The notes under the pieces: model-generated
What the model was told of the DNA's origin: nothing
The model's database searches: none
Seen by the model: only the letters and a program-made list of their open reading frames with translations
Made by a program: the position numbers and the translations under genes
Part shown: positions 1-64,000 of the stretch, piece after piece
How positions within the stretch are numbered: the first letter of the stretch is position 1
How the letters are laid out: each line of letters begins with the position of its first letter
NCBI RefSeq assembly: GCF_013409365.1
Contig: NZ_JACCBA010000001.1
Coordinates: forward strand, 992,001-1,056,000
Reading direction: 5' to 3'
DNA: 64,000 nt
Origin: Actinomadura luteofluorescens
Lineage (GTDB): Bacteria > Actinomycetota > Actinomycetes > Streptosporangiales > Streptosporangiaceae

Positions 1-564
1 GCGCAGCAGCGAGCCCCGTCCCCCGCCGACGTCGACCACGGTGCCGGTGGCGGGGAAGTCGTAGGCGTCGATCACCTTCTCGATCCCCGTCTCGGAGAGC
101 CCGACCATCGACGCGTGGAAGGTCGAGGCGGCTTCGGGGTCGGTGCCCAGCCATTCGAAGAACGGCTTCCCGTACAGCTGCTCGAACGCGCTGGACCCCT
201 CCCGGACCGCGTCGCCGAGATGCCCGGCCGATCTCCACATGTAGTCCTCGGAGAACATGATCACGGCGCTGCGCAGGGACGGGCTCGCGTCGGAGCGCAG
301 GAGGACGGCCGCCGGAGTCAGGTGGTACAGGCCCTGAGCGTCCTCCCGGAAGATGCCCTGGGAGGCGAGCATGCGCAGGACCCGGCGCAGCGACGCGGCG
401 TCCATGCCGGTCATGTCGGCCAGTTCGGCGGCCGTGCGCGGCCGGTCCAGGTGGTCGGCGACGCCGGCCCTGGCCGCGACGGCGAGCGCCGCGGTCCGGT
501 AGATCCCGACGGTCTGGTCGAGGATGATCGTCGCGGCGGCGATGTCGTCCTGGGCTGGTTCCAT
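1..564 (-). CDS. SAM-dependent O-methyltransferase (3' end outside window)
   Basis: Probable small-molecule O-methyltransferase using S-adenosylmethionine, likely tailoring the polyketide made by the neighbouring genes. The 188 visible codons start at ATG 564 with GGAGG just upstream. They give an N-terminal winged-helix dimerisation domain typical of the plant-type O-MT family (residues about 10-90) and end in the glycine-rich SAM motif I (DVGGGRG) near the window edge. The C-terminal catalytic half, including the general-base His, is not visible. It lies about 58 bp downstream of another O-methyltransferase on the same strand, so the two are probably in one transcript with the KS/CLF/ACP genes. 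The family call is firm; the substrate is inference. Confidence 0.85.
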   Translation of the reverse strand, partial: MEPAQDDIAAATIILDQTVGIYRTAALAVAARAGVADHLDRPRTAAELADMTGMDAASLRRVLRMLASQGIFREDAQGLYHLTPAAVLLRSDASPSLRSAVIMFSEDYMWRSAGHLGDAVREGSSAFEQLYGKPFFEWLGTDPEAASTFHASMVGLSETGIEKVIDAYDFPATGTVVDVGGGRGSLLR

Positions 565-622
565 TCCGATCCTCCGTACTCGTCTTCTCGGATCTGCCCT
601 GACTCGTGAGCCGGCCCGCGCC

Positions 623-1711
623 CTACGGGACGGATGTGTCGATGGCGTGCCGCCCCTCCTGCGGACCGCCGGCCTGGGCCTGCCTGCGCGCCAGGACCAG
701 GCCGTTGCAGGAAGGGGCGTCGAGCGGCCGTACCTCCGGCGCCTCGAATCCCGCCTCCCGCAGCCAGGCGCCGTACTCGGCGGCGGTGTAGTTGCGGCCC
801 CGGGTGGTCACGAGCATGTTGAGGCTCATCAGCGCCGCGTCGGCGGGCCCGGACTTGTCGTCGTCGACGAGGAGCTCGCTGATGATCGCCTGCCCGCCGG
901 GCACCAGCGCCCGGTGGCATGCGCGCAGGAGCCGGCGGCATTCGTCGGGCGTCCAGTCGTGCAGGATCATCGAGAGCAGGACGGTGTCGTAGCCCGACGG
1001 CAGCTCCTGGACGCGGAAGTCCCCGCCGATGGCGGTGATCCTGTCGCTCAGCCCTTCGGCCTCGATCCTGGCCCGGGCGAGCTCGCACACGGGCGGCAGG
1101 TCGTAGATGGTGATCGTCAGCTGCGGGTTCGCGGCGGCGAGCTCGATGGCCCAGGCCCCGGTCCCGCCGCCGACGTCGAGCAGCGTCCGGGCGCCCGACA
1201 GGTCGATCCGCCGGGCGGCCGAGGCCGCCGACTGCCGCGACAGGGAGTGCATCGCGTCCTGGAACCGCGACGTCAGCTCCGGGTCGACGATGTCGAAGGG
1301 GGTCTCCTCGTGCCTGCCGGACTGCCAGCCCATGGGGCGGTCGGCGCGTATCGCCTCGGTCAGGTTGGCCCACCCGGGGTAGTTGCGCTGGTCGAGATGG
1401 GCGATCCAGCCGCCGAAGTAGTACCTCCCGCCCTTGACCAGGTAGGTCTCGGCGAGCGGGCTGTTGCCGTACCTGCCGCCCTCGACGTCGAGCAGCCCGA
1501 CCGAGGCCAGGGCGGTCGCCAGCGTTTCCGCGGGCCGTTCCCGCACGTCGAGCCGCCGTGCCAGGTCACTGATCGATTGTGCGCCCGTCTCGTGCAGGAG
1601 ATCGAAGAGCCCGAGCTCCTGCGCGCTGACGATGGCCTTGAACGCCCAGAACCCGGTGCAGATCTCCATCAGGTTCTTGATGGAGCCGGGCGATGTGGTC
1701 TCCACGGTCAC
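623..1711 (-). CDS. SAM-dependent O-methyltransferase
   Basis: A 362-residue O-methyltransferase of the family acting on aromatic polyketides. An N-terminal winged-helix/dimerisation region (about 15-100) precedes the Rossmann SAM domain with motif I DVGGGTG at residues 179-185. The stretch ILHDWTPDECRRLL supplies the His-Asp pair commonly used as general base in this family. The last about 20 residues are polar and probably disordered. It lies directly downstream of the acyl carrier protein gene, on the same strand, and is followed by a second O-methyltransferase, which suggests a product methylated at least twice. It could instead be a repurposed non-methylating homologue, as known in some anthracycline pathways, but the SAM motif is intact. 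Start ATG 1711. Confidence 0.9.
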   Translation of the reverse strand: MTVETTSPGSIKNLMEICTGFWAFKAIVSAQELGLFDLLHETGAQSISDLARRLDVRERPAETLATALASVGLLDVEGGRYGNSPLAETYLVKGGRYYFGGWIAHLDQRNYPGWANLTEAIRADRPMGWQSGRHEETPFDIVDPELTSRFQDAMHSLSRQSAASAARRIDLSGARTLLDVGGGTGAWAIELAAANPQLTITIYDLPPVCELARARIEAEGLSDRITAIGGDFRVQELPSGYDTVLLSMILHDWTPDECRRLLRACHRALVPGGQAIISELLVDDDKSGPADAALMSLNMLVTTRGRNYTAAEYGAWLREAGFEAPEVRPLDAPSCNGLVLARRQAQAGGPQEGRHAIDTSVP

Positions 1712-1745
1712 TGGTCCCCTCTGGTTCGCGACGTCCCGGCCGGCG

Positions 1746-2018
1746 TCACCGGGCGGGCGCCGCGATGTGCTGGTTGATCATGTCGGTGGCCCGGGTGATG
1801 CTGACGTGGAGCAGTTCACCGAGCAGGGGGTCGGGGAGCTTGACCTTGTAGCGGAGCTCGATCTGCGACATCAGGTCGGCCATCGCGATCGAGTCGTATC
1901 CGAAGTCGGCGAGGCTGCGGTCGCCGGTCGTCGCGCTGTCGGCGGACGGCGCGGGCGCGCCGTCCAACGGCAGCATGGCGATGAGGTCCTTCTCGTTCAG
2001 CCGGGCATCTGGGTCCAT
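1746..2018 (-). CDS. Acyl carrier protein of type II PKS
   Basis: A 90-residue carrier protein that would hold the growing polyketide chain on a phosphopantetheine arm. The attachment serine is S43 in the motif DFGYDSIAM, close to the usual DLGYDSLA of aromatic PKS carriers. Length and the helix-loop-helix pattern fit the family. It follows the KS-beta gene by about 36 bp and precedes the methyltransferases, the normal KS-alpha/KS-beta/ACP order of minimal type II PKS operons. A short Ala/Pro/Ser-rich insert (about residues 20-33) sits before the serine motif. Confidence 0.92.
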   Translation of the reverse strand: MDPDARLNEKDLIAMLPLDGAPAPSADSATTGDRSLADFGYDSIAMADLMSQIELRYKVKLPDPLLGELLHVSITRATDMINQHIAAPAR

Positions 2019-2054
2019 GTCGGTGCCCTTTCTAGGCGGACGTTGGAGTGCGGG

Positions 2055-3215
2055 TCAGTTCAGGGCGCCGACCACGAGGGCCGAGTTGTGGCCGCCGTGC
2101 CCTCGGGCCAGGACCAGTGCGTTGCCCAGCCGGGTCTCGCGCGGACGGTCGTAGACCATGTCGACGCCCGGCGGCCGCCGTACGCCCTCCGGCCGGGCGG
2201 TCGGGGGGATGACCTGGTGGTGCAGAGACAGGAGCGCGGCCGCGACGTCGAGGGCGGCTCCGCCCGCCCCCATCTCTCCGGTAAGGGTCTTGGGGGAGGT
2301 CACGGGCACCGCGCGGCCGTCGAAGACCTCGGTGACGGCCGCAGTCTCGACGTCGTCCAGGCCGGGGCCGGAGCCGCCGGCGAAGACCACGTCGATGTCG
2401 GCGGGATCGACCCGGGCGTCGGCGAGGGCGGTGCGGACCGCGCGTTCCAGCCCCGAGTCGCCGGGCCGCGGCGCCACCGGGTCGAAGGAGGTCCCGTAGC
2501 CCTTGATCTGACCGTAGGGGGCGGACGGCCGCGGGTGCGCCGTGTCCGTTTCGAGGACGAGGGCGGCGCCCCCCTCCCCGACCACGCTGCTCGCGTCCGG
2601 GCATCGCGCGTCCGCGTCGGCGAGGTACCCGGACGCGACCTCCCGCCCGATCGGGTCGAGGAAGGAGTCGAAGCCGCCGGTCATGGCGACGCGGCCGCCC
2701 CTGCGGAGGTGGCGGCACGCCTGCGCGACGGCGTCCAGCCCGCCCGCCTGCCCGCTCACCAGCGTCCAGGCCGGGCCGTGGGCGTCGTGCCGGATCGACG
2801 CCTGGCTCGAGTTGGCGGCGTAGAACCAGGCATAGGACAGGTAGGGCTTGACGTGCCCGGGCCCCAGCGTCCAGAGTTTCCGCAGCTCCTGCCCGACGTA
2901 GTCGGTGCCGCCGAAGGCGTTGGCGAACACGGTGCTCCGGCCTTCGGCCGGGACATCGGACAGTTCGAGCTCGGCGTCGGCCAGGGCCCAGTCCGTCCCG
3001 GCCAGTGTCATCTGGGTGACCCGGGCGGTCTGGGGCAGCAGATGGGCGGGGATGTGGGCCGCCGGTTCGAAGGAGCTGGCCAGGGTGACCTGCCGTGCGC
3101 CGGCGAGCCGGCCGGTGTCGCAGGCCAGAGCCGCTTTCCAGAAGTCGGCGTGGCCGAGACCCGTCGGGCTCAGCACACCGAGCCCCGTGACGATGATCCT
3201 CTCCCGGCGCGTCAT
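2055..3215 (-). CDS. Ketosynthase chain length factor (KS-beta)
   Basis: The non-condensing partner of the KS-alpha/KS-beta heterodimer, which sets polyketide chain length. The 386-residue protein has the thiolase-fold start (MTRRERIIVTGLGVLSP), but the active-site Cys is replaced by Gln at residue 156 in the sequence VSGQAGGLDAV, the diagnostic KS-beta change that gives the decarboxylase-type site. The start ATG at 3215 overlaps the KS-alpha stop as ATGA (3212-3215), implying coupled translation and equal dosage, as usual for this pair. An in-frame extension upstream to 3338 lies inside KS-alpha and is not used. Chain length cannot be read by eye. Confidence 0.93.
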   Translation of the reverse strand: MTRRERIIVTGLGVLSPTGLGHADFWKAALACDTGRLAGARQVTLASSFEPAAHIPAHLLPQTARVTQMTLAGTDWALADAELELSDVPAEGRSTVFANAFGGTDYVGQELRKLWTLGPGHVKPYLSYAWFYAANSSQASIRHDAHGPAWTLVSGQAGGLDAVAQACRHLRRGGRVAMTGGFDSFLDPIGREVASGYLADADARCPDASSVVGEGGAALVLETDTAHPRPSAPYGQIKGYGTSFDPVAPRPGDSGLERAVRTALADARVDPADIDVVFAGGSGPGLDDVETAAVTEVFDGRAVPVTSPKTLTGEMGAGGAALDVAAALLSLHHQVIPPTARPEGVRRPPGVDMVYDRPRETRLGNALVLARGHGGHNSALVVGALN

Positions 3216-4489
3216 CGGCGGCCTCCGGGGGCGCCCATCAGGATGGCCGTCTGGAGGCCTCCGAACCCGCTCCCGGTGCACAGTGCGACGTCGGTGCGGT
3301 GCTCGCGCCCGATCAGGGGCACGTAGTCCAGGTCGCATTTCGGGTCGGGGTCGTACAGGTTGGCGGTGGGCGGGATGAGGTGGTCGCGGATCGCCATGGT
3401 GCAGGCGATCAGCTCGATCGCGCCCGCCGCGCCGAGCGAGTGGCCGACCATCGACTTGATCGAGCTGATCGGGACGGTGAAGGCCCGCGGTCCCAGCGCC
3501 TGCTTGAGCGCCGCCGTCTCGTGCTCGTCGTTGTGCCCGGTCGCGGTGCCGTGGGCGTTGACGTAGTCGACCTCGCTCGCGGCCACCCTGGCGGTGCGCA
3601 GCGCTTCCTGGATCGCCTCGGCCAGGTCGGACCCTCGCGCCTCAAGGCCCGTCATGTGGTGGGCGTTGGCGCGGTGGCCGCAGCCGAGCATCCTGGCCAG
3701 GACCTCCGCACCCCGGTCGCGGGCGCTGCCGGCCTCCTCCAGGACCAGGACGCCCGCGGCCTCGGCCACCACCATGCCGTCGCGGTTGCGGTCGAACGGG
3801 CGGCACGCCTCCGCCGGGTCGCCGTCGTGGGCGGAGGTGGCCCGGATGGCGTCCATCGAGGAGACCGCGACCGGCGTCAGGGGCGCCTCGGTGCCTCCGG
3901 CGATCACGACGTCGGCCAGCCCGTCCTCGATCAGCTGGACGCCGTGGGAGACCGCGTCCAGCCCGGAGGTGCAGCCGTTGCTCACCACGCGCACCGGTCC
4001 GCGCGCCCCCACCAGCTGGGCGACCACCTGTGCGATCACGCTCGGCTCCGCCTCGGACAGCGGCCGCCCCCTGCCGCCGGGGCCCCCGAGGGCCATGGCG
4101 AACCGGTTGGTGGTGTCGCACGCGGTCCAGTGGTCGAAGGAACTGACCCGGCCGAGCGCGCTGCCCATCGAGACCCCGATCCGGTCCCTGGGGATCCGGT
4201 CCGGGTCGAGCCCGCTTTGGGCGATCGCCTGCCGCGCCGCGACGTGGGCGAACTGGCCCGAGCGGTCCAGCCGCCGGGCTTCGTCCGGGCCGATCCCGTG
4301 CTCCTGCGGATCGAAGTCGCATTCTCCGGCGACTTTGGAACGAAACTCGGTCGCATCGAAGGAGGTGATCTTCCGAATGGCCGAGTCGCCATGGAGAATT
4401 AAATCCCAGAACGGTTTGATCCCGATTCCCGCCGGCGTCACGGCTCCCAGTCCCGTGACGACCACGCGGCGGGGATGATCCCCGGTCAT
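3212..4489 (-). CDS. Type II PKS ketosynthase alpha (KS-alpha)
   Basis: The condensing subunit of an aromatic polyketide synthase: it loads and extends malonyl-ACP units. The 425-residue protein has the complete Cys-His-His site: C173 in VVSNGCTSGLDAV, H313 in NAHGTATGHND and H350 in SIKSMVGHSLGA. The start is ATG 4489 (MTGDHPRRVVVTGLG). The open frame runs about 290 bp further upstream, but that part has lower GC and no KS homology. It is first in the set KS-alpha, KS-beta, ACP, O-MT, O-MT. No ketoreductase, aromatase/cyclase or phosphopantetheinyl transferase is visible, so the rest of the cluster must lie beyond position 1 or elsewhere. Confidence 0.95.
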   Translation of the reverse strand: MTGDHPRRVVVTGLGAVTPAGIGIKPFWDLILHGDSAIRKITSFDATEFRSKVAGECDFDPQEHGIGPDEARRLDRSGQFAHVAARQAIAQSGLDPDRIPRDRIGVSMGSALGRVSSFDHWTACDTTNRFAMALGGPGGRGRPLSEAEPSVIAQVVAQLVGARGPVRVVSNGCTSGLDAVSHGVQLIEDGLADVVIAGGTEAPLTPVAVSSMDAIRATSAHDGDPAEACRPFDRNRDGMVVAEAAGVLVLEEAGSARDRGAEVLARMLGCGHRANAHHMTGLEARGSDLAEAIQEALRTARVAASEVDYVNAHGTATGHNDEHETAALKQALGPRAFTVPISSIKSMVGHSLGAAGAIELIACTMAIRDHLIPPTANLYDPDPKCDLDYVPLIGREHRTDVALCTGSGFGGLQTAILMGAPGGRR

Positions 4490-4953
4490 CGAAGCCTTCC
4501 GAAATGTAGATGACGACGCACGATCTCCTCCACTAGCCGGATGAGTCGGCAATGCCGTTGCCGTTGTCGCGTTTGCGACGATGAGAACACTAGCACTGCA
4601 ATAAGTTGCTTTGCCGCTACAAAAGCTTGTTGGATTTCGCAGGACATCGTGTCGTGTGGCAATTTGCGGCGAATATGGCGCACAAGTCATGGCGCACCGC
4701 CAGCAAAGGGTGCCTGAACTGGGAAGCTGTGAAGAAAAAGAAGAACGCCCGACTTTAGGCGCGCCGCCGTCCCGGATCATTGGTGAATTGACGGAAAGGC
4801 CAAGTCCGCTCAGTCGACAACTTTCTCTCTGGCCAACCGGAAATCAGGGCAGGGGCATTACCGATCCGGCGGTCTTGCCGGCGATGGTCGCCAGGGCATC
4901 CCGGATGCGATTACCGTCCTGGAGGCGGACCTGTGAACGGCCGCGTCACCGTG
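4490..4953. other. Intergenic region upstream of the PKS operon
   Basis: A 464-bp gap between the KS-alpha start and the stop of the next minus-strand gene. It is clearly AT-richer than its surroundings between about 4500 and 4860 and must hold the PKS promoter. No convincing gene, operator palindrome or strong terminator could be read. The small ORFs here have no ribosome site and no family resemblance. Confidence 0.5.
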
Positions 4954-6666
4954 TCATCGTTCGTCACGCATCTCGGTGAGCTGCCGGCTGAGCGTCTGCA
5001 CCTGCAAGGCCAGTTCACGCAGGAACCGCCGGTGGTGCCTGTCCCGCTTCTTGCTGCCCTTCTTGCCGTGCCACCTGTGGGGTGTGGTGGCAGACAAAAG
5101 CGCCGAAGGGGCCTGCACGGGCTGTTCGTGTCGGCCGCATGCGCAGCCGAGACGGCAGATGCAGGGGGCAGGGCCGACGCTCTGCCTGTCAGCCGCTGCG
5201 CAGGCAGTTCGTGCATGGGGGCACACCGCGACGCTCGCGGTCGCGGTGCCGTGGCCGGTGCGGTCGGGCCCGCCGGGAAGGTCGGCGGTGACGGTGGCGG
5301 TACAGGACAGCGCGCCCGGAGCCGTGGCCGTGGTGCGCAACTGGAGCTCGGCAGTGTTGCCCGCAGCCAGAGCCTCGATCGCCCACCGGCCGGTGGCCCG
5401 GTCATAGCACCGCGCTCCTTCGGCCGACACGAGCTCAAGGTCCGCCGGGAGATGGACGGACACGACGACGCTGGTGGCCTCGACGGGCCCGGGGTTGCTC
5501 ACCGCGAGGTGGAAGGTGATGTCCTCGCCTACGGCGGCGTACGGCGGGTCGGCGACGATCGTCGCGGTGAGTTCGGCCGCCTCCGCTTCGGTTGCGGGAT
5601 CGACGGACACGTGGGTCGTGTTGGAGGTGGAGGTCAGTTGCTCGCCGGCGTCGCCGCCCGCGCCCGCGTAGGTGGCGGTGGACTGATGAGCGAGCGTCCG
5701 ACCAGCGCCCTCGCGCTCCACCTGGACCGCGAACTGGGCGGTGACGCCGCCGGGCAGCTCGACGGTGGAGGCCAGGGTGCCGCCCTGGGCCGCGGTGGCG
5801 CCCTGCCCCAGCGGCAGGGTGAGCCGGCCGGTGGTCGAGTCGTACCAGCCGTTGCCGCTGTTCTGACCGGGCCCCTCATCGAGTCTCAGGGATCCGGGCA
5901 CGTAGCTGGTCCCTGGGGGGACGGTGGCGCACAGGATGACGTTCTCGGCGGGGATGCCGCCATGGTTCTTCAGGTTGACGGTGTAGGTGATGGTGTCGCC
6001 GACGGCGGCTCCGGACTCCGGTTCGGCGGCGGTGGTCACCACCACGCTGGGCGCGGTGCCGAACACGACGTCGTCCAGGAAGTTGCCGACGGTGGGGTCG
6101 CCGGTGGCGGTCCCGGCGGCCTCGAAGGCGAACCGGGTCACCGTCTGCCCCGCCGGGACCTTGTAGGAGTCGGCGTGCGGCACCCATTCGGCGGTGCCGT
6201 CGGTGAAGGTCCAGGTCTTGTTCGGCTTCCTGCCAGGCCGGCCGATCTTCACCGACATCGTGTCGTCGCCCTCGCGGCCGCGGTGCCGCAGGCTCCAGTA
6301 CAGCGTGGTTCCGGGCGTGGTCTCCAGATCCTGGTACAGCGCGGCGGACTCGTTGGCGTTGAGCTCGGCGAACTGCTCTCCGTGCGCCGCGGGCACGCCC
6401 CTGCGGCTGTGCCAGATCTCGATCACGTGGTCGGAGGCCGTCGTCAGCCAGCCGGGCACCGAGCCCGCGCCGGGCCCGGAGGCGTCGTGCAGCATCTGGT
6501 TTCCACCGGCGATCTTCGGCTCCTCGAAACTGCCGTTGACCAGGGCGACCCGTGAGGGCACGTCCAGCGGTGTGGGGAACTGGGGGGCCGGCGGCTGATC
6601 GGCGGGATCGGCGCCGGTCGCGATCTGGGGGGCGACCGCGGGGGTGTCGGCGATGCGAGGGGACAT
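4954..6666 (-). CDS. DUF11-repeat protein with basic coiled-coil tail
   Basis: A 570-residue multidomain protein of unknown role. From the N-terminus: a Pro-rich lead; a jelly-roll-like domain (about 40-205) with the pattern LVNGSFEEP...PGW...GEQFAELNAN, as in carbohydrate-binding/DUF642-like modules; two DUF11 (TIGR01451-type) beta-sandwich repeats at about 210-320 and 345-465 carrying DTITYTVNLKNHG and DITFHLAVSNPG; a Cys-rich stretch (CICRLGCACG); then a Lys/Arg-rich segment and a terminal heptad RELALQVQTLSRQLTEM. That tail closely matches the end of the 68-residue protein at 8825-9031. No signal peptide or membrane anchor is seen, odd for a DUF11 protein. The start was set at ATG 6666 (MSPRIADTP) because GGAAGG lies 5-10 nt upstream; a GTG at 6708 lacks one. 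Confidence 0.75.
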   Translation of the reverse strand: MSPRIADTPAVAPQIATGADPADQPPAPQFPTPLDVPSRVALVNGSFEEPKIAGGNQMLHDASGPGAGSVPGWLTTASDHVIEIWHSRRGVPAAHGEQFAELNANESAALYQDLETTPGTTLYWSLRHRGREGDDTMSVKIGRPGRKPNKTWTFTDGTAEWVPHADSYKVPAGQTVTRFAFEAAGTATGDPTVGNFLDDVVFGTAPSVVVTTAAEPESGAAVGDTITYTVNLKNHGGIPAENVILCATVPPGTSYVPGSLRLDEGPGQNSGNGWYDSTTGRLTLPLGQGATAAQGGTLASTVELPGGVTAQFAVQVEREGAGRTLAHQSTATYAGAGGDAGEQLTSTSNTTHVSVDPATEAEAAELTATIVADPPYAAVGEDITFHLAVSNPGPVEATSVVVSVHLPADLELVSAEGARCYDRATGRWAIEALAAGNTAELQLRTTATAPGALSCTATVTADLPGGPDRTGHGTATASVAVCPHARTACAAADRQSVGPAPCICRLGCACGRHEQPVQAPSALLSATTPHRWHGKKGSKKRDRHHRRFLRELALQVQTLSRQLTEMRDER

Positions 6667-6791
6667 GTGATCCTTCCACCGAGCGGGAGCGATGAGAAAG
6701 GTTCTCACTCAGAGTAATTGATCCTTGGCTTTGAGCAACCGGGGGGTTCGGGCGGGCAACGGTCGGGCGGTCCGCGAACGGACGCTGGTCC

Positions 6792-8558
6792 TCACCGTCC
6801 GACCAGCCCTTTTGCGCCTTGCGAGGCGCATTCCTCCACGCGAGCCTGCGTGAGCGAGAGGGAAAGCGAATAGGCACGGCCGGTAAGGGCGACATGGCCG
6901 CGCAGTCGGCAGGTCACCGCCAGGATCGCCGCGTCGATGACGGCGGCGGGGGCGTAGAGGTCCGTTCCGTGCCACAACGGCGGGTGGCCCGTCCCGGTCG
7001 CGACCAGGCGCTCCAGAGCGGCGGCACCCCTCGCCAGAAGGTCCTGGGGGACGCGGTGCGGCGCTGCCAGCAGCGTCTGGAGGGCGTACGCCGTCTCCTC
7101 GGCGGTGCCCCTCCAGACTCCCCAGGACCCGTCGGGCCGCTGGGTGCCGCGAACCCACCAGACCGCACGGGCGACCGCGGAGGAGGCGCCGCGGCGACCG
7201 AAGCGGCTCAAGGCCGCCGCGGCGTGGGACGTGGCGTAGTAGGGGGAGGCGTGGCGCGGATCCTCCCAGCGGCCGCTCAGCTGCTGGCGTCCGCACAGCC
7301 ATCGTGTGATCGCGGAGATGGCGGGCGCGTGGCGTCTGAGGTGGGCGGGCCGGGCCGCGGCGTGCACCCCGAACGCCTCGAGCATGTGGGCGTTGGCGAC
7401 GGGCGACCAGACCGGGTGCCCGGGCGGGCGCTGGAAGCGCTTCGCGGTCTCGAAGGGCCGCAGCACCTCCGCGGGGCACCGTCCGCCCAGCTCGCCGAGC
7501 TCGGCGAGGGTGTACAGCGCGGTGCTCACGGTCCCGTAGTCTCCGGTCGTCCCGCTGACCTGCCGTCGCAACTGCTCCCGCAGGCGTGGCGGCACGCTGG
7601 CGCCCAGCCCCGCACGGACCAGCGTGCCCGCCAGTTCCACCTGCTCGCCGGCGATCGCCGGACCCAGGCCGGGCACGGGACCGCCGTGCCGGCGTGCCAA
7701 GCGGTCGAGCGCGTCCACGCACACCTCGTCGCGATCTCCGGCCGGCCGGTGTGCGAGCCACGCCGCGGTCGCGGCGGGCGAGGCGCCGATCGTCCAACCG
7801 TCGGGGCTCCCGGCGGCCGCCTCGCGGGCCGGGCCGGCGGAGCCTTCCCAGAGGTGGCCCGCCGGGAGCGGTGACCCCCCTGGCGGGGCGGACGGGGGCG
7901 CGGTCCCCCGGGCCGCGCGGCCTGTCAGAGGGGCCCGCAGCACGGCATGGCGCTCCAGCGGCCGCGGCACGCTTCCCCGCGAGGCGGGGGCCTCGCATCG
8001 GAGCAGCGTCCGGTTGATCTCGTCGACCAGGTACGGCACGAGCAGGTCGGCTCCGAGCGTGCGCGGCCACGGCCGGCAGGCCCGGTCGAGCAGGCGCCGC
8101 GACGCCGCGAGCCCGCGGTCGGCAGCGGCCGTCAGAAGGTCGGCGGCCTCGGTCCGGTGCTCGGCCCTGATCGGCGAACGGTCCCGAGCGCAGGCCAGAT
8201 GCAGCAGTGCCTCCGTCGCGCTGAGGGTGGGCACCAGCGCGTAGAGGTCGGGTCCGCCCCAGGTGCCGTCCCGGCGCTGCAGAGCCACGAGGTAGTCGAT
8301 GCGCGCGTGATGGCCCCACACCCACGGCGCCAGCCGCACCAGCCGGGCGGTCTCGTAGACCGAGAGGGACATCCGCGCCCCCGGCCCGGGGGCGGCTCGT
8401 CCCAGCAGCCGCTCGGCCGCCGCTCGGTCCGCCGCGGTCACCGCATGGGCGCCGGGTACGGCGGCGGCCACCCTGCGGCCGCCCCTGCCCTGCGTCCACC
8501 AGTCGTGCAAGGACCCCGCGACGGCGCCGGCCCGGAACGCCCTATCCAAACCGCCCAT
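6792..8558 (-). CDS. Class II terpene cyclase-like protein, degenerate catalytic motif
   Basis: A 588-residue alpha/alpha-barrel protein of the prenyltransferase/squalene-hopene cyclase repeat type, closest in pattern to bacterial class II diterpene cyclases: SLSVYETARLVRLAPW (64-79), the first QW repeat QRRDGTWGGP (94-103), LVPTLSATEALLH, IGASPAATAAWL (257-268), QQLSGRW and QRPDGSWG (473-480). Where active class II cyclases carry DxDD, before ALYTLAELG, this protein reads DYGT (340-343), so the catalytic middle Asp is a Gly. It may be a non-protonating cyclase, a prenyl-lipid binding protein or a scaffold. The start ATG 8558 has GAAAGG upstream; the longer open frame to 8831 lacks a site. 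It is divergent from the plus-strand genes at 8825-11139. Confidence 0.8.
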   Translation of the reverse strand: MGGLDRAFRAGAVAGSLHDWWTQGRGGRRVAAAVPGAHAVTAADRAAAERLLGRAAPGPGARMSLSVYETARLVRLAPWVWGHHARIDYLVALQRRDGTWGGPDLYALVPTLSATEALLHLACARDRSPIRAEHRTEAADLLTAAADRGLAASRRLLDRACRPWPRTLGADLLVPYLVDEINRTLLRCEAPASRGSVPRPLERHAVLRAPLTGRAARGTAPPSAPPGGSPLPAGHLWEGSAGPAREAAAGSPDGWTIGASPAATAAWLAHRPAGDRDEVCVDALDRLARRHGGPVPGLGPAIAGEQVELAGTLVRAGLGASVPPRLREQLRRQVSGTTGDYGTVSTALYTLAELGELGGRCPAEVLRPFETAKRFQRPPGHPVWSPVANAHMLEAFGVHAAARPAHLRRHAPAISAITRWLCGRQQLSGRWEDPRHASPYYATSHAAAALSRFGRRGASSAVARAVWWVRGTQRPDGSWGVWRGTAEETAYALQTLLAAPHRVPQDLLARGAAALERLVATGTGHPPLWHGTDLYAPAAVIDAAILAVTCRLRGHVALTGRAYSLSLSLTQARVEECASQGAKGLVGR

Positions 8559-8824
8559 GAGCGCCTTTCTGGTCGGCCAACAGTGTGTGGCCATCAATAA
8601 TTTCAGCAAACAAGTATTAATCGTGCTATTTGGGGCGAAGTGAGCTCGTCCGAGCGCGGCCCCGTTCGAAGTACGCGGTGAAGGCTCCGCCGGAGTGTTG
8701 ACAGTCGGCGGGCTACCCGATGCATACTCGCATTCGACAAGGCTCCCCCGGAAAAAGATCCACGTCAATCGGCGATCTCCGCGGATTCGGAGCCGAGGCC
8801 CTACCATGCGAGAAAGGTGGCGTC
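8559..8824. promoter_or_regulatory. Divergent promoter region, cyclase-like gene / small coil protein
   Basis: These 266 bp separate the two arms of the locus. The part at about 8585-8640 is AT-rich and should hold the minus-strand promoter; a plus-strand promoter must lie before 8810. No operator palindrome was recognised. Confidence 0.4.
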
Positions 8825-9031
8825 GTGGCAAGAAGATCCGTCTTCGACGACATGATAAGGCGCTCAGAAAAGGCCGGAAACCGGCACGCCAAGGCCGTGC
8901 GGAAGAGTCTCGGTGTGAAGAAAAAGAAGAAGAGCGCGAAGAAGCGCGCCAAGCGGAACGAGCAGGATATCCGCGAGCTCGCCGGTCAGATCAGCGTGCT
9001 CAGCCAGCAGATCGCCGACATGAAGAAGTAG
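8825..9031 (+). CDS. Small basic coiled-coil protein
   Basis: A 68-residue protein starting at GTG 8825, chosen because GAAAGGTGG lies about 7 nt upstream; the longer open reading to 8720 has no such site. The N-terminal part (VARRSVFDDMIRRSEKAGNR) is followed by a very basic run with five consecutive lysines and KKRAKR, then a C-terminal heptad helix RELAGQISVLSQQIADM. This helix and the basic run match the C-terminus of the DUF11 protein at 4954-6666. It lies 54 bp ahead of the ABC1 kinase on the same strand, so the two are probably co-transcribed. No known family was recognised. The shared tail suggests both proteins dock on one partner or on each other (inference). Confidence 0.75.
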   Translation: MARRSVFDDMIRRSEKAGNRHAKAVRKSLGVKKKKKSAKKRAKRNEQDIRELAGQISVLSQQIADMKK

Positions 9032-9085
9032 CCGGAGCCGAACACTGTGCCGTCGACCGATCACACCGGCGGGTAGGGAGAACGC

Positions 9086-10618
9086 GTGCCCGCAGGCAGG
9101 GCCAGCCGCACCATCAAGATCGCTTCTCGGGCGGCGGCCCAGGAGGCGACCCGCGGCCTCCAGGCGCGGCTGGCCCGGTCGCAGGACTCCGCCGACGGTC
9201 TGCGCAGGCAGGAGCGGGCGAGGGCGCTGCGGGCGATGCTGGAGGACCTCGGCCCGATCTACATCAAGCTCGGGCAGATACTGGCGACCCGGCCGGACAT
9301 CATGCCCCAGTACCTGATGGACGAGTTCGCCAACCTCAACGATCAGGCGCGCATCGAACCCTTCCCGGTCTTCGAACCCGTCATCGAAGCCGAACTGGGC
9401 GGGCACTGGCGCTCCTGCTTCCAGGAGATCAACACCGAGCGGCCGCTGGGCGCCGCCTCCGTCGCCCAGGTCTACCGCGCCGTCTGGACCGACGGCCGTC
9501 CCTGCGTGCTGAAAGTGCAGCGCCCCGGAACCTCCGCGGCCATGCTGGGCGACATGGCCGTATTGCGCAGGATCGCCGGCCTCCTGCACCGGGCGGCCCC
9601 GCACATGTGCGAGGTCATCGACGTCAAGTCGATGATGGAAGTGGTGTTCACCGCCATGGAGGCCGAGGTGGACTTCACACGCGAGGCCCGCAACATGAAG
9701 GACGCGCGCAAGGCCGCGCGGCACTTCAAGCAGGTCAAGGTCCCCAAGGTCATCGAGGCGACGCCGCGCGTGCTGGTCCAGACCTTCGTCGACGGCACGC
9801 CGATCAACCGGGTGAAGGACGACCAGCTGTCGGACAGGCAGCGCAAGAAGATCGCTTACCAGCTGATGGGATTCATGTTCCGCGGCTACTTCGTCGACCG
9901 CGCCTTCCACGCCGACCCTCACCCGGGGAACATCCTCATCGACCAGGACGGGAAGGCGCACGTGATCGACTGGGGGATGTACGGAAAGATCGACAGAAAC
10001 GCGAGCCTGACCCTGCTCAAGGGCCTGGTCGGGATGGCGCGCGGCGACGGGGCGGCCCTGGCGAGAGACTGGATCAAACTGGGCTCGCTCACGCCCTGGA
10101 GCAACAGCACCCGTTTCGCCAACGACGTGTCGAACACCATTCCCTACTGGGCGAACGCCACCCTGGAGGAGTTGAACCTCGGGGTCGCCCTGATGTCGCT
10201 CGCCCGCTACTCCACCGAACGCGGAATCCAGGTCAGCCCGCTCGTCTCTCTGATCGGCAAGTCGATGGGGAACATCGAAGGATCAGTGCGGTCCATCTAC
10301 CCCAAACTGAAGTTCGACAAAGCGTTGGGCAAGGTGATGGAGGACATCGCCCGCGAGCTGCTGGCGGACAGCCTCGGCCCGGAGAACGGGATGCAGATGC
10401 TCCTGGATTCGATCTACTCGTTCAACAACTCGTCCTCCCAGATGCAGTCCGTCCTCGGCGACATGACGACCGGCCAGCTCGGCATCAACGTCCGGACCAA
10501 CCAGGCCGACCCTCTCGGCCCGAGACGGGGGCACCGCCTGAAGCACCATGTCTCCCTCGGTTCCACCGCCGCCGCGACCGCGGCCGAGACGGTGGTCCGG
10601 CGGACACTCGGTGGTTGA
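9086..10618 (+). CDS. ABC1/UbiB (AarF)-type atypical kinase
   Basis: A 510-residue member of the ABC1/ADCK/UbiB atypical kinase family, whose known members support biosynthesis or distribution of prenylated quinones and other isoprenoid lipids. Visible motifs: KxGQ (K61-Q64 in IKLGQILATRPD), the Ala-rich nucleotide loop GAASVAQVYRA (122-132), the ATP-binding Lys K143 in VLKVQRPG, the catalytic HADPHPGN (275-282) and the metal-binding DWG (295-297). All family hallmarks are intact. The C-terminal about 200 residues carry amphipathic helices, with no clear membrane anchor at the end. The GTG start has GGGAG upstream. Its pairing with a terpene cyclase-like gene suggests a shared isoprenoid substrate (inference). 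Confidence 0.9.
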   Translation: MPAGRASRTIKIASRAAAQEATRGLQARLARSQDSADGLRRQERARALRAMLEDLGPIYIKLGQILATRPDIMPQYLMDEFANLNDQARIEPFPVFEPVIEAELGGHWRSCFQEINTERPLGAASVAQVYRAVWTDGRPCVLKVQRPGTSAAMLGDMAVLRRIAGLLHRAAPHMCEVIDVKSMMEVVFTAMEAEVDFTREARNMKDARKAARHFKQVKVPKVIEATPRVLVQTFVDGTPINRVKDDQLSDRQRKKIAYQLMGFMFRGYFVDRAFHADPHPGNILIDQDGKAHVIDWGMYGKIDRNASLTLLKGLVGMARGDGAALARDWIKLGSLTPWSNSTRFANDVSNTIPYWANATLEELNLGVALMSLARYSTERGIQVSPLVSLIGKSMGNIEGSVRSIYPKLKFDKALGKVMEDIARELLADSLGPENGMQMLLDSIYSFNNSSSQMQSVLGDMTTGQLGINVRTNQADPLGPRRGHRLKHHVSLGSTAAATAAETVVRRTLGG

Positions 10619-10665
10619 CCGCTCCGCGCCCCCGCGCCGCCCGACCGGAAGGAAGATCCCGCGAC

Positions 10666-11139
10666 ATGCCACCGACGAACCCGCCGACCGGTTCGGCGAG
10701 CAGGCTCCAATGGCTGGTCGACCGGGCGGCGATCAGCGATCTGCTCATCGACGTCGCCCGCGCGCTCGACGACCGGGACTGGCAGGGCTACGCGGCCGAC
10801 TTCACCGAGGACGGCGTGCTCACCGTCTCACCGCTCATCGCCCAGACCATCACCCACCGCGGACGCGAGGGCATGGCCGAGTTCGTCGCCGGCAACCTCG
10901 GCCGATACGCAGGCACCCACCACCTCAGTACCAACCACGAGATCACACTGGACGGTGACACGGCCGAAGCGCGGTCCTGCTTCTTCGCCGCGCACCTGAT
11001 CGACGCGAACGACCCGCGACGACACGCCGACGGAGCCGGATGGCACCATTGGAAGCTCCGCCGCACCCCCGAAGGCTGGCGCTGCTCTCACCTCACCCTG
11101 GAGATCCGCTACTTCTCCGGCGAAGTCCTCCTGTCCTAG
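10666..11139 (+). CDS. SnoaL-like / NTF2-fold protein
   Basis: A 157-residue cone-shaped NTF2-fold protein. The opening ISDLLIDVARALDDRDWQ and DFTEDGVLTV are typical of SnoaL-like polyketide cyclases and of related dehydratases and isomerases (scytalone dehydratase-like group). The interior His/Asp pattern THHLSTNHEITLDGD could line the pocket. It starts at ATG 10666, with GGAAGGAA upstream, 47 bp after the kinase gene, so it is probably in the same transcript. Substrate unknown; it could cyclise or hydrate a product of this locus or of the type II PKS. Confidence 0.82.
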   Translation: MPPTNPPTGSASRLQWLVDRAAISDLLIDVARALDDRDWQGYAADFTEDGVLTVSPLIAQTITHRGREGMAEFVAGNLGRYAGTHHLSTNHEITLDGDTAEARSCFFAAHLIDANDPRRHADGAGWHHWKLRRTPEGWRCSHLTLEIRYFSGEVLLS

Positions 11140-11387
11140 CCGGAGTCCTGCCTCCGGGCCTCTTCTGGGTGGGCAATCGTCGATCGCTGGGCGCAGGATG
11201 TTCGATCCGCGAGGACGGGTGCCGTCCACCCTCCGCGTCAGAGGACGGCCCGGCGTCCGTCAAGTCCGACGCCGCCCCGGATACCCCAACAAGATCCTTC
11301 TCAACACGCGCTTCAATGACGTCGACGAACGACCGCCTTGCGAGTCTTCGGCAGCGCTCGGGGCCTGACGCCTGGAGGATTGCTGTC

Positions 11388-11861
11388 ATGGAACCTGTCG
11401 CTGGGTGTCTCGCGTGCGATCTTCTTGTCGGGGTTCGGCCTCTTCCCGGAGGTCGTCTGGCGGAGTCGTCGGGTTGGGTCGTCGAGCACTCGGTGGGGCC
11501 GCTCGGCCTGGGGACGCTGGTGGTCAAGCCGGTGCGGCACGTCGTCCATGTCGCCGAGTTGAGCGTGGTCGAGAGTGCGGCTCTGGGTCCGTTGCTGCAG
11601 CGAGTGGCCGCAGCGGTGACGAAGGTCGTCCAGCCGGAGCAGGTCTACGTATGCCTCTGGTCCCATGCGAATGCCGCGCCGGGCCACCTGCATTTCGTGG
11701 TCCAGCCCGCGACGAAGGCCGACATGGCCCGGTTCGACGCGTTCGGCCCAGCACTGCAGATGGCGATGTTCCGTGAAGGGGCAGTGCCAGACGAGACCGA
11801 GGTGGAAGCGTTGTGTGAGCGACTCGGAGCGGCCTTGTCCCTCTCGCCCCATGGAGCGTGA
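11388..11861 (+). CDS. HIT-like protein with incomplete histidine triad
   Basis: A 157-residue histidine-triad (HIT) superfamily protein. HIT proteins are nucleotide hydrolases and transferases (for example Ap4A-type substrates). A CLAC zinc-type motif (7-10) and the family pattern WVVEHSVGPLGLGTLVVKP...HVVHVAEL are followed by GHLHFVVQP (99-107). Classical HIT enzymes need His-x-His-x-His; here H100 and H102 are present but the third, nucleophilic position is Val104. GGAGG lies 9 nt before ATG 11388. The gene stands alone between the preceding operon and the molybdopterin oxidoreductase. Hydrolase activity is uncertain because of the altered triad. Confidence 0.72.
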   Translation: MEPVAGCLACDLLVGVRPLPGGRLAESSGWVVEHSVGPLGLGTLVVKPVRHVVHVAELSVVESAALGPLLQRVAAAVTKVVQPEQVYVCLWSHANAAPGHLHFVVQPATKADMARFDAFGPALQMAMFREGAVPDETEVEALCERLGAALSLSPHGA

Positions 11862-12027
11862 GACGTCGGCAAGGGCACGGTGCCCTGAACACCGTCTCAC
11901 CCTCATGAGGAGGCTGAGGTGACGGTGGCGGGGGGCGTCGCGTGGTGGGGGTCGCATCGGGCTCGTCGTGTTGGGGAAGGTAGGCCCAGAGGACGGGGTT
12001 CGTTCGGCCTGACGAGAGGGGGCTGTG

Positions 12028-12627
12028 ATGGGGATCGTTTCGCCTGGGTTCCACGGGCGGCGGCGCGAGTCCGCGGTCCAGTTGCCGCCTGGGCAGTACC
12101 TGACCGAGGACTTTCCCGTGCTGTCGGCCGGTCCGACCCCGCGGATCCCAGAGGAGGAGTGGGAGCTCACGGTGGCCACGGAGACCGGGGGCCAGTACCG
12201 GTGGACGTGGCGGGAGCTGCTGGACCTGCCGTTCGAGACGCCGCGCGTGGACATCCACTGCGTCACCAAGTGGTCCAAGCTGGGCACGGACTGGCAGGGG
12301 GTGTCGCTGGACGTCCTGCTGGAAGACGTGGAGACCGCGGCCGATTTCGCGCTCGTCTCCTCGTACGGCGGGTACACCACCAACCTGCCGCTTGAGGATC
12401 TGCTCGACGGCCAGGCATGGATCGTCTACCGCTATGACGGGGAGGAGCTGGCACCGGAGCACGGGGGCCCGGTGCGGCTTCTGGTACCGCATCTTTACTT
12501 CTGGAAGTCGGCGAAATGGTTGCGTGGCATCGACCTGCTGACCGAGAACGAGCCGGGCTTCTGGGAGACCGCCGGATATCACGACTACGGGGACCCATGG
12601 CGAGAGCAGCGGTACCAGGGCGACTGA
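12028..12627 (+). CDS. Sulfite oxidase-like molybdopterin oxidoreductase (MsrP-like)
   Basis: A 199-residue protein of the SUOX/MsrP (YedY) catalytic-domain type. The Mo-coordinating Cys is expected in DIHCVTKWSKLGTDW, followed by the conserved GV and the Tyr-rich pocket. No twin-arginine or other export signal is seen, so it should be cytoplasmic, unlike MsrP of proteobacteria. It overlaps the next gene, an FAD/NAD(P) reductase, by 31 bp, implying that the reductase supplies electrons in place of a membrane haem partner (inference). The start is ATG 12028 after AGAGGGGG; GTG 12025 is an alternative. A zinc-ribbon protein follows. Confidence 0.88.
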   Translation: MGIVSPGFHGRRRESAVQLPPGQYLTEDFPVLSAGPTPRIPEEEWELTVATETGGQYRWTWRELLDLPFETPRVDIHCVTKWSKLGTDWQGVSLDVLLEDVETAADFALVSSYGGYTTNLPLEDLLDGQAWIVYRYDGEELAPEHGGPVRLLVPHLYFWKSAKWLRGIDLLTENEPGFWETAGYHDYGDPWREQRYQGD

Positions 12628-13307
12628 CGTGGCGCGTCGCGCGGCTGGCTGAGACGCGTCGGGAGACGGATACGGCCCGCACGCTCGTCTTCGATGTGCC
12701 GGGGTGGCCGGGCCATCTGGCCGGTCAGCATGTCGACGTGCGGCTGACCGCGGCAGATGGCTATACCGCGCAGCGCAGCTACTCGCTCTCCGCGCCTGAC
12801 CGGGTCGAGCTCACCGTGCAGCGGATAGCGGACGGTGAAGTCTCCCCGTATCTCACCGATGTGCTCGGCATCGGCGACCCCGTCGAGCTCCGGGGTCCGG
12901 TGGGCGGCTGGTTCGTGTGGCGGCCCGATGCGGGACGGGACGTCCTGCTGATCGCGGGCGGTTCCGGCGTCGCGCCGCTGATGGCCATGGTCCGTGCTCG
13001 CCGCCTGGCCGGCAGTGGCGCGCGGTTCCGGCTGGTGTACTCCACGCGCACGCCCGGGGACGTGTTCTACGCCGACGAGCTTCGGCGTCCCGAGCCCGGC
13101 CTGGATGTCGCGCATGTCTACACCCGGGTGGCGCCCGAGGGCTGGCCCCGCCCGCCCGGCCGGCTGACGGCGGCCGATCTCGGGGACGGGCCGCCCGACC
13201 GTGACTGCTTCGTCTGCGGGCCGACGGGGTTCGTGGAGTCGGCGGCCGACCTGCTGCTCGCCCGCGGTCACGACCCGCGCCGGATCAGGACCGAACGGTT
13301 CGGCTGA
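12597..13307 (+). CDS. Ferredoxin-NADP reductase-type FAD/NAD(P) oxidoreductase
   Basis: A 236-residue flavin reductase of the FNR family. FAD binding is shown by RSYSLSAP, the NAD(P) domain by GGSGVAPLMAM, and the C-terminal CGP in VCGPTGFVE is the usual nicotinamide-site Cys. No [2Fe-2S] domain is attached. ATG 12597 lies inside the preceding molybdopterin oxidoreductase gene, so the two are translationally linked, and it probably reduces that enzyme or a small carrier. An upstream in-frame extension to 12516 overlaps the neighbour more deeply and was not used. Confidence 0.9.
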   Translation: MARAAVPGRLTWRVARLAETRRETDTARTLVFDVPGWPGHLAGQHVDVRLTAADGYTAQRSYSLSAPDRVELTVQRIADGEVSPYLTDVLGIGDPVELRGPVGGWFVWRPDAGRDVLLIAGGSGVAPLMAMVRARRLAGSGARFRLVYSTRTPGDVFYADELRRPEPGLDVAHVYTRVAPEGWPRPPGRLTAADLGDGPPDRDCFVCGPTGFVESAADLLLARGHDPRRIRTERFG

Positions 13308-13353
13308 ACGGAGGCTGAGCGAGATGAACGTGCCCCGCCGGGAGGACACCTCG

Positions 13354-13635
13354 ATGGACCATGTGGACGGCAACGCCTTGGCCGGTCCCCTGAGCGAGCT
13401 GTTCGCCGTGGACATCACGGCGGCAACCGGCCGCTGCGTCAACTGCGGCCTCACCGGCCCGATCGCCGAGCTGCGGGTGTACGACCGGGCGCCCGGCCTG
13501 GTCGCCCGCTGTCCCGGATGCGGCCACGTCCTCCTGCGGTACGTCCGGACGCCGGACTCCGCCTGGATCGACCTGACCGGGACCGTCTCGCTGCGTGTCC
13601 GGCTACCGGACGCGGACGAGGAGGAGCGCGGATGA
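13354..13635 (+). CDS. Small zinc-ribbon protein (DUF6510-like)
   Basis: A protein of about 93 residues with two Cys pairs (CVNCG and CPGCG) forming a probable zinc ribbon, and the lead [17 protein letters not shown] typical of the family that accompanies sulfite-oxidase-like/reductase pairs in actinobacteria. The DUF6510 assignment is from memory of the pattern and was not searched. Start ATG 13354 has GGAGG 9 nt upstream; ATG 13324 (103 residues) also has a GGAGG. It follows the reductase by tens of bases and is probably in the same transcript. Function unknown. Confidence 0.75.
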
Positions 13636-13645
13636 GCGTCCAGCG

Positions 13646-15541
13646 GTGACGGACCGCGGAGCAGGCCCGCCCTCCGGATCGTTCGCCGACCGGACCGCGT
13701 GGGCACGCAACCTGCGCACCCCGCTGCGGGAGTTCCTGTACACCGAGACGGGCGGCGCCGTAGTCCTGCTGGCCTCGACGATCGCCGCACTGGTGTGGGC
13801 GAACGCGGACGCGTCCTCCTATGACCGGGTATGGGGGACGCAACTGTCGATCCGGTTCGGTGGCGCCGGCCTCTCGCAGGATCTGCGGGGGTGGGTCAAC
13901 AACGGCCTGATGACGGTGTTCTTCTTCGTGGTCGGTCTCGAAGCGCGCCGCGAGTTCGACATGGGAGAGCTCCGCGACCGGCGGCGGTTCGCGCTGCCGC
14001 TGGCAGCCGGTGTCGGCGGGATGGCCGTGCCGGTGGCGATCTACCTCGCCTTCAACGCCGGCGGCCCGGCCGCCCACGGCTGGGGCATCGCGATGTCGAC
14101 CGACACCGCGTTCGCGCTGGGCGTGCTCGCGCTGGTCGGACGGGGCCTGCCCGCACGGCTGCGCACGTACCTGCTCACGGCCACCGTCGTCGACGACGTC
14201 ATAGCGCTCGCGGTGATCGCGATCGTCTACAGCGGCGACATCGCGCTGCCACCGCTGCTGCTGGCGATCGGCATCCTCGCGGTGACCGTGCTGGTGCGCG
14301 CCCTCGGGGTGCGGCAGATCCCGGTGTACGTCGTGCTGGGCGTCGCCGCGTGGGCGGCGGTCCAGTCCTCCGGGGTGGAGCCGGTGGTCGTCGGCCTCGT
14401 GATGGGACTGCTGACGTACGCCCACCCGGCGGCGCGCGACGACCTGGAACGCGCCACCGAGGTGTTCAGGCTGTTCCGGGAACAGCCCACCCCGGAGTTC
14501 GCCCGGTCGGCGCGGACCGGGGTGGCGGCGGCGATCTCCCCGAACGAGCGGCTCCAACTGCTGATCCACCCGTGGACGAGCTACGCGGTCGTGCCGCTGT
14601 TCGCGCTGGCGAACGCGGGCGTCACGATCACCGCCGGGTTCCTGGGCCGCGCCTTCACCTCGACGGTGACGCTCGGCATCGTGATCGGCTACGTGGTGGG
14701 AAAGCCGCTCGGGATCCTCGGGTCCTCCTGGCTGGTGACCCGGGTGAGCCGGGGCCGGTTGCGTCCGCCGGTCGGCTGGGCCGCGGTCGGTGCCGGCGGC
14801 ACGATCGCCGGCATCGGCTTCACGGTGGCCCTGCTGATCGCGACGCTCTCCTTCACCGGTGGGAGGCTGGAGGAGGCCAAGATCGGCATCCTGTCGGCGG
14901 CGCTGTGCGCCACGGTCGTGACCTGGGTCGTCGTCCGCGCGACCGCGCTGCTGCCACCGCGCAGGCGGCTGCGCGCGCTGCTCGGGACGGCGGAGAGCAT
15001 CATCGACCTGGCCGCGCCGGTCGAGCCCGGTCGCGACCATGTCCGCGGTCCCGCGAAGGCGCCGGTCACCGTGGTGGAGTACGGCGACTTCGAGTGCCCG
15101 TACTGCGGGCGGGCGGAGCCGGTCGTCCGGGAACTGCTCGCCGACCACGGGGACGTCCGGTACGTGTGGCGCCACCTGCCGCTCAACGACATCCATCCCC
15201 GGGCCCAGCTCGCGGCCGAGGCCGCGGAGGCGGCCGCCGCGCAGGGCCGGTTCTGGGAGATGCACGACCTGCTGCTCGACCGTCAGGAGGCGCTGAGCCC
15301 CCGGGACCTGGTCCGCTACGCCGGCGACATCGGCCTCGACGTCGACCGTTTCCGTGCCGACCTGCGCCGGCACGCCGGTGCCGGACGGATCGCCGAGGAT
15401 GTCGACTCGGCCGACCTGAGCGGCGTCTCCGGTACCCCGACCTTCTTCGTCAACGGACGGCGCCACGTCGGCGCCTACGACATCGCCACCCTCTCCGCGG
15501 CGGTCCGGGGCGCCCGCAAACGTGCGGCGATCGGCTCCTGA
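13646..15541 (+). CDS. nhaA: NhaA Na+/H+ antiporter fused to DsbA-like thioredoxin domain
   Basis: A 631-residue fusion. Residues about 1-430 are an NhaA-type antiporter with about 12 hydrophobic segments, the conserved [12 protein letters not shown] carrying the two transport aspartates, and the family stretch [13 protein letters not shown]. After a short basic linker, residues about 455-631 form a DsbA/thioredoxin-like domain with [16 protein letters not shown] (CPYC redox motif) and the cis-Pro loop [13 protein letters not shown]. NhaA-thioredoxin fusions are known in actinobacteria, but the function of the fused part is not. GTG 13646 was taken as start because it follows the preceding stop; GTG 13595 would overlap that gene. 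Neither has a strong ribosome site. Confidence 0.9.
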
Positions 15542-15577
15542 CACGAGGGGCCGCCTACCACGAGCAGACTTACCCCG

Positions 15578-16465
15578 TCAGTCGAGGCTGCTTGCCGAAA
15601 TTGCGGCCGGCAGGTTCGGGCGCCATCCTGCCCATGGAGTCGCGTCCACGTACTCGAAGAACAACTGGGTGAACTCGGGTCGTGCCAGCGTGGCGCCGGG
15701 TTTCATGTCGCCGAGGAAGTGGATGATCGCCGGTCGGTCGCTTTTGCGCTCCGAATAGTGATTCCATCTGCTGGGCAGCGCTTTCCACTGGTTCTGCAAC
15801 ACGACGTTGAAGCCGTACTGGTCGTGCTGGTTCCAGCGATTTCGGATGAGGAGGCGGTGGCGATCGATCTGGCAACGTCGGAGCACGCGTTCGCCGATCT
15901 CTTCGGCTCGCCACCGCGCCAGATCGATCACCATCACGCCGGAGTTGAAGTAGGGCGCGTCGCCGTCGAGGCCGATCTCCTGCCAGTGGCTGATGGCGTC
16001 CTTGATGACCGACACCAGATCACCGGCCGCGGCGACGGGGTTGCCGTCGAGCGGCATGCTCCACAAGGGGAAAAGGTCTTCGAGGACGAGCGTGTCCGAG
16101 TCGATGTAGACGGCGCGGCTCACGGTGTCAGGATAGATCTTCGGCAGGAGGCACCGGAAGTAGTGGGGATCCAGTATCAGCGGGTCGGCCTCTATCCCCC
16201 ATCCCTGATAGCTGGCCGGATCCATCGAAACCCAGCTTACGGCGATCTGATCGGCCAGGCTCTCCAGCTTCTCCTGATCCCGCCTGGAAACACCCTTGTG
16301 CATAATTGTCAGCTCAACTTGGGTGCTCGTGCTCCGGTGGGTCGCCAGCGAATGGACCATGGCGGCGGTGTACGGCAGATAGTTCTCATCGGTCGCCGTG
16401 GCCACCCATATGACTGGATCCTTCGACCGCGTAGAGCTGTTTTCGGCAGAGGCATCACCAGTCAC
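15578..16465 (-). CDS. Glycosyltransferase family 8
   Basis: A 295-residue retaining GT-A glycosyltransferase of family GT8 (LgtC/glycogenin-like). The core starts WVATATDENYLPYTAAMVHSL. The metal-binding DxD is DSD at residues 122-124 in VYIDSDTLVLED, followed by FNSGVMVIDLARWR, and the C-terminal HFLGDMKPG fits the nucleotide-phosphate His/Lys site. No membrane anchor is seen. It is convergent with the antiporter gene and divergent, across an AT-richer gap, from an NAD-dependent epimerase that could supply its sugar nucleotide. The GTG start (MTGDASAEN) has no clear ribosome site. Acceptor unknown. Confidence 0.88.
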   Translation of the reverse strand: MTGDASAENSSTRSKDPVIWVATATDENYLPYTAAMVHSLATHRSTSTQVELTIMHKGVSRRDQEKLESLADQIAVSWVSMDPASYQGWGIEADPLILDPHYFRCLLPKIYPDTVSRAVYIDSDTLVLEDLFPLWSMPLDGNPVAAAGDLVSVIKDAISHWQEIGLDGDAPYFNSGVMVIDLARWRAEEIGERVLRRCQIDRHRLLIRNRWNQHDQYGFNVVLQNQWKALPSRWNHYSERKSDRPAIIHFLGDMKPGATLARPEFTQLFFEYVDATPWAGWRPNLPAAISASSLD

Positions 16466-16935
16466 GGACTCTCCCCGGATCGGCGGACATTACGCCCATC
16501 AATGCGTCCGCATATTACATCACCATGAGTATATTTGTCCAGCAAAGGTTCGGCGACCGCCGTGCCCGCCGTGCCGCCCCGAGACCATGACGCTGAAGCC
16601 ATATAAGGCATATGCGGCACCCACAGTTGCGGATGTCCGTAATTCAGTCGCCATTACGTGACCTGGGAACACATGGTATATCATCGCGGCGACCAATGGA
16701 GACTCCCAAGGGACCGGCTGCGAGGCCGTGTCGCCGCACCGTTGATAGTATCGACCTTTTTCACGCCCCCTCCCCCAATGGTTTCTGCTCGGTTGCGGCG
16801 GAGCCGACGGCCTTTCTCATGCCGGCACGGACCTCCATTCAATGATGCGTGACCTCAAGCGACTGGCTCCTGGTTGGAGCATCGCTTCGGTAGCCAGAGT
16901 TTCTGTGCAGCCTCGATGTTGCGAGAGGAAGCAGA
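16466..16935. other. AT-richer intergenic region between GT8 and epimerase genes
   Basis: A 470-bp divergent gap with lower GC than the flanks. It must hold both promoters and contains the 24-codon RiPP-leader-like ORF listed at 16587-16661. No transposase, integrase or att-like repeat was recognised, although the base composition would fit acquired DNA. Confidence 0.45.
16587..16661 (+). CDS. Putative micro-ORF resembling a lasso-type RiPP leader
   Basis: A 24-codon ORF whose peptide begins MTLKPYKA and ends YAAPTVADVRNSVAIT. The spacing Y-x-x-P-x-(L/V) with a terminal Thr is that of lasso-peptide leader sequences, where Tyr and Pro bind the recognition element and Thr precedes the cleavage site. 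The usual Gly in between is Arg here, the ORF stops right after the Thr so no core follows, there is no obvious ribosome site, and no lasso B or C enzyme is in the window. It may be a broken precursor or a chance match. Confidence 0.25.
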   Translation: MTLKPYKAYAAPTVADVRNSVAIT

Positions 16936-17826
16936 ATGACTCGAGTACTCGTGACAGGTTCGTCCGGGTTCATCGGACACCACGTCGTGACGCGGTTGCA
17001 GTCCGACGGTCTGGACGTGACGGGGCTGGATCGTCGGACGGGCCACAACTCAGGCGACTTCATCCACAAGGACCTGCTCGACCTCCGAGAGGACTTCCAC
17101 CTTCACCATCGCCTGAAGTCCTTCACTCATGTGATTCATCTCGCCGCAGAGGCCTACGTCCCCACGTCCGTCACCCATCCCGATCGATACGTGCAGAACA
17201 ATGTGATCGGGACGACCAACCTCATTGAAGTACTAGCCGCGGCGCCCCACATCACCCGTTTCCTTCTGGTCTCCTCATGTGAGGTATACGGCACGACGTC
17301 CGTGCCGGTGGACGAGTCGGCGTCCCCGCGACCCGCGAGCCCCTACGCTGCGAGCAAGCTGAGTCAGGAGGCGTTCTGCCAGGCGGCCGCACAGTGTTGG
17401 GGGCTGCCTCTGGTCACCGCCCGGCTCTTCAACAACTATGGCCCCGGTCAGCAGCCCGACCGTCTGATTCCAGCACTGATGCGAGCCTGCACCGAGGGAA
17501 CCGAGTTCAGCATGACCTCGGACGGAAGCCAGACTCGGGACTGGGTTCATGTCCGAGATACGGCCGACGCCTTGGCGCGCCTCCTTTTTGCAGATGACGT
17601 GGAGGGCGGCATTTACAATGTGTGCGCCGAGAACGAGGTTTCCGTGCATGAGATATGCCGGCTGGTGTTCTCGCACGTGGAGAAGCCGCCAAAGGTCGTA
17701 CGCGCCTCAGCGATCGAGGGCCATCTGCGCCGTTCAGCGGGGATCGGCAGGAAACTGAGAGAAGCAACCGGATGGTCCCCTGCGGGTTCGCTGGACGGCC
17801 ACCTGAAGGAGGCGTTCACGTATTGA
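16936..17826 (+). CDS. NAD-dependent epimerase/dehydratase (extended SDR)
   Basis: A 296-residue nucleotide-sugar epimerase or dehydratase of the extended short-chain dehydrogenase family. NAD binding is shown by VTGSSGFIG (6-14). The catalytic set is Ser113/Ser114 in LVSSCEVYG with Y137 and K141 in SPYAASK. The substrate-side motif RLFNNYGPGQ and RDWVHVRD fit UDP-glucose 4-epimerase/dTDP-glucose dehydratase-like enzymes. ATG 16936 has GAGAGGAAG upstream. It is slightly shorter than typical GalE/RmlB proteins (about 320-340). Together with the divergent GT8 gene it suggests a small glycosylation unit (inference). Confidence 0.88.
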   Translation: MTRVLVTGSSGFIGHHVVTRLQSDGLDVTGLDRRTGHNSGDFIHKDLLDLREDFHLHHRLKSFTHVIHLAAEAYVPTSVTHPDRYVQNNVIGTTNLIEVLAAAPHITRFLLVSSCEVYGTTSVPVDESASPRPASPYAASKLSQEAFCQAAAQCWGLPLVTARLFNNYGPGQQPDRLIPALMRACTEGTEFSMTSDGSQTRDWVHVRDTADALARLLFADDVEGGIYNVCAENEVSVHEICRLVFSHVEKPPKVVRASAIEGHLRRSAGIGRKLREATGWSPAGSLDGHLKEAFTY

Positions 17827-17983
17827 GCCTCGGGCTCATCGGAACAGCATCGAGGCAACGCTCGCCCCCGCTCCGGTCACTGCTGCGTGGAGTTCGGCCC
17901 GCACGGCGAATGAGTCCGGCGTCCGCCTCCGGCGCCTTCAGCCGGTCTATGGTCATTTCGTCGGAAACGTGCGGGAGGTCCGG

Positions 17984-18796
17984 GTGGCGGTGGGGCGGGT
18001 TCTGGCGGCGATCGTGCTGGCGGGTGGGATGCTGATGGCGTGCGGCCCGGGCGGCTCCGAGTCGTTGCTGGACGAGCCGACCCTGGTGGTGGGGGTGCGG
18101 CCGGACCTGCCGGGGCTGGGGCTGCGGCGACCGGACGGCCGGTTCGAGGGGTTCGACATCGATGTCGCGCGGTACGTGGCGGACCGGCTCGGGAAGAAGG
18201 TGCGGTTCGTCCAGGTGCTGGCGTCCGAGCGGATCACGGCGCTGACGTCGGGGCGCGCCGACCTCGTCCTCGCGACCCTGTCGGTCACGCCCGAACGCAA
18301 GACGCAGGTCGCGTTCGCCGGGCCGTACTACATGTCCTACCAGGACGTGCTAGTCCGGTCGGACGAGCGCGGCGTCAAGGGCGTCCGGGACCTGACGGGG
18401 CGCCGGTTCTGCGCCGTCGAGGGGGCCGACCCCATCCAGCGGCTGCTGGCGGTGCACGGGATGACCGCCAGGACCGTCCCCGCCAAGAGCTATGACCAGT
18501 GCATGAGCATGATCAAGGGTCGGACGGTGGACGCGATCACGACGAACGACGTGATCCTGGCCGGCCTCGTCCGGCGGGAGGGCCGCGGGTATCGGCTCGT
18601 CAACGCTCGGATCAGCGAGCAGAACACCGGCATCGGGCTCCGCCGCGGCGACGTCGAGGGGTGCGAGGCGCTGAACCGGGCGATCACCCGCATGTACCAG
18701 GACGGGACGGCGGCGAGGTTGATGAACCGGTGGTTCGGCGGCACCGGGCTGGACCTGTCGATCATCGAGGTGCCGCAGTTCGAGGGGTGCGTCTAG
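17984..18796 (+). CDS. Amino-acid-type ABC solute-binding lipoprotein (SBP family 3)
   Basis: A 270-residue extracytoplasmic binding protein. A hydrophobic signal ends in the lipobox LMAC, giving lipid-anchored Cys20. The mature part shows the family 3 pattern VVGVRPDLPGLGLRRPDG, FEGFDIDVARYVADRLG and the repeated LTSGRADLVLATLSVTPERK seen in glutamate/glutamine/polar amino acid receptors. GTG 17984 was preferred because GGGAGG lies 5 nt upstream; GTG 17969 is in frame but has no site. No permease or ATPase gene adjoins it, so it is an orphan receptor or works with a transporter elsewhere. Confidence 0.88.
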   Translation: MAVGRVLAAIVLAGGMLMACGPGGSESLLDEPTLVVGVRPDLPGLGLRRPDGRFEGFDIDVARYVADRLGKKVRFVQVLASERITALTSGRADLVLATLSVTPERKTQVAFAGPYYMSYQDVLVRSDERGVKGVRDLTGRRFCAVEGADPIQRLLAVHGMTARTVPAKSYDQCMSMIKGRTVDAITTNDVILAGLVRREGRGYRLVNARISEQNTGIGLRRGDVEGCEALNRAITRMYQDGTAARLMNRWFGGTGLDLSIIEVPQFEGCV

Positions 18797-18837
18797 GGCC
18801 TGTCTCGTCGGCGGTGTCAGCCGGGGCCGGCGAACGC

Positions 18838-18853
18838 CCGGCCGAAGGGCCGG
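18838..18853. terminator. Candidate bidirectional terminator hairpin
   Basis: Perfect 6-bp stem CCGGCC/GGCCGG closed by a GAAG tetraloop between the convergent binding-protein and LacI genes. No T-tract, which is common for actinomycete terminators. Confidence 0.4.
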
Positions 18854-18898
18854 ATCCGCGGACCCGGTCCCTCCGGCCCAGCGCTCACGCCGGCCCGG

Positions 18899-19906
18899 TC
18901 AGGCGGACTCGCGGACGACCAGTTCGGTGGGAAGGATCTTGTAGCGTTCCCGGTCCGGCGGGCGCCGGCCCTCGGCCAGGGTCAGCAGGAGGTGGACCAT
19001 CGCGGCGGCCTGCTCGCTCACGGGCTGGCGGACGGTGGTGAGCGGTGGTTCGCAGTAGCGCGCCGCCTCGATGTCGTCGAACCCGACGACGGCGACGTCG
19101 TCCGGCACCCGCCGCCCGGCGGAGCGCAGCGTGCGCAGCGCCCCGATCGCCATCATGTCGTTGGCGGCGAACACCGCGTCGAGCGCCGGATCGTCCTCCA
19201 GCAACTGCCGCATCGCCTCCGCCCCGGACTCGCGCGTGAAGTCGCCCAGCGCGATGATCGGACGGCGGCCGGCGTCGCGCAGGGCCTCGCGGTATCCGGC
19301 GAGGCGGTCCTGGCCGGCGACCATGTCGAGCGGGCCGGTGATGGCGGCGATCCGCCGGCGGCCGGTGCCCAGAAGATGGCGCACGGCGGCGGCCGCGCCG
19401 CCGGCGTTGTCGTTGTCGACGTACGGCAGGTCCACCGGAACCGTGGGCCGGCCGTAGGAGACGACCGGGACGCGCAGGCGCCCGAGGGCGGCGGGCAGCG
19501 GATCGGCTCCGTGCATCGACATCAGCATGACGCCGTCCACGTGGCCGCCCGCCACGTACCGCTCGACCCGCGCGTGCCCGCCCGGCGATCCGGCCAGCAT
19601 GAGCACCACCTGCTTGTCGGCGGCCTCCAGCTCGACGCTGGCCGAGCGGATCACGGTGGAGAACATCGGATCGTCGGAGAACACCCGGGTGGGCGGCTCG
19701 GACACCACCAGGGCGTAGGAGTTGGTCTGCCGGGTGACCAGGCTTCGCGCCGCCGGATTGGGCACGTAGCCCAGCTCCCTGATCGCCAGCTCGACGACCT
19801 CCCGGATGCGCGGGTTGACGGTCGCCGACCCGTTCACCACCCGGGAGACGGTGGCCCGGGACACGCCCGCGCGTGCGGCCACCGCCTCCAGTGTGGGCCG
19901 GCTCAA
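18899..19906 (-). CDS. LacI-family transcriptional repressor
   Basis: A 335-residue LacI/GalR regulator, presumed to sense a beta-glucoside released by the linked glucanase system. The N-terminal HTH reads TLEAVAARAGVSRATVSRVVNG with the hinge helix AIRELGYVPNPAARSL, followed by a periplasmic-binding-protein-like sensor domain. The start is a TTG at 19906 that overlaps the beta-glucosidase stop as TTGA (19903-19906), so it is the last, translationally coupled gene of the sugar operon, an autoregulatory layout. The open frame extends upstream to 20029 inside the GH1 gene but without homology. Its likely operator is the GAGAGCGCTCTC palindrome found twice at 24569-24719. Confidence 0.92.
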   Translation of the reverse strand: MSRPTLEAVAARAGVSRATVSRVVNGSATVNPRIREVVELAIRELGYVPNPAARSLVTRQTNSYALVVSEPPTRVFSDDPMFSTVIRSASVELEAADKQVVLMLAGSPGGHARVERYVAGGHVDGVMLMSMHGADPLPAALGRLRVPVVSYGRPTVPVDLPYVDNDNAGGAAAAVRHLLGTGRRRIAAITGPLDMVAGQDRLAGYREALRDAGRRPIIALGDFTRESGAEAMRQLLEDDPALDAVFAANDMMAIGALRTLRSAGRRVPDDVAVVGFDDIEAARYCEPPLTTVRQPVSEQAAAMVHLLLTLAEGRRPPDRERYKILPTELVVRESA

Positions 19907-21279
19907 TCTCGCACCCCGTTCCTGCGGATCACGTCGCGGAACCACAACGCGCTGTCCTTCACGATGCGGCGCTGAGAAGCGTAGTCGACGTAGACGATCC
20001 CGAATCGGCGCCGGTATCCCTCGGCCCATTCGAAATTGTCCAGCAGCGACCAGACGAAGTACCCGCGCAGGTCGGCCCCGGCCTCGATGGCGGCGTGGGC
20101 GGCGGACAGGTGGTCGCTGAGGTAGGCCATCCGGTCGGCGTCGGCGACACGGTCGCCGTCCGGTTCGTCGGGGAAGGCCGCCCCGTTCTCGGTGACGACC
20201 AGCGGCACCCGCGGGTGGTCGCGGGACAGGCGCGTGAGCAGGGCGGTCAGCCCGGTCGGCTCGATCGGCCAGCCCATCTCGGTGGTCACGCCCCGGGCGG
20301 GCAGGAACGCGATGCCCTCGCTGCCGGGGTGGGCCGGGTCGGCCGGTGCGCCCGGCACGGCGGCCACGTACGTGGGGTTGTAGTAGTTGACGCCGAGCAG
20401 GTCGATCGGCTGGGCGATGGCGGCGGCGTCGCCTTCCGCGATGTGGCCGAGTCCGCCGTGCCTCTCCACGATCGCCCGCACGTCGGACGGCAGGGCGCCC
20501 GTCAGCACGGGGTCGAGGAACTGCCGGTTGACCAGGCCGTCCACCAGCCGTACCGCGTCCGCGTCCGTCCCCATGACGGGCGAGAGGTTGAGGGTGAGGC
20601 AGATCTGCGGCGCACCGCCGGCCCGCAGGGCGGACGTGCCGAGCCCGTGGGCGAGCAGCAGGTGGTGGGCCGCTCGGAACGCGGCGGCGGGGTCACGGCG
20701 TCCGGGCGCGTGCTGGCCGGACGCGTACCCGAGGAACGCCGCGACCCATGGCTCGTTGAGCGTGGTCCAGGCCGTGACGCGGTCGCCGAGCCGCTCGTGC
20801 ACGGCCGACGCGTAGTCGGCGAACCTGAGGGCGGTGCTCCGGTCGGCCCATCCGCCACGCTCCTCCAGCGCCTGGGGAAGGTCCCAGTGGTAGAGGGTGG
20901 CGTACGGGTCGATGCCGTGCGCGAGGAGTTCGTCGACCAGGCGGTCGTAGAAGTCCAGGCCGCGCGGGTTGACCGGGCCGGACCCGTCGGGCTGAACCCG
21001 CGGCCAGGCGATCGAGAAGCGGTACGCGGGCAGTCCCAGTCCGGCCATCAGCGCGACGTCGGCGGCGTACCGGCGGTAGTGGTCGCAGGCGACCTCGCCG
21101 GTGTGGCCTCCGGCGACGGCGCCGGGCCGGGTCGAGAAGACGTCCCAGATCGACGGGCCGCGCCCGTCGTCGCCGGTCGCGCCCTCGATCTGGTACGCCG
21201 CGGTGGCGGCGCCCCACACGAATCCGGGTGGGAAGGCGAGCGTCCGGCCGGACGCGCCGGTGTCGGTGCGCGTGGTCAT
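19903..21279 (-). CDS. GH1 beta-glucosidase
   Basis: A 458-residue family 1 glycoside hydrolase, retaining mechanism, probably cleaving beta-glucosides such as laminaribiose or cellobiose in the cytoplasm. The N-terminal signature FPPGFVWGAATAAYQIEGA, the acid/base E176 in TLNEPW and the nucleophile E364 in VTENGA are all present, and the length is normal. No signal peptide. The ATG at 21279 overlaps the stop of the upstream permease gene as ATGA, and its own stop overlaps the LacI start. Order in the operon: binding protein, permease, permease, glucosidase, repressor. Confidence 0.95.
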   Translation of the reverse strand: MTTRTDTGASGRTLAFPPGFVWGAATAAYQIEGATGDDGRGPSIWDVFSTRPGAVAGGHTGEVACDHYRRYAADVALMAGLGLPAYRFSIAWPRVQPDGSGPVNPRGLDFYDRLVDELLAHGIDPYATLYHWDLPQALEERGGWADRSTALRFADYASAVHERLGDRVTAWTTLNEPWVAAFLGYASGQHAPGRRDPAAAFRAAHHLLLAHGLGTSALRAGGAPQICLTLNLSPVMGTDADAVRLVDGLVNRQFLDPVLTGALPSDVRAIVERHGGLGHIAEGDAAAIAQPIDLLGVNYYNPTYVAAVPGAPADPAHPGSEGIAFLPARGVTTEMGWPIEPTGLTALLTRLSRDHPRVPLVVTENGAAFPDEPDGDRVADADRMAYLSDHLSAAHAAIEAGADLRGYFVWSLLDNFEWAEGYRRRFGIVYVDYASQRRIVKDSALWFRDVIRRNGVRD

Positions 21280-22112
21280 CCCTTGACCGCCCCCTGCATG
21301 ATGCCTCCGATGATGCGTTTGCCGAGCAGGGCGAAGACCAGCACCAGTGGCAGCGTGGCCACCGCGGTGCCGGCCAGGCCGAGCGAGAAGTCCTGGACGT
21401 AGCCGCTGGCGAGTGCGGACAGCGCGACCTGGACGGTCGGGTCGTCCGGGGTGAGGACGACCAGCGGCCAGAAGTAGTCGTTCCAGGCCGTCATGAACGT
21501 GAGCATGCCGAGAACGGCGGCGGCGGGACGCGCCACCGGCGCCACGACGTGCCAGAAGAGCCGCCAGTTGCCGCAGCCGTCGACGCGGGCGGCCTCCAGC
21601 AGCTCGGTCGGCAGCGCCCGGGACAGGTACTGGGTCATGAAGAAGACCCCGAACGCGTTGACGAGAGCGGGGGCGATGACCGCGTACAGGGTGCCGGTCC
21701 AGTGCAGCTTGATCATCAGCATGTACAGCGGGATGATCCCGAGCTGGGTCGGGATCATCATGGTCCCGACGGTCAGCCCGAGCAGCAGGGTGCGTCCGCG
21801 AAAGCGCAGCTTGGCGAACGCGAAGCCGGCCAGCGTCGAGAAGAACACCACCGAGAGTGTGATGGAGCCCGCCACGATCAGGGAGTTCAGCAGCGCCAGC
21901 GCGAACGGCGCGGTGTCGAAGACCTTGGCGATGTTGGCGAGCAGGTTTCCGCCCGGGACCATCGGCGGCGGCACCTCGGCCATGGCGCCGTTGTCCTGCG
22001 AGGCGACGATGACGCTCCAGTAGATGGGGAAGGCGGAGAAGAACGCCACCCCGATCAGCGTCAGGTGGGTCAGCCTGTGGGGCAGCGAACCGCGGGCGCG
22101 GAGTCCGGTCAT
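21276..22112 (-). CDS. Carbohydrate ABC transporter permease (MalG-type)
   Basis: A 278-residue inner-membrane subunit of a CUT1-type sugar importer. About six transmembrane segments are visible, plus the EAA loop ELLEAARVDGCGNWRLFWHVVAP, which contacts the ATPase. The start ATG 22112 overlaps the upstream permease stop as ATGA. No ATPase gene is in the operon; actinomycete CUT1 systems often share an MsiK-like ATPase encoded elsewhere. Confidence 0.92.
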   Translation of the reverse strand: MTGLRARGSLPHRLTHLTLIGVAFFSAFPIYWSVIVASQDNGAMAEVPPPMVPGGNLLANIAKVFDTAPFALALLNSLIVAGSITLSVVFFSTLAGFAFAKLRFRGRTLLLGLTVGTMMIPTQLGIIPLYMLMIKLHWTGTLYAVIAPALVNAFGVFFMTQYLSRALPTELLEAARVDGCGNWRLFWHVVAPVARPAAAVLGMLTFMTAWNDYFWPLVVLTPDDPTVQVALSALASGYVQDFSLGLAGTAVATLPLVLVFALLGKRIIGGIMQGAVKG

Positions 22113-23107
22113 GACAGGCCCCCCTTCATGCGGCGGGCGAGCAGGAAGTTGACGCCCACCGCGACCATGACGAGCAGCAGCATCAGCCAGGCGGCGGCCG
22201 ACGCGTAGCCGAAGTCGAAGTTGCGGAAGCCCAGCTCGTAGAGGTAGAGCGACAGCGTCTGGAACTTGCGGCCCGCGCCGCCGGTGGCGATCGCGGCCGG
22301 CCCGACCTGGGCCCCGAAGAGCATCGGCTCCGCCATGATCTGCATCGAGCCGATGGTGGACACGATCATCGTGAACAGGAGGGTCGGCTTGATCATCGGG
22401 ACGGTGATCGAGCGCAGCTGCTTGAGCCGCGACGCTCCGTCGATGGTGGCCGCCTCGTACAGCTCCCGCGGGACGGCCTGCATCGCGGCCAGGTAGATGA
22501 GGGCGTTGTAGCCGGTCCAGCGCCAGATGATCATCAGGGCGATGGCCACGTGGCTGGACGCGGTGCCGGCCTGCCAGTCGACGCGGCCGGCGCCGAGGTG
22601 GGTCAGCACCATGTTGATCAGGCCGTAGTCGCGGCCGAACAGCTGGCTGAAGATGACGACGACCGCCACGACGCTGGTGACGTTGGGCAGCAGCAGGGTG
22701 ATGCGGTAGAAGGTCTGCGCCTTCAGCGGCCGGTTGAGCAGGTGGGCCAGCCACAGCGCGAGCAGCAGCTGCGGCACCGCCGACAGCACGCCGATCGACG
22801 CCGTGTTGAACGCCGCGTTCCAGAAGTTGCCGTCGGACAGCAGGGTGCGGAAGTTGTCGAGGCCGACGAAGCCCTGGTCGCCCTTGAGCAGGCTCCAGTC
22901 GTGCAGCGCGACCCAGGCCGTGTACAGCAGCGGGAACAGCCCGAACACGGCGAAGATCACAAGGAAGGGCGAGACGTAGGCGTACGGGCTGACGGCGCGG
23001 TCGAACCGGTTCCACCGCGAGCCGCCCGGCCGGTGCCGGGCGCGGGTGGGGCCGGTTCGCCGCCGGGCGGTGGCGGTGGGGAGCGGGTCGGTCTGGCGCA
23101 GGGCCAT
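22109..23107 (-). CDS. Carbohydrate ABC transporter permease (MalF-type)
   Basis: A 332-residue membrane subunit partnering the MalG-type permease. A basic N-terminal tail (about 40 residues) precedes the first hydrophobic segment in YAYVSPFLVIFAVFGLFPLL; about six membrane segments follow, with the EAA loop ELYEAATIDGASRLKQLRSI. It lies about 115 bp after the binding-protein gene and is translationally coupled to the next permease by ATGA. Confidence 0.92.
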   Translation of the reverse strand: MALRQTDPLPTATARRRTGPTRARHRPGGSRWNRFDRAVSPYAYVSPFLVIFAVFGLFPLLYTAWVALHDWSLLKGDQGFVGLDNFRTLLSDGNFWNAAFNTASIGVLSAVPQLLLALWLAHLLNRPLKAQTFYRITLLLPNVTSVVAVVVIFSQLFGRDYGLINMVLTHLGAGRVDWQAGTASSHVAIALMIIWRWTGYNALIYLAAMQAVPRELYEAATIDGASRLKQLRSITVPMIKPTLLFTMIVSTIGSMQIMAEPMLFGAQVGPAAIATGGAGRKFQTLSLYLYELGFRNFDFGYASAAAWLMLLLVMVAVGVNFLLARRMKGGLS

Positions 23108-23175
23108 GGAAGATCCTTTCGTGAGCCGGCCCGGACGCCGCGCGGGCCTCCGGGTTCGGCGCGTGCGGCCGGCGA

Positions 23176-23195
23176 GTCCCCGGGGAACCGGAGAC
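23176..23195 (-). terminator. Intra-operon hairpin after the binding-protein gene
   Basis: A hairpin with 8-nt arms, GTCCCCGG/CCGGAGAC with one mismatch and a GGAA loop, lies in the gap between the binding-protein and first permease genes. Such elements commonly lower downstream expression or protect the abundant binding-protein mRNA. No T-tract. Confidence 0.3.
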
Positions 23196-23222
23196 CCGCC
23201 GATCAGCCGTCACGCCGGCGGG

Positions 23223-24533
23223 CTACTTGACCTTCGACACGTCGTCCAGAGCCTGCTTCCAGGCCTGGTCAGGGGACTGCCTGCCCTGGTCCACGCGGGT
23301 CAGGCCGTTGCCGATGGCGGCCCTGACCTGGCCTTCGGCCGGACCGAGGTGCTGGGGGTCGAGGCTCTTGGCCGAGTCGGCGTAGATCTTCCCGACCGGC
23401 GCCCCGTTGAAGAACGGGTTGGTGTGGTCGCGGACTTCGGGCTTGTCGTACAGCGCCGGAAGTGAGGGGAAGTTGCCGATGGCCTTGAACACCGCCTCCT
23501 GCTGGGGTGCGGCGGAAAGGAACTGCACCAGTTCGGCGGCCTCCTTCTGATGCTTGCTCTGGGTCGGCACCGTGAGGTGAGTGCCGCCCGCGCTGCCGCC
23601 GCCGCCCGGGATCGCGGCGATGTCCCACCGCCCGGAGGAGCCCGGGGAGTGCTCCTGGATGTAGGCCATCATCCAGGCCGGGCAGGCGACGGTCGCGAAG
23701 GAGCTCTTGGCGAAGCCGGTGTCCCACGCGGGCGTGAAGGAGGTCAGTTTGGCCGACAGGCCGTCCGCGACCATCCGCGTCGACAGGTCCCACGCCTGCT
23801 TGACGGCGGGGTTGGTGGCCGCCACGACCTTGTCCTGCCGGTCGTACACGCCCTCCGGGGCCTGCGCCACCATCGCGCGGAAGAACTCGCCGGGGCCGTC
23901 CACGAACTTCGCGCCGGACGGAGCCTTCGCGGCGAAGCGCCGGCCCGTGTCCAGGAACGCCTGCCAGGTCGGCCACAGCGCGGAGACCTTGGCCCGGTCG
24001 GCCGGCAGCCCGGCCTTCGCGAACAGGTCGCGCCGGTAGCACAGTGCCAGGCCGCCCACGTCCGTGCCCAGTCCGATCACCGCGCCGTTCGCGGCGACGC
24101 CCTGCTGCCACTTCCAGGCCAGGTACTCGCTCTGCCGGGTGGACGCGCCGTACTTGCGCAGGTCCACGAAGCGCTGCGGCTGCGCGGTGTAGGTCCCGAT
24201 GTAGCCGACCTCGATCGCCTCGACGTCGGCCGCGCCGCTGCCGGTCGCGATGTGCGCGGCCAGGTTGGTGTGGTGGTCGTCGTAGGTCGCCTGGCGTTCC
24301 TTGATCCGGACGTTCGGGTGCGCCTGCTCGAACCGGCGGTAGAGGGGTTCGAACCCGAAGTCGCCGAACAGGCCGACCGACAGCGTGATGTTCTCCTTGC
24401 CGGCGGCGGCCGATCCGCCGCAGGCTCCGGCCAGGAGCAGCGCGCCGGCGGTGATGGTCGCGCTGAGGGCACGCGCGGGCGTCCCTCCTCGCGTGCGGGG
24501 ACGGGCGCGGCGGCCGCCCAGTGTCGGTCTCAT
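23223..24533 (-). CDS. Sugar ABC transporter solute-binding lipoprotein (SBP family 1)
   Basis: A 436-residue extracellular receptor of the CUT1 family. A basic N-region and hydrophobic core end in the lipobox LAGAC, giving lipidated Cys38. The mature protein carries the family 1 pattern (GLFGDFGFEPLYRRFEQAHP and later PTQSKHQKEAAELVQFL). ATG 24533 has a GGAGG 5 nt upstream. It is first in the minus-strand sugar operon and sits directly behind a LacI-type operator. Given the divergent GH81 glucanase, the ligand is probably a beta-1,3-gluco-oligosaccharide (inference). Confidence 0.92.
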   Translation of the reverse strand: MRPTLGGRRARPRTRGGTPARALSATITAGALLLAGACGGSAAAGKENITLSVGLFGDFGFEPLYRRFEQAHPNVRIKERQATYDDHHTNLAAHIATGSGAADVEAIEVGYIGTYTAQPQRFVDLRKYGASTRQSEYLAWKWQQGVAANGAVIGLGTDVGGLALCYRRDLFAKAGLPADRAKVSALWPTWQAFLDTGRRFAAKAPSGAKFVDGPGEFFRAMVAQAPEGVYDRQDKVVAATNPAVKQAWDLSTRMVADGLSAKLTSFTPAWDTGFAKSSFATVACPAWMMAYIQEHSPGSSGRWDIAAIPGGGGSAGGTHLTVPTQSKHQKEAAELVQFLSAAPQQEAVFKAIGNFPSLPALYDKPEVRDHTNPFFNGAPVGKIYADSAKSLDPQHLGPAEGQVRAAIGNGLTRVDQGRQSPDQAWKQALDDVSKVK

Positions 24534-24568
24534 GAATCCTCCGGGGCCGAGTGATCGTCTGCTGCCGA

Positions 24569-24580
24569 GAGAGCGCTCTC
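24569..24580. promoter_or_regulatory. LacI-type operator, copy 1 (sugar operon side)
   Basis: Perfect 12-bp palindrome GAGAGCGCTCTC with the central CG of LacI-family sites. It lies about 30 nt downstream of a TTGACA -35 box on the minus strand (24610-24615), so it would cover the transcription start of the binding-protein operon. The -10 (CAATCT, 18-nt spacing) is weak. Confidence 0.75.
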
Positions 24581-24609
24581 CCAAGAGATTGGGCCGTCGA
24601 CTCGTCGAC

Positions 24610-24615
24610 TGTCAA
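24610..24615 (-). promoter_or_regulatory. -35 box of the sugar operon promoter
   Basis: Exact TTGACA on the minus strand, 30-41 nt upstream of operator copy 1. It overlaps the edge of a repeat of two GTCGAC palindromes (24596-24609). Confidence 0.45.
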
Positions 24616-24707
24616 CGGGTTCGCCTACAAGAATGCTGGTTTGCCGCCTCATCACACGCGTCCAGGATTCGGTATTGACGGCGCCGAAGGATTGCGCTCT
24701 TCTGTGT

Positions 24708-24719
24708 GAGAGCGCTCTC
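24708..24719. promoter_or_regulatory. LacI-type operator, copy 2 (glucanase side)
   Basis: Second identical GAGAGCGCTCTC palindrome. It lies 27 nt after a TTGACG -35-like box on the plus strand (24675-24680) and about 107 bp before the GH81 start codon. The mirror-image placement of copies 1 and 2 suggests one repressor controls both arms. Confidence 0.75.
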
Positions 24720-24826
24720 TCGTCTGCGCCTTCCGCGCAGCCCCCGCCCGCCCTCCACCCACCCCCTCCGCACGGCATGTTCACGTCCCCCGACGCCGTG
24801 CGGATCAGATCTGGGAGGCGTTAACG

Positions 24827-27760
24827 ATGACCGCGTCCGACATGTCCCGGCCACCAGGCCGCCGGCGGCCGATCCGCGTCCGCCCGCGCCGTCCGTACCA
24901 GGCCCTGGTCGCCGCCGGCGTCGCCGTGCTGATCGCCGGAGTCCTGTCCCTGGCGGCCCTCCGTCCCGGCGACGCCGCCGCCGACACCGTGGGTGCCGGC
25001 GGCTACACCACCACCCAGGTCGGCCCGCTGCCTTCGGGATGCGGCTCGATCTCGACCGACCCGCGCCAGTGGGTGACGGCCAACGCCCCGTCCGGCGCCG
25101 TGCCGACCAACGACTGGTGGTCGTCCATCCTGTGGAAGCGCACCAACTGCGCGTACGGCGAACCGCTGGCCGCCAACCCGCTGAGCTTCCGCGCCCAGGC
25201 CGGCGGCCTCGGGTTCTCCTACACCACGACGCCGTCGATCAGCGGCTCCGCGACCGGTCCCGGGGAGTACCACTTCCCCTACAGGGAGGACTTCGTCGCC
25301 GGAGTGGCCCAGCTGAACTCCTCCGAAGTCAAGGTCGACGGCTGGAGCGACTGGACGGTGAGCCCATATCTCAGCGACGGAGCGCGCTCCCTGCGCGCCA
25401 CGATCGGCAAGGGCCTGCCGTTCGCGTTCTTCCGCACGTCCGGAGGTAACGCGCGGATCGCCGCCTCCGGCGGGGCCACCCCGGCCGTCTGGTCCAACAG
25501 CGGTTCCTGGATCGGTTACACCATCAACGGCCACGACTACGCGGCCTACGCCCCGTCCGGAGCGACCTGGACGGTCAGCGGCTCGACGATCGGCTCGACG
25601 CTCGCCGGGAAGGACTACTTCTCCGTCGCCGTCCTGCCGACCACCGCGTCGAGCAGCGATGCCGACCGGAAGAGCCTGGCGACGGCCTACGGAAAGTCCG
25701 CCTACGACCACGTCACCGGCACAGTGGTCTCCTACCGGTATGACGAGGCGGGGAGCACCGTGACGACGACCTACAAGTTCACCACCGCCGCCATGGAAGG
25801 CGGCGGCACGGGAACGGTCGCGGCGCTGCTCCCCCACCAGTGGCGATACTTGGCGGCGGGCACCCCGCTGCCGCAGACGTACATCTCACCGCGCGGCTCC
25901 CTCAAGGTCCTCACCGGGATCGGCTCCTTCACCACCTCGATGCGGTTCCACGGTGTGCTCCCGGAGGTGCCCGCCGTCGCGGACTCCGGCGGATCCGACG
26001 CGGCCACCCTGCAGAACTACCTCGACGCCGAGAAGTCCGACCCGACCAGGCAGGTCAGCGACGACACGTACTGGACCGGCAAGGGCCTGGGGCGCGCCGC
26101 CCGCCTCGCGGAGATCGCCGACCAGACCGGGAACACGGCGGTGCGGGACGCGGCGCTGTCGGCGATCAGGTCCAAGCTCACCGACTGGTTCACCGCCCCG
26201 TCCGGGAAGACGGCGCACGTCTTCTACTACGACCGGAACTGGGGGACGCTCATCGGCTACCCGGCCTCCTACGGGTCGGACCAGGAGCTCAACGACCACC
26301 ACTTCCACTACGGCTACTACATCGCCGCGGCTGCGACCCTGGCCAAGTTCGATCCCCAGTGGGCGTCCACGGAACGGTACGGCGGAATGGTCGACCTGCT
26401 GATCCGCGACGCGAACAACTACGACCGCGCCGACACCCGGTTCCCCTACCTGCGCGACTTCGACATCTACGGCGGCCACGACTGGGCGTCGGGGCACGGG
26501 TCGTTCGCGGCGGGCAACAACCAGGAGTCGTCGTCGGAGGGCATGAACTTCGACAACGCACTGATCCAGTGGGGGCAGGCCACCGGGAACACGGCCGTCC
26601 GCGACGCGGGCATCTACATGTACACGACGCAGGCGGCGGCGATCCAGGACTACTGGTTCGACACCAAGGACCAGATCTTCCCCAGCGGCTTCCCGCACCG
26701 CGAGGTCGGCATGGTCTGGAGCGACGGCGCGGCGTACTCCACCTGGTTCTCCGCCGATCCGGCCAAGATCCAGGGCATCAACCTGCTTCCCGTCACCGGC
26801 GGCCACCTCTACCTCGGCCACGACCCGGACTACGTGCTCACCGACTACAGGGACATGCTGACCAACAGCGGAACGACCCAGCCCTCCTCCTGGACGGACA
26901 TCTGGTACGAATTCCTCGCGCTCGGCGACGGGGACAAGGCACTGGCCGACTTCCGCGCGAACAGCGGCTTCACGTCCGAGGAGGGTGAGAGCAAGGCCCA
27001 TACCTTCCACTGGGTCCGCAACCTGGCCGCACTGGGGCACGTCGACACGAGCGTCACCGCCGACAGCCCCCTGAGCAGCGTCTTCGTCAACAACGGCGCA
27101 CGCACGTACGTCGCTTCCAACATCACCTCGACGGACCGCACCGTCCACTTCTCCGACGGCACGACTCTCACTGTGCCCTCCGGCAAGACGGTCGCCTCCG
27201 GGGCGAACGAGTGGAGCGGCGGCAGCGCGACCGGAGGCGGCGACGGTGGCGGAACCCCCACGCCGACGCCGACGCCCACTGGGACGCCCTGGAAATCGAC
27301 GCTGTATCCGCAGAGCGACGGGAGCGTGCTGTCGTCCCCCGGCACGACCGGCACCGCCACCCTCGCATCGGCCGGCGGGCAGAACCACGACGGGACGCCG
27401 ACCAACCCGGTGACCTTCACCGCCAAGGGAGTGACCCTCAAATACAACAACGGCGCCACCGCCTTTGACCTCGCTGTCGACGCCGGGACCGCGGTAGCGA
27501 ACGGCCCCCAGGTGCGGATCTCCTACGACCGCACCGGGGACGGGACGTGGGACAGGGTGGAGACCTATCACTACTACGCCACCGACCCGCAGCCCGGCTA
27601 CGAGCACTACACCCAGACCGCCGGTCTGGAGTCGGCGACCGGATCTCTGGGCGACCTGGACGGCGGCACCGTCAGGATCGAGGTCTGGAACGCCATCGGC
27701 GCCAACCCGACCACCCTCGGCACCGGCGACAAGTCCGTCGTGACCCTGCCCTACAACTGA
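24827..27760 (+). CDS. Secreted GH81 endo-beta-1,3-glucanase with C-terminal glucan-binding module
   Basis: A 977-residue secreted enzyme degrading beta-1,3-glucan (laminarin, curdlan, fungal wall). An Arg-rich start and hydrophobic segment (about 25-48) with an Ala-rich cleavage region form the signal. The GH81 domain (about 55-790) carries the proposed acid D490 in NDHHFHYGYY and the Glu pair E567/E571 in NNQESSSEGMNF. A Gly-rich/PTPTPTPT linker (about 798-823) leads to a beta-sandwich of about 150 residues starting WKSTLYPQ, resembling CBM56-type beta-1,3-glucan binders. GGGAGG precedes ATG 24827. It is divergent from the sugar import operon and shares its operator, so products would be imported and cut by the GH1 enzyme. 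Confidence 0.92.
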   Translation: MTASDMSRPPGRRRPIRVRPRRPYQALVAAGVAVLIAGVLSLAALRPGDAAADTVGAGGYTTTQVGPLPSGCGSISTDPRQWVTANAPSGAVPTNDWWSSILWKRTNCAYGEPLAANPLSFRAQAGGLGFSYTTTPSISGSATGPGEYHFPYREDFVAGVAQLNSSEVKVDGWSDWTVSPYLSDGARSLRATIGKGLPFAFFRTSGGNARIAASGGATPAVWSNSGSWIGYTINGHDYAAYAPSGATWTVSGSTIGSTLAGKDYFSVAVLPTTASSSDADRKSLATAYGKSAYDHVTGTVVSYRYDEAGSTVTTTYKFTTAAMEGGGTGTVAALLPHQWRYLAAGTPLPQTYISPRGSLKVLTGIGSFTTSMRFHGVLPEVPAVADSGGSDAATLQNYLDAEKSDPTRQVSDDTYWTGKGLGRAARLAEIADQTGNTAVRDAALSAIRSKLTDWFTAPSGKTAHVFYYDRNWGTLIGYPASYGSDQELNDHHFHYGYYIAAAATLAKFDPQWASTERYGGMVDLLIRDANNYDRADTRFPYLRDFDIYGGHDWASGHGSFAAGNNQESSSEGMNFDNALIQWGQATGNTAVRDAGIYMYTTQAAAIQDYWFDTKDQIFPSGFPHREVGMVWSDGAAYSTWFSADPAKIQGINLLPVTGGHLYLGHDPDYVLTDYRDMLTNSGTTQPSSWTDIWYEFLALGDGDKALADFRANSGFTSEEGESKAHTFHWVRNLAALGHVDTSVTADSPLSSVFVNNGARTYVASNITSTDRTVHFSDGTTLTVPSGKTVASGANEWSGGSATGGGDGGGTPTPTPTPTGTPWKSTLYPQSDGSVLSSPGTTGTATLASAGGQNHDGTPTNPVTFTAKGVTLKYNNGATAFDLAVDAGTAVANGPQVRISYDRTGDGTWDRVETYHYYATDPQPGYEHYTQTAGLESATGSLGDLDGGTVRIEVWNAIGANPTTLGTGDKSVVTLPYN

Positions 27761-27796
27761 CCGCACGCCCTTTGCGGGCCTTGGACGCGGCGAGGC

Positions 27797-27840
27797 TCCT
27801 GGCAGTGCGAAGTCGACCAAGAACTACCGCACTGCCAGGA
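27797..27840. terminator. Long perfect inverted repeat after the glucanase gene
   Basis: A perfect 13-bp stem (arms TCCTGGCAGTGCG at 27797-27809 and its complement at 27828-27840) with an 18-nt loop, 37 bp after the GH81 stop and 100 bp before the rhodanese gene. It could be a terminator, though the loop is long and no T-tract follows, or an operator or a mobile-element relic. Confidence 0.45.
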
Positions 27841-27941
27841 ACTCCTCCCCGGACGGTGTCTCCGTACTGAGCACGGATGTGCCTTCTGCCGGGCCCTTGT
27901 CAGATAGAGGGCAAGGACACCCGACAGTTCGAGGTGAGGAA

Positions 27942-28337
27942 ATGAGCGGTTCCGTACGGCAGCTGGTGACTCGCGCACGAGACGAGGTGCGCAACCTGTC
28001 GGTGCCAGAGGTCGCCGACGCGCTGGAAGGCGGCGATGTGGCGCTGGTCGATCTGCGCGAGCCCGACGAGGTCCGGCGCGAGGGCGCCATCCCGGGCGCG
28101 ATTCAGGCGCCCCGTGGAATGCTGGAGTTCTGGGCGGATCCCGCCAGCCCGTACCACCGTGAGGAATTCGTCCCGTCCGCGCGGACGATCCTCTACTGCG
28201 CCTCCGGCGGCAGGTCGGCGCTGGCCGCGCAGACGCTGCAGGTGCTCGGCTACACCGACGTCGCACATCTCGACGGCGGGCTGGCCGCGTGGAAGGAGCA
28301 GGGCCGTCCGGTCACCTTCGCGGCGGGACGGCGATGA
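27942..28337 (+). CDS. Rhodanese-like sulfurtransferase domain protein
   Basis: A 131-residue single rhodanese domain. The sequence VALVDLREPDEVRREGAIPGAI leads to the catalytic Cys86 in the loop CASGGRS, then HLDGGLAAWKEQGRPV. The six-residue active loop and intact Cys suggest it carries persulfide sulfur. GAGGTGAGG precedes ATG 27942. Its stop overlaps the next start as ATGA (28334-28337), tying it to the CMD-like gene. Confidence 0.9.
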   Translation: MSGSVRQLVTRARDEVRNLSVPEVADALEGGDVALVDLREPDEVRREGAIPGAIQAPRGMLEFWADPASPYHREEFVPSARTILYCASGGRSALAAQTLQVLGYTDVAHLDGGLAAWKEQGRPVTFAAGRR

Positions 28338-28942
28338 ACGAGATCGGCTTTCTTTCGGCCCCTCCCATGACCGACGAGGCGCAGCGCATGTTCGACGAGG
28401 ACGTCGCCGACACCGGTCACGTCATGAACAACTCCAGGCTTTGGGCCTACCGGCCCGGCCTCGTCGCCGGGCTCTTCGAACTGCTTCGTGAGGCCGGCAA
28501 GGCGGCCGGGCTGGACGGCCGCGAACGCGGCATCCTCATCGCCGCGTGCGCTTCGGCCGCCGGCGACTCGTACTGCGCACTGGCCTGGGGATCCCGGCTG
28601 GCGGAGGCCGGCGACGCGGACACCGCCGCCGCCGTGCTCCGCGGCGCCGACGTCGGGCTGACCGCCCGGGAGCGGGCCCTCGCCGGTTGGGTGCGCAAGG
28701 TCGCCGTCATGCCCCACGGCACTTCTGGAGAAGACGTGCAGGAGTTGCGCGACACCGGTTGGGACGATCTCCAGGTCTTCGCGATCACGGTGTTCGCGGC
28801 GCTGCGCATCGCGTTCTCGACCGTCAACGGCGCGCTCGGCGCACGTCCGGACGCCGCCTTCCGCGCGACCGCTCCCCCGGCCGTCCTCGACGCCGTGACC
28901 TTCGGCCGTCCGATCGAGGACGAGACCTCGAAGCTCAGCTGA
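28334..28942 (+). CDS. Carboxymuconolactone decarboxylase/AhpD-fold protein
   Basis: A 202-residue all-helical protein of the CMD/AhpD superfamily (peroxidase-related type). The helix GLDGRERGILIAACASAAGDSYCALAWGSRLAEAG replaces the usual E-x-x-Y-C-x-x-C-H centre: only one Cys (SYC) remains and the proton-relay His is Gly. Disulfide reductase activity like AhpD is therefore unlikely. It is translationally coupled to a rhodanese. Start ATG 28334 was chosen for the overlap and homology; an upstream extension to 28289 lies in the rhodanese gene. Confidence 0.82.
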   Translation: MNEIGFLSAPPMTDEAQRMFDEDVADTGHVMNNSRLWAYRPGLVAGLFELLREAGKAAGLDGRERGILIAACASAAGDSYCALAWGSRLAEAGDADTAAAVLRGADVGLTARERALAGWVRKVAVMPHGTSGEDVQELRDTGWDDLQVFAITVFAALRIAFSTVNGALGARPDAAFRATAPPAVLDAVTFGRPIEDETSKLS

Positions 28943-28976
28943 CGCCTCCGGCGGGAACGCGGCCGGTCACAGGGCT

Positions 28977-31478
28977 TCAGAGCGAGGGCAACGCGGTGAG
29001 CGGAGTGCTCCGGCCGGTGGCGAGGGCCGTGGCGAAACCGGCGGGTCCGAGGCGTTCGCGGAGGACGGCCCGAAGTGGCGGCTCCGGGCTCGCGGGTGAC
29101 CTCGGGGCGAGGTTCTCGGCGGCGCCCAGCAGGATCGCTGCGCGGTCGGATCGCCCGGCCGCGTGATCGGCGTCGGCGAGCAGGAGCAGGCTCGTCACGA
29201 GCACGTTCCGGTCGCCCAGGCCGACGGCGATCTCCAGGGCCTCGGCGAGGTGCCGCCGGGCGGGCCCGTGGTCACCGGCGGAGGCGACGGCGCCGCCGAG
29301 CCCGTGGAGGCACCGTGCCGCGCAGCGCAGGTCGCCGATCTGGCGGAACTCGGATAGCAGCCGGGCGAACCGGGGTCCGGCGGCGGTGTGGTCCTCACGT
29401 GCCTGGTCGAGGCGGGCGAGGGCGAGCTCGGTGTGCAGGCGCTCGTGCTCGTTGCCGCTGGTCCCGGCCAGCCGGCCCGCCTCGGCCAGCCAGGTCGCGG
29501 CCTCGTCGAGACGGACGCGGTCCTCGATCGCGAGATTGGCCATGTGGAAGAGGCAGTTGGAGCGCTTGACCGGGTTGTGGAGTCGCTCGAAGAGGTCGGC
29601 GGCATCCGCCAGCCGGGTCAGGGCGGCCGAGGTGTCCGGCGCGGACAGCCCGAGGCAGAACAGCGCCAGAGCGCGATGCCAGTCGTCGCCCAGCCGCTCG
29701 AAAAGGGAGACGGCCCGTTCGAGGACCTCGAACTCGCTGCCCTGCTCCACCGCCGCCGCCCTCGCCGTCCAGCCGACTGCGAGCAAGGCCAGGGCCCGGT
29801 CCCGCGCAGAGGAGTTCCCGGCGCGCTCGTACGCCTGTTCGGCGAACCTCCGCGCCCGTTCGGTGTCCTGGTAATCGAGCAGGAAGGCGCAGGTGATCGC
29901 CGCTCGGACGCCCAGGGAGCCCTGCGGGAAGGGATGCTCGTCGAGCAACGTGCCGAGCCAGTCGAAGAGCTCGCCACGGGCGCCGAGCACCTCCCATCCG
30001 GTGCCGATGCCCGCGAGGAACTCCCACGCGACCTTCGTCTCCGGCTGCTGGAGAGCCCATTGCATCCCGGCCCGAAGGTCCGCCCAGTGGTGCCCGAACC
30101 AGCGGAGCGCGGCGGCCTGGTCTCGCCCGCACAGGTCGGTCAGCGCGGCCACGCCCTGCCCCAGGTGGTGGCGGGCATGCTGTTCCCGTGCCACATCGGC
30201 GGTCCCGCTCGCCTGGAGCCGCCGGTGCGCGAACTGGCGGACGCTGTCGAGCAGCCAGTACTCGGTCGTCTCGTCCCGCCGCCGACGCGAGATCAAAGAG
30301 CGGTCGAGGAGCCGCGGGAAGACCTGGACGAGGGTGGCCGCGCTCAGCGGCGGATAGCCGAGGATCCGTGTCGCGGTGTCGTAGTCGAACGCGGACGGGA
30401 ACACCGAGCAGCGTTCGAACAGCAGCCGCTCCTCGCCGCTCAGGAGCTCGTAGCTCCAGTCCAGCGCCTCCTCAAGGGTGCGGTGCCTGGCCGGTGACCC
30501 GTGCGGCCCGTCGGTCAGCACCGCGAACCGGTCGTCCAGCCGGGTCCGCAGCTCCGCCGCGGAGAACGCGCGGGTCCGGGCCGCCGCGAGCTCGATCGCC
30601 AAGGGCAGGCCGTCCAGCCTGCGGCAGATCACCGCCACGTGCCGGGCGTTGTCCGAGGTGACCTCGAAACCGGGCGAGACCGCGGCGGCGCGGTCGGCGA
30701 ACAGCCGCGCGGACGCCGCGCTCAGCACGGCCGCCGGATCGTCGCCCTCCTCGGGGACCGGAAGCGGCGGGACCTCGTACACGACCTCCCCCGCCACCCG
30801 CAGCGGCCCGTGGCTGGTGGCCAGCACATGGAGGCCGCGCGTGGTGGCCAGCAGATCCGCGAGCAGCGCCGCCGCGCCGTCGGCCACATGCTCGCAGTTG
30901 TCGGCAAGGAGCCAGTGCCGGCCCTTCGCGAGCGCGGCGCGGATCCGGGCGCGGGAGCCGCCCCCTTCCCCGTCCCCGGCGACGAGGCCGAGAGCGTCGG
31001 CGAACTCCCGCTCCACGCTCTGGCCGGGCGGGACGCGGGCGAAGTCGACCAGGACGGCGGGCGGCAGGGCGGTCACCGCGTTCGCCAGTCGCAGCGCCAG
31101 CCGGGTCTTGCCGGCCCCGGCGGGTCCCGTCAGCGTGAGCAGCCGGTTCTCGCGGACGAGCCGGTGCAGGTCGTCGATCTCCCGGCCTCGTCCGACGAAC
31201 GAGGAGATCGGCTTGGGCAGGGCGGCGGCGTCGCGGAGCGCCCTCAGCCGCTCCGCCGCCTCGACCAGGATCCGGCGGTTCGGCGCGGCCTGCCGGTCCG
31301 GGCCGCCGAGCTTGCGGAGGAGGGCCGAGACGTGGCTTTCCACGGTCCGCTCGGACACGTTCAGGGCATCGGCGATCTCCTGGTTGTGCAGGCGGTCCCC
31401 GACGAGCCAGAAGATCTCCAGCTCACGGGGCGTCACCCCCGCCGCCCGCAGCTCGTCCGGAAAGACGTCCGATCCCAC
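28977..31478 (-). CDS. LuxR-family ATPase regulator with N-terminal HTH (NB-ARC/TPR)
   Basis: An 833-residue signal-transducing ATPase (STAND) regulator. A LuxR-type HTH lies at the extreme N-terminus (about 14-60, VTPRELEIFWLVGDRLHNQEIADAL...SERTVESHVSALLRKL). It is followed by an NB-ARC-type module with Walker A GPAGAGKTR (118-126), the Walker B-like DNCEHV, the LPLAIELAAARTRAF sensor helix, and a C-terminal helical/TPR region (about 430-830). Most large LuxR ATPases carry the HTH at the C-terminus, so the order is reversed here. The ligand is unknown. It is convergent with the CMD-like gene and divergent from a small secreted protein. Confidence 0.87.
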   Translation of the reverse strand: MGSDVFPDELRAAGVTPRELEIFWLVGDRLHNQEIADALNVSERTVESHVSALLRKLGGPDRQAAPNRRILVEAAERLRALRDAAALPKPISSFVGRGREIDDLHRLVRENRLLTLTGPAGAGKTRLALRLANAVTALPPAVLVDFARVPPGQSVEREFADALGLVAGDGEGGGSRARIRAALAKGRHWLLADNCEHVADGAAALLADLLATTRGLHVLATSHGPLRVAGEVVYEVPPLPVPEEGDDPAAVLSAASARLFADRAAAVSPGFEVTSDNARHVAVICRRLDGLPLAIELAAARTRAFSAAELRTRLDDRFAVLTDGPHGSPARHRTLEEALDWSYELLSGEERLLFERCSVFPSAFDYDTATRILGYPPLSAATLVQVFPRLLDRSLISRRRRDETTEYWLLDSVRQFAHRRLQASGTADVAREQHARHHLGQGVAALTDLCGRDQAAALRWFGHHWADLRAGMQWALQQPETKVAWEFLAGIGTGWEVLGARGELFDWLGTLLDEHPFPQGSLGVRAAITCAFLLDYQDTERARRFAEQAYERAGNSSARDRALALLAVGWTARAAAVEQGSEFEVLERAVSLFERLGDDWHRALALFCLGLSAPDTSAALTRLADAADLFERLHNPVKRSNCLFHMANLAIEDRVRLDEAATWLAEAGRLAGTSGNEHERLHTELALARLDQAREDHTAAGPRFARLLSEFRQIGDLRCAARCLHGLGGAVASAGDHGPARRHLAEALEIAVGLGDRNVLVTSLLLLADADHAAGRSDRAAILLGAAENLAPRSPASPEPPLRAVLRERLGPAGFATALATGRSTPLTALPSL

Positions 31479-31912
31479 CCTTGGAGTATCCCGTCATCAA
31501 CGCGCAGACCCGCACAGGCCCTGACCCGCGCGCGCGGCGAGAGAACGAGGCCGCGCACGTCAGTGCGAGGACCCCATTCCAGGTCACCGCATCAGGCGTC
31601 AAGCCTGTAGCGCGGTTGGGACCTCTTCCAGGCGAAGACGAGGCCGGAGAGGCCCGCTCGCTCTCACCTTCTGACCGTCCACGAAAGGCTGGAGCGGGCA
31701 TGGAGTCCACCACCGCTGATGCCGGGGTCGGTCACGAGCGCGCGGTCTCCTGGGCGCCTCCCGGACGGCCGTCGCCGAACACTGCACCGATCCTAAAGCG
31801 GTGTGCACTCACCCGATAGATGTCTTATGGCGCCTCATTCAGACTTCTGAGGAAGAACTCGCTGATCCAAGAGTGGTGCGCACGAGCGCTCACCGCGAAC
31901 CAGGAGGGCCAT
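31479..31912. other. Intergenic region between the LuxR regulator and the secreted protein gene
   Basis: A 434-bp divergent spacer. Short ORFs here have neither a ribosome site nor family resemblance. No clear operator or RNA element was read; the promoters of both flanking genes must lie here. Confidence 0.4.
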
Positions 31913-32440
31913 ATGATTATGCGAACGGCGCGAATGCGGAAAAGAAGGCTCGCCGCGGTCACCGTCGCGGCATCGGCCATGCTGCTGTCGACGGTCGCCG
32001 TCGCACCGAACGCGTCCGCCGACCCCTACATCGGCCCCGGGGGCGAGCCGACGATCGACGGCATCTCGGGCCCCTGGAGGTGGATGGACCGGCCACGCGG
32101 CGAGGAGTCGCGGAACTACCTGCCCTCATGCGCCAAGTACTACGCCTGCCTGTACGTGCTCTCGAACCAGACGAGCACGAGGAACTACTGGTACGTCTTC
32201 CGGCTGTACGACGAGAAGTCCTACCGCGTCCACAACTTCAACTACGACAGCAAATACCAGTGGATCATCAACAACCAGACGGGCGACGCGGACGTGCTGA
32301 CGTTCGACGGAGGTGTGATCGGGAGCATTATCTCGTGTTATCCGGCCCCCGCCTCCGCGCCCGACCTCTCGCGGAATTTCAAGTCCGCCAACTGGTACCC
32401 CGTCTGGTCCCTGGACACGACCTATCACGACTATTGCTAG
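31913..32440 (+). CDS. Small secreted protein, possibly peptidase-inhibitor-I36-like
   Basis: A 175-residue exported protein. Signal peptide: basic MRKRRLAA, hydrophobic core and a cleavage site after PNASA (about residue 36). The mature part has four Cys, with the pair in LPSCAKYYACLYVLSNQ and two more near ISCYP and the final Cys, and many aromatic residues. The CxxxxxCLY opening resembles actinomycete I36-type inhibitors and beta/gamma-crystallin-like folds, but the match is weak and the function is not established. GGAGGG lies 4-10 nt before ATG 31913; ATG 31919 is equally possible. Confidence 0.7.
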   Translation: MIMRTARMRKRRLAAVTVAASAMLLSTVAVAPNASADPYIGPGGEPTIDGISGPWRWMDRPRGEESRNYLPSCAKYYACLYVLSNQTSTRNYWYVFRLYDEKSYRVHNFNYDSKYQWIINNQTGDADVLTFDGGVIGSIISCYPAPASAPDLSRNFKSANWYPVWSLDTTYHDYC

Positions 32441-32546
32441 CTCCCTGCCCAGGGCAGGGCACGGGCTTCGCTTTCTCCGCCGCCATCGGACTCGCCGCCG
32501 TCCTCTCACCCTCGACGGGTCATGATCGTGCGGCCGGGCGGGACCG

Positions 32547-33548
32547 TCAGACCGAGGGGTCCGACGGTCCTCGGCCGTTCCCTGCGGAACTCTGGCGGAA
32601 CTGGCGAGGGGAGAGCCCGTAGGCGGCGCGGAAGGCCTGGCTGAAGTGCGCCGGACTGGTGAAGCCCCAGCGGGCCGCGATTGCTCCGATCGGTGTGGCG
32701 GCCAGCATCGGGTCGCTCAGGTCGCGGCGGCACCGTTCCAGGCGGCGTTCGCGGATCCAGCCGGCGACGGTGATTTCTTCAGCTCGGAACAGTTGGTGCA
32801 GGTAGCTCACCGAGATGTGGTGGGCCGCGGCGATCGCGCCCGGTGTCAGATGCGCATCACCCAGGTTCGCTCGGATGAACGCGTGGATCTGCGCGAGCAA
32901 CGCGCGCCGCCGCCCGTCCGGCGGGACGGCGTTGCGGGCGTCCAGTTCGGCGGCCAGCGCCGCGGTCAGGACGTCGAGGGTCAGGGTGGACACCCGCACC
33001 GCCTCGGCCGCGCTGAAATCCTCGAGCCGCCGGGCCAGCTCCAGCAGGTACTGGGAGGCCAGCGCACCGATGCCTCGGTCACCCCGGATGCGGACCGCGC
33101 TGAGGTCCCGCAGACCCCGCTCGGGCATCGGCAGCATCGAGCGCGGAAACTGCAGCGAGAGCAGTTGGCCGCCCGCGGGGTCCCCCGATCCGAACCTGGT
33201 CAGGTAGGGACGCGAGCTGTCCCGGAGCATCAGATCACCGGTGCGCAGATCGGCCCGCCGATCAGCTTGCTCCCCCATGGCGTGACCGCGAACGGCGCAG
33301 GTCACGAAGAAGGTCTCGGGGTCGGACCGGCGGATCAGCCCGGGCGTGCGCTGGATCGTCAGCGACGTCGCCGTCAGCAGGGTCGCCTGGAGGGAGGCGG
33401 GCCCGCCGAGAGCGGTATGGGCCTGGAACGGGCCTTCCAGGTGCGGTTCGCAGCGCGCGTCCAGCGGCATCCACATCTTCGAGCTCATCTCGCGCCAGAA
33501 GGCGAACCGCTCTTTCACCGGGATATCGGCGAAGCTGACCACGTCCAT
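32547..33548 (-). CDS. AraC-family transcriptional regulator
   Basis: A 333-residue regulator. The N-terminal about 200 residues follow the AraC-binding-like type (FADIPVKERFAFWREMSSKMW...PETFFVTCAVRGHA...GDLMLRDSSRPY). The C-terminal AraC DNA-binding domain (about 222-322) has two HTHs: LTPGAIAAAHHISVSYLHQLF and PIGAIAARWGFTSPAHFSQAFRAAYG. ATG 33548 has GGTGGG upstream. It is divergent from the TetR gene, with a 343-bp gap, and its targets are not evident. Confidence 0.92.
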   Translation of the reverse strand: MDVVSFADIPVKERFAFWREMSSKMWMPLDARCEPHLEGPFQAHTALGGPASLQATLLTATSLTIQRTPGLIRRSDPETFFVTCAVRGHAMGEQADRRADLRTGDLMLRDSSRPYLTRFGSGDPAGGQLLSLQFPRSMLPMPERGLRDLSAVRIRGDRGIGALASQYLLELARRLEDFSAAEAVRVSTLTLDVLTAALAAELDARNAVPPDGRRRALLAQIHAFIRANLGDAHLTPGAIAAAHHISVSYLHQLFRAEEITVAGWIRERRLERCRRDLSDPMLAATPIGAIAARWGFTSPAHFSQAFRAAYGLSPRQFRQSSAGNGRGPSDPSV

Positions 33549-33891
33549 GACCCACCAAAGCTCTGCCGCCGTCTGGCTGGATCAGCAGCATCACCCGATC
33601 GAACTCACGAACGCAACCCGGCACCTGGGCGCGCAGGGCCGGATGACGGCGTGCAGGGCGCACGGCGCCCGGCCCGCGGTAGAAGTCGTCGTCCGCCCCT
33701 CCGACGCCGACCGGCTCCCGACGACGGTCACCGGCCATCTCGTCAGGCCGAGACGCGGACGGCGCCTTCGCCCATTCGGCGGCGCTCACCGGCGGCCCGG
33801 CGTTTGTTCTTTTCCGTCCCGGGGACTGCCGTGACACTTCTGCTGGCCTACGGTGTTGAGCACCCTTGATCCGGCGCGGAGGGCGGGCGGC
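33549..33891. other. Divergent spacer between araC-like and tetR-like genes
   Basis: A 343-bp spacer. A 96-codon plus-strand reading from 33547 lacks a ribosome site and any family pattern, so it is not called. It should contain promoters for both regulators. Confidence 0.4.
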
Positions 33892-34515
33892 ATGCGGGAC
33901 GACGTGACGGCGCGGAGCGGGCTGAGGAAGGTGCCGCTGAGCAGGCCCGAGCGGCGCGCGGAACTGTTCGACGCCGTCCTCGCCCTGCTCTCGGAGGTCG
34001 GGTACGAGCGGTTGACCATGGACCTGGTGGCGCGGCGCGCGCGGGTGGGCAAGGCGACGCTGTACCAGCGCTGGCCCACCAAGGCGCACCTGGTGATGGC
34101 CGCGATGGAGCGCTACCGGCCCGTGGTGTCGGGGCGGGACGCCGGGTCGTTCACCGAGGACATCCGCCAGCTGCTGATGGCCTACGTCGCCAGCTGGTCG
34201 AGCCTGGACCGCGGGCTGGTCATCGCGCTGCTGGAGGGCAGCCGCCGGGACGCCGAGCTGGCCCGGATGCGCCGCGAGCGGCTCGCCGATCCCGTGCGGC
34301 GCGCCATCGAGGCGGCGCTCGACCGGGCGCGCGAGCGCGGCGAGATCCCCGGCCGGGTCGACGCCGGGCTGCTGGCGGACCTGCCGTTCGCGGTCATCCT
34401 CGGGCATGTGCTGATGCAGGACGAGCCCCCCGGCCACGACCTGGTCGATCGCTTTGTGGACGGCATCCTGTCCCCCCTACTGGACGTCCCCAACCAGCCG
34501 GAACCTCGCATATAG
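33892..34515 (+). CDS. TetR-family repressor
   Basis: A 207-residue TetR regulator. The N-terminal HTH (about 22-70) reads FDAVLALLSEVGYERLTMDLVARRARVGKATLYQRWPTK; the C-terminal ligand/dimer domain is of the TetR_C type (LLMAYVASWSSLDRGLVIALLEG). ATG 33892 has GGAGG about 9 nt upstream; an in-frame GTG at 33853 is the alternative. It is followed on the same strand by a P450 and its ferredoxin, with a strong palindrome over its own stop codon, so it probably represses the P450 pair (inference). Confidence 0.92.
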   Translation: MRDDVTARSGLRKVPLSRPERRAELFDAVLALLSEVGYERLTMDLVARRARVGKATLYQRWPTKAHLVMAAMERYRPVVSGRDAGSFTEDIRQLLMAYVASWSSLDRGLVIALLEGSRRDAELARMRRERLADPVRRAIEAALDRARERGEIPGRVDAGLLADLPFAVILGHVLMQDEPPGHDLVDRFVDGILSPLLDVPNQPEPRI

Positions 34516-34531
34516 AACGAGTCCGTTCTAT
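34512..34531. promoter_or_regulatory. Palindromic operator, probable TetR site
   Basis: A 20-bp palindrome with perfect 8-bp arms ATAGAACG and CGTTCTAT around AGTC. It starts inside the tetR stop codon and lies about 100 bp before the P450 start codon. Size and symmetry are typical of TetR operators. Confidence 0.7.
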
Positions 34532-34629
34532 TTTCGGAGCGGATGCCGTTCGTTGGTTCCGGCGGGCCGCCCTGTGCCGTCCCGCCGCGAGCGGCACAGC
34601 GCGAGTCTCCGAGGAAGGGATCTCGTCCC

Positions 34630-35844
34630 ATGCGCGTTCCGCAGCCCCCCGCCTCCGTTCCCGCCCCCGCCCCGCTGCCCACGCGGCGCGACGACCCGCT
34701 CGACCCGCCGCCGGCGCTCGGCCTGCTCCGCACGGAGTCGCCGGTGTCCCCGCTGTCGTTCCCCGACGGCGCGACCGGCCTGCTGCTGACCCGGCACCGG
34801 GACGTGCGCGAGATCCTGGCCGACGAGCGGTTCAGCGCCGACCGGTCGTCGGCCTCCTCGCCGATCAGGCGGCCCGCCTTCCGGCCCGAGGACCGTACCG
34901 GTTCGCTGCTGTTCCTGGACCGGCCGGAGCACACCCGCTACCGGCGGCTGCTCACGCCGTTCTTCACCACCCGCCGGATGCAGGCCCTCGCGCCGCGCGT
35001 CGAGCGGATCGTCGCCGACCACCTCGACGCCCTGCGCGCGGCCGGCCCGCCCGCCGACCTGGTTCCGGCGTTCACCCTGCCGATCCCGTCCCTGGTGATC
35101 TGCGAGCTGCTCGGCGTGCCCTACGCCGACCGCGCCCGCTTCCACGCCTGGTCGGCCGACCTGCTCAGCATCACCGCGGACACGGGTCGGGTGGCGGAGG
35201 CCAGGGACGCGCTGATGGGGTACATGCGGGAGCTGGTGGCCGCCAAACGGCGCAGCCCGGACGACGCGCTGCTCGGCTCGCTGATCACCTCCGGGGCCGG
35301 GCTGAGCGACGCCGAACTCGGCGGCATCGGCCGGCTGCTGCTGGTCGCCGGGCACGAGACCACCGCCAACATGCTGGCGCTGGGCACCCTCACCCTGCTC
35401 ACCCGTCCGGACCAGCTGGACGCCTTCCGCCGCGGCGCCGAGGCCGCCGGCCCCGCGGTCGAGGAGCTGCTGCGCTACCTCAGCATCATCCAGTTCGGCG
35501 TCGTCCGGGTGGCCAAGGAGGACGTCGAGATCCACGGCCACCCGGTCCGCGCCGGGCAGACCGTGGTCCTGTCGCTGCCCGCCGCCAACCGCGACCCCGA
35601 GCACTTCGAGAGGCCCGACGAGCTGGACGTCACGCGGCCGCCGTCCCAGCACGTGGCGTTCGGCCACGGCATCCACCAGTGCCTCGGCCAGCAGCTGGCC
35701 CGCGTGGAGATGCGCATCGCGCTCACCGCCCTGTTCGACGGGCTGCCCGGCCTGCGCCTCGCCGTGCCGCCCGACGAGGTGCCCATGCGCCACGACATGT
35801 TCATCTACGGCGTCCACCGGCTGCCGGTGAGCTGGGAGCGGTGA
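34630..35844 (+). CDS. Cytochrome P450 (bacterial class I)
   Basis: A 404-residue P450 monooxygenase. The haem loop FGHGIHQCLG gives ligand Cys351; the I-helix is AGHETTANM (240-248) with the oxygen-activating acid/Thr; the K-helix ExxR is E279-R282. A Pro-rich 20-residue lead precedes the fold. GAGGAAGGGA precedes ATG 34630. It overlaps the ferredoxin start, and the pair sits downstream of TetR and a palindrome, suggesting induction by a small ligand. Substrate unknown; it belongs to the CYP105/107-like bacterial group in general pattern only. Confidence 0.94.
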   Translation: MRVPQPPASVPAPAPLPTRRDDPLDPPPALGLLRTESPVSPLSFPDGATGLLLTRHRDVREILADERFSADRSSASSPIRRPAFRPEDRTGSLLFLDRPEHTRYRRLLTPFFTTRRMQALAPRVERIVADHLDALRAAGPPADLVPAFTLPIPSLVICELLGVPYADRARFHAWSADLLSITADTGRVAEARDALMGYMRELVAAKRRSPDDALLGSLITSGAGLSDAELGGIGRLLLVAGHETTANMLALGTLTLLTRPDQLDAFRRGAEAAGPAVEELLRYLSIIQFGVVRVAKEDVEIHGHPVRAGQTVVLSLPAANRDPEHFERPDELDVTRPPSQHVAFGHGIHQCLGQQLARVEMRIALTALFDGLPGLRLAVPPDEVPMRHDMFIYGVHRLPVSWER

Positions 35845-36098
35845 CCGCCATGCGGATCGTCGCCGATCACGACCTCTGCCTCGGCGCGGGACAGTGCGCC
35901 CTGTTCGCGCCGGAGGTCTTCGACCAGTCCGACGAGGACGGCACCGTCGTCCTCCTCACCGAGTCTCCTCCCGAGGACCTCCACGAGACGGTCCGCCAGG
36001 CTGTCCGGATGTGCCCCAACCAGGTCATCAGCCTGCACGAGGCCGCGGAAGAGGCCGACGCCGATACGACAACGCCCGTGGACGCGCCCTCTCCATGA
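35841..36098 (+). CDS. [3Fe-4S]-type ferredoxin partner of the P450
   Basis: An 85-residue ferredoxin. The cluster Cys pattern C-x5-C (CLGAGQC) followed by CP in VRMCPNQVI has only three Cys, as in the [3Fe-4S] ferredoxins that feed actinomycete P450s. The acidic C-terminus is extended. GTG 35841 overlaps the P450 stop as GTGA; ATG 35850 is the alternative start. Electron donor to the upstream P450. Confidence 0.92.
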   Translation: MTAMRIVADHDLCLGAGQCALFAPEVFDQSDEDGTVVLLTESPPEDLHETVRQAVRMCPNQVISLHEAAEEADADTTTPVDAPSP

Positions 36099-36099
36099 C

Positions 36100-36259
36100 C
36101 GGGCCACCCGCCCGGCGCGCCCTCGCGAGTCGCGGGCGCGCCGGGAGCCTCCGGCTTCAGGTTCCAGGGCGCGGCCGGCTTCGACCTCGAACTGATCGGG
36201 AGCCGGACGCTCGACGGACACACCCAGGAGCTCGTCTACCGGCCCACCCTTCACGCCTG
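36100..36259 (+). pseudogene. Possible gene remnant
   Basis: A frame open from the ferredoxin stop to a TGA ending at 36259, without any start codon, encoding a protein-like C-terminus GFRFQGAAGFDLELIGSR and QELVYRPT. It has balanced, non-shadow residue use, but no family was recognised. It may be the tail of a deleted gene or of a frameshifted ferredoxin extension. Confidence 0.25.
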
Positions 36260-36294
36260 AGCCCCTCCCCACCGGCGGGCGCCTTGGGACGGAA

Positions 36295-36309
36295 GGGCGT
36301 CCGACGCCC
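36295..36309. terminator. Candidate terminator between ferredoxin and ligase genes
   Basis: A compact 6-bp stem GGGCGT/ACGCCC with a CCG loop lies 25 bp beyond the ligase stop codon. GC-rich, no T-tract. Confidence 0.3.
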
Positions 36310-36333
36310 GGCGGGAGGCTCGGGTGAGCCGGG

Positions 36334-38325
36334 TCAGACGACTCCGGCTTCGGTCAGCCAGCGCCACAGTTCGTCTTGCTGGACGACCGTGACGCCGAGC
36401 TTCTCGGCCTTGCCGGTCTTGGCGGCTCCGACGTTGTCTCCGGTGAGCAGGTAGTCGGTGTTGGTCGAGACCGATGAGGCTGTGGTCGCGGCCGCCTGTT
36501 CGACCAGGCGTGTGACGTCGGGTCGGCTGGTCTTCGCGCCGGAGCGGGGATCGGTGAACGCGCCGGTGATGACGACCGACTTCCCCTTGAGCGGCGAGTC
36601 GCCCGCGGCGGCCGCGTCGAGGGGCCGGTCCTCGGGCAGCACGTCGAGGTCGACGCCGCGCTCGCGCAGCGCGGCGATCTCTTCCCGGACCTCGGGGCGG
36701 GCGAAGAAGGCCACGATGCTCTCGGCGGCCTTCGGCCCGATGTCGCGGATGGCCACCAGGTCTTCGGCCGTCGCCGTGGCGACGTCCTCGATGCGCTCGT
36801 AGCCGGCCAGGCACAGGCGCTTGGCGGTGCCCTCGGAGGCCATCGGGATCGCCAGCCCGATCAGCGCGCGCCGCAGGCCCACGCCTTTGGAGGACGCGAT
36901 CGAGTCGACCATGTTCTGGGCGCTGACCTCGCCCATCCGCTCGTAGCCGAGCAGCTGCTCGGTCGTCAGGTCGTAGAAGTCGCTGCGGCGCTTGAGCACG
37001 CCGTCCTCGGCGAGCTTCTCGATCCAGACGTCGCCGACGCCCTCCATGTCGGCCGCCTGGCGCGAGGCCCAGTGCATCAGCCGGCGCGTCGCCTGCGCCG
37101 GGCACTGCAGGTTCACGCACCAGCGCTCCTCGCCGGTGCCGCGGACCTCCAGCTCGGAGTCGCACGACGGGCAGTGCGCCGGCGGGACGATCTCGACCTC
37201 GCTCCCGTCGCGCCGCTCCGGCAGCGAGCGGCCCGCGAACGGGATCACGTCGCCGCGCCGCACGACCGCCACCGTGTCACCGATCCGCAGATCGCGCTCG
37301 CGGATCAGCCGGGGGTTGTGCAGGGTGATGTTCTCCACCGTCACGCCGCCGACGAACACCGGCGCGACCTTCGCGCGCGGCGGAACGCGGCCGATCTTGC
37401 CGACCGGCCACTGGACCGCCAGCAGCGTCGTCAGCTTCTCCTCCGGCGGGTACTTGAACGCGATCGCCCCGCGCGGCTCGGCGCTGTTGAAGCCCGCCGC
37501 GTCGAACGCCGCCGGCTCGTGCAGCCGCACGACCGCGCCGTCGATGTCGTAGTCCAGACCGTCGCGGCGGCCGCCGATCTCCTCGATCGCGGCGATGACC
37601 TCCTCGGCACCGGCGCCCACATACTGGGCGACCGACTCGAAGCCCTCCGGGACCTCGATCGCGACGCCGTCGCGGTCGGCTCCGAACGCGAAGAACCGCA
37701 GCACCCGCTTGGCCGCGACGGCCGCCTCGGGGTCTTTCAGGACCAGGGTTCCGGCGGCTCCCGAACGGGGGTTGGTCAGGATCCGCTCCGGGTGCGCCTC
37801 GTTGTAGGCCGTCCACACCGACCGCAGCATCACCGCCTCGCCGCGGACCTCCACGCGCCCGGGCGCCTCGATCTCGGCCGGCAGGCCGGGGATCACGTGG
37901 CGCACCTTCTCGGTCACCAGCTCGCCGACCGCGCCGGTGCCGCGCGTGGCCACGTAGTCGAGCCTCCCGTCGGTGTAGACGACGCTGAGCGAGAGCCCGT
38001 CGAGCTTCTCCGACACGCGGAAGACCTGGCCGCCGAACCGCTCGCAGAACGTGCGGATCTGCTCCTCGCTCGTCGCCTTCGCCAGCGACAGCATCGGGCG
38101 CGCGTGGCGCACGGTCGGGCCGGTCAGCTCCGCCGGGGCGTTGACCTTGCCGAGCGGGCTGTCGGCCGGCTCCAGTTCCGGGTGCTCGGCGACCAGTGCC
38201 GCCAGCTCGTCCTTCAACGCGTCGTAGTCGGCGTCCGGCAGCGGGCTGTCACCGGCGCCGTAGTACAGATCGTTCAGTCGCTTGACCTGGGCGGTCAGCT
38301 CGGCGATGCGCTCTCCAACGTCCAC
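36334..38325 (-). CDS. ligA: NAD+-dependent DNA ligase (LigA-type)
   Basis: A 663-residue NAD-dependent DNA ligase joining nicked DNA. Order: the Ia NMN domain (LNDLYYGAGDSPLPDADYD), the adenylation domain with catalytic K107 in SEKLDG, the OB fold, a four-Cys zinc finger (CPSC...CVNLQC), helix-hairpin-helix repeats (GVGDVWIEKL, IRDIGPKAAES) and a C-terminal BRCT (about 580-663). The BRCT opens TGAFTDPRSGAKTSRPDVTRLVE instead of the common short form. KLDG instead of the more usual KxDG context and this BRCT suggest it may be an accessory paralogue. GTG start at 38325. It is flanked by a kinase, not by the usual gatCAB neighbours. Confidence 0.9.
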   Translation of the reverse strand: MDVGERIAELTAQVKRLNDLYYGAGDSPLPDADYDALKDELAALVAEHPELEPADSPLGKVNAPAELTGPTVRHARPMLSLAKATSEEQIRTFCERFGGQVFRVSEKLDGLSLSVVYTDGRLDYVATRGTGAVGELVTEKVRHVIPGLPAEIEAPGRVEVRGEAVMLRSVWTAYNEAHPERILTNPRSGAAGTLVLKDPEAAVAAKRVLRFFAFGADRDGVAIEVPEGFESVAQYVGAGAEEVIAAIEEIGGRRDGLDYDIDGAVVRLHEPAAFDAAGFNSAEPRGAIAFKYPPEEKLTTLLAVQWPVGKIGRVPPRAKVAPVFVGGVTVENITLHNPRLIRERDLRIGDTVAVVRRGDVIPFAGRSLPERRDGSEVEIVPPAHCPSCDSELEVRGTGEERWCVNLQCPAQATRRLMHWASRQAADMEGVGDVWIEKLAEDGVLKRRSDFYDLTTEQLLGYERMGEVSAQNMVDSIASSKGVGLRRALIGLAIPMASEGTAKRLCLAGYERIEDVATATAEDLVAIRDIGPKAAESIVAFFARPEVREEIAALRERGVDLDVLPEDRPLDAAAAGDSPLKGKSVVITGAFTDPRSGAKTSRPDVTRLVEQAAATTASSVSTNTDYLLTGDNVGAAKTGKAEKLGVTVVQQDELWRWLTEAGVV

Positions 38326-38379
38326 CCCTCGATTAAACGCGACGCCACCGACATCCCGGCCCCGAGCCGCGCTTCGCGT

Positions 38380-40044
38380 CTAGACGATCCTGGCGCAGAG
38401 GACTCCTCGGCGAAAGTCCCAGGTCAGGGAGCCCTTGGGGCATCTGCTCCTGTAGTAGCCGGTGAACCGGAGGACGTGTGCGTACTCCTTCGGGAGGTCG
38501 CCCTTCCCGCATCTCCAGGCGGTCATCAGGCCGTACCCGCTGATGGCCGCCAGGCCCGGCCTGCTGCCCTGCTTGCCCAGGAAGCACTCGCCTTTCCTGA
38601 ACTGCCGTTCCACGCAGAGATAGATTCTGTCTCCCCCGTGAGCGGGGGACTCCCAATACGATTCTCCGTCGAGCGGCTTGGAGCCGCACGCGCTGCTGGT
38701 CTTCCCCACCCTGGTGACCCTCAGGTAGGCGTCGCTCTCCCCGCAGGGAACCGCGCGGGGGACGTCTCCGAGCCATCCGCCGGGATTCCAGGGGTTCCCG
38801 GACGCGCTCAAGCAGTCGTTCACCGAGATCTCGTTGAACGCCTTCCAGGTGTGGTCAGGAGTCGGACTCGGCCGGGCACTGCCTCCTTCGCTGGCGGGAC
38901 CGGTCGAGCGGCTCGTTTTCGAGGTCGACGCCGCGGCATCGTTGTCCGATCCTTTGGAGTCTCCGTTGCCCACGACGGCCATGAGCAGGGCGACGAGCGC
39001 GACACCCGCGACCCCGGCCACTACCGCGACCCCTGCTTTGGCAGGTGAACGCTCCCCCGGAACCGGCTTCGGTGGCGACTGGCTCCGGTCCGCAGGTGGC
39101 CGTTTCCCATCGCGGGACGGAGGAGGCGCCCGGTGTTCGCCTGTGCCCGCCTTCCGCGTGAAGACCTCGGTCTCGGCCACCCGCGAGGCGATCATGGTGG
39201 TGAACGGCTTCGGCAGAGACATGCCCTCGTCCGCGACCAGTGCGGAACAGCGGTCCAGGAAGTCCCCGGTCGCCGGACGGTCGTCCGGGTCCTTCTCCAG
39301 ACCCGCCGCGATCAGGGGCAGCAGCGACGCAGGGACGCCCGTCAGGTCCGGGTCCTCGTAACGGACCCGGTAGCCGAGGGCCTCGGACGGTCCCTCCCCG
39401 AAGGGATGGCGGCCGGTCGCGGCGTAGGCCAGCACCGCGGCCAGGCAGAACACGTCGCTGGACGGTTCGAGGTCGCCGCCCAGGAACTGCTCGGGCGACA
39501 TGTACCCGGGCGTGCCCATCAACGTCAGGCTCTGGGTGGGCGCGTCCATCGCGCGCGCGATGCCGAAGTCGATGATCCGCGGCCCGTCCCGGGCCAGCAG
39601 CACGTTCCCCGGCTTGAGGTCCCGGTGGATCACGTTCTGCTCGTGGACCGCCCGCAGCCCCTCGGCGAGCCCCGCGCCGAGGGCCGCCAGCGAGACCTCG
39701 GGCAGCGCGCCGTTCTCCTCGACGGCGTCCTGCAACGATGGTCCGGCGATGTACTCCGTGGCCAGCCACGGCGGCTCGGCCTCGGCGTCGGCGTCTATCA
39801 CCTGCGCCGTGTAGAAGCCCATGATGCGGCGCGCCGCCGCGATCTCCTTCGTGAACCGGCGCCGGAACAGCGCGTTGTCGGCGAAGTGCGGGTGGACGAC
39901 CTTGACGGCGACCAGCCGCCGGCCCTGTGACCGGCCCAGGTAGACCTGCCCCATGCCGCCCGCTCCCAGCCGTGCCAGCAGCCGGTACGGCCCGACCCGT
40001 TCCGGGTCGGCGGCCCTGAGCGCCCTGAGTCCCGTACCGGCCAT
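38380..40044 (-). CDS. Membrane Ser/Thr protein kinase with extracytoplasmic sensor domain
   Basis: A 554-residue PknB-like kinase. The kinase domain (about 18-285) has the Gly loop LGAGGMGQVY, K48, catalytic D142 in HRDLKPGN and DFG (159-161). A Ser/Pro-rich juxtamembrane region carries basic residues, then one membrane segment (AGVAVVAGVAGVALVALLMAV, about 355-378), then an outer Thr/Ser linker and a domain of about 150 residues with six or more Cys, beginning NEISVNDCLSASGNPW. No PASTA repeats. Start ATG 40044. It is divergent from the 1537-residue helical-repeat gene, as if kinase and repeat protein were one signalling unit. Confidence 0.92.
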   Translation of the reverse strand: MAGTGLRALRAADPERVGPYRLLARLGAGGMGQVYLGRSQGRRLVAVKVVHPHFADNALFRRRFTKEIAAARRIMGFYTAQVIDADAEAEPPWLATEYIAGPSLQDAVEENGALPEVSLAALGAGLAEGLRAVHEQNVIHRDLKPGNVLLARDGPRIIDFGIARAMDAPTQSLTLMGTPGYMSPEQFLGGDLEPSSDVFCLAAVLAYAATGRHPFGEGPSEALGYRVRYEDPDLTGVPASLLPLIAAGLEKDPDDRPATGDFLDRCSALVADEGMSLPKPFTTMIASRVAETEVFTRKAGTGEHRAPPPSRDGKRPPADRSQSPPKPVPGERSPAKAGVAVVAGVAGVALVALLMAVVGNGDSKGSDNDAAASTSKTSRSTGPASEGGSARPSPTPDHTWKAFNEISVNDCLSASGNPWNPGGWLGDVPRAVPCGESDAYLRVTRVGKTSSACGSKPLDGESYWESPAHGGDRIYLCVERQFRKGECFLGKQGSRPGLAAISGYGLMTAWRCGKGDLPKEYAHVLRFTGYYRSRCPKGSLTWDFRRGVLCARIV

Positions 40045-40313
40045 CTCACCTGCCCCAGGTTGGGAGAACAACGTCGGTCGAGGACGAGCCTGGTGATCGT
40101 CCGGTTGGAGCGTCCGCCGCGCGATGCATCCCGTCACGCGCCCGAGCCGGGGCCAGTCTGCGCTGCGGCATCCGGTGATCACGCCGATATGGCGAGGACT
40201 TTGCCGGACGCATGGCGGGCCGATGGGTTCGGCCGAGTTCCGCACGCGCCGGGCCACGGCGGAGGGGTCGCTACGCTTGGCGGCGTTCCAAGATCGGGTG
40301 GAGTTGAGAGCGC

Positions 40314-43300
40314 ATGACGTCGGTCGACGATACGGTCCTCGCCGCCCTGCGTTGCGCTGACCCGGACCGGCTGTCGGCCGCCCTCGATCCGTTGCGGTGT
40401 CCGCCGGGCGTCCTGCGGCTTCTCGTCGCGCACGAGGATCCGCGCCTGCGGGAGTTGGGCCTCGTCTGCCTCGCCGAACGCCTGGAGGCTGGGCGGGATG
40501 AGGACCGCTCCGAGCTGGCCGAGTTCGCGGCGTCGCTACCTGGCTCACTCGATGGGTCGCCGGAGGCGGCGCTTGCCTTGGCGCGCCTACATCTCCTTTT
40601 GCGCTCCCACATCCGGCCCCGGCACTGGCCGCGGTGGCGCGAGGCGGATCTGCCGGCCCGGGTCCAGGTCGCCTGGCTGAGCGCCGAGATCGCTGAGCGG
40701 CCCGAGACCCTGCGGGACGAGCGCCCGGGCGAACTGCTCTACCAGGCCGTCCGCGGGATCGGTGTGGCCGATGTGGACGAACCCGAGAGGTTCGCACGCG
40801 AGCTGACGGGCCGGCCCGATCCCGTGTTGCGGAAGGAGGCACTGCGGGTCACCCGCGAGGCGTTGCACGCCGGCCTGCTGGCACCGGAGCGAGCCCGGAC
40901 GCTCGTCGTGAGCCTCGCCCGATCCATCGCCGGGGAACCCGAGCCGAGGGCTGCCGCGGCCGACGTCGCCACGGCGGCGCTGCGTGAGCTGTCCGAGCCC
41001 TGGGCCGCGTTGGATCCACTGCCCCATGAGCGTCTGTTCCGGTTCCTCGAAGCCGGGCCTGACTGTGCCGCCGCGGCGATCGAAGCCGCGGCCCGCCATG
41101 GGCACCGGAACCTGCTGCGCGACGTCGCCGCCGACCGGAACCGGCCTCCGGTGCTCCGGCGGCAGGCGCTGGAGCTGCTCGGAGACCTCGCGAGCCGCGA
41201 CGACATCGGCGGCCTCGTGAACATCGCCGCTACCGACCCGCTCCTGCTCGCCGGGCCGGCCATCCGGTGCCTGCGCGGGTTGCACCGGCGCGGGCACTTC
41301 CCGGCGGGCGACGCCGTGCCGGCGGTCGTGCGCCTGGCCATCGACGACCACTCGGTGCCCGCGAACGACGTCGCCACCATCCTGTTCACGTGCCGGCACG
41401 AGACGCTCCAGGAGCTGGTGACGGCGGACGCCGACGATCCGCACTGGCCGCGGCGGCTGGAGCTCCTGGTCGCTCTGGCCGCCCAGGGCACCGGGGACCT
41501 GCCGGTGGGTGAGCAGGTCACCGGCCTGCTGGGCACCGCGCCGGATCCCCGGCCGTTCCTGCGGGCGCTCCGCGCGCTGCGCCATACGGCCGCCGAGGAG
41601 GCCGTCATCGCCGCGCTGCCACGGTCACCGGAGGCGGCGGTGGAGGCCCTCGAAGCCGTGGGTGGAGCCCGGACGGTCGCGGCGCTGCGAGACGGTCTGG
41701 GCTTGGACGGACCGGACGGCAAGGGCGCTGTGGCGTCCTACCTGCGCCCCGCACGCCACCGGGCCCTGGAAGTGCTGTGGCATCTCACCGAGGACCCCGA
41801 CCAGCGAAGGTCGATTCTGGTCCGGCTCGACCCGGGAGATCTACCCCGCCGCATCGCCGCCGATCTCGGCGGGCCCGACGAGCGGGAACTGGCGTTGCTC
41901 CGCGCGGGCCTGGACCCGGGCAGGCCCGTGGCCGCCCTGTGCAGGCTGGCGCGCAACGCCGGCTCCGGCACCGTGCCGGCCATCGCCGACCTTCTGCTGC
42001 GGGTCGTGTCCGATCTCGCAGCGGCGTGGGCGCCGGGCGCGTCCGGAGACGCCGGCGAACCGACGGTGCCTCAGGAGGTCGTCACGGCCCTTCGCGATCT
42101 CGGCGGCCGTCTCCACGCACGAAGGAAGATCAGGCCGCGCCTGCTGCTGGACGCCGTGGACGAGCGGGAGGCGGGCGAGGCGCTCGTCGCCGGCCTCACG
42201 CTCGATCTGCTGGACCGCCCTGAACTCACGGCGGCCGAGCAAATGATCCTGCTCAGCCTGCTCCTGCAGACTTCCCATCGCGGAATCCGGTCACGGGTGC
42301 ATCCGCTGCTGCGCCACCGTGACCGCCATGTCCGCAAGCATGTGATCGCCCTGCTCGCCCGCGACGCCGATGGCGAGGACGCACAGGCCCTGTCGGCGAG
42401 CCTGGTCCCGCTCACCACCGCCTCCGACGTGCAGACCGCGCGCCAGGCGCTGCTCGCGCTCGGACACGCGGGCGCGCGCTGGGCCGCGGAACCGATCGCC
42501 GCCTGTCTCGACCACCCCAACATGAACGTCAAGAAGACCGCCGCGAACGCGCTGATCAGCGCGGGAGCCCCACCGGCTGTGCCGAAGCTGCTGTTCTGGC
42601 TCGGACGGCACGACAATCCGGGCCTGCGCGACGCGCTCGTCGAGGCCTTGCGGACGATCCTCGGCGACGCCTACGCCGCCACCGTCGTCGCCGCGGCCGA
42701 CCGCGCCGACGACGACCGCACCCGTTCCCTGCTGCTGACCGGCCTCGGCGGCGCGCTGTCCGCCCGTGCCGTCGGTGCCCTGGCCGACCAAGGATCACCG
42801 GCCGGGGCCGCGCTGCTCTCGCTCGTCGCCGCGGGGCGGCTCACCCTTGGTTCGGGTACGGCCGCGGAGCTGACGGACCGGATGGCGGCCCGCGGCATCA
42901 CGCCGCCGGTCCCGCGAGTACCGCCGGCCGCTCGGCCGGACGCCGAACTCGACGCTCTGGCGAACCGCGGCTGGGACGCCGAGACCGCACGGCGCCTCGT
43001 GGAGAGGTTCGAACGGGATCCCGGCGAGCTGACCGCCGAGCGGCTGAGCCGGCTCCGGCCGCTGCTGGAGCGTTGGCTGGAGCTGGCCGCCGAAGGGCCG
43101 GAACAGCGCGGACGGGTCCTGCGGCTCACGTTGCGGCTCTGCCCGCCGCCGTGGACGGCCGGTGAGACGGCGGTCTTCGCCCGGTCGGCGCGGACCCTGG
43201 TCGCGGGGCTGGCAGACGTCGGTGACGCTGATCGCGACCGTCTTCTCGCGCTGCTCAAGGAGACGGTGGTGCGCTTGTCGTCCACCGCCAGGTTCGACAT

Positions 43301-44927
43301 CGCCGCGCGGATTCGCGCGCTGCCGCCGGAGGCCGCGGGAGGCCGGTCCTTCCTGGTACTGCTGCGCCGGTGCGGCGCTGTGCTGACCCGGCCCGATCTC
43401 GTGCGCGCGCTGGACGCCGCCCGCGCGGGCGCGAACCCGTGGCTGGCGGAAGAGGAGGCGCTGCGGGAGGCGTTCGGGCTGACGGAACCGATCAGCGCCG
43501 AGGCGTCCGAGCGTCCCGCCGTCCGCCCCTGGCGGGAGGCCCTCGCCGCGGCCGTCCGCACGCCTGACACCCTCCGGCGGTTCCGTGCGGACCCGCCCGT
43601 CGATCTCGACGGACGCCCGATCGGTTCGCGAGACCAGCTCGACGCGCTGATCGGCGTCTTCGTCAACGCCGGCCTCCAGGCGCGCGATGCTCTCCTGGAC
43701 TGGATGATCGAGTTGCAACCGCCCGGCGCACCGTCATGGACCATCGCCGAGGACGCCTGCCGCCCCGCACCGAGCCACCCCGCCGATCGGGACCGGCCCC
43801 GGTCCGCGGACAGGCATGAGCGCCTTATGGAACTGCTGGACGATCCCGCGCGGGATCAACGCGAAGCCGCGGCCCGCGTCATGCTGGGCTGGCCCGAACC
43901 TCAGTTCCGGCTCACGGTGCTGCGTGCCTTCCTCGACGGCCGGATCGATCTCCCCGTCTCCTCGACTCTCGCGCAGGCCCTGACCCTGATGAGCGATACC
44001 GAACTGCGCCAGGCCGGTGACCGCGACTCCGGCGGCGACACGGTTCGCGAACGCATCGCCCTCGTCGCCGCCGGTCTGGACCCGCCGGACGTGGAACGGC
44101 TCATCCCCCTGCTGCTGACATGGTGGGAGCACGGCGGCGCGTCCCTTCACACCTCGGCCGGGCGAGCACTGCGCAAGGCGGACCCCGACGTCCTGGCGGG
44201 AGCCCTGGCCGCCCGCATCGACAACGGAGACTGGGGCCTGCTCGATCTCGTGTCCAGAGTCGCGTTGCTGCGCACCCCCGCGCTGGTGCGAGCGCGCCGG
44301 CGGCTCCGCGAAGAGGGACGTCACGACCTCGCGGACAAGATCCTGCTGGTGGACGGGCCGCTGCGCCGTCCCGGCGCGGCCCAGCAGGACACCGCCGCCC
44401 TCTCGGCGCTTCGCGTCCGAACCCCCGTCCCGCAGGCAGAGCGGCGGCCGGGACGAGCGGAACTGTTCCACCTGGCCCGCACCGGCGGCCCCGAGCAGAT
44501 CCGGCGGGCGCTGACCCTGCTCGCCGAGTCCCACGCCGGCGCTCCCGAACTCGAGGAGCTGCTCGCCGAGTCGCTCGGCCATCCCGAGGCCAGGGTCCGG
44601 CTGCACGCGCACCGGATCTCCCGCAAGGTGATGGGCCGTGGGGACTACCTGGAGCAGACGGTGCTGCTGCTCGACGACCGGCAACCCGACATCGTGCGCT
44701 CGGCGGTCAAGACGTTGTCGCACGCGGCGTGGAAACCGGCCGTGCCGGCGATGGTCGATCTGCTCACGCACTCCCACCCCGCCGTCCGCAGGGCCGCGTC
44801 CGACGGGCTCGTCCTTATGGGAGCGCAGGCGATCCCCGCCCTCAAGCACGCCGCAGGCCGGGCGCGCCCGGACAAGCGTCCCCTCTACACCACCGTGCTC
44901 GAAAGGATCGCGGCCACGGTGAGCTGA
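40314..44927 (+). CDS. Giant HEAT/ARM-type helical repeat protein
   Basis: A 1537-residue protein made almost entirely of alpha-helical pairs. HEAT-like units are clearest at about residues 640-800 (RSRVHPLLRHRDRHVRKHVIALL; IAACLDHPNMNVKKTAANAL) and at 1395-1530 (LAESLGHPEARVRLHAHRIS; LLDDRQPDIVRSAVKTL; LLTHSHPAVRRAASDGL). No enzymatic motif, signal peptide or membrane segment was found. ATG start at 40314. It is bracketed by two membrane Ser/Thr kinases, the left divergent and the right convergent with only 10 bp between stops. A scaffold or kinase substrate is a reasonable guess. Its size and uninterrupted frame argue for selection. Confidence 0.8.
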   Translation: MTSVDDTVLAALRCADPDRLSAALDPLRCPPGVLRLLVAHEDPRLRELGLVCLAERLEAGRDEDRSELAEFAASLPGSLDGSPEAALALARLHLLLRSHIRPRHWPRWREADLPARVQVAWLSAEIAERPETLRDERPGELLYQAVRGIGVADVDEPERFARELTGRPDPVLRKEALRVTREALHAGLLAPERARTLVVSLARSIAGEPEPRAAAADVATAALRELSEPWAALDPLPHERLFRFLEAGPDCAAAAIEAAARHGHRNLLRDVAADRNRPPVLRRQALELLGDLASRDDIGGLVNIAATDPLLLAGPAIRCLRGLHRRGHFPAGDAVPAVVRLAIDDHSVPANDVATILFTCRHETLQELVTADADDPHWPRRLELLVALAAQGTGDLPVGEQVTGLLGTAPDPRPFLRALRALRHTAAEEAVIAALPRSPEAAVEALEAVGGARTVAALRDGLGLDGPDGKGAVASYLRPARHRALEVLWHLTEDPDQRRSILVRLDPGDLPRRIAADLGGPDERELALLRAGLDPGRPVAALCRLARNAGSGTVPAIADLLLRVVSDLAAAWAPGASGDAGEPTVPQEVVTALRDLGGRLHARRKIRPRLLLDAVDEREAGEALVAGLTLDLLDRPELTAAEQMILLSLLLQTSHRGIRSRVHPLLRHRDRHVRKHVIALLARDADGEDAQALSASLVPLTTASDVQTARQALLALGHAGARWAAEPIAACLDHPNMNVKKTAANALISAGAPPAVPKLLFWLGRHDNPGLRDALVEALRTILGDAYAATVVAAADRADDDRTRSLLLTGLGGALSARAVGALADQGSPAGAALLSLVAAGRLTLGSGTAAELTDRMAARGITPPVPRVPPAARPDAELDALANRGWDAETARRLVERFERDPGELTAERLSRLRPLLERWLELAAEGPEQRGRVLRLTLRLCPPPWTAGETAVFARSARTLVAGLADVGDADRDRLLALLKETVVRLSSTARFDIAARIRALPPEAAGGRSFLVLLRRCGAVLTRPDLVRALDAARAGANPWLAEEEALREAFGLTEPISAEASERPAVRPWREALAAAVRTPDTLRRFRADPPVDLDGRPIGSRDQLDALIGVFVNAGLQARDALLDWMIELQPPGAPSWTIAEDACRPAPSHPADRDRPRSADRHERLMELLDDPARDQREAAARVMLGWPEPQFRLTVLRAFLDGRIDLPVSSTLAQALTLMSDTELRQAGDRDSGGDTVRERIALVAAGLDPPDVERLIPLLLTWWEHGGASLHTSAGRALRKADPDVLAGALAARIDNGDWGLLDLVSRVALLRTPALVRARRRLREEGRHDLADKILLVDGPLRRPGAAQQDTAALSALRVRTPVPQAERRPGRAELFHLARTGGPEQIRRALTLLAESHAGAPELEELLAESLGHPEARVRLHAHRISRKVMGRGDYLEQTVLLLDDRQPDIVRSAVKTLSHAAWKPAVPAMVDLLTHSHPAVRRAASDGLVLMGAQAIPALKHAAGRARPDKRPLYTTVLERIAATVS

Positions 44928-44937
44928 CGGCGCGTCG

Positions 44938-46668
44938 TCAGTCGGCGGGCCCCTGCCAGACGCTCAGGTCGAAGTTCATGAACTCGTAGTCCTTGGTCCT
45001 GATGTGGACGATGCCGAGAAGGCCGGACTCGGTGTAGACGCACCAGGTCGTCCCCGGGTCGGGCTGGAAGATCCTGTCCTCGATGTACTTGGTGTTGTCG
45101 TGGCAGGTCTTGTAGGTCGCCGGCCGGCCACGCGCGATCGGACCGAACTTGCCGTCGCCGCGGATGTTCCCGGCGAGAAACTCCATATCGCCGCCCTCGC
45201 CCTTCTTGGGGCGCTTCGGGTTGTCGGCGAAGCCGATGGTGTAGCCGGTCGAGATGTCGATCTTGCTGTAACGGGCCAGGAGCGTGCCGGGCTTCTTCCC
45301 CTTCCCGCCCTTGCCGCCGCCGGACCGCGGCGACGCGGTCGTCTTCCCGGAGCCGTCCGTGCCCGTCTGGCTCCCGCTGCCCGACTGGCCGGCCCTGACG
45401 ACGAACCCGAGGACGATGAGCAGCGCGACGACGCCACCGCTGACCAGCAGGAAGGTCCTGCCGCAACCCGAGCCCCTCTGGCGCGCCGGCGGGTACGGCG
45501 GGTACGGGGTGTGCGCGCCAGGCGGGGGCGGAGCGGGCACACCACGCCCAGGTGGAGGGGGCGTGCCCGGGTAGGGCGGTGCGGGCGCACTGTGCGGGGG
45601 CGGTGTGGGCGCGCCGTGCGGCGGAAGCGTGGGCGCGCCGTACGAGACGCTGGTGGGCGCGCCGTACCGGGGCTGCTCAGGCGCACCGTAGCGGGGTTGC
45701 TCAGGCGCGCCGTAGTGGGGCTGCTCGTGCGCGCCCGCCGGGAGCGTGCGGGTGCGCGGCTCGTCCAGGACCCGGGTCGGAGACGGCACCTCCTTGTACG
45801 CCCGGAGCTGTTCGGTGACCGGCTCGGGCGGCCAGACGGCGGCCCGCGACGACTGCATGCGGCTGAGCTCGCCGAGCAGTTCGGCGTCGGACGGACGGTT
45901 CGCGGGGTCCTTGTCCAGGCACCGCTCGATGATCGGCCGCAGCGCCTCGGGGCACCGGTCGAGCCGGGGCGCCTCCTGGACGATGCGGAACATGACCGCC
46001 TGCGGGTCGCCCTCCCCGAAGGGGCTGAGGCCCGTCGCCGCGAAGTGGAGCAGGGTGCCGAACGCGAAGATGTCGACCGCGGCGGTGGACGCGTCGCCGC
46101 GCACCTGCTCCGGCGCCATGAACTGCGGCGATCCGATGACGCCGCCCGTCCGGGTGAGCGGTGTCGCGTCGGCGGCGCGGGCGATCCCGAAGTCGATGAC
46201 CCGCGGGCCGTCGTCGGCCAGCAGCACGTTGGACGGCTTGAGGTCCCGGTGCACGATCCCGGTCCGGTGGATGCTCTGCAGCGCCTCGGCGACGCCCGCC
46301 CCCAGCGTGGGCAGCGCCGACGGCGGCAGCGGCCCCGACTCGGCGACCGCCTCCGCGAGGGAGGGGCCGGGGACGTGCACGGTGGCCAGCCACGGCATCG
46401 CGCCGCTCGGATCGGCGTCGACGACCGCGGCCGTGTAGAGGTTCTGCACGCGTTGCGCGGCGGTGACCTCCTGGGCGAACCGGCGGCGGAACTCCCGGTC
46501 GTCGGCGAACTCCGGGCGCACCACCTTGATCGCGAGCTTCCGCCCGCTCTGCGTGGCGGCGAGGTAGACCCGTCCCATCCCGCCGGCGCCCAGCCGGGCG
46601 AGGAGGCGGTACCCGCCGATCTCGGCGGGGTCATCCTGGGCCAGGGGCTCGTACACCTGGTGACGCAC
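44938..46668 (-). CDS. Membrane Ser/Thr protein kinase with Pro-rich repeat linker
   Basis: A 576-residue PknB-like kinase: Gly loop LGAGGMGRVY, K48, catalytic D142 in HRDLKPSN, DFG 159-161. After the kinase domain comes a linker (about 300-400) with short repeats (APEQPRYG twice, then PYGAP/PPHGAP variants and polyproline), then one membrane segment (FLLVSGGVVALLIVLGFVV), then a Gly/Lys-rich stretch and an extracytoplasmic domain of about 120 residues with two Cys. The GTG start has GGAGGAAAA upstream. It lies 36 bp after a lipoprotein gene on the same strand, a likely two-gene operon, and is convergent with the HEAT gene. Confidence 0.93.
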   Translation of the reverse strand: MRHQVYEPLAQDDPAEIGGYRLLARLGAGGMGRVYLAATQSGRKLAIKVVRPEFADDREFRRRFAQEVTAAQRVQNLYTAAVVDADPSGAMPWLATVHVPGPSLAEAVAESGPLPPSALPTLGAGVAEALQSIHRTGIVHRDLKPSNVLLADDGPRVIDFGIARAADATPLTRTGGVIGSPQFMAPEQVRGDASTAAVDIFAFGTLLHFAATGLSPFGEGDPQAVMFRIVQEAPRLDRCPEALRPIIERCLDKDPANRPSDAELLGELSRMQSSRAAVWPPEPVTEQLRAYKEVPSPTRVLDEPRTRTLPAGAHEQPHYGAPEQPRYGAPEQPRYGAPTSVSYGAPTLPPHGAPTPPPHSAPAPPYPGTPPPPGRGVPAPPPPGAHTPYPPYPPARQRGSGCGRTFLLVSGGVVALLIVLGFVVRAGQSGSGSQTGTDGSGKTTASPRSGGGKGGKGKKPGTLLARYSKIDISTGYTIGFADNPKRPKKGEGGDMEFLAGNIRGDGKFGPIARGRPATYKTCHDNTKYIEDRIFQPDPGTTWCVYTESGLLGIVHIRTKDYEFMNFDLSVWQGPAD

Positions 46669-46704
46669 TTTTCCTCCGTCAGTTCCGCTGCGTCTCGAAC
46701 GGTC

Positions 46705-47166
46705 CTACTGCTGCCGCATCCAGCGTTCGCTCTTGAGCCATCCCTCGCGGCAGGCCGCCAGGAAGGCGTCGCGTCCCGCCGGGAACGACCCTCCTCCCTC
46801 TACGCCCTTCCGGTAGGACTTCTCGCAGAAGCCCGACGGGGCGTTCTCCCCCATGGTGACCCGCATGCCCGCGGCCATCTGCGCCATCGTCGTGAACGTG
46901 TAGCGCTTGCCCTCGGGATCGATCATCACGATCTGCCTGCTGTTGGTGACCTTGGGATCGGCGGGCGTGGCCCGCGATGTCGGCGAGGCGCTCGCGGTCG
47001 GCGCCGCGGAGGGCGGCGCCGGCTCGCTGGTCGCCGCGGAGGGGGTGCCGGCGGCGGACGGCGCGGACGATGAGCCCGCCGCGTTCCCACCGTCGCCGTC
47101 GCACGCGGCGGCGCCGATGAGCAGCAGGCCGCTGACGGCCAGGCGGATCGCGATCGTCTTGGTCAC
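46705..47166 (-). CDS. Small lipoprotein
   Basis: A 153-residue lipoprotein: GTG start, short basic N-region, hydrophobic core and lipobox giving lipidated Cys22 (GLLLIGAAAC). A long Ala/Ser/Pro/Thr-rich spacer (about 30-72) leads to a compact domain with two Cys (SGFCEKSY and AACREGW). Family not recognised. Position directly ahead of a membrane kinase suggests it acts at the cell surface with the kinase sensor domain (inference). The longer open frame to 47562 lacks a start with a ribosome site. Confidence 0.8.
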   Translation of the reverse strand: MTKTIAIRLAVSGLLLIGAAACDGDGGNAAGSSSAPSAAGTPSAATSEPAPPSAAPTASASPTSRATPADPKVTNSRQIVMIDPEGKRYTFTTMAQMAAGMRVTMGENAPSGFCEKSYRKGVEGGGSFPAGRDAFLAACREGWLKSERWMRQQ

Positions 47167-47268
47167 GGGGAGCTCCGGGGGGCGGTGATAACGGACGGAC
47201 ACCGAAGAGACATGCGTCTGTGTGACGGCCGCCCGGCGGGGAAAGGTTCGCACCATTATCGGGATTCG

Positions 47269-47283
47269 GAGAGTACTACTCTC
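47269..47283. promoter_or_regulatory. Small palindrome between lipoprotein and phosphotransferase genes
   Basis: 7-bp arms GAGAGTA and TACTCTC around a single C, in the divergent spacer, about 48 bp before the phosphotransferase start. It could be an operator; significance is uncertain. Confidence 0.25.
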
Positions 47284-47330
47284 GGGAAAAACCAGATGCG
47301 CGGGCTCGCGCCTCGGGTTAGAAAGCCCGC

Positions 47331-48098
47331 ATGGAAGAGCAGCCGCTGCCGGGTGGCAGGCACGTGGGCGGGGTCCGTGTCGGAGACACCGTGCACCGTC
47401 CGGCGAATCCTTGGACACCCACCGTGCACGCGGTGCTGCGGCATCTGGAGGCGGCCGGGTTCGAAGGCGCGCCGCGGGTGCTGGGGTATGACGAGCGGGG
47501 GCGCGAGGTCCTGACATTCCTGCACGGCGACACCATCGGCGAACGCCACCCGTGGCCGGCATGGCCTCATTCGGACGGAGCGCTGCGGCAGGTCGGCGCG
47601 TGGATGCGGCGGCTGCACGACACGACGGCCGCCTTCGTCCCGCCCGAGGACGCGACCTGGTTCGCCGGGCAGAGCTGGCAGCCCGGGTCGGTCATCGGCC
47701 ATCACGACGCCTCGCCGTACAACGCGGTGTGGACCGAGGCCGGCGGTCTGGTCGGGTTCGTCGACTGGGACACCGCCGGGCCCTCCTCGCGCGAGTTCGA
47801 CCTGGCCCACCTGGCACTGACCTGGGTTCCGCTCCAGGCACGGCACGTCGCCGAGTTCCAGGGGTTCACGGCGTTCGAGGACAGGTCCCGCCGTCTGCAT
47901 CTCCTGCTGGACTCCTACGGCTACGACGGCGATCGCGAGGCCTTCGCCGCCGTCGTCGTCGGCCGGGCCCGCCGTCAGGCCGCCATCATCCGCCGCCTGG
48001 CCGACGCCGGGCAGACGGCGCTGCGGCCGTTCGGCGAGCGGCTGGAGCAGGCCGCGACCGAGATCGAGACGCTGCCCCCCTCGTTCTGGCGCGCCTAG
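47331..48098 (+). CDS. Aminoglycoside phosphotransferase (APH)-family kinase
   Basis: A 255-residue APH-fold small-molecule kinase. The catalytic loop HHDASPYN (124-131) matches H-x-D-x4-N and the metal site is DWD (145-147) in FVDWDTA. The N-lobe is short, and the ATP Lys could not be placed with certainty. The ATG 47331 has only a weak ribosome site. The substrate is unknown: the family includes antibiotic, choline and homoserine kinases, so a resistance role should not be assumed. It is divergent from the lipoprotein gene and precedes the epoxide hydrolase. Confidence 0.85.
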   Translation: MEEQPLPGGRHVGGVRVGDTVHRPANPWTPTVHAVLRHLEAAGFEGAPRVLGYDERGREVLTFLHGDTIGERHPWPAWPHSDGALRQVGAWMRRLHDTTAAFVPPEDATWFAGQSWQPGSVIGHHDASPYNAVWTEAGGLVGFVDWDTAGPSSREFDLAHLALTWVPLQARHVAEFQGFTAFEDRSRRLHLLLDSYGYDGDREAFAAVVVGRARRQAAIIRRLADAGQTALRPFGERLEQAATEIETLPPSFWRA

Positions 48099-48168
48099 GA
48101 GGCCGTCCCGTCCTCGCCGCGGGCCCGCATTCGATCACGCACCGGCTCGGCCACGGGGCCGCCGAACT

Positions 48169-48230
48169 TTGTTGGCACGACCAACAATGCCGTGTATGGT
48201 TGGCAATACCAACGTTGGCCATGCCAACAA
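48169..48230. promoter_or_regulatory. Three-copy operator array GTTGG-N5-CCAAC
   Basis: Three copies of the same inverted repeat at 48171-48185 (arms extend to TTGTTGG/CCAACAA), 48199-48213 and 48214-48228. Starts are 28 and 15 nt apart; the last two abut. They end 26 bp before the epoxide hydrolase start codon, so they overlap the promoter. No regulator gene adjoins them. Confidence 0.75.
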
Positions 48231-48254
48231 AGTGGCGATCCCTGGAGTCAGAGC

Positions 48255-49361
48255 ATGATCAAGCCGTTCCGCATCGAGATCCCCCAGGCCGACCTCGACG
48301 ACCTGACCGACCGGCTCTCCCGCACCCGCTGGCCCAACGAGGTCGCCGGCGCCGGGTGGGACTACGGCTTCCCGCTGGCACGGCTCAGGGAACTGGCCGA
48401 GTACTGGCGCACCGGCTACGACTGGCGCGGGCACGAGGCCGAACTCAACGAGCTTCCGCACTTCACCACCGAGATCGAGGGCCAGAACATCCACTTCGTC
48501 CACGTCCGGTCGCCGAGACCGGACGCGCTCGCGCTGGTCCTCACCCACGGCTGGCCCGGCTCGTTCCTGGAGTTCCTCGACGTGATCGAGTCGCTGTCCC
48601 GCGACTTCCACCTGGTGATCCCGTCCATGCCGGGCTACGGCTTCTCCGGGCCGACCCACGAGCGCGGCTGGGACGTCACCAGGATCGCGCGGGCGTGGGC
48701 CGAACTGATGCGCCGTCTCGGCTACGAGCGCTACGGCGCGCAGGGCGGCGACTTCGGATCGGGCGTCTCGCTGGCGCTCGGCGCCGTGGCTCCCGAGCAG
48801 GTCGTCGGGGTCCACGTCAACTACCTGCCGACCCGACCGGACCCGGACGCGGGCATCGACCTGTCCGAGACGGACGAGGCCAGGCTCGACAAGGTCAGGC
48901 GGTTGATGGCCAACCGTCCCCCCTTCCAGGCTCTGCAGGCCCTCACCCCGCAGACCATCGGCTACGCGCTGACCGACTCGCCGGTCGGCCAGCTCGCCTG
49001 GATCGCCGAGCGCTTCGCGGAATGGACGGATCCTCGCTCGCAGATCAGCGACGACCGGATGCTCACCGACATCTCCCTGTACTGGCTGACCGCCACCGCG
49101 GCCTCCTCCGCGCGGCTGCACCACGACGCCCCGCGAAAGACCGAGCCGTGCCCGGTGCCGGTCGGGGTGGCGGTCCTCCCGCACGACATCACGCAGTCGG
49201 TGCGGCCGCTGGCCGAGCGGCTCTTCGACATCAGGCACTGGTCGGAGTTCGAGCGCGGCGGCCACTTCGCCGCGATGGAGGTGCCGGATCTGTTCGCCGA
49301 GGACGTCCGGGACTTCTTCCTCACCCTCGCCAAGGACGAGAATCCGGTCACCTCCCGCTAG
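48255..49361 (+). CDS. Alpha/beta-hydrolase epoxide hydrolase (EHN type)
   Basis: A 368-residue epoxide hydrolase converting epoxides to diols. It has the N-terminal EHN lid segment (PFRIEIPQADLDDLTDRLSRTRWP), the oxyanion motif HGWPG (98-102), the nucleophile D166 in GAQGGDFGSG and the C-terminal catalytic His in RGGHFAAMEVP. Two Tyr for epoxide polarisation are plausible in the cap region. Start ATG 48255, TGGAG upstream. The promoter carries three identical palindromes, implying tight control. It is convergent with the sulfur operon, 7 bp apart. Confidence 0.93.
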   Translation: MIKPFRIEIPQADLDDLTDRLSRTRWPNEVAGAGWDYGFPLARLRELAEYWRTGYDWRGHEAELNELPHFTTEIEGQNIHFVHVRSPRPDALALVLTHGWPGSFLEFLDVIESLSRDFHLVIPSMPGYGFSGPTHERGWDVTRIARAWAELMRRLGYERYGAQGGDFGSGVSLALGAVAPEQVVGVHVNYLPTRPDPDAGIDLSETDEARLDKVRRLMANRPPFQALQALTPQTIGYALTDSPVGQLAWIAERFAEWTDPRSQISDDRMLTDISLYWLTATAASSARLHHDAPRKTEPCPVPVGVAVLPHDITQSVRPLAERLFDIRHWSEFERGGHFAAMEVPDLFAEDVRDFFLTLAKDENPVTSR

Positions 49362-49368
49362 AAGACGG

Positions 49369-49713
49369 TCAGGGCGAGGAGCGGAGGCGTTCGGTGAAGA
49401 TGTGGTTGCGGTCCGCGCGGCTGCCCGGGGTGCGGCCGCGGCCCCAGCCGACGATGCGGCGGTACTCGCCGAACGCGTCGCCCAACACGTCCTCGTCGGT
49501 GTGGGGAGAGTCCGCCGGGGCCGGGCCGGTGAACGGCGCGACGTAGAGCGCGTCCGTCGGGCAGTGGGCCTCGCACATGAAGCAGGTCTGGCAGTCGCTC
49601 TGCCGGGCGATGACCGGGATACCGCCCGGGCCGCGGTCGAACACGTCCGTCGGGCAGACCTTGACGCACACGTCGCAGCGTACGCAGCGGTCCGCGCTCA
49701 CCACCTCGATCAT
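49369..49713 (-). CDS. 2x[4Fe-4S] ferredoxin-type iron-sulfur subunit, copy 1
   Basis: A 114-residue electron-transfer protein. Two cluster motifs: C10-x2-C13-x2-C16-x3-C20 and C41-x2-C44-x2-C47-x3-C51 (CQTCFMCEAHC). The C-terminal extension of about 60 residues ends with a WGRGRTPG motif shared with copy 2, probably wrapping the flavoprotein as in AprB. GAGGAGG precedes ATG 49713, which overlaps the flavoprotein stop as ATGA. It is the last gene of the operon. Confidence 0.9.
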   Translation of the reverse strand: MIEVVSADRCVRCDVCVKVCPTDVFDRGPGGIPVIARQSDCQTCFMCEAHCPTDALYVAPFTGPAPADSPHTDEDVLGDAFGEYRRIVGWGRGRTPGSRADRNHIFTERLRSSP

Positions 49714-51260
49714 GCCAGAGCCTCCTCGGGTTCGGCGGCCGTCCAGAGCCGGTCCAGACCTCCGACAAGGTGCCGGTGCTCGAACCGCGGCAGTTGCGGA
49801 AGGCCGTCCAGCCGGTGCATGCCCCGGGACTCGGGACGGGCCAGAGCGGCGCGGTAGCTCCACCGGGCGTGCGCCGTCATCGCCGCGGCCGATCTCGCGC
49901 GGAGACGTTCGCGGCCGGTTCCGGCGATGCCCTGGGAGGTGATCTGCTCCCACAGGGCGTCGAGCGAGGCGAGGGAGTCGCGAAGCCCGTCACGTGTCCG
50001 GAAGAGGTTGCGGTCGAGCGGCAGCATCTCGTCCTGCACGGCACGGACGACCGCCGCCGCGTCGAGCCGTCCGGGACGCAGGCCGGCGCGCCCGGCCGGG
50101 ACGGCGTGCGGACGTGCTCGTCCCACGGCGAACCCGGCGGCGCCCCGGCCGGCCCAGGTGCCCGAGGAGATCGCCCATGCTCCGTTGTAGGCACCGCCGC
50201 CGCTGACGGCGCCGGACACCAGCTCCCGCGTCGCGACGTCACCGGCGGCGTAGAGGCCGGGGACGGTCGTCGCGCAGTCGTCGCCGACGATCCGCAGACC
50301 GCCCGTCCCTCGGACCGTGCCCTCCAGCACCATGCGCAGCTCGTAACGGTCGCGAAAAGGGTCGATCCCCGCCTTGTCCAGTGGGAGGAAGTAGTTCGGC
50401 TGGGCGTCCCGCATCGCCTCGTGCAGGTGCGGAGGCGCCTTGTCCAGACGCGCGAACACCTTCTCCCCCGCCGCGAGCCGCTCCGCGACGCGGATCCTGG
50501 CGCCGAGCGGGTCCGGCACGTCGATCGGGGCGCCGTCCTCGGCGTAGTACGTCGCGAACTGCATCATCAGGCCCTTGGTGTGCGAACCGTGTGCCGGGGA
50601 GAACGCGTAGGCGCTGGAGAACTCCATGCCCGACAGCTCGGCGCCCAGCTCGGCGGCCATCAGGTGCCCGTCACCGGTGTCGACGTTGGTGCCGAACGCG
50701 CCGGAAAGGAACGCGCAACCGCCGGTGGCCAGGACGACCGCGCCCGCGCGGACGGTCCACGTCTCGCCGCCCTTCTGGCGGGCGATGCCGGACGCGCCGG
50801 CCGCGACGCCCCAGTCGTCCACGAGCAGCCGCAGCGCGGGATGGTGGTCGAGGATCGTCACGCCCGATCTGTGCACACGGCGCCGCATCCGCTTCATGTA
50901 CTCGGGCCCCTGGAGGCTGCCCCGCCGCTCGACGCCGTCCTCGCCGGAGGGGAACGGGTAGCCGAAAGAGGCGAGGTCGTCGACACGGCGGTAGGTCTCG
51001 TCAAGGACGCGCGCCATGACACGGCGGTCGGCGAGCCGGCCGCTCTGCTCGAAGCGCTCGTCGACGGCCCGTGCCCGCGCCTCGGTGTCCGGCGGGACGT
51101 ACCAGAGGTTGTTGCCGCCCGACGCGGTCGGGCCGCTGGTCCCGCAGTAGCCCTTGTCCGCGAGGACGACCGCGGCCCCGGCGCCGGCCGCGGCGAGCGC
51201 CGCCCACGCCCCGGCGGGCCCGCCGCCGAGGACGAGGACGTCGGCGTCCAGCCGGGTCAC
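49710..51260 (-). CDS. AprA/fumarate-reductase-type flavoprotein, copy 1
   Basis: A 516-residue FAD-dependent oxidoreductase of the succinate dehydrogenase/fumarate reductase/adenylylsulfate reductase alpha family. FAD is bound by DVLVLGGGPAGAWAALAA at the N-terminus and by GLYAAGDVATREL near residue 350; the capping region carries VVLATGGCAFLSGAFGTN and GTGGLRIVGD. GTG 51260 overlaps the binding-protein stop as GTGA, and the gene is followed by its own two-cluster ferredoxin. Substrate unknown; the operon context indicates an imported organosulfur compound or a sulfur oxyanion (inference). Confidence 0.88.
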   Translation of the reverse strand: MTRLDADVLVLGGGPAGAWAALAAAGAGAAVVLADKGYCGTSGPTASGGNNLWYVPPDTEARARAVDERFEQSGRLADRRVMARVLDETYRRVDDLASFGYPFPSGEDGVERRGSLQGPEYMKRMRRRVHRSGVTILDHHPALRLLVDDWGVAAGASGIARQKGGETWTVRAGAVVLATGGCAFLSGAFGTNVDTGDGHLMAAELGAELSGMEFSSAYAFSPAHGSHTKGLMMQFATYYAEDGAPIDVPDPLGARIRVAERLAAGEKVFARLDKAPPHLHEAMRDAQPNYFLPLDKAGIDPFRDRYELRMVLEGTVRGTGGLRIVGDDCATTVPGLYAAGDVATRELVSGAVSGGGAYNGAWAISSGTWAGRGAAGFAVGRARPHAVPAGRAGLRPGRLDAAAVVRAVQDEMLPLDRNLFRTRDGLRDSLASLDALWEQITSQGIAGTGRERLRARSAAAMTAHARWSYRAALARPESRGMHRLDGLPQLPRFEHRHLVGGLDRLWTAAEPEEALA

Positions 51261-52228
51261 GGCCTGGCTCCGGGCGCCAGCCAGGAGTCGAGCGTGTAGT
51301 CCTTCTTGACGAGCGCCTGCCGGACGAGGAACGTCTTGGTCCCGTCGAGCAACTTCAGACCCTCGGCCGGAAAGGGCTCGTCGGGCAGCTGGTCCTTCAG
51401 TGTCGTCTTGACCGAGATGTCGGGGGCGTAGCCGCCGGTCTCGGCCACGTACGCGGTGTAGCCGGGCCAGTCGGCCTTGGCGACCTTCGCGGCCCTCGTC
51501 TCGGCCTTCTGCCACACCTGGACGATGTCCTTGTGCCCCGCCAGGTACTTCTCCGTCACCACGGTGACGGACGTGCCGAGCAGGTCGGGATGGTCCCGCG
51601 ACGCGATGTCGATCGACCGGTAGCCCTTCTTCTCCTGCGCGGCCTGGTCGGCGGAGACCAGGCCGCCGGCGTCGATCGCGTTCTTCTCCAGCGCCGCGAT
51701 GATCGCCGGCGTGTACATGTGGATGATCTCCTTCGGCCTCACCCCGGCCCGCTCCAGCGCGCCGAGCAGGTAGCGGTGGATGTAGGAGCCGGTCTGGACG
51801 CCGATCCGCTTGCCCTCCAGGTCCTTCAGGGACGCGGGCCCGCCGTCCTTCCTCGCGACGATCGCGGCGTCGAGGCGGACGGAGTTGAGCGACAGCAGCC
51901 GGGTCGGCAGGCCCTGCCCCCGGCCGATCAGGGCGGGGGTGTCCCCGTACTGGCCGATGTCGAGGGAGCCGCCGGCGAGGGCCTGGTTCAGGTCGGGGCC
52001 GTTCGGGAACGTCGCGACCCGGATCCTGGTGATGCCGGCGGCCTTCAGCTCGGGCAGCAGCTCGCCGCGCCGGTCGAGGAACCCGACGGCGCGGGTCAGC
52101 TTGTTGCCGGCCCCCGACCCGATCACTCCGATGCGGAGCGTCCCGGAGCCGCTGTCGGCCTCGGAGGAGCCGCACGCCGTCGCGGCGAGGACGAGGAGGC
52201 CGGCGGCCAGAGCTCGGGGAAATCTCAC
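51257..52228 (-). CDS. SsuA/TauA-like solute-binding lipoprotein
   Basis: A 323-residue receptor of the NMT1/SsuA/TauA class for sulfonate-type ligands. The lipobox ATAC gives lipidated Cys19. The mature part shows the family pattern FPNGPDLNQALAGGSLDIGQYGDTPALIGRGQG and GKRIGVQTGSYIHRYLLGALE. GTG start with AAAGG upstream. It lies between two flavoprotein/ferredoxin pairs rather than next to the permease, so the transporter genes are split, but all are in one minus-strand operon. Confidence 0.9.
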   Translation of the reverse strand: MRFPRALAAGLLVLAATACGSSEADSGSGTLRIGVIGSGAGNKLTRAVGFLDRRGELLPELKAAGITRIRVATFPNGPDLNQALAGGSLDIGQYGDTPALIGRGQGLPTRLLSLNSVRLDAAIVARKDGGPASLKDLEGKRIGVQTGSYIHRYLLGALERAGVRPKEIIHMYTPAIIAALEKNAIDAGGLVSADQAAQEKKGYRSIDIASRDHPDLLGTSVTVVTEKYLAGHKDIVQVWQKAETRAAKVAKADWPGYTAYVAETGGYAPDISVKTTLKDQLPDEPFPAEGLKLLDGTKTFLVRQALVKKDYTLDSWLAPGARP

Positions 52229-52263
52229 GTGGTTGCCTTTCGCGGGGTCGATCGAGTGGTGTC

Positions 52264-52605
52264 TCAGGAGGTGAGGGGGGCGCCCGGGTCGAGCGACGGG
52301 CCGATCGCGAGCCTGGCGCCGGGGGTGCGGCCCCGGCCCCAGCCGATCTGCGCGCGGTAGGCGCCGAGCGTCCCGTCCGCGGCGAGCGCCGCCTCGTCCG
52401 GAGGCTCGGGCAGCGCGTGCGAGCGCGGGTCGACGAACAGGGCGTCGGCCGGGCAGTACGCCTCGCACATGAAGCAGGTCTGGCAGTCGCCCTGCCGGGC
52501 GATGACCGGGACGCCGTCCGCTCCGCGGTCGAAGACGTTCGTCGGGCACACGTCCACGCACTTGTCGCAGGCGATGCACCGCTCCCGCGAGACGATCTCG
52601 ATCAC
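52264..52605 (-). CDS. 2x[4Fe-4S] ferredoxin-type iron-sulfur subunit, copy 2
   Basis: A 113-residue paralogue of the protein at 49369-49713 with the same eight Cys (C10, C13, C16, C20, C41, C44, C47, C51) and the same WGRGRTPG motif in its tail. GTG 52605 overlaps the flavoprotein stop as GTGA. It should form a heterodimer with the copy 2 flavoprotein and pass electrons through its two clusters. Confidence 0.9.
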   Translation of the reverse strand: MIEIVSRERCIACDKCVDVCPTNVFDRGADGVPVIARQGDCQTCFMCEAYCPADALFVDPRSHALPEPPDEAALAADGTLGAYRAQIGWGRGRTPGARLAIGPSLDPGAPLTS

Positions 52606-54170
52606 GACGCCACCGCCTCGTCCTCCGGACGCGTCCAGATCTCGTCGAGGCCGCCGGTGACGAGCCGGCGGTGCTGGGCCGGGTCCTGGTCGGGCAGGTC
52701 CTGGCGCTTGTGCATGCCCCGCGTCTCGGTGCGGGTGAGCGCGGCGCGGTACATCCAGCGGGCGTGCGCGGTCATCGCGGCGGCCGACCTCGCCCGGACG
52801 ACCCCGGCGCCCTCCTCGCGGAGCGTGCCGCGCAGCTGCCGCCACGTCCGGTCCAGGACGTCCAGTGCCGGGGCGAGGCGCCCGCCGTGCCGCAGCAGGT
52901 TCTTGTCGTAGGGCAGCACCTCGGCCTGGACGGCGGCGACGTAGTCGGCGTGGCCGCCGGCCGCCGTCCCCTCCGGGCGGACGCCCGCCTCGCCGAGGGC
53001 GTGCACGGTCCGCGCTCCGGCGCGCCCGCCCAGTCCGGCGGCGTACCGGGCGGCGCCCTGCCCGGCCCAGGTGCCCGACGACATCGCCCACGCGGCGTTG
53101 TGGCTTCCGCCGCCGGTGAAGCCGCCGCAGATCAGTTCGCGGGTCGCGGCGTCCCCCGCCGCGTACAGGCCGGGCACCGTGGTGGAGCAGTCGGCGCCGG
53201 TGATCCGGATGCCGCCGGTGCCGCGGACCGTCCCCTCGGCGAGGAGGGTGACGGGGAACAGGTCCGTGAACGGGTCGATGCCCTGCCGGTCGAACGGGAG
53301 GAAGAAGTTCGCCTGCGCGAGCCGCATCGCCCGCCGGTCCTCGGGCGTGGCCCGGTCGATGCGGCACAGGACGGGTTCGCTGAGCAGCGTCCGGGCGATC
53401 ACCGATCGTCCCCGCCGGCTGCCCGCCCCTTCCAGTACGGTCCCGTCCGCGTGGTAGAAGGTGGCGAACGAGTAGAACGCCGTCTTGGTCACGGACGTGA
53501 AGGCCGGGGCGATCGCGTAGGCGTTGGAGAACTCCATGCCGGACAGTTCCGCGCCCGCCTCCGCCGCGAACAGGGCGCCGTCCCCGGTGTTGACGTCGCA
53601 GCCCAGCGCCTTGCTGAGGAAGGCGCACCCGCCGGTCGCGAGCACGACCGCGCCCGCTCGGACCCGGAACGGCCGGTCGTCCCGCACGCGGTACCCGGCG
53701 GCGCCGGCGACGGCCCCGGCGCCGTCCGCGAGCAGTTCGGTGACCGGGCTGTGGTCGAGGACCCGCACCCCCGACCGGCGGACCCGCACGCGCATCCGCC
53801 GCATGTACTCGGGCCCCTGCAGGCCCCGCCTGATCTGGCGGCCGTTCCCGTCCTCCGGGAACGGGTACCTGGAGATCTCGGCCAGCTCGTTCATGTTCGC
53901 GTACGTCTGGTCGAGGACGCGGGCCATCCACCCGCGGTCGGCGAGGTACCCGCCGAGGGCCTCGCGGCCGGCCATGGCCGCCTCCCGGGCCTCCGGGTCC
54001 GGCTCGACGTACCAGACCCCGGTGCCCGCCGACGCCGTCGCGCCGCTCGTCCCGAGGTAGCCCTTGTCGGCGAGGACGACGTCGGCGCCGGCCTCCGCGG
54101 CCTTGATCGCGGCCCACGCGCCGGCGGGGCCGCCGCCCGCGACGAGCACGTCGGCGGTCAGATCGGTCAT
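52602..54170 (-). CDS. AprA/fumarate-reductase-type flavoprotein, copy 2
   Basis: A 522-residue paralogue of copy 1. FAD motif DVLVAGGGPAGAWAAIKAA, cap ATGGCAFLSKALGCDVNTGDG, C-terminal FAD segment PGLYAAGDAATRELICGG. The tails are alike in both copies (RSAAAMTAHARWMYRAAL). AAGGAGG sits 5 nt before ATG 54170, 16 bp after the ATPase stop. Two such copies in one operon suggest two different but related reactions, or a two-step oxidation. Confidence 0.88.
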   Translation of the reverse strand: MTDLTADVLVAGGGPAGAWAAIKAAEAGADVVLADKGYLGTSGATASAGTGVWYVEPDPEAREAAMAGREALGGYLADRGWMARVLDQTYANMNELAEISRYPFPEDGNGRQIRRGLQGPEYMRRMRVRVRRSGVRVLDHSPVTELLADGAGAVAGAAGYRVRDDRPFRVRAGAVVLATGGCAFLSKALGCDVNTGDGALFAAEAGAELSGMEFSNAYAIAPAFTSVTKTAFYSFATFYHADGTVLEGAGSRRGRSVIARTLLSEPVLCRIDRATPEDRRAMRLAQANFFLPFDRQGIDPFTDLFPVTLLAEGTVRGTGGIRITGADCSTTVPGLYAAGDAATRELICGGFTGGGSHNAAWAMSSGTWAGQGAARYAAGLGGRAGARTVHALGEAGVRPEGTAAGGHADYVAAVQAEVLPYDKNLLRHGGRLAPALDVLDRTWRQLRGTLREEGAGVVRARSAAAMTAHARWMYRAALTRTETRGMHKRQDLPDQDPAQHRRLVTGGLDEIWTRPEDEAVAS

Positions 54171-54186
54171 GATGCCTCCTTGGCAG

Positions 54187-55059
54187 TCAGACGGTTGGTC
54201 GAGCGGAGCTCGTCGGTTGAATGGCGGCGGGTGGGGGCTGGAGGACGGTTGGTCGAGCGGAGCTCGTCGGTTGAATGGCGGCGGGTGGGGGCTGGAGGAC
54301 GGTTGGTCGAGCGGAGCTCGTCGGTTGAATGGCGGCGGGTGGGGGCTGGAGGACGGTTTGGATGCCGAGCCCGTCGAGCAGGTCGCGCCGCAGCGCGATG
54401 AACCTCGGGTCGTCCAGCGACCTCGGTCTCGGGAGGTCGACGGCGTACTCCCGCTCGATCCGGCCGTCCGCGAGCAGGAGCGCGCGGTCGGCGAGCAGCA
54501 GCGCCTCCTCGACGTCATGGGTGACCAGCAGGACCGCCGGCCGGTGCTCGGCCCACAGGTCGGCGACGAGCGCCTGGGCGTTGAGCCGGGTGAGCGCGTC
54601 CAGGGCCCCGAACGGCTCGTCGAGCAGGAGCAGGTCGGGCGTCCGCACCAGCGCCCGCGCCAGCGCGACGCGCTGGGACTCGCCGCCCGACAGGGTGAGC
54701 GGCCACGCGTCGGCGCGAGCCGTCAGCCCGACCTCCGCCAGGGCCGCCTCGGCCCGCCCGCGCAGGTCGCGTCCCCGCAGGCCGAGGACGACGTTGTCCC
54801 ACACCCGGCTCCAGGGCAGCAGGCGGTGCTCCTGGTAGACGACGGCCCGCCTGCCGGGAACATCGATCTCGCCGCCGCCTTCGCCGTCCAGCCCGGCCAG
54901 TGCGCGCAGCAGCGTGCTCTTCCCGGAGCCGCTCGCCCCGAGCAGGGCGACGAACTCGCCGGGCGCGATGTCGAGGTCGACGCCGTCCAGGACGGCGCGC
55001 TCGCCGAACACCCGCCTGAGGCCGCGGACGCGCACGCCGCTCGCAACCGTCGCCGTCAT
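54187..55059 (-). CDS. ssuB: SsuB-like ABC transporter ATPase with repeat tail
   Basis: A 290-residue ATPase of a nitrate/sulfonate/taurine-type importer. Walker A GASGSGKST, signature LSGGESQRVALARAL, Walker B LLLLDEPFGALD and H-loop VTHDVEEALL are all intact. The fold ends at about residue 235 (DLLDGLGIQ). The last 54 residues are three identical copies of the 18-residue unit TVLQPPPAAIQPTSSARP, encoded by perfect 54-bp DNA repeats. ATG 55059 overlaps the permease stop as ATGA. Confidence 0.93.
   Translation of the reverse strand: MTATVASGVRVRGLRRVFGERAVLDGVDLDIAPGEFVALLGASGSGKSTLLRALAGLDGEGGGEIDVPGRRAVVYQEHRLLPWSRVWDNVVLGLRGRDLRGRAEAALAEVGLTARADAWPLTLSGGESQRVALARALVRTPDLLLLDEPFGALDALTRLNAQALVADLWAEHRPAVLLVTHDVEEALLLADRALLLADGRIEREYAVDLPRPRSLDDPRFIALRRDLLDGLGIQTVLQPPPAAIQPTSSARPTVLQPPPAAIQPTSSARPTVLQPPPAAIQPTSSARPTV
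54191..54352. repeat. Three perfect 54-bp tandem repeats
   Basis: Units 54191-54244, 54245-54298 and 54299-54352 look identical base for base. A partial fourth unit breaks off after six bases. Each keeps the ATPase frame (18 codons) and contains a small palindrome CGAGC-GGA-GCTCG, so the mRNA could form three equal hairpins just ahead of the copy 2 flavoprotein start. Confidence 0.95.
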
Positions 55060-55904
55060 CGCGCCACCAGCCCCCTCCGCCACGCGAGGGCGCGCCGCTC
55101 GACGAGCCGCACCAGCAGGTCCGTCGAAACGCCGAGCAGCGCGTACACCACGAGCACCAGGAAGACCGTGTCCATCTGCAGGAACTGGGTGGCCTGGTTG
55201 ATGACGAAGCCGATGCCGCTGGCCGTCGCGGACTGCTCCACGACGACGAGCGTCAGCCAGGCGACACCGAGCGACAGGCGCAGGCCGACGAGGATCTGCG
55301 GGAGCGCGCCGGGCAGGATGACCTTCCGGATGAGGCCGAGACGGCCGAGCCCGCAGGTACGGGCCGACTCCACCAGCCGCTCGTCCACGCCCCGGATGCC
55401 GTGGAACACGTTGATGTAGAGCGGGAAAACGACGCCGACCGCGATCAGGCCGACCTTGGACGTCTCGCCGATCCCGAACCAGATGATGAACAGCGGGACC
55501 AGCGCGAGGTGCGGAAGCATCCGGACCGCCTGGACCGGCGCGTCGATGACGTCCTCGCTGATCCTGAACAGCCCGGAGAGCAGTCCGAGGACGAGGCCGG
55601 CCGGCAGCCCGACCGCCAGTCCCTTCAGGACCCGCGCCAGCGAGACTCCGAGATTCTGGAACAGCGCGCCCGACGACGCCATCTCCCAGCCGCGGACGGC
55701 GACGTCGCTGAGCGGCGGGGTCGTGCTGCCGAGCCAGCCCGCGCGGGCGCCGGCCTCCCACAGGGCGAGGACGACGACAAGCCCGCTGACCTTGCGGGCC
55801 CGGCGCAGCAGGGACAGCAGCACGGCGCCGGAACGGGCGGCGTCCGCGGGCCGCGCCGCTTCGGGGATCGCCGAGCGGGGTGGATCGAGCAGATGGGTGG
55901 ACAC
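55056..55904 (-). CDS. ssuC: SsuC-like ABC transporter permease
   Basis: A 282-residue membrane subunit of the nitrate/sulfonate/taurine importer family. About six membrane segments are visible, with the EAA-type loop ERLVESARTCGLGRLGLIRKVILPGALPQIL. The GTG start at 55904 has GGAGG 7 nt upstream. It is the first structural gene of the sulfur operon and follows the leader peptide ORF by 114 bp. Confidence 0.92.
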   Translation of the reverse strand: MSTHLLDPPRSAIPEAARPADAARSGAVLLSLLRRARKVSGLVVVLALWEAGARAGWLGSTTPPLSDVAVRGWEMASSGALFQNLGVSLARVLKGLAVGLPAGLVLGLLSGLFRISEDVIDAPVQAVRMLPHLALVPLFIIWFGIGETSKVGLIAVGVVFPLYINVFHGIRGVDERLVESARTCGLGRLGLIRKVILPGALPQILVGLRLSLGVAWLTLVVVEQSATASGIGFVINQATQFLQMDTVFLVLVVYALLGVSTDLLVRLVERRALAWRRGLVAR

Positions 55905-56018
55905 GAGGCACCTCCGGAAGAGGGGAACGGAAGGAAGGCGGCAGGGTCCCGGCGCAGAGGGCGGCCGGTGGAAGAGGGGGACTCGCCGGTCAGTGGCGTC
56001 GGCGCACGAAAAAGTGGC

Positions 56019-56090
56019 TCAACAGGACGCACTGCACACGCGAAGGAGGTCGACGTGGCGCCTCGCCACCAGGACCTTCGCTGCGTTCAT
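56019..56090 (-). CDS. Cysteine-type leader peptide
   Basis: A 23-residue peptide starting ATG 56090 (MNAAKVLV) and ending ARRHVDLLRVCSASC. The RRHVDL-x-R core followed by Cys codons at the very end is the signature of actinobacterial leader peptides that lie in front of sulfur and cysteine genes, where ribosome progress over the Cys codons reports cysteine supply (cysteine-responsive attenuation). GTGGG lies just upstream as a weak ribosome site. The stop is 114 bp before the permease start, leaving room for a structure that hides the permease GGAGG. Confidence 0.88.
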   Translation of the reverse strand: MNAAKVLVARRHVDLLRVCSASC

Positions 56091-56120
56091 GCCCACAGCA
56101 TGCACTCGGCGTCCGCCCCT

Positions 56121-56147
56121 GTGAAGCCCCAAAGAAGCTGGCTTCAC
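56121..56147 (-). promoter_or_regulatory. Leader hairpin upstream of the Cys peptide
   Basis: Perfect 8-bp stem GTGAAGCC/GGCTTCAC with an 11-nt loop, 31 nt upstream of the leader peptide start. Probably part of the 5' UTR or an operator near the promoter. Confidence 0.5.
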
Positions 56148-56174
56148 CTGCGAAGACGTCCACCGCCGGGCAAG

Positions 56175-56206
56175 TTCCCGATAAAACCTACCGTTTTACC
56201 TGGGAA
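56175..56206. promoter_or_regulatory. Nested inverted repeat, candidate promoter/operator of the sulfur operon
   Basis: Inner arms TAAAAC and GTTTTA (56182-56198) with a 5-nt centre, and outer arms TTCCC and GGGAA. AT-rich inside GC-rich DNA and about 85 bp before the leader ORF, so well placed for a promoter with an overlapping regulator site. The regulator is unknown. Confidence 0.5.
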
Positions 56207-56694
56207 TATGCCGAGGGCACCTCTCCTCGCCGACCGACTCCACGGTTACGCAGATCACACCGACGGGAAACCCCTAGGCGGACGGACCGTGACAAGCCCT
56301 ACACAGACGGTCCGCCCGACACCCTCCTCCACTCGGTGCAGGCGGACCAGACTCGTTCCGCATGGACGACCGCCGGCGCGACGAGCTGACAGCCCGGCCT
56401 ACGGAAGGCGCCCGCCACCACCCGAACCACCAGGCCTGATCGCGCAGCCGCCGACCCGTGGGCACCCCACCGCGTCGCCCGGGAAATGCGTGCTTTGGTT
56501 GCCGATTTTCTTTAAATACTAAATGTCAGATACAAGCTTTGCCGAATACGGCGATCCCGCATGTCGCACATTTGGGTCCAGATTAGCGAGGAATACCCGG
56601 ACCATGCGATAGATTAATTCTCACCAGGGGTCGCCGGGGACGGCCTTGTGCACTTCCTGGCGGCGTTGAAACGGTTCACAAGGAGCATCCAGCC
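56207..56694. other. Spacer between the sulfur operon and DUF397 genes
   Basis: About 490 bp with no supported gene. The part at about 56500-56620 is AT-rich and probably carries the promoter of the plus-strand DUF397 gene. No helix-turn-helix partner gene, RNA or repeat was recognised. Confidence 0.45.
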
Positions 56695-56904
56695 ATGACT
56701 CATACCAATGCGCCCACGCCCGTCTGGAGGAAGAGCAGCCGGAGCAGCGACCCCGACCTCGCGGTGTGCGTGGAGGTGGCGTCGATCGGCAGCACCCGCG
56801 CGATCCGCGACTCCAAGGACCCCGAAGGTCCGCGGCTGTCGCTGTCCATGGACTCCTGGCGCACGTTCATGAACGCGGTGAAGACCGACGCCTTCGAGGC
56901 CTGA
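56695..56904 (+). CDS. DUF397 protein
   Basis: A 69-residue actinobacterial DUF397 protein: VWRKSSRSSDPDLAVCVEVAS, then IRDSKDPEGPRLSLSMDSWRTFMNAV. The family usually pairs with a XRE-type regulator gene and can act as its partner or antagonist; none is adjacent here. AAGGAG lies about 9 nt before ATG 56695. It is convergent with a second DUF397 gene. Confidence 0.92.
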   Translation: MTHTNAPTPVWRKSSRSSDPDLAVCVEVASIGSTRAIRDSKDPEGPRLSLSMDSWRTFMNAVKTDAFEA

Positions 56905-56970
56905 GCGGACGGAAGCGGAGGCGCGGATCCCGGGGTGGACGTCGCGCCTCCAACCGATGATGAGACGGAA

Positions 56971-57189
56971 TCACCGCAGGTCGAAGACGCCGTTCTTGAT
57001 CTCGTCCAACACTCCGCGTAAGGCGGACTTCGGAAGGACGATGGTCGCCCGACAGGGGTCATTGGTGTCCCGGATGGCGGCGTACGAGGCGGAGGCGGCA
57101 ACAGCGACGCAGTTTCCCCCCTGATCCTCCGAGCCAGACCGCCTGCTCTTGCGCCATGGCACCTTGTCCCAGTTTCCTTGACCGCCCAT
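56971..57189 (-). CDS. DUF397 protein
   Basis: A 72-residue DUF397 protein: KVPWRKSRRSGSEDQGGNCVAVA, then IRDTNDPCRATIVLPKSALRGVLDEIK. Start ATG 57189 with GAAGAGG upstream. It points towards the other DUF397 gene with 66 bp between stops, and is likewise without a XRE partner. Confidence 0.92.
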   Translation of the reverse strand: MGGQGNWDKVPWRKSRRSGSEDQGGNCVAVAASASYAAIRDTNDPCRATIVLPKSALRGVLDEIKNGVFDLR

Positions 57190-57533
57190 TACCTCTTCCG
57201 TCCTCGGGAGCATCGCGGTGGTTCTCGGTGGGAGAGGACGGCGATGTCCGCGAGCCCGATCCCTCGGCGGCCGGATCGGCTGGATTCCCACGACGCTCAC
57301 GTGGTCGCCGACAATTACCAAAGATAAACAATCCGTACGGACACACAAATTTGCTCCCCTACTATACGTGGGGAGCATAGTCATGTCCAGATCCGGAAAA
57401 TTACACCTCAACTGTCATCGGCGGCGTGACGCCGGATTTATCCTTACCCAACTCAACGGGCATTGAAACAGAGCCAAGTCAGGAGCAGGGGCCCGGAAGG
57501 CTGCCACGTTTCCAGCCCCCGGTCGGTTTAGAC
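57190..57533. other. AT-rich spacer upstream of the minus-strand DUF397 gene
   Basis: A 344-bp gap that also follows the TPR gene stop. It holds the inverted repeat at 57353-57376 and no supported gene. Confidence 0.45.
57353..57376. promoter_or_regulatory. Inverted repeat around a TATAGT box
   Basis: Perfect 7-bp arms GCTCCCC/GGGGAGC with a 10-nt AT-rich centre that reads TATAGT, a good -10 box, on the minus strand. It could be an operator-promoter for the minus-strand DUF397 gene about 165 bp downstream, or a hairpin. Confidence 0.4.
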
Positions 57534-60500
57534 TCAGACCGGAATCGGATATATATCGCAGTCCGCGCGGGCTCCCTCTTGCGCGGCCGCTGTGGCCAGA
57601 TGCTGGGGGCCGTGTACCCTGCGCATGCCGTCGATGGCGCGCTCCGTCAGGCTGCCGGCCTCCTGCTCCTCCTCCAGCGCGCGCAGGTCGAGCCCGAGGT
57701 TGAGCATGCATGCCAGCGAGGTGGGGTGCTCCTCCCCGAGGACGCGCTGCGCCCGTTCCAGGGTCTCCCGGTCCCTCTCCATGGCCTCATGGAAATTGCC
57801 GACCGCGTAGTGGTCACTGGCCAGATTGATCGCACAGACGATGCTGCGCGGGTGGTCGATGCCGAGGACCCGGGTCAGGACCTCCAGTGCCGCCTCGTCC
57901 AGCTTCTTGGCCTCTTCGAGCTGCCCGTTCAGCCGGAGGGCGACCGCGAGGTTGATGTTCGCGCTCGGCGTGTTGGGGTGATCGGGGCCGAACATCCGCA
58001 GGAAGTTCTGCGCCGTGATGCGCGCCAGACGAATCGAGTCGCCGAGCCTGCCGACCTGGCGCAGGTTCACCGCGTGGTTCAGCGCGGCGGAGATCGAACC
58101 CGGATGGTACTGCCCGTACCGCTCGTTGTAGCGTTCAAGCGCCTCGGTGGAGAGATCGAGTGCGCGCTCGTGGTCTCCTGCCTTGCGCTCCATCACAGAG
58201 AGCGCGGTCAGGCTTTCGGCAAGGCCGGCGAAACTGCTGCCGAATGCGGATTCGAGGCGCTGCGCGTTCTGCCGCGTCAGCTCTCTCGCCACTTCGAAGT
58301 GGCCCAGCTCCATCTCGTCCACGGCGACCGCCGCCAGGGACGACAGGGTCCGGCCGTGGTGCTCCCCGAAGATGTTGATCAAGTGCCGGTAGGTCTGCCG
58401 GTCGAGATCGCACGCCGCCCGGAAGTCACCGTTGAGGCGGAGGCTGATGGCGTAGAGGTGAGCCTGCTGCAGGGTGGTGGGGTCGTCCTCGCCGTACATA
58501 CGGCGCAGTGCCTCGAAGGAGCGCCTGTCGTATTCGAGAGCCTGCTGGAACTGCCCCAGGTAGCGCAGGTCGGCCGTCACGAAGCGCTGCGCGTCGATCG
58601 TGCGCTCGTCGTCCGCGCCGTGCTCCTCGGCCCGCAGGTCGCGGACCCGGAGATGGTGAACGTACGCCTCCTCGAACCGCCCCTGCAGGCGCATGGCGCG
58701 ACCAAGGTGCAGCATGGCCTCCTGCACCTGCTCGTTGCCCTCGCCCAGCATCTCCGTCCAGGTCTTGACCGCGGTCTCCGCCAGTTCGAGGAAGCCTCGG
58801 TGGTCGCCCCACTGGAAGAGGAAGTCGATCTCGTTGAGGACGAGCCGGCGCGTCCAGGGGTCGTCGAAGCCGACGACGCCCGAGTAGTGGACGTGCGGCA
58901 GCAGATCGGCGTAGCGCCGCCAGTTGGCGGGCAGCGCCGGGTCGCGCGGGTCGAAGTTGGCCATCAGCTGGTAGCCGCACCGGCGCAGCTCCTCGGCCTC
59001 TCCGGGCGGGATCTGCCCGACGAGGACGCGCTGGACCAGGCGGTGCAACATGATCGTGTTGTGCTTGTGGCTGATCCTCGCCAGGGCGTACCGGTTGATC
59101 GCACGGATCGCGCGCCCCCGCCTGACCGGGTCCCCCAGGGCCTCGATCAGCTCGGGAGGACCGTCGACGTTGCGCGCGCCGGACAGCATCCGCAGCGAGA
59201 TCGGCTCCGGCGCGAAGAACGCGCAGACCTGGAGCAGTTGCAGCGCCGCGGGGTCGCTCGTCCGCAGCCGGTCCAGGGAGACGTTCCAGGGCCGCGGCGA
59301 CCGGCAGCTCGTTGGCCACGAGCGCGGCGTCGGCCAGCAGCTCGGTCGCCTTCTCGTGCTTCTCCCTGAAGAGCTGGAGGTACTCGTCGACCGGCATGCC
59401 GGTCTCGGCGAGCCAGACTCCGGCCTGGGCGATCGCCAGCGGAAGGTCGCCGAGCACCTCGGCGAGCTCGTCCGCCTCGGCGTCGGCGAGCTCGGGCCCG
59501 CGGAGGCGGAGCAGGGCCTTGCTCTCCTCCCGGGCGAAGACGTCGACCTCCAGGGAGCTGGCGACCTTCGTCCACTCCTGGTTGCGGGAGGTGACAAGGA
59601 TCTTGCCCGGGCCGTTGGTCGGGAAGAAGTCGCGGACGTCCTGGAGTTCCTCGGCGTTGTCGAAGACCAGCAGCCAGTTGCGGTAGGGGCGGCCGAGGCG
59701 CAGCGCCTCGCGGACGGCCGGCACCGCGACGTTGACCTCCTGGCTGACCGGCAGGTCGAGCTCGGCCGCCAGTTCGGCGAGGTCCTGCTGGATCTGGCCG
59801 GGCCGCTCCGATCTGATCCACCAGATGACGTCATAATCCGCCATATGACGGTAAACATATTCAATGGCTATCTGGGATTTGCCGACCCCGCCCATTCCAT
59901 GCAAAGCCTGCGGCAGGACCGCCGTCGTTCCCTCCGAAAGGCGCTCATGGAGTTGCTCCAGCAACTCTTCCCGCCCGGTGAAACTGATGTTCTGTGGAGG
60001 TACGTTTCCCCAGACGGGCGGCGGCTCGTCCGCCTTGCGCCCGACTTTCTCCGGGATATCTCGAACTGTCACACCGACTCCAAGGTGGGGGGCCTTGACA
60101 ATGTCCTCAGGTCTGGTGAGCGCATCGAGAGCGGCGATGTCCAGCGATTGCATGGAGCCAGTCCTTCCCGCATCTCGCACGGCTCTAGCCTGGATTCGTT
60201 CATAGAGAGGGTCAATTTTGCCGTGGAGTTCGGCGTCCAGCGCCTTCGCCGGCCTGAGATAGGGCCCGGCCAGCGCCCTGAAGACATGCAGAACGGGAAG
60301 GGCGAACGGCACGAGTTCGGCAGTCAATTCTGGCATTTCAGCCCGCTCCGGCGCGGTGACCAGTCCGGCCAGATCGCGGAGCCCGGCGATGCGGTCGCCC
60401 AGATGCCGGGCCACCGTCGTCAGCACCCGGGTCGTGTCGGAGCGCCGCCCCCCGGCGAGGAGTTCGTCGCGGACCCCGGGAGCGAAGTCGAAGACGACCT

Positions 60501-62010
60501 CGTCCCGCGCGTCGGCCCCCGGCCCGGGCTCGGGGCCGACCCGGTGCAGCAGTCCGCTGCCGACCAGTTCGACCAGGTCGGAGGGCCGCGACTCCGGAAG
60601 CATGGTGCGCTGGACGAGCCGCATGACCGGGGCGTTCAGGGGCGCCGCGGCCAGGTGCACCGCCAGGGCGTACACGGTCGGGCTGACCGCCGCGCGGAAC
60701 CGCCGGACGATCTCGGGCGCCGACGCCTCCGAGGGCGGGGCCTCCTCGATGTCCGCCGCGTCCGGCGCCCAGGAGGGTTCCGGGGGTGCTCCGCAGACGG
60801 CGACCGCGCCGTACCAGTCACCGCGGCGCGCCGCCGCGAACCCAGCCCAGCCGGCGAGCTGCCCCGGATCCAGCTCGATCACGGGCACGTGGACATGTGA
60901 ACGGTCCGCGTGCCGGGGCTCGGCGGCCGGGTCGCCGAGGAGGGGTGCGGCGGGGTAGCGCGCTCGGTAGAGGCGGTTGGCGATCGCGGGCCGCGCCGCG
61001 TAGAGCTTGGCGGGCCTGGTGGTGAGGCCCGTGCGCCGCCACTGGCGCCGGGCGAGCAGATTGATCACCACGATCGGGGCCTGCCGGCCCCACCGGGCCA
61101 GCAGTCGCTGGGCGGCGCCCGAGTGCCAGGCGTCTCCGATCCCGTCCGTCAGCACGAAGATGAGCCGCCGGTCGCGGCGTCCCCGGGAGGTGAGGCCCTC
61201 GGCCGCGCGCGCGGCGGCCAGCGGGCCCGTCTCGCGCAACGCCAGCGGCCCGCTCTCGCCGGTGTCGGTGTCGAGCAGGTGCGTGCGGATCATCCCGAAG
61301 GCGCCGACGGCCCCGAGGCAGTCGATGAACCGCTCGGTCGTCGGCCGGTTGAGCGCGGCCAGGCGCCCGTCGTCCACGACGACGTCGAGATCGAGCCACC
61401 GTTCGGGGACGGGACGTGTCTGGGGCAGCCAGAGACCGTCCTCGGCGGCGCGGATCGCCGTCGCCTCGTCGTCCAGTTCCACCTCGCCCCGGCGGGACTC
61501 GACCGCCCGTTTGAAAGGGCGGAGCGCCTGTTCGAGGCGGCGCCGGTCGGTCAGGGGCCGTACTCCGGCGAACGGGTCGCTCCGCACGGGGAAGAGGAGG
61601 CGAGGGGGCGCGGCGTGCCCGTTCATCCCCGCCCGATGCGGTGCCGGGTCCTGCGGGCCTTCGCCTCGGGACGTTCCGAGAGCCGACGCCGGCGGCGTCC
61701 CGGCCGCACCGGGCATGGTCGCCTGCTCTGCGCCGGGAGAGGAGTCGCGCGAAACGCCGTCAGGGCCGGCGCCCTCTGGAGGCTCGGCACGATCGGCGGC
61801 GGAGGCGGCACCGTTCGCGGACCGCCGCTGCTCCGCCTGGGGTGCGCGCGCCGCGGCGGGATCTCCCTCGCGGCCCGCCGCGAGGGCGGCGGCGTTCATC
61901 TGCGCGGCCAGCCAGATGGCGTCGGAGACCTGGTGCCAAAGGGGAGGACCGGCCGGGGCGTCGGGACGTCCCGCGCCTCGCGCCGCTGGGTCTCCGGTCC
62001 GCTCGCTCAC
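57534..62010 (-). pseudogene. vWA-like / NB-ARC / TPR protein (SAV_2336, FxSxx-system type), frameshifted
   Basis: A large STAND-type protein, about 1491 residues if one base is ignored. Residues 1-130: Pro/Ala-rich lead. About 135-480: SAV_2336-type domain with vWA-like strands (LDLDVVVDDGRL; LIFVLTDGIGDAWHSG). About 690-900: NB-ARC with P-loop HGMGGVGKSQIA. The rest: many TPR/kinesin-light-chain-like repeats (FGPDHPNTPSANINLAVALR). The frame breaks at 59289-59291: a CCC run on the coding strand carries one extra C between VAAA and WNVSLDRLR. The total length of 4477 bases (3n+1) fits one insertion. The upstream frame reads on to a stop at 58426; the true TPR frame ends at 57534. The start ATG 62010 overlaps the MoxR stop as ATGA. 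A sequencing error is possible. Confidence 0.83.
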
Positions 62011-63164
62011 TCAGGCGCCACTTCCAACCGCTGCCAGATGAGATCCAGGAGACGTTCCCAGCCGGTATCGGGGTCGCTTGCACCGGAGGTGGCGAGGTAG
62101 ACGGCGTTGAGCAACTGGTCCGCGGCGAGCCCGCGGTGGCTGCTGCGGTGCTCCAGGAAACTGCGGACCAGCCGCCGGGTGCGCTCGTCGGACCGCTCGG
62201 CGAAGTGCGCGGCCACCATGTCGGCGAGCCGTGTCTCGTCGGGCTCTCCCATCGAGAACTGCAGGCACCGGCGAAGGAAGGCGGGCGGGAACTCCCGCTC
62301 GCCGTTGCTGGTGATCACCACGATGGGGAACGCCCGGCAGCGGACTCTGCCCCGCACGATCTCGGCCGTGCCGTCAGGGTCGGCGGTGTGGACCTTCACC
62401 ACGGGTTCCCGGGCGCTGACGCGGAAGAGTTCGGTAATCCCGTATTCGCCCTCCTCCAGGACGTCGAGAAGGTCGTTCGGCAGATCTATGTCGCTTTTGT
62501 CGAGTTCATCGACGAGCAGCACCCGCGGGAGCTCATAGGGCAGCAGCGCGGTACCCAGCGGGCCGAGCCGGAGGTAGTGCCCCACTCCGGCATCGGTCAG
62601 CGCGGCGACATCCGGATCCCCTTCGGCCGGCGCCTCCGGTAACTCCCCGGCCTGGCGCGCGAGCGTCCTGCGGCCGGTCGCGGCGTCCTGCGCCCGTCCG
62701 ATCGCGTCGTACTCGTAGAGGCCGTCGCGCAGCGTGCTCCGGCTGCCGATGGGCCAGCGCAGCACCCGGCCGAGGCCCAGCTCGCGGGTGATCCGGTAGG
62801 CGAGGGTCGACTTCCCGACGCCCGGGTCTCCGGTGACCAGAAGCGGCCGCCGCAGGAACAGCGCCGCGTTGACGGCGTCGACCTCCGCGGGGTCGGCCAG
62901 GCGCGGCCGCGCGCTGACGGGGCCGAGCCTGCGGACGAGGTCGCGCTCGTCGCCGGGCGGAGGCGGGAGGGCCGGTCCGCCGTCGAAGGCGCGCCACGGG
63001 GGCGGCGGGGGCAGTTCCTCGGCGAACCGCCCCTCCGGCAGGGGGCGTCCGGTGCCGCGATAGATCCACCATGCGGCGCGGGCGTCCGGGGCGGCGTCCC
63101 CCGCGCCGGCGGGCATGGGCGCGTCACGAGGGTAAGGGACCTCGGGCGGCTCGTCAGCGGCCAT
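62007..63164 (-). CDS. MoxR-like AAA+ ATPase
   Basis: A 385-residue AAA+ ATPase. After a Pro-rich N-terminus, Walker A is GDPGVGKST (112-120), Walker B VLLVDELDKSD, sensor 1 IVVITSNGE and the Arg finger region AFLRRCLQF. MoxR ATPases act as chaperones that remodel vWA-domain partners; the next gene encodes such a partner and is coupled by ATGA (62007-62010). ATG 63164 has GAAGGGGA upstream. Together with the VMAP-C gene before it, this is the core of a VMAP-type ternary system. Confidence 0.92.
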   Translation of the reverse strand: MAADEPPEVPYPRDAPMPAGAGDAAPDARAAWWIYRGTGRPLPEGRFAEELPPPPPWRAFDGGPALPPPPGDERDLVRRLGPVSARPRLADPAEVDAVNAALFLRRPLLVTGDPGVGKSTLAYRITRELGLGRVLRWPIGSRSTLRDGLYEYDAIGRAQDAATGRRTLARQAGELPEAPAEGDPDVAALTDAGVGHYLRLGPLGTALLPYELPRVLLVDELDKSDIDLPNDLLDVLEEGEYGITELFRVSAREPVVKVHTADPDGTAEIVRGRVRCRAFPIVVITSNGEREFPPAFLRRCLQFSMGEPDETRLADMVAAHFAERSDERTRRLVRSFLEHRSSHRGLAADQLLNAVYLATSGASDPDTGWERLLDLIWQRLEVAPE

Positions 63165-63333
63165 CGACGATGTCCCCTTCTGGTGTGACTATGGGTTCCT
63201 GCGATGGATGGTCGAACTCGGGCAGAACCGGTGAGGGCCACCTTAGATCGAGCATCCCCTTCGGGGCGGCCGTTCGCAAGAGCTTGTTGGGCCACGGCGT
63301 TGTGACCCTTAATCAGTCACGTCGCGTCAACCG

Positions 63334-64000
63334 TCACATCCGGGAGGCAGGGGCCCGAAGTGCACTGGAATCGTCCAGGAAGTGATTCGGGTCATCCCAT
63401 AGGAGGGTTAGTTCCAGTGCGGAGCCACCATTATGGTCATCGGACGGCGCGTTTCCCCGGAGCCGTCTGATGTCGGTCGGCAGGGTCCTGATGTCGGGAC
63501 GATCGACGACCTGCCGCACCGCCTCCCGCATTTCCGGTGCGGGCCGATCCGCCCTGTGCCAGAGCACCACGGGCACCCCGGCCCGCAGCGCCTTCCAGAG
63601 TTCGCTGCGGCCGGGCTCGCGATCGGGCGGACCGCTCAGCACGCACGCGACGATCTCGCGGCGGCTCAGCAGCCGGTCGCCCATCGGACGCGGATGCGCG
63701 GGCTCCCCCGGGGCGGCCCAGTAGGTGAGCCCGTCGACGGCGTCGACGAGCACCTGCCAGCGCTGGCGCCATGCACGGTGAAAGCCGAACGCGCGCAGCC
63801 GCTCCTGGCTCCGGACGAGGATCTCGTACTCCGCGCCGAGCGGCGGGGGATCCGGCATCTCCAGGGCGTCGCGCGTCCACCGGTCCACATCGAGATTGAT
63901 CATGTCGAGCGGCAGCACGAACTCCAGCACGAGGGAGTCGTCGAGTTCGTAGGCCCAGCCGTGCTCGGCCTCGTGGATCAGGGCGCCGACGCGCTCGCGC
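63334..64000 (-). CDS. VMAP-C domain protein (5' end outside window)
   Basis: At least 221 residues of the C-terminal part of a VMAP (vWA-MoxR associated) protein. The frame is open to the window edge. The family pattern LIHEAEHGWAYELDDSLVLEFVLPLDMINLDVDRW is followed by WRQRW, LRAGVPVVLWHR and TLLWDDPNHF. The N-terminal half, where VMAP proteins carry effector-associated domains or peptidase-like effectors, lies beyond 64000. It precedes the MoxR gene by 169 bp on the same strand. Confidence 0.85.
   Translation of the reverse strand, partial: RERVGALIHEAEHGWAYELDDSLVLEFVLPLDMINLDVDRWTRDALEMPDPPPLGAEYEILVRSQERLRAFGFHRAWRQRWQVLVDAVDGLTYWAAPGEPAHPRPMGDRLLSRREIVACVLSGPPDREPGRSELWKALRAGVPVVLWHRADRPAPEMREAVRQVVDRPDIRTLPTDIRRLRGNAPSDDHNGGSALELTLLWDDPNHFLDDSSALRAPASRM

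Follow-up and report, generated by a model that had tools for sequence, protein, structure and literature searches.

A probable sulfur-scavenging operon in Actinomadura luteofluorescens that joins an SsuABC-like importer to two flavoprotein/ferredoxin pairs

The 64-kb stretch of the Actinomadura luteofluorescens genome analyzed here (the window) contains an operon of seven genes, all on the minus strand between 55904 and 49369, which read in the order permease, ATPase, flavoprotein 2 (FP2), ferredoxin 2 (Fd2), binding protein, flavoprotein 1 (FP1) and ferredoxin 1 (Fd1). The original prediction of seven coupled genes in this order agrees with their coordinates, their common strand and their recurrence in relatives; because the order is found again there, the arrangement is no accident. 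Its statement that nearly every junction overlaps was too strong: 4-nt overlaps occur at four of the six junctions (ATGA for permease/ATPase and FP1/Fd1, GTGA for FP2/Fd2 and binding protein/FP1), and gaps of 16 nt and 35 nt separate ATPase from FP2 and Fd2 from the binding protein. The interval first proposed, 49369..55904, covers the seven genes but leaves outside a leader open reading frame (ORF) at 56090-56019. GC content at codon position 3 is 0.90-0.97 in all seven genes. An epoxide-hydrolase-like gene (48192-49361, plus strand) is convergent and is therefore no member of the operon. At gathering scores, Rfam gave no match in the 64-kb window, and ARAGORN found no tRNA there.

Table 1. 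Genes and upstream elements of the operon (window coordinates)
Feature	Position	Strand	Details
Imperfect inverted repeat TTCCCAGGTAAAACGGTAGGTTTTATCGGGAA, possible operator	56175..56206	-	recurs in upstream regions
23-codon leader peptide ORF MNAAKVLVARRHVDLLRVCSASC, predicted cysteine-responsive attenuator	56019..56090	-	sub-cut-off matches to NF042936 and NF042934; conserved in genus
SsuC-like ABC permease	55056..55904	-	282 aa; BPD_transp_1; PRK11365 SsuC 221.8 bits, below cut-off 347
SsuB-like ABC ATPase, repeat-encoded C-terminal extension	54187..55059	-	290 aa; PRK11247 242.7 bits, below cut-off 395
FP2, FAD flavoprotein, fumarate reductase/AprA superfamily, proposed core catalytic subunit	52602..54170	-	522 aa
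Fd2, two-cluster [4Fe-4S] ferredoxin, conserved tail	52264..52605	-	113 aa; Fer4 domains
SsuA-like substrate-binding lipoprotein	51257..52228	-	323 aa; lipobox by eye
FP1, diverged FP2 paralogue	49710..51260	-	516 aa
Fd1, ferredoxin partner of FP1	49369..49713	-	114 aa; Fer4 domains

The predicted structure of the binding protein matched SsuA best, suggesting an SsuA-type fold, and its score against the SsuA family model TIGR01728 was 108.6 bits, under the curated cut-off of 163.5. The 3' end of the ATPase gene contains a 54-bp direct repeat (3.1 copies, 54190..54358, minus strand); stretches related to it lie in three further places in the genome.

FP1 and FP2 are members of the fumarate reductase/AprA superfamily. 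This part of the original assignment stands, but a close AprA identity does not: the AprA model NF005331 gave 46.9 bits for FP2 and 43.8 for FP1 against a cut-off of 557, and in the fold ranking FrdA, NadB and PAPS reductase are nearer than AprA, with FrdA above PAPS reductase. The nearest folds to FP2 are FrdA and succinate dehydrogenase (SDH). Fumarate reductase/SDH models TIGR01812, TIGR01176 and PRK09231 gave 48-61 bits (cut-offs 567-933), the best model of this kind being TfrA NF004900 at 91-99 bits (cut-off 718), and the NadB model TIGR00551 gave 67.5 and 76.9 bits (cut-off 452.75). A separate NadB-like gene is present in the genome, in a 225-aa stretch of L141.

The idea that the AprA substrate-pocket residues might be kept was not upheld by the alignment with FP2. 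We take residues such as Asn74, Trp234 and Arg265 to line the APS pocket of AprA. By sequence alignment and offset, Leu189 would occupy the Trp234 position of FP2 and GVWYV that of AINTY; no counterpart of Asn74 or Arg265 aligned, and there is no Arg in FP2 214-227. The polar residues K229, R316 and R344, among others, do not vary across the 55 aligned rows; residues 314-316 of the predicted FP2 model have a pLDDT below 50. Taken with the residue checks, the model scores rule out AprA, FrdA and NadB as identities for FP1 and FP2.

As expected from the original prediction, each flavoprotein has its own two-cluster ferredoxin, giving two paralogous FAD/2[4Fe-4S] modules. Fd1 and Fd2 each carry two CxxCxxCxxxCP motifs, which predict the two [4Fe-4S] clusters of an AprA-type partner, and a conserved C-terminal tail; all eight cysteines are conserved in each of the 20 aligned rows.

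The two flavoproteins share 57-58% identity, a figure drawn in part from a comparison capped at 18 candidates per genome. In the tree, the FP1 copies group together with 100% SH-aLRT support, their common stem measuring 0.7 changes per column. Both flavoproteins occur in 12 of 60 genus genomes, counting the window's own and scoring 24 candidates per genome, and four genus genomes that retain the FP2 module have FP1 only in fragments or not at all; in one (L034), a piece of the FP1 remnant matches FP2 residues 1-21. The proposal of two paralogous modules acting in successive steps thus holds for the paralogy but not for equal steps: the core role seems to belong to FP2, with FP1 a derived and dispensable addition.

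Judged from sequence, the FP family is a distinct, uncharacterised one of Actinomycetota, Nostocales and Paenibacillus. At least 522 relatives are encoded, and 80 of the FP loci that we compared are the best 80 of these. A phylum sample gave two of 296 genomes, the window's own included, which is a floor because only 4 candidates were scored per genome; a broad homologue scan gave 4896 matches among 7999 candidates scored and may extend into the wider superfamily. Family proteins are labelled, for example, L-aspartate oxidase or succinate dehydrogenase/fumarate reductase. We rejected the idea that FP1 of actinomycetes and the second copy in cyanobacteria stem from a single shared duplication, the joint constraint costing 35.8 log units (p-AU 0.03), in a test that is only moderate, since it used a quick tree and a hypothesis named after the tree was seen.

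The leader ORF matches NF042936, the Ms4527A Cys-leader model, at 34.6 bits (E 9.9e-9; curated cut-off 45) and NF042934 at 25.4 bits (cut-off 27). With the mycobacterial Cys-rich leader peptides Ms4527A and Ms5788A it shares the RRHVDLLRVCSASC motif ahead of an operon; it differs from them in scoring under the curated cut-off and in that attenuation is here a prediction, with a fold z-score of -2.30 that 3 of 200 shuffles equalled. A short Cys-containing leader ORF precedes the operon at all 16 genus loci and at L041 and L042, and leader-like ORFs occur in other genera too; the broader motif appeared in none of 18 controls. The motif is missing from 57 of the 89 FP loci, among which are every cyanobacterial and Paenibacillus locus and three with a double module (L051, L064 and L109). 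The strict pattern was drawn up after matches were seen, and a few of them (L111, for instance) may be chance. No convincing leader turned up when the surroundings of the genome's PAPS_reduct and TauD genes were scanned for the motif. The sub-cut-off match to the Cys-leader model and the retention of the leader at all genus loci point to cysteine or sulfur control, and the leader likely senses sulfur shortage.

Upstream of the leader, the full TTCC...GGAA form of the inverted repeat was found in seven of 28 upstream regions scanned, counting the window, and its half GTAGGTTTT in 15 of the 28 and in 12 of the 16 genus loci. In the genome, TAAAWCGGTAGGTTTT has one exact match and eight with up to three mismatches, versus two for the pattern read backwards. 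The next-best genome match of the palindrome core lies ahead of an ORF that we take, from its sequence, to be glutamate-synthase-like, so that the site is not tied to sulfur genes.

The surroundings of the family were compared by means of six homemade profiles built from the FP loci themselves (SfnG, SfnB/DszC, SsuD, two NtaA/DszA-like groups and TauD), counting matches with an E-value of 1e-25 or below; where frames overlap, one gene may enter the hit totals twice, but not the locus counts. Sulfone/sulfonate monooxygenase genes lie near FP at 49 of 89 loci versus one of 18 control stretches (L131, with an SfnG, SfnB, SsuD cluster), a contrast that is descriptive because the controls come from one genus, the same one, and the loci span phyla, are related and vary from about 6 to 21.5 kb. 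At E up to 1e-5, the six profiles found no match in the 64-kb window, in agreement with the claim that it holds no desulfonating oxygenase; two TauD-family genes lie elsewhere in the same genome. An SsuC- or SsuA-like gene is absent within 8 kb at 27 of the 89 loci. The neighbors in relatives, the binding-protein fold and the Cys leader all agree with organosulfur import, as originally proposed.

Known systems offer partial parallels. SsuABC/TauABC with SsuD/TauD resemble the operon in importer subunits, binding-protein fold and sulfur context, whereas the operon has redox pairs in place of a monooxygenase. MtPAPSR, the PAPS reductase of Methanothermococcus thermolithotrophicus (8a8o; PMC10322725), has a similar fold, with 19% identity over aligned residues, but it acts on PAPS, and the seven genes of the operon include an importer of their own and none for nucleotide activation. 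Against the dissimilatory APS reductase AprBA (1jnr, 2fja), FP2 is shorter by about 120 residues (522 versus 643). PRK13800-type flavoproteins (L043, L048, L082, L083, L121) also belong to the AprA/Frd superfamily and stand beside SsuABC-like genes, most clearly in L048, whose copy scores 1466.5 on PRK13800 (cut-off 1196); they lie on a separate side of the tree from the FPs with 100% support, and four of the five keep the AprA-type SGAxAxG...VN stretch. Our literature searches returned no description or tested function of the flavoprotein/ferredoxin pair, in line with the original view that no pathway with the double arrangement is described, and the passages found of PMC8557817, PMC7661421 and PMC9861168 do not mention it.

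We propose that this is a cysteine-controlled sulfur-scavenging operon in which FP2-Fd2 carries out an O2-independent release of sulfur, probably in the form of sulfite, and a second step or substrate falls to FP1-Fd1; we give this reading a probability of roughly 0.55. The scavenging role itself we hold with good confidence. When cysteine is short, the leader peptide would release expression of the operon, a sulfonate-type compound would enter through the SsuABC-like importer, and FP2-Fd2, through FAD and ferredoxin, would split off the sulfur group. The two clusters would feed FAD, and the reduced flavin would attack an activated sulfo group at its sulfur through N5; the resulting flavin-sulfite adduct would yield sulfite, which the cell's sulfite reductase could take up. 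FP1-Fd1 may act after FP2 or broaden its substrate range. The chemistry, the substrate and the direction of electron flow are the parts of this scheme that we infer. The reductive N5 step, modelled on a proposal for APS and PAPS reductases, is tentative: with AprA Asn74 and Arg265 lacking counterparts, it rests on superfamily analogy. Such an attack would require a good leaving group, a demand that a simple alkyl C-S bond would not satisfy. Several observations weigh against our reading: the FP loci without any of the six organosulfur families (40 of 89), without an SsuC- or SsuA-like gene (27) or without the leader motif (57), the scores of the window's leader under both curated cut-offs, the rank of FrdA above PAPS reductase and AprA in fold, and the two TauD-family genes elsewhere in the genome.

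The same scavenging operon could run oxidatively, with FP2 dehydrogenating the sulfonate carbon in the manner of succinate dehydrogenase and passing electrons to Fd2, FP1 oxidising the product, and sulfite being eliminated later. FrdA and SDH being the nearest folds, this course deserves consideration; two oxidations would suit two paralogues in series, and FP1 without FP2 was seen in none of the 60 genus genomes searched. Nevertheless, we find it doubtful, because FP2 has no His in 213-239 or in the EGTVRGTGG motif (E312-G320), the sequence-aligned sites of FrdA His232 and His355, which we take to be catalytic, and because the single-pair operons L105 and L112 have no obvious second enzyme. 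Importer, FP and Fd are retained at these two loci, near which none of the six families supplies a monooxygenase. Both loci also count against the pairs being an electron supply for a monooxygenase encoded elsewhere, with no catalysis on the sulfur compound, as do the substrate site that the FrdA/AprA fold itself provides and the invariance of K229, R316 and R344; we regard such a role as very improbable, even though an NtaA-type FMN monooxygenase directly precedes FP in some Streptomyces and mycobacterial loci (L048, L067, L084).

It is also unlikely that the operon scavenges a non-sulfur nutrient, such as a carboxylate or nitrogen compound, with the Cys leader and the neighbors incidental. 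SsuA-fold binding proteins do serve nitrate, bicarbonate and pyrimidines too, and in 40 of the 89 loci the retrieved stretch contains no member of the six organosulfur families. The leader at every genus locus and its likenesses in other genera, the excess of organosulfur neighbors over controls, and SsuA as the best match of the binding-protein model all argue for sulfur instead.

Aerobic bacteria are known to obtain sulfonate sulfur with O2-dependent enzymes (SsuD, TauD, SfnG). More speculatively, importer-coupled FAD/ferredoxin reductases in Actinomycetota, Nostocales and Paenibacillus might form a widespread, O2-independent means of releasing sulfite from organosulfur compounds, the second copy having been gained separately in actinomycetes and cyanobacteria for two reductions in series. 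If an importer-linked redox pair does meet the same need, it would add a sulfur route to hundreds of genomes, and the Cys leader opens the role of the operon to direct test.

The seven genes of the operon have 4-nt ATGA or GTGA overlaps at four of the six junctions and gaps of 16 and 35 nt at the other two, and third-position GC is 0.90-0.97 in every one of them. They combine an SsuABC-like importer with two modules, each made of a flavoprotein of the fumarate reductase/AprA superfamily and its ferredoxin partner (FP1-Fd1 and FP2-Fd2). FP1 and FP2 are 57-58% identical. In each ferredoxin the CxxCxxCxxxCP motif occurs twice and the tail is conserved; all eight cysteines are invariant in an alignment of 20 rows.

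Features of the operon and its upstream region (window coordinates)
Feature	Position	Strand	Remark
Long, NTPase- and repeat-like ORFs	57534-62010	-	ahead of the operon; judged by eye
Imperfect inverted repeat	56206-56175	-	about 85 nt upstream of the leader ORF; common to relatives
Leader ORF	56090-56019	-	head of the operon; product MNAAKVLVARRHVDLLRVCSASC
Seven-gene operon	55904-49369	-	permease, ATPase, FP2, Fd2, binding protein, FP1, Fd1
54-bp repeat in the ATPase gene	54190-54358		3.1 perfect copies

The repeat within the ATPase gene lengthens the C-terminus in frame, and stretches related to it occur at three further sites in the genome.

The two modules differ in how regularly they occur within the genus. 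Counted among the matches listed, with 24 candidates scored per genome, an FP2 orthologue is found in 16 of the 60 genus genomes, including our own; FP1 accompanies it in 12 of these 16, and FP1 without FP2 was seen in none of the 60. The four genus loci that lack a whole FP1 (L034, L035, L116 and L118, L-numbers being fetched loci) all retain FP2, Fd2, the binding protein and the importer. Two of them bear traces of a flavoprotein behind the FP2 module. In L116, after an intact FP2 module, FP1 is present only in pieces and Fd1 only as its first 14 residues (10890-11351); in L034 a 21-residue match to the start of a flavoprotein lies directly after the binding-protein gene, again preceded by an intact FP2 module (12912-12974). 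No such trace was found at the FP2-bearing loci L035 and L118. Because FP1 is missing or fragmentary at all four loci, we conclude that the FP2 module persists without FP1. In the tree, the 11 FP1 rows form a single clade with 100% SH-aLRT support; its stem is long (0.7), and it stands next to the remaining 31 actinomycete flavoprotein rows.

Across the order, the spread of the module is patchy: of 81 genomes searched, 3 have a match at E <=1e-90, our own included. Cyanobacteria also have two-copy loci. The Nostocales loci L066 and L077 have the order flavoprotein, ferredoxin, binding protein, flavoprotein, with one ferredoxin, and L063 and L083 follow the same plan, the first flavoprotein being seen only in part in L063 and unseen in L083. 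No second ferredoxin motif was found within about 1.7 kb beyond the last flavoprotein at any of these four loci. Cyanobacterial copies of both kinds fall among cyanobacteria in the tree, and one shared duplication behind actinomycete FP1 and the cyanobacterial second copy was moderately rejected (p-AU 0.03). A separate, PRK13800-type AprA-like flavoprotein (group c25) lies close to the flavoprotein loci L043, L048, L082, L083 and L121; in L048 and L121 it comes after SsuABC-like importer genes, and L120 is similar in look.

Of 28 upstream regions scanned, 7 have the inverted repeat whole and 15 have its half-site GTAGGTTTT. The next-best match to its core in the genome lies ahead of an ORF that, from its sequence, we take to be glutamate-synthase-like.

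The leader ORF was discovered because its coding stretch is almost unchanged among relatives while the flanks drift. The motif RRH[VI]DLLRVCSA is present in all 16 genus loci (L033-L039 and L113-L121), and also in L041 and L042. A broader leader motif, composed after its hits had been seen, occurs in 32 of 89 flavoprotein loci, in none of 18 same-genus controls and once in the entire window; it is missing from the other 57 flavoprotein loci, including the double-module loci L051, L064 and L109. Against the NCBIfam models of Cys-rich leader peptides, our leader scores 34.6 bits on NF042936 (Ms4527A Cys-rich leader; cut-off 45) and 25.4 bits on NF042934 (cut-off 27), in both cases under the curated threshold. 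Of the nearer relatives, two were scored, L036 and L041; they too stay under the NF042934 cut-off, at 22-24. All six other-genus loci tested, which were chosen among the broader-motif hits (L047, L048, L053, L054, L056 and L057), pass it. Compared with shuffled sequences, the fold of the leader RNA is somewhat better (z -2.30). In mycobacteria, leaders of this kind are reported to act as attenuators that respond to cysteine (Canestrari 2020, cited in PMC9031893 and PMC13236596).

The superfamily and the importer are already known. Literature searches on the flavoprotein-ferredoxin pair and the operon, which covered a minority of subscription papers, found no description; one may exist elsewhere. 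In the literature examined, neither the flavoprotein family nor its coupling nor the Cys leader is described.

As to chemistry, the importer would bring a compound into the cell, and a ferredoxin-driven reaction would then free its sulfo group. The main alternative keeps the role in sulfur metabolism but has the flavin working as a dehydrogenase. For the sulfo-releasing reaction, reduced FAD might attack through N5, by analogy with APS and PAPS reductases, for which such a step has been proposed (PMC10322725). An N5 attack would require a leaving group, by way of an S-O, S-N or S-S bond, and on this ground an activated sulfo compound is expected as the real substrate, not a plain alkanesulfonate.
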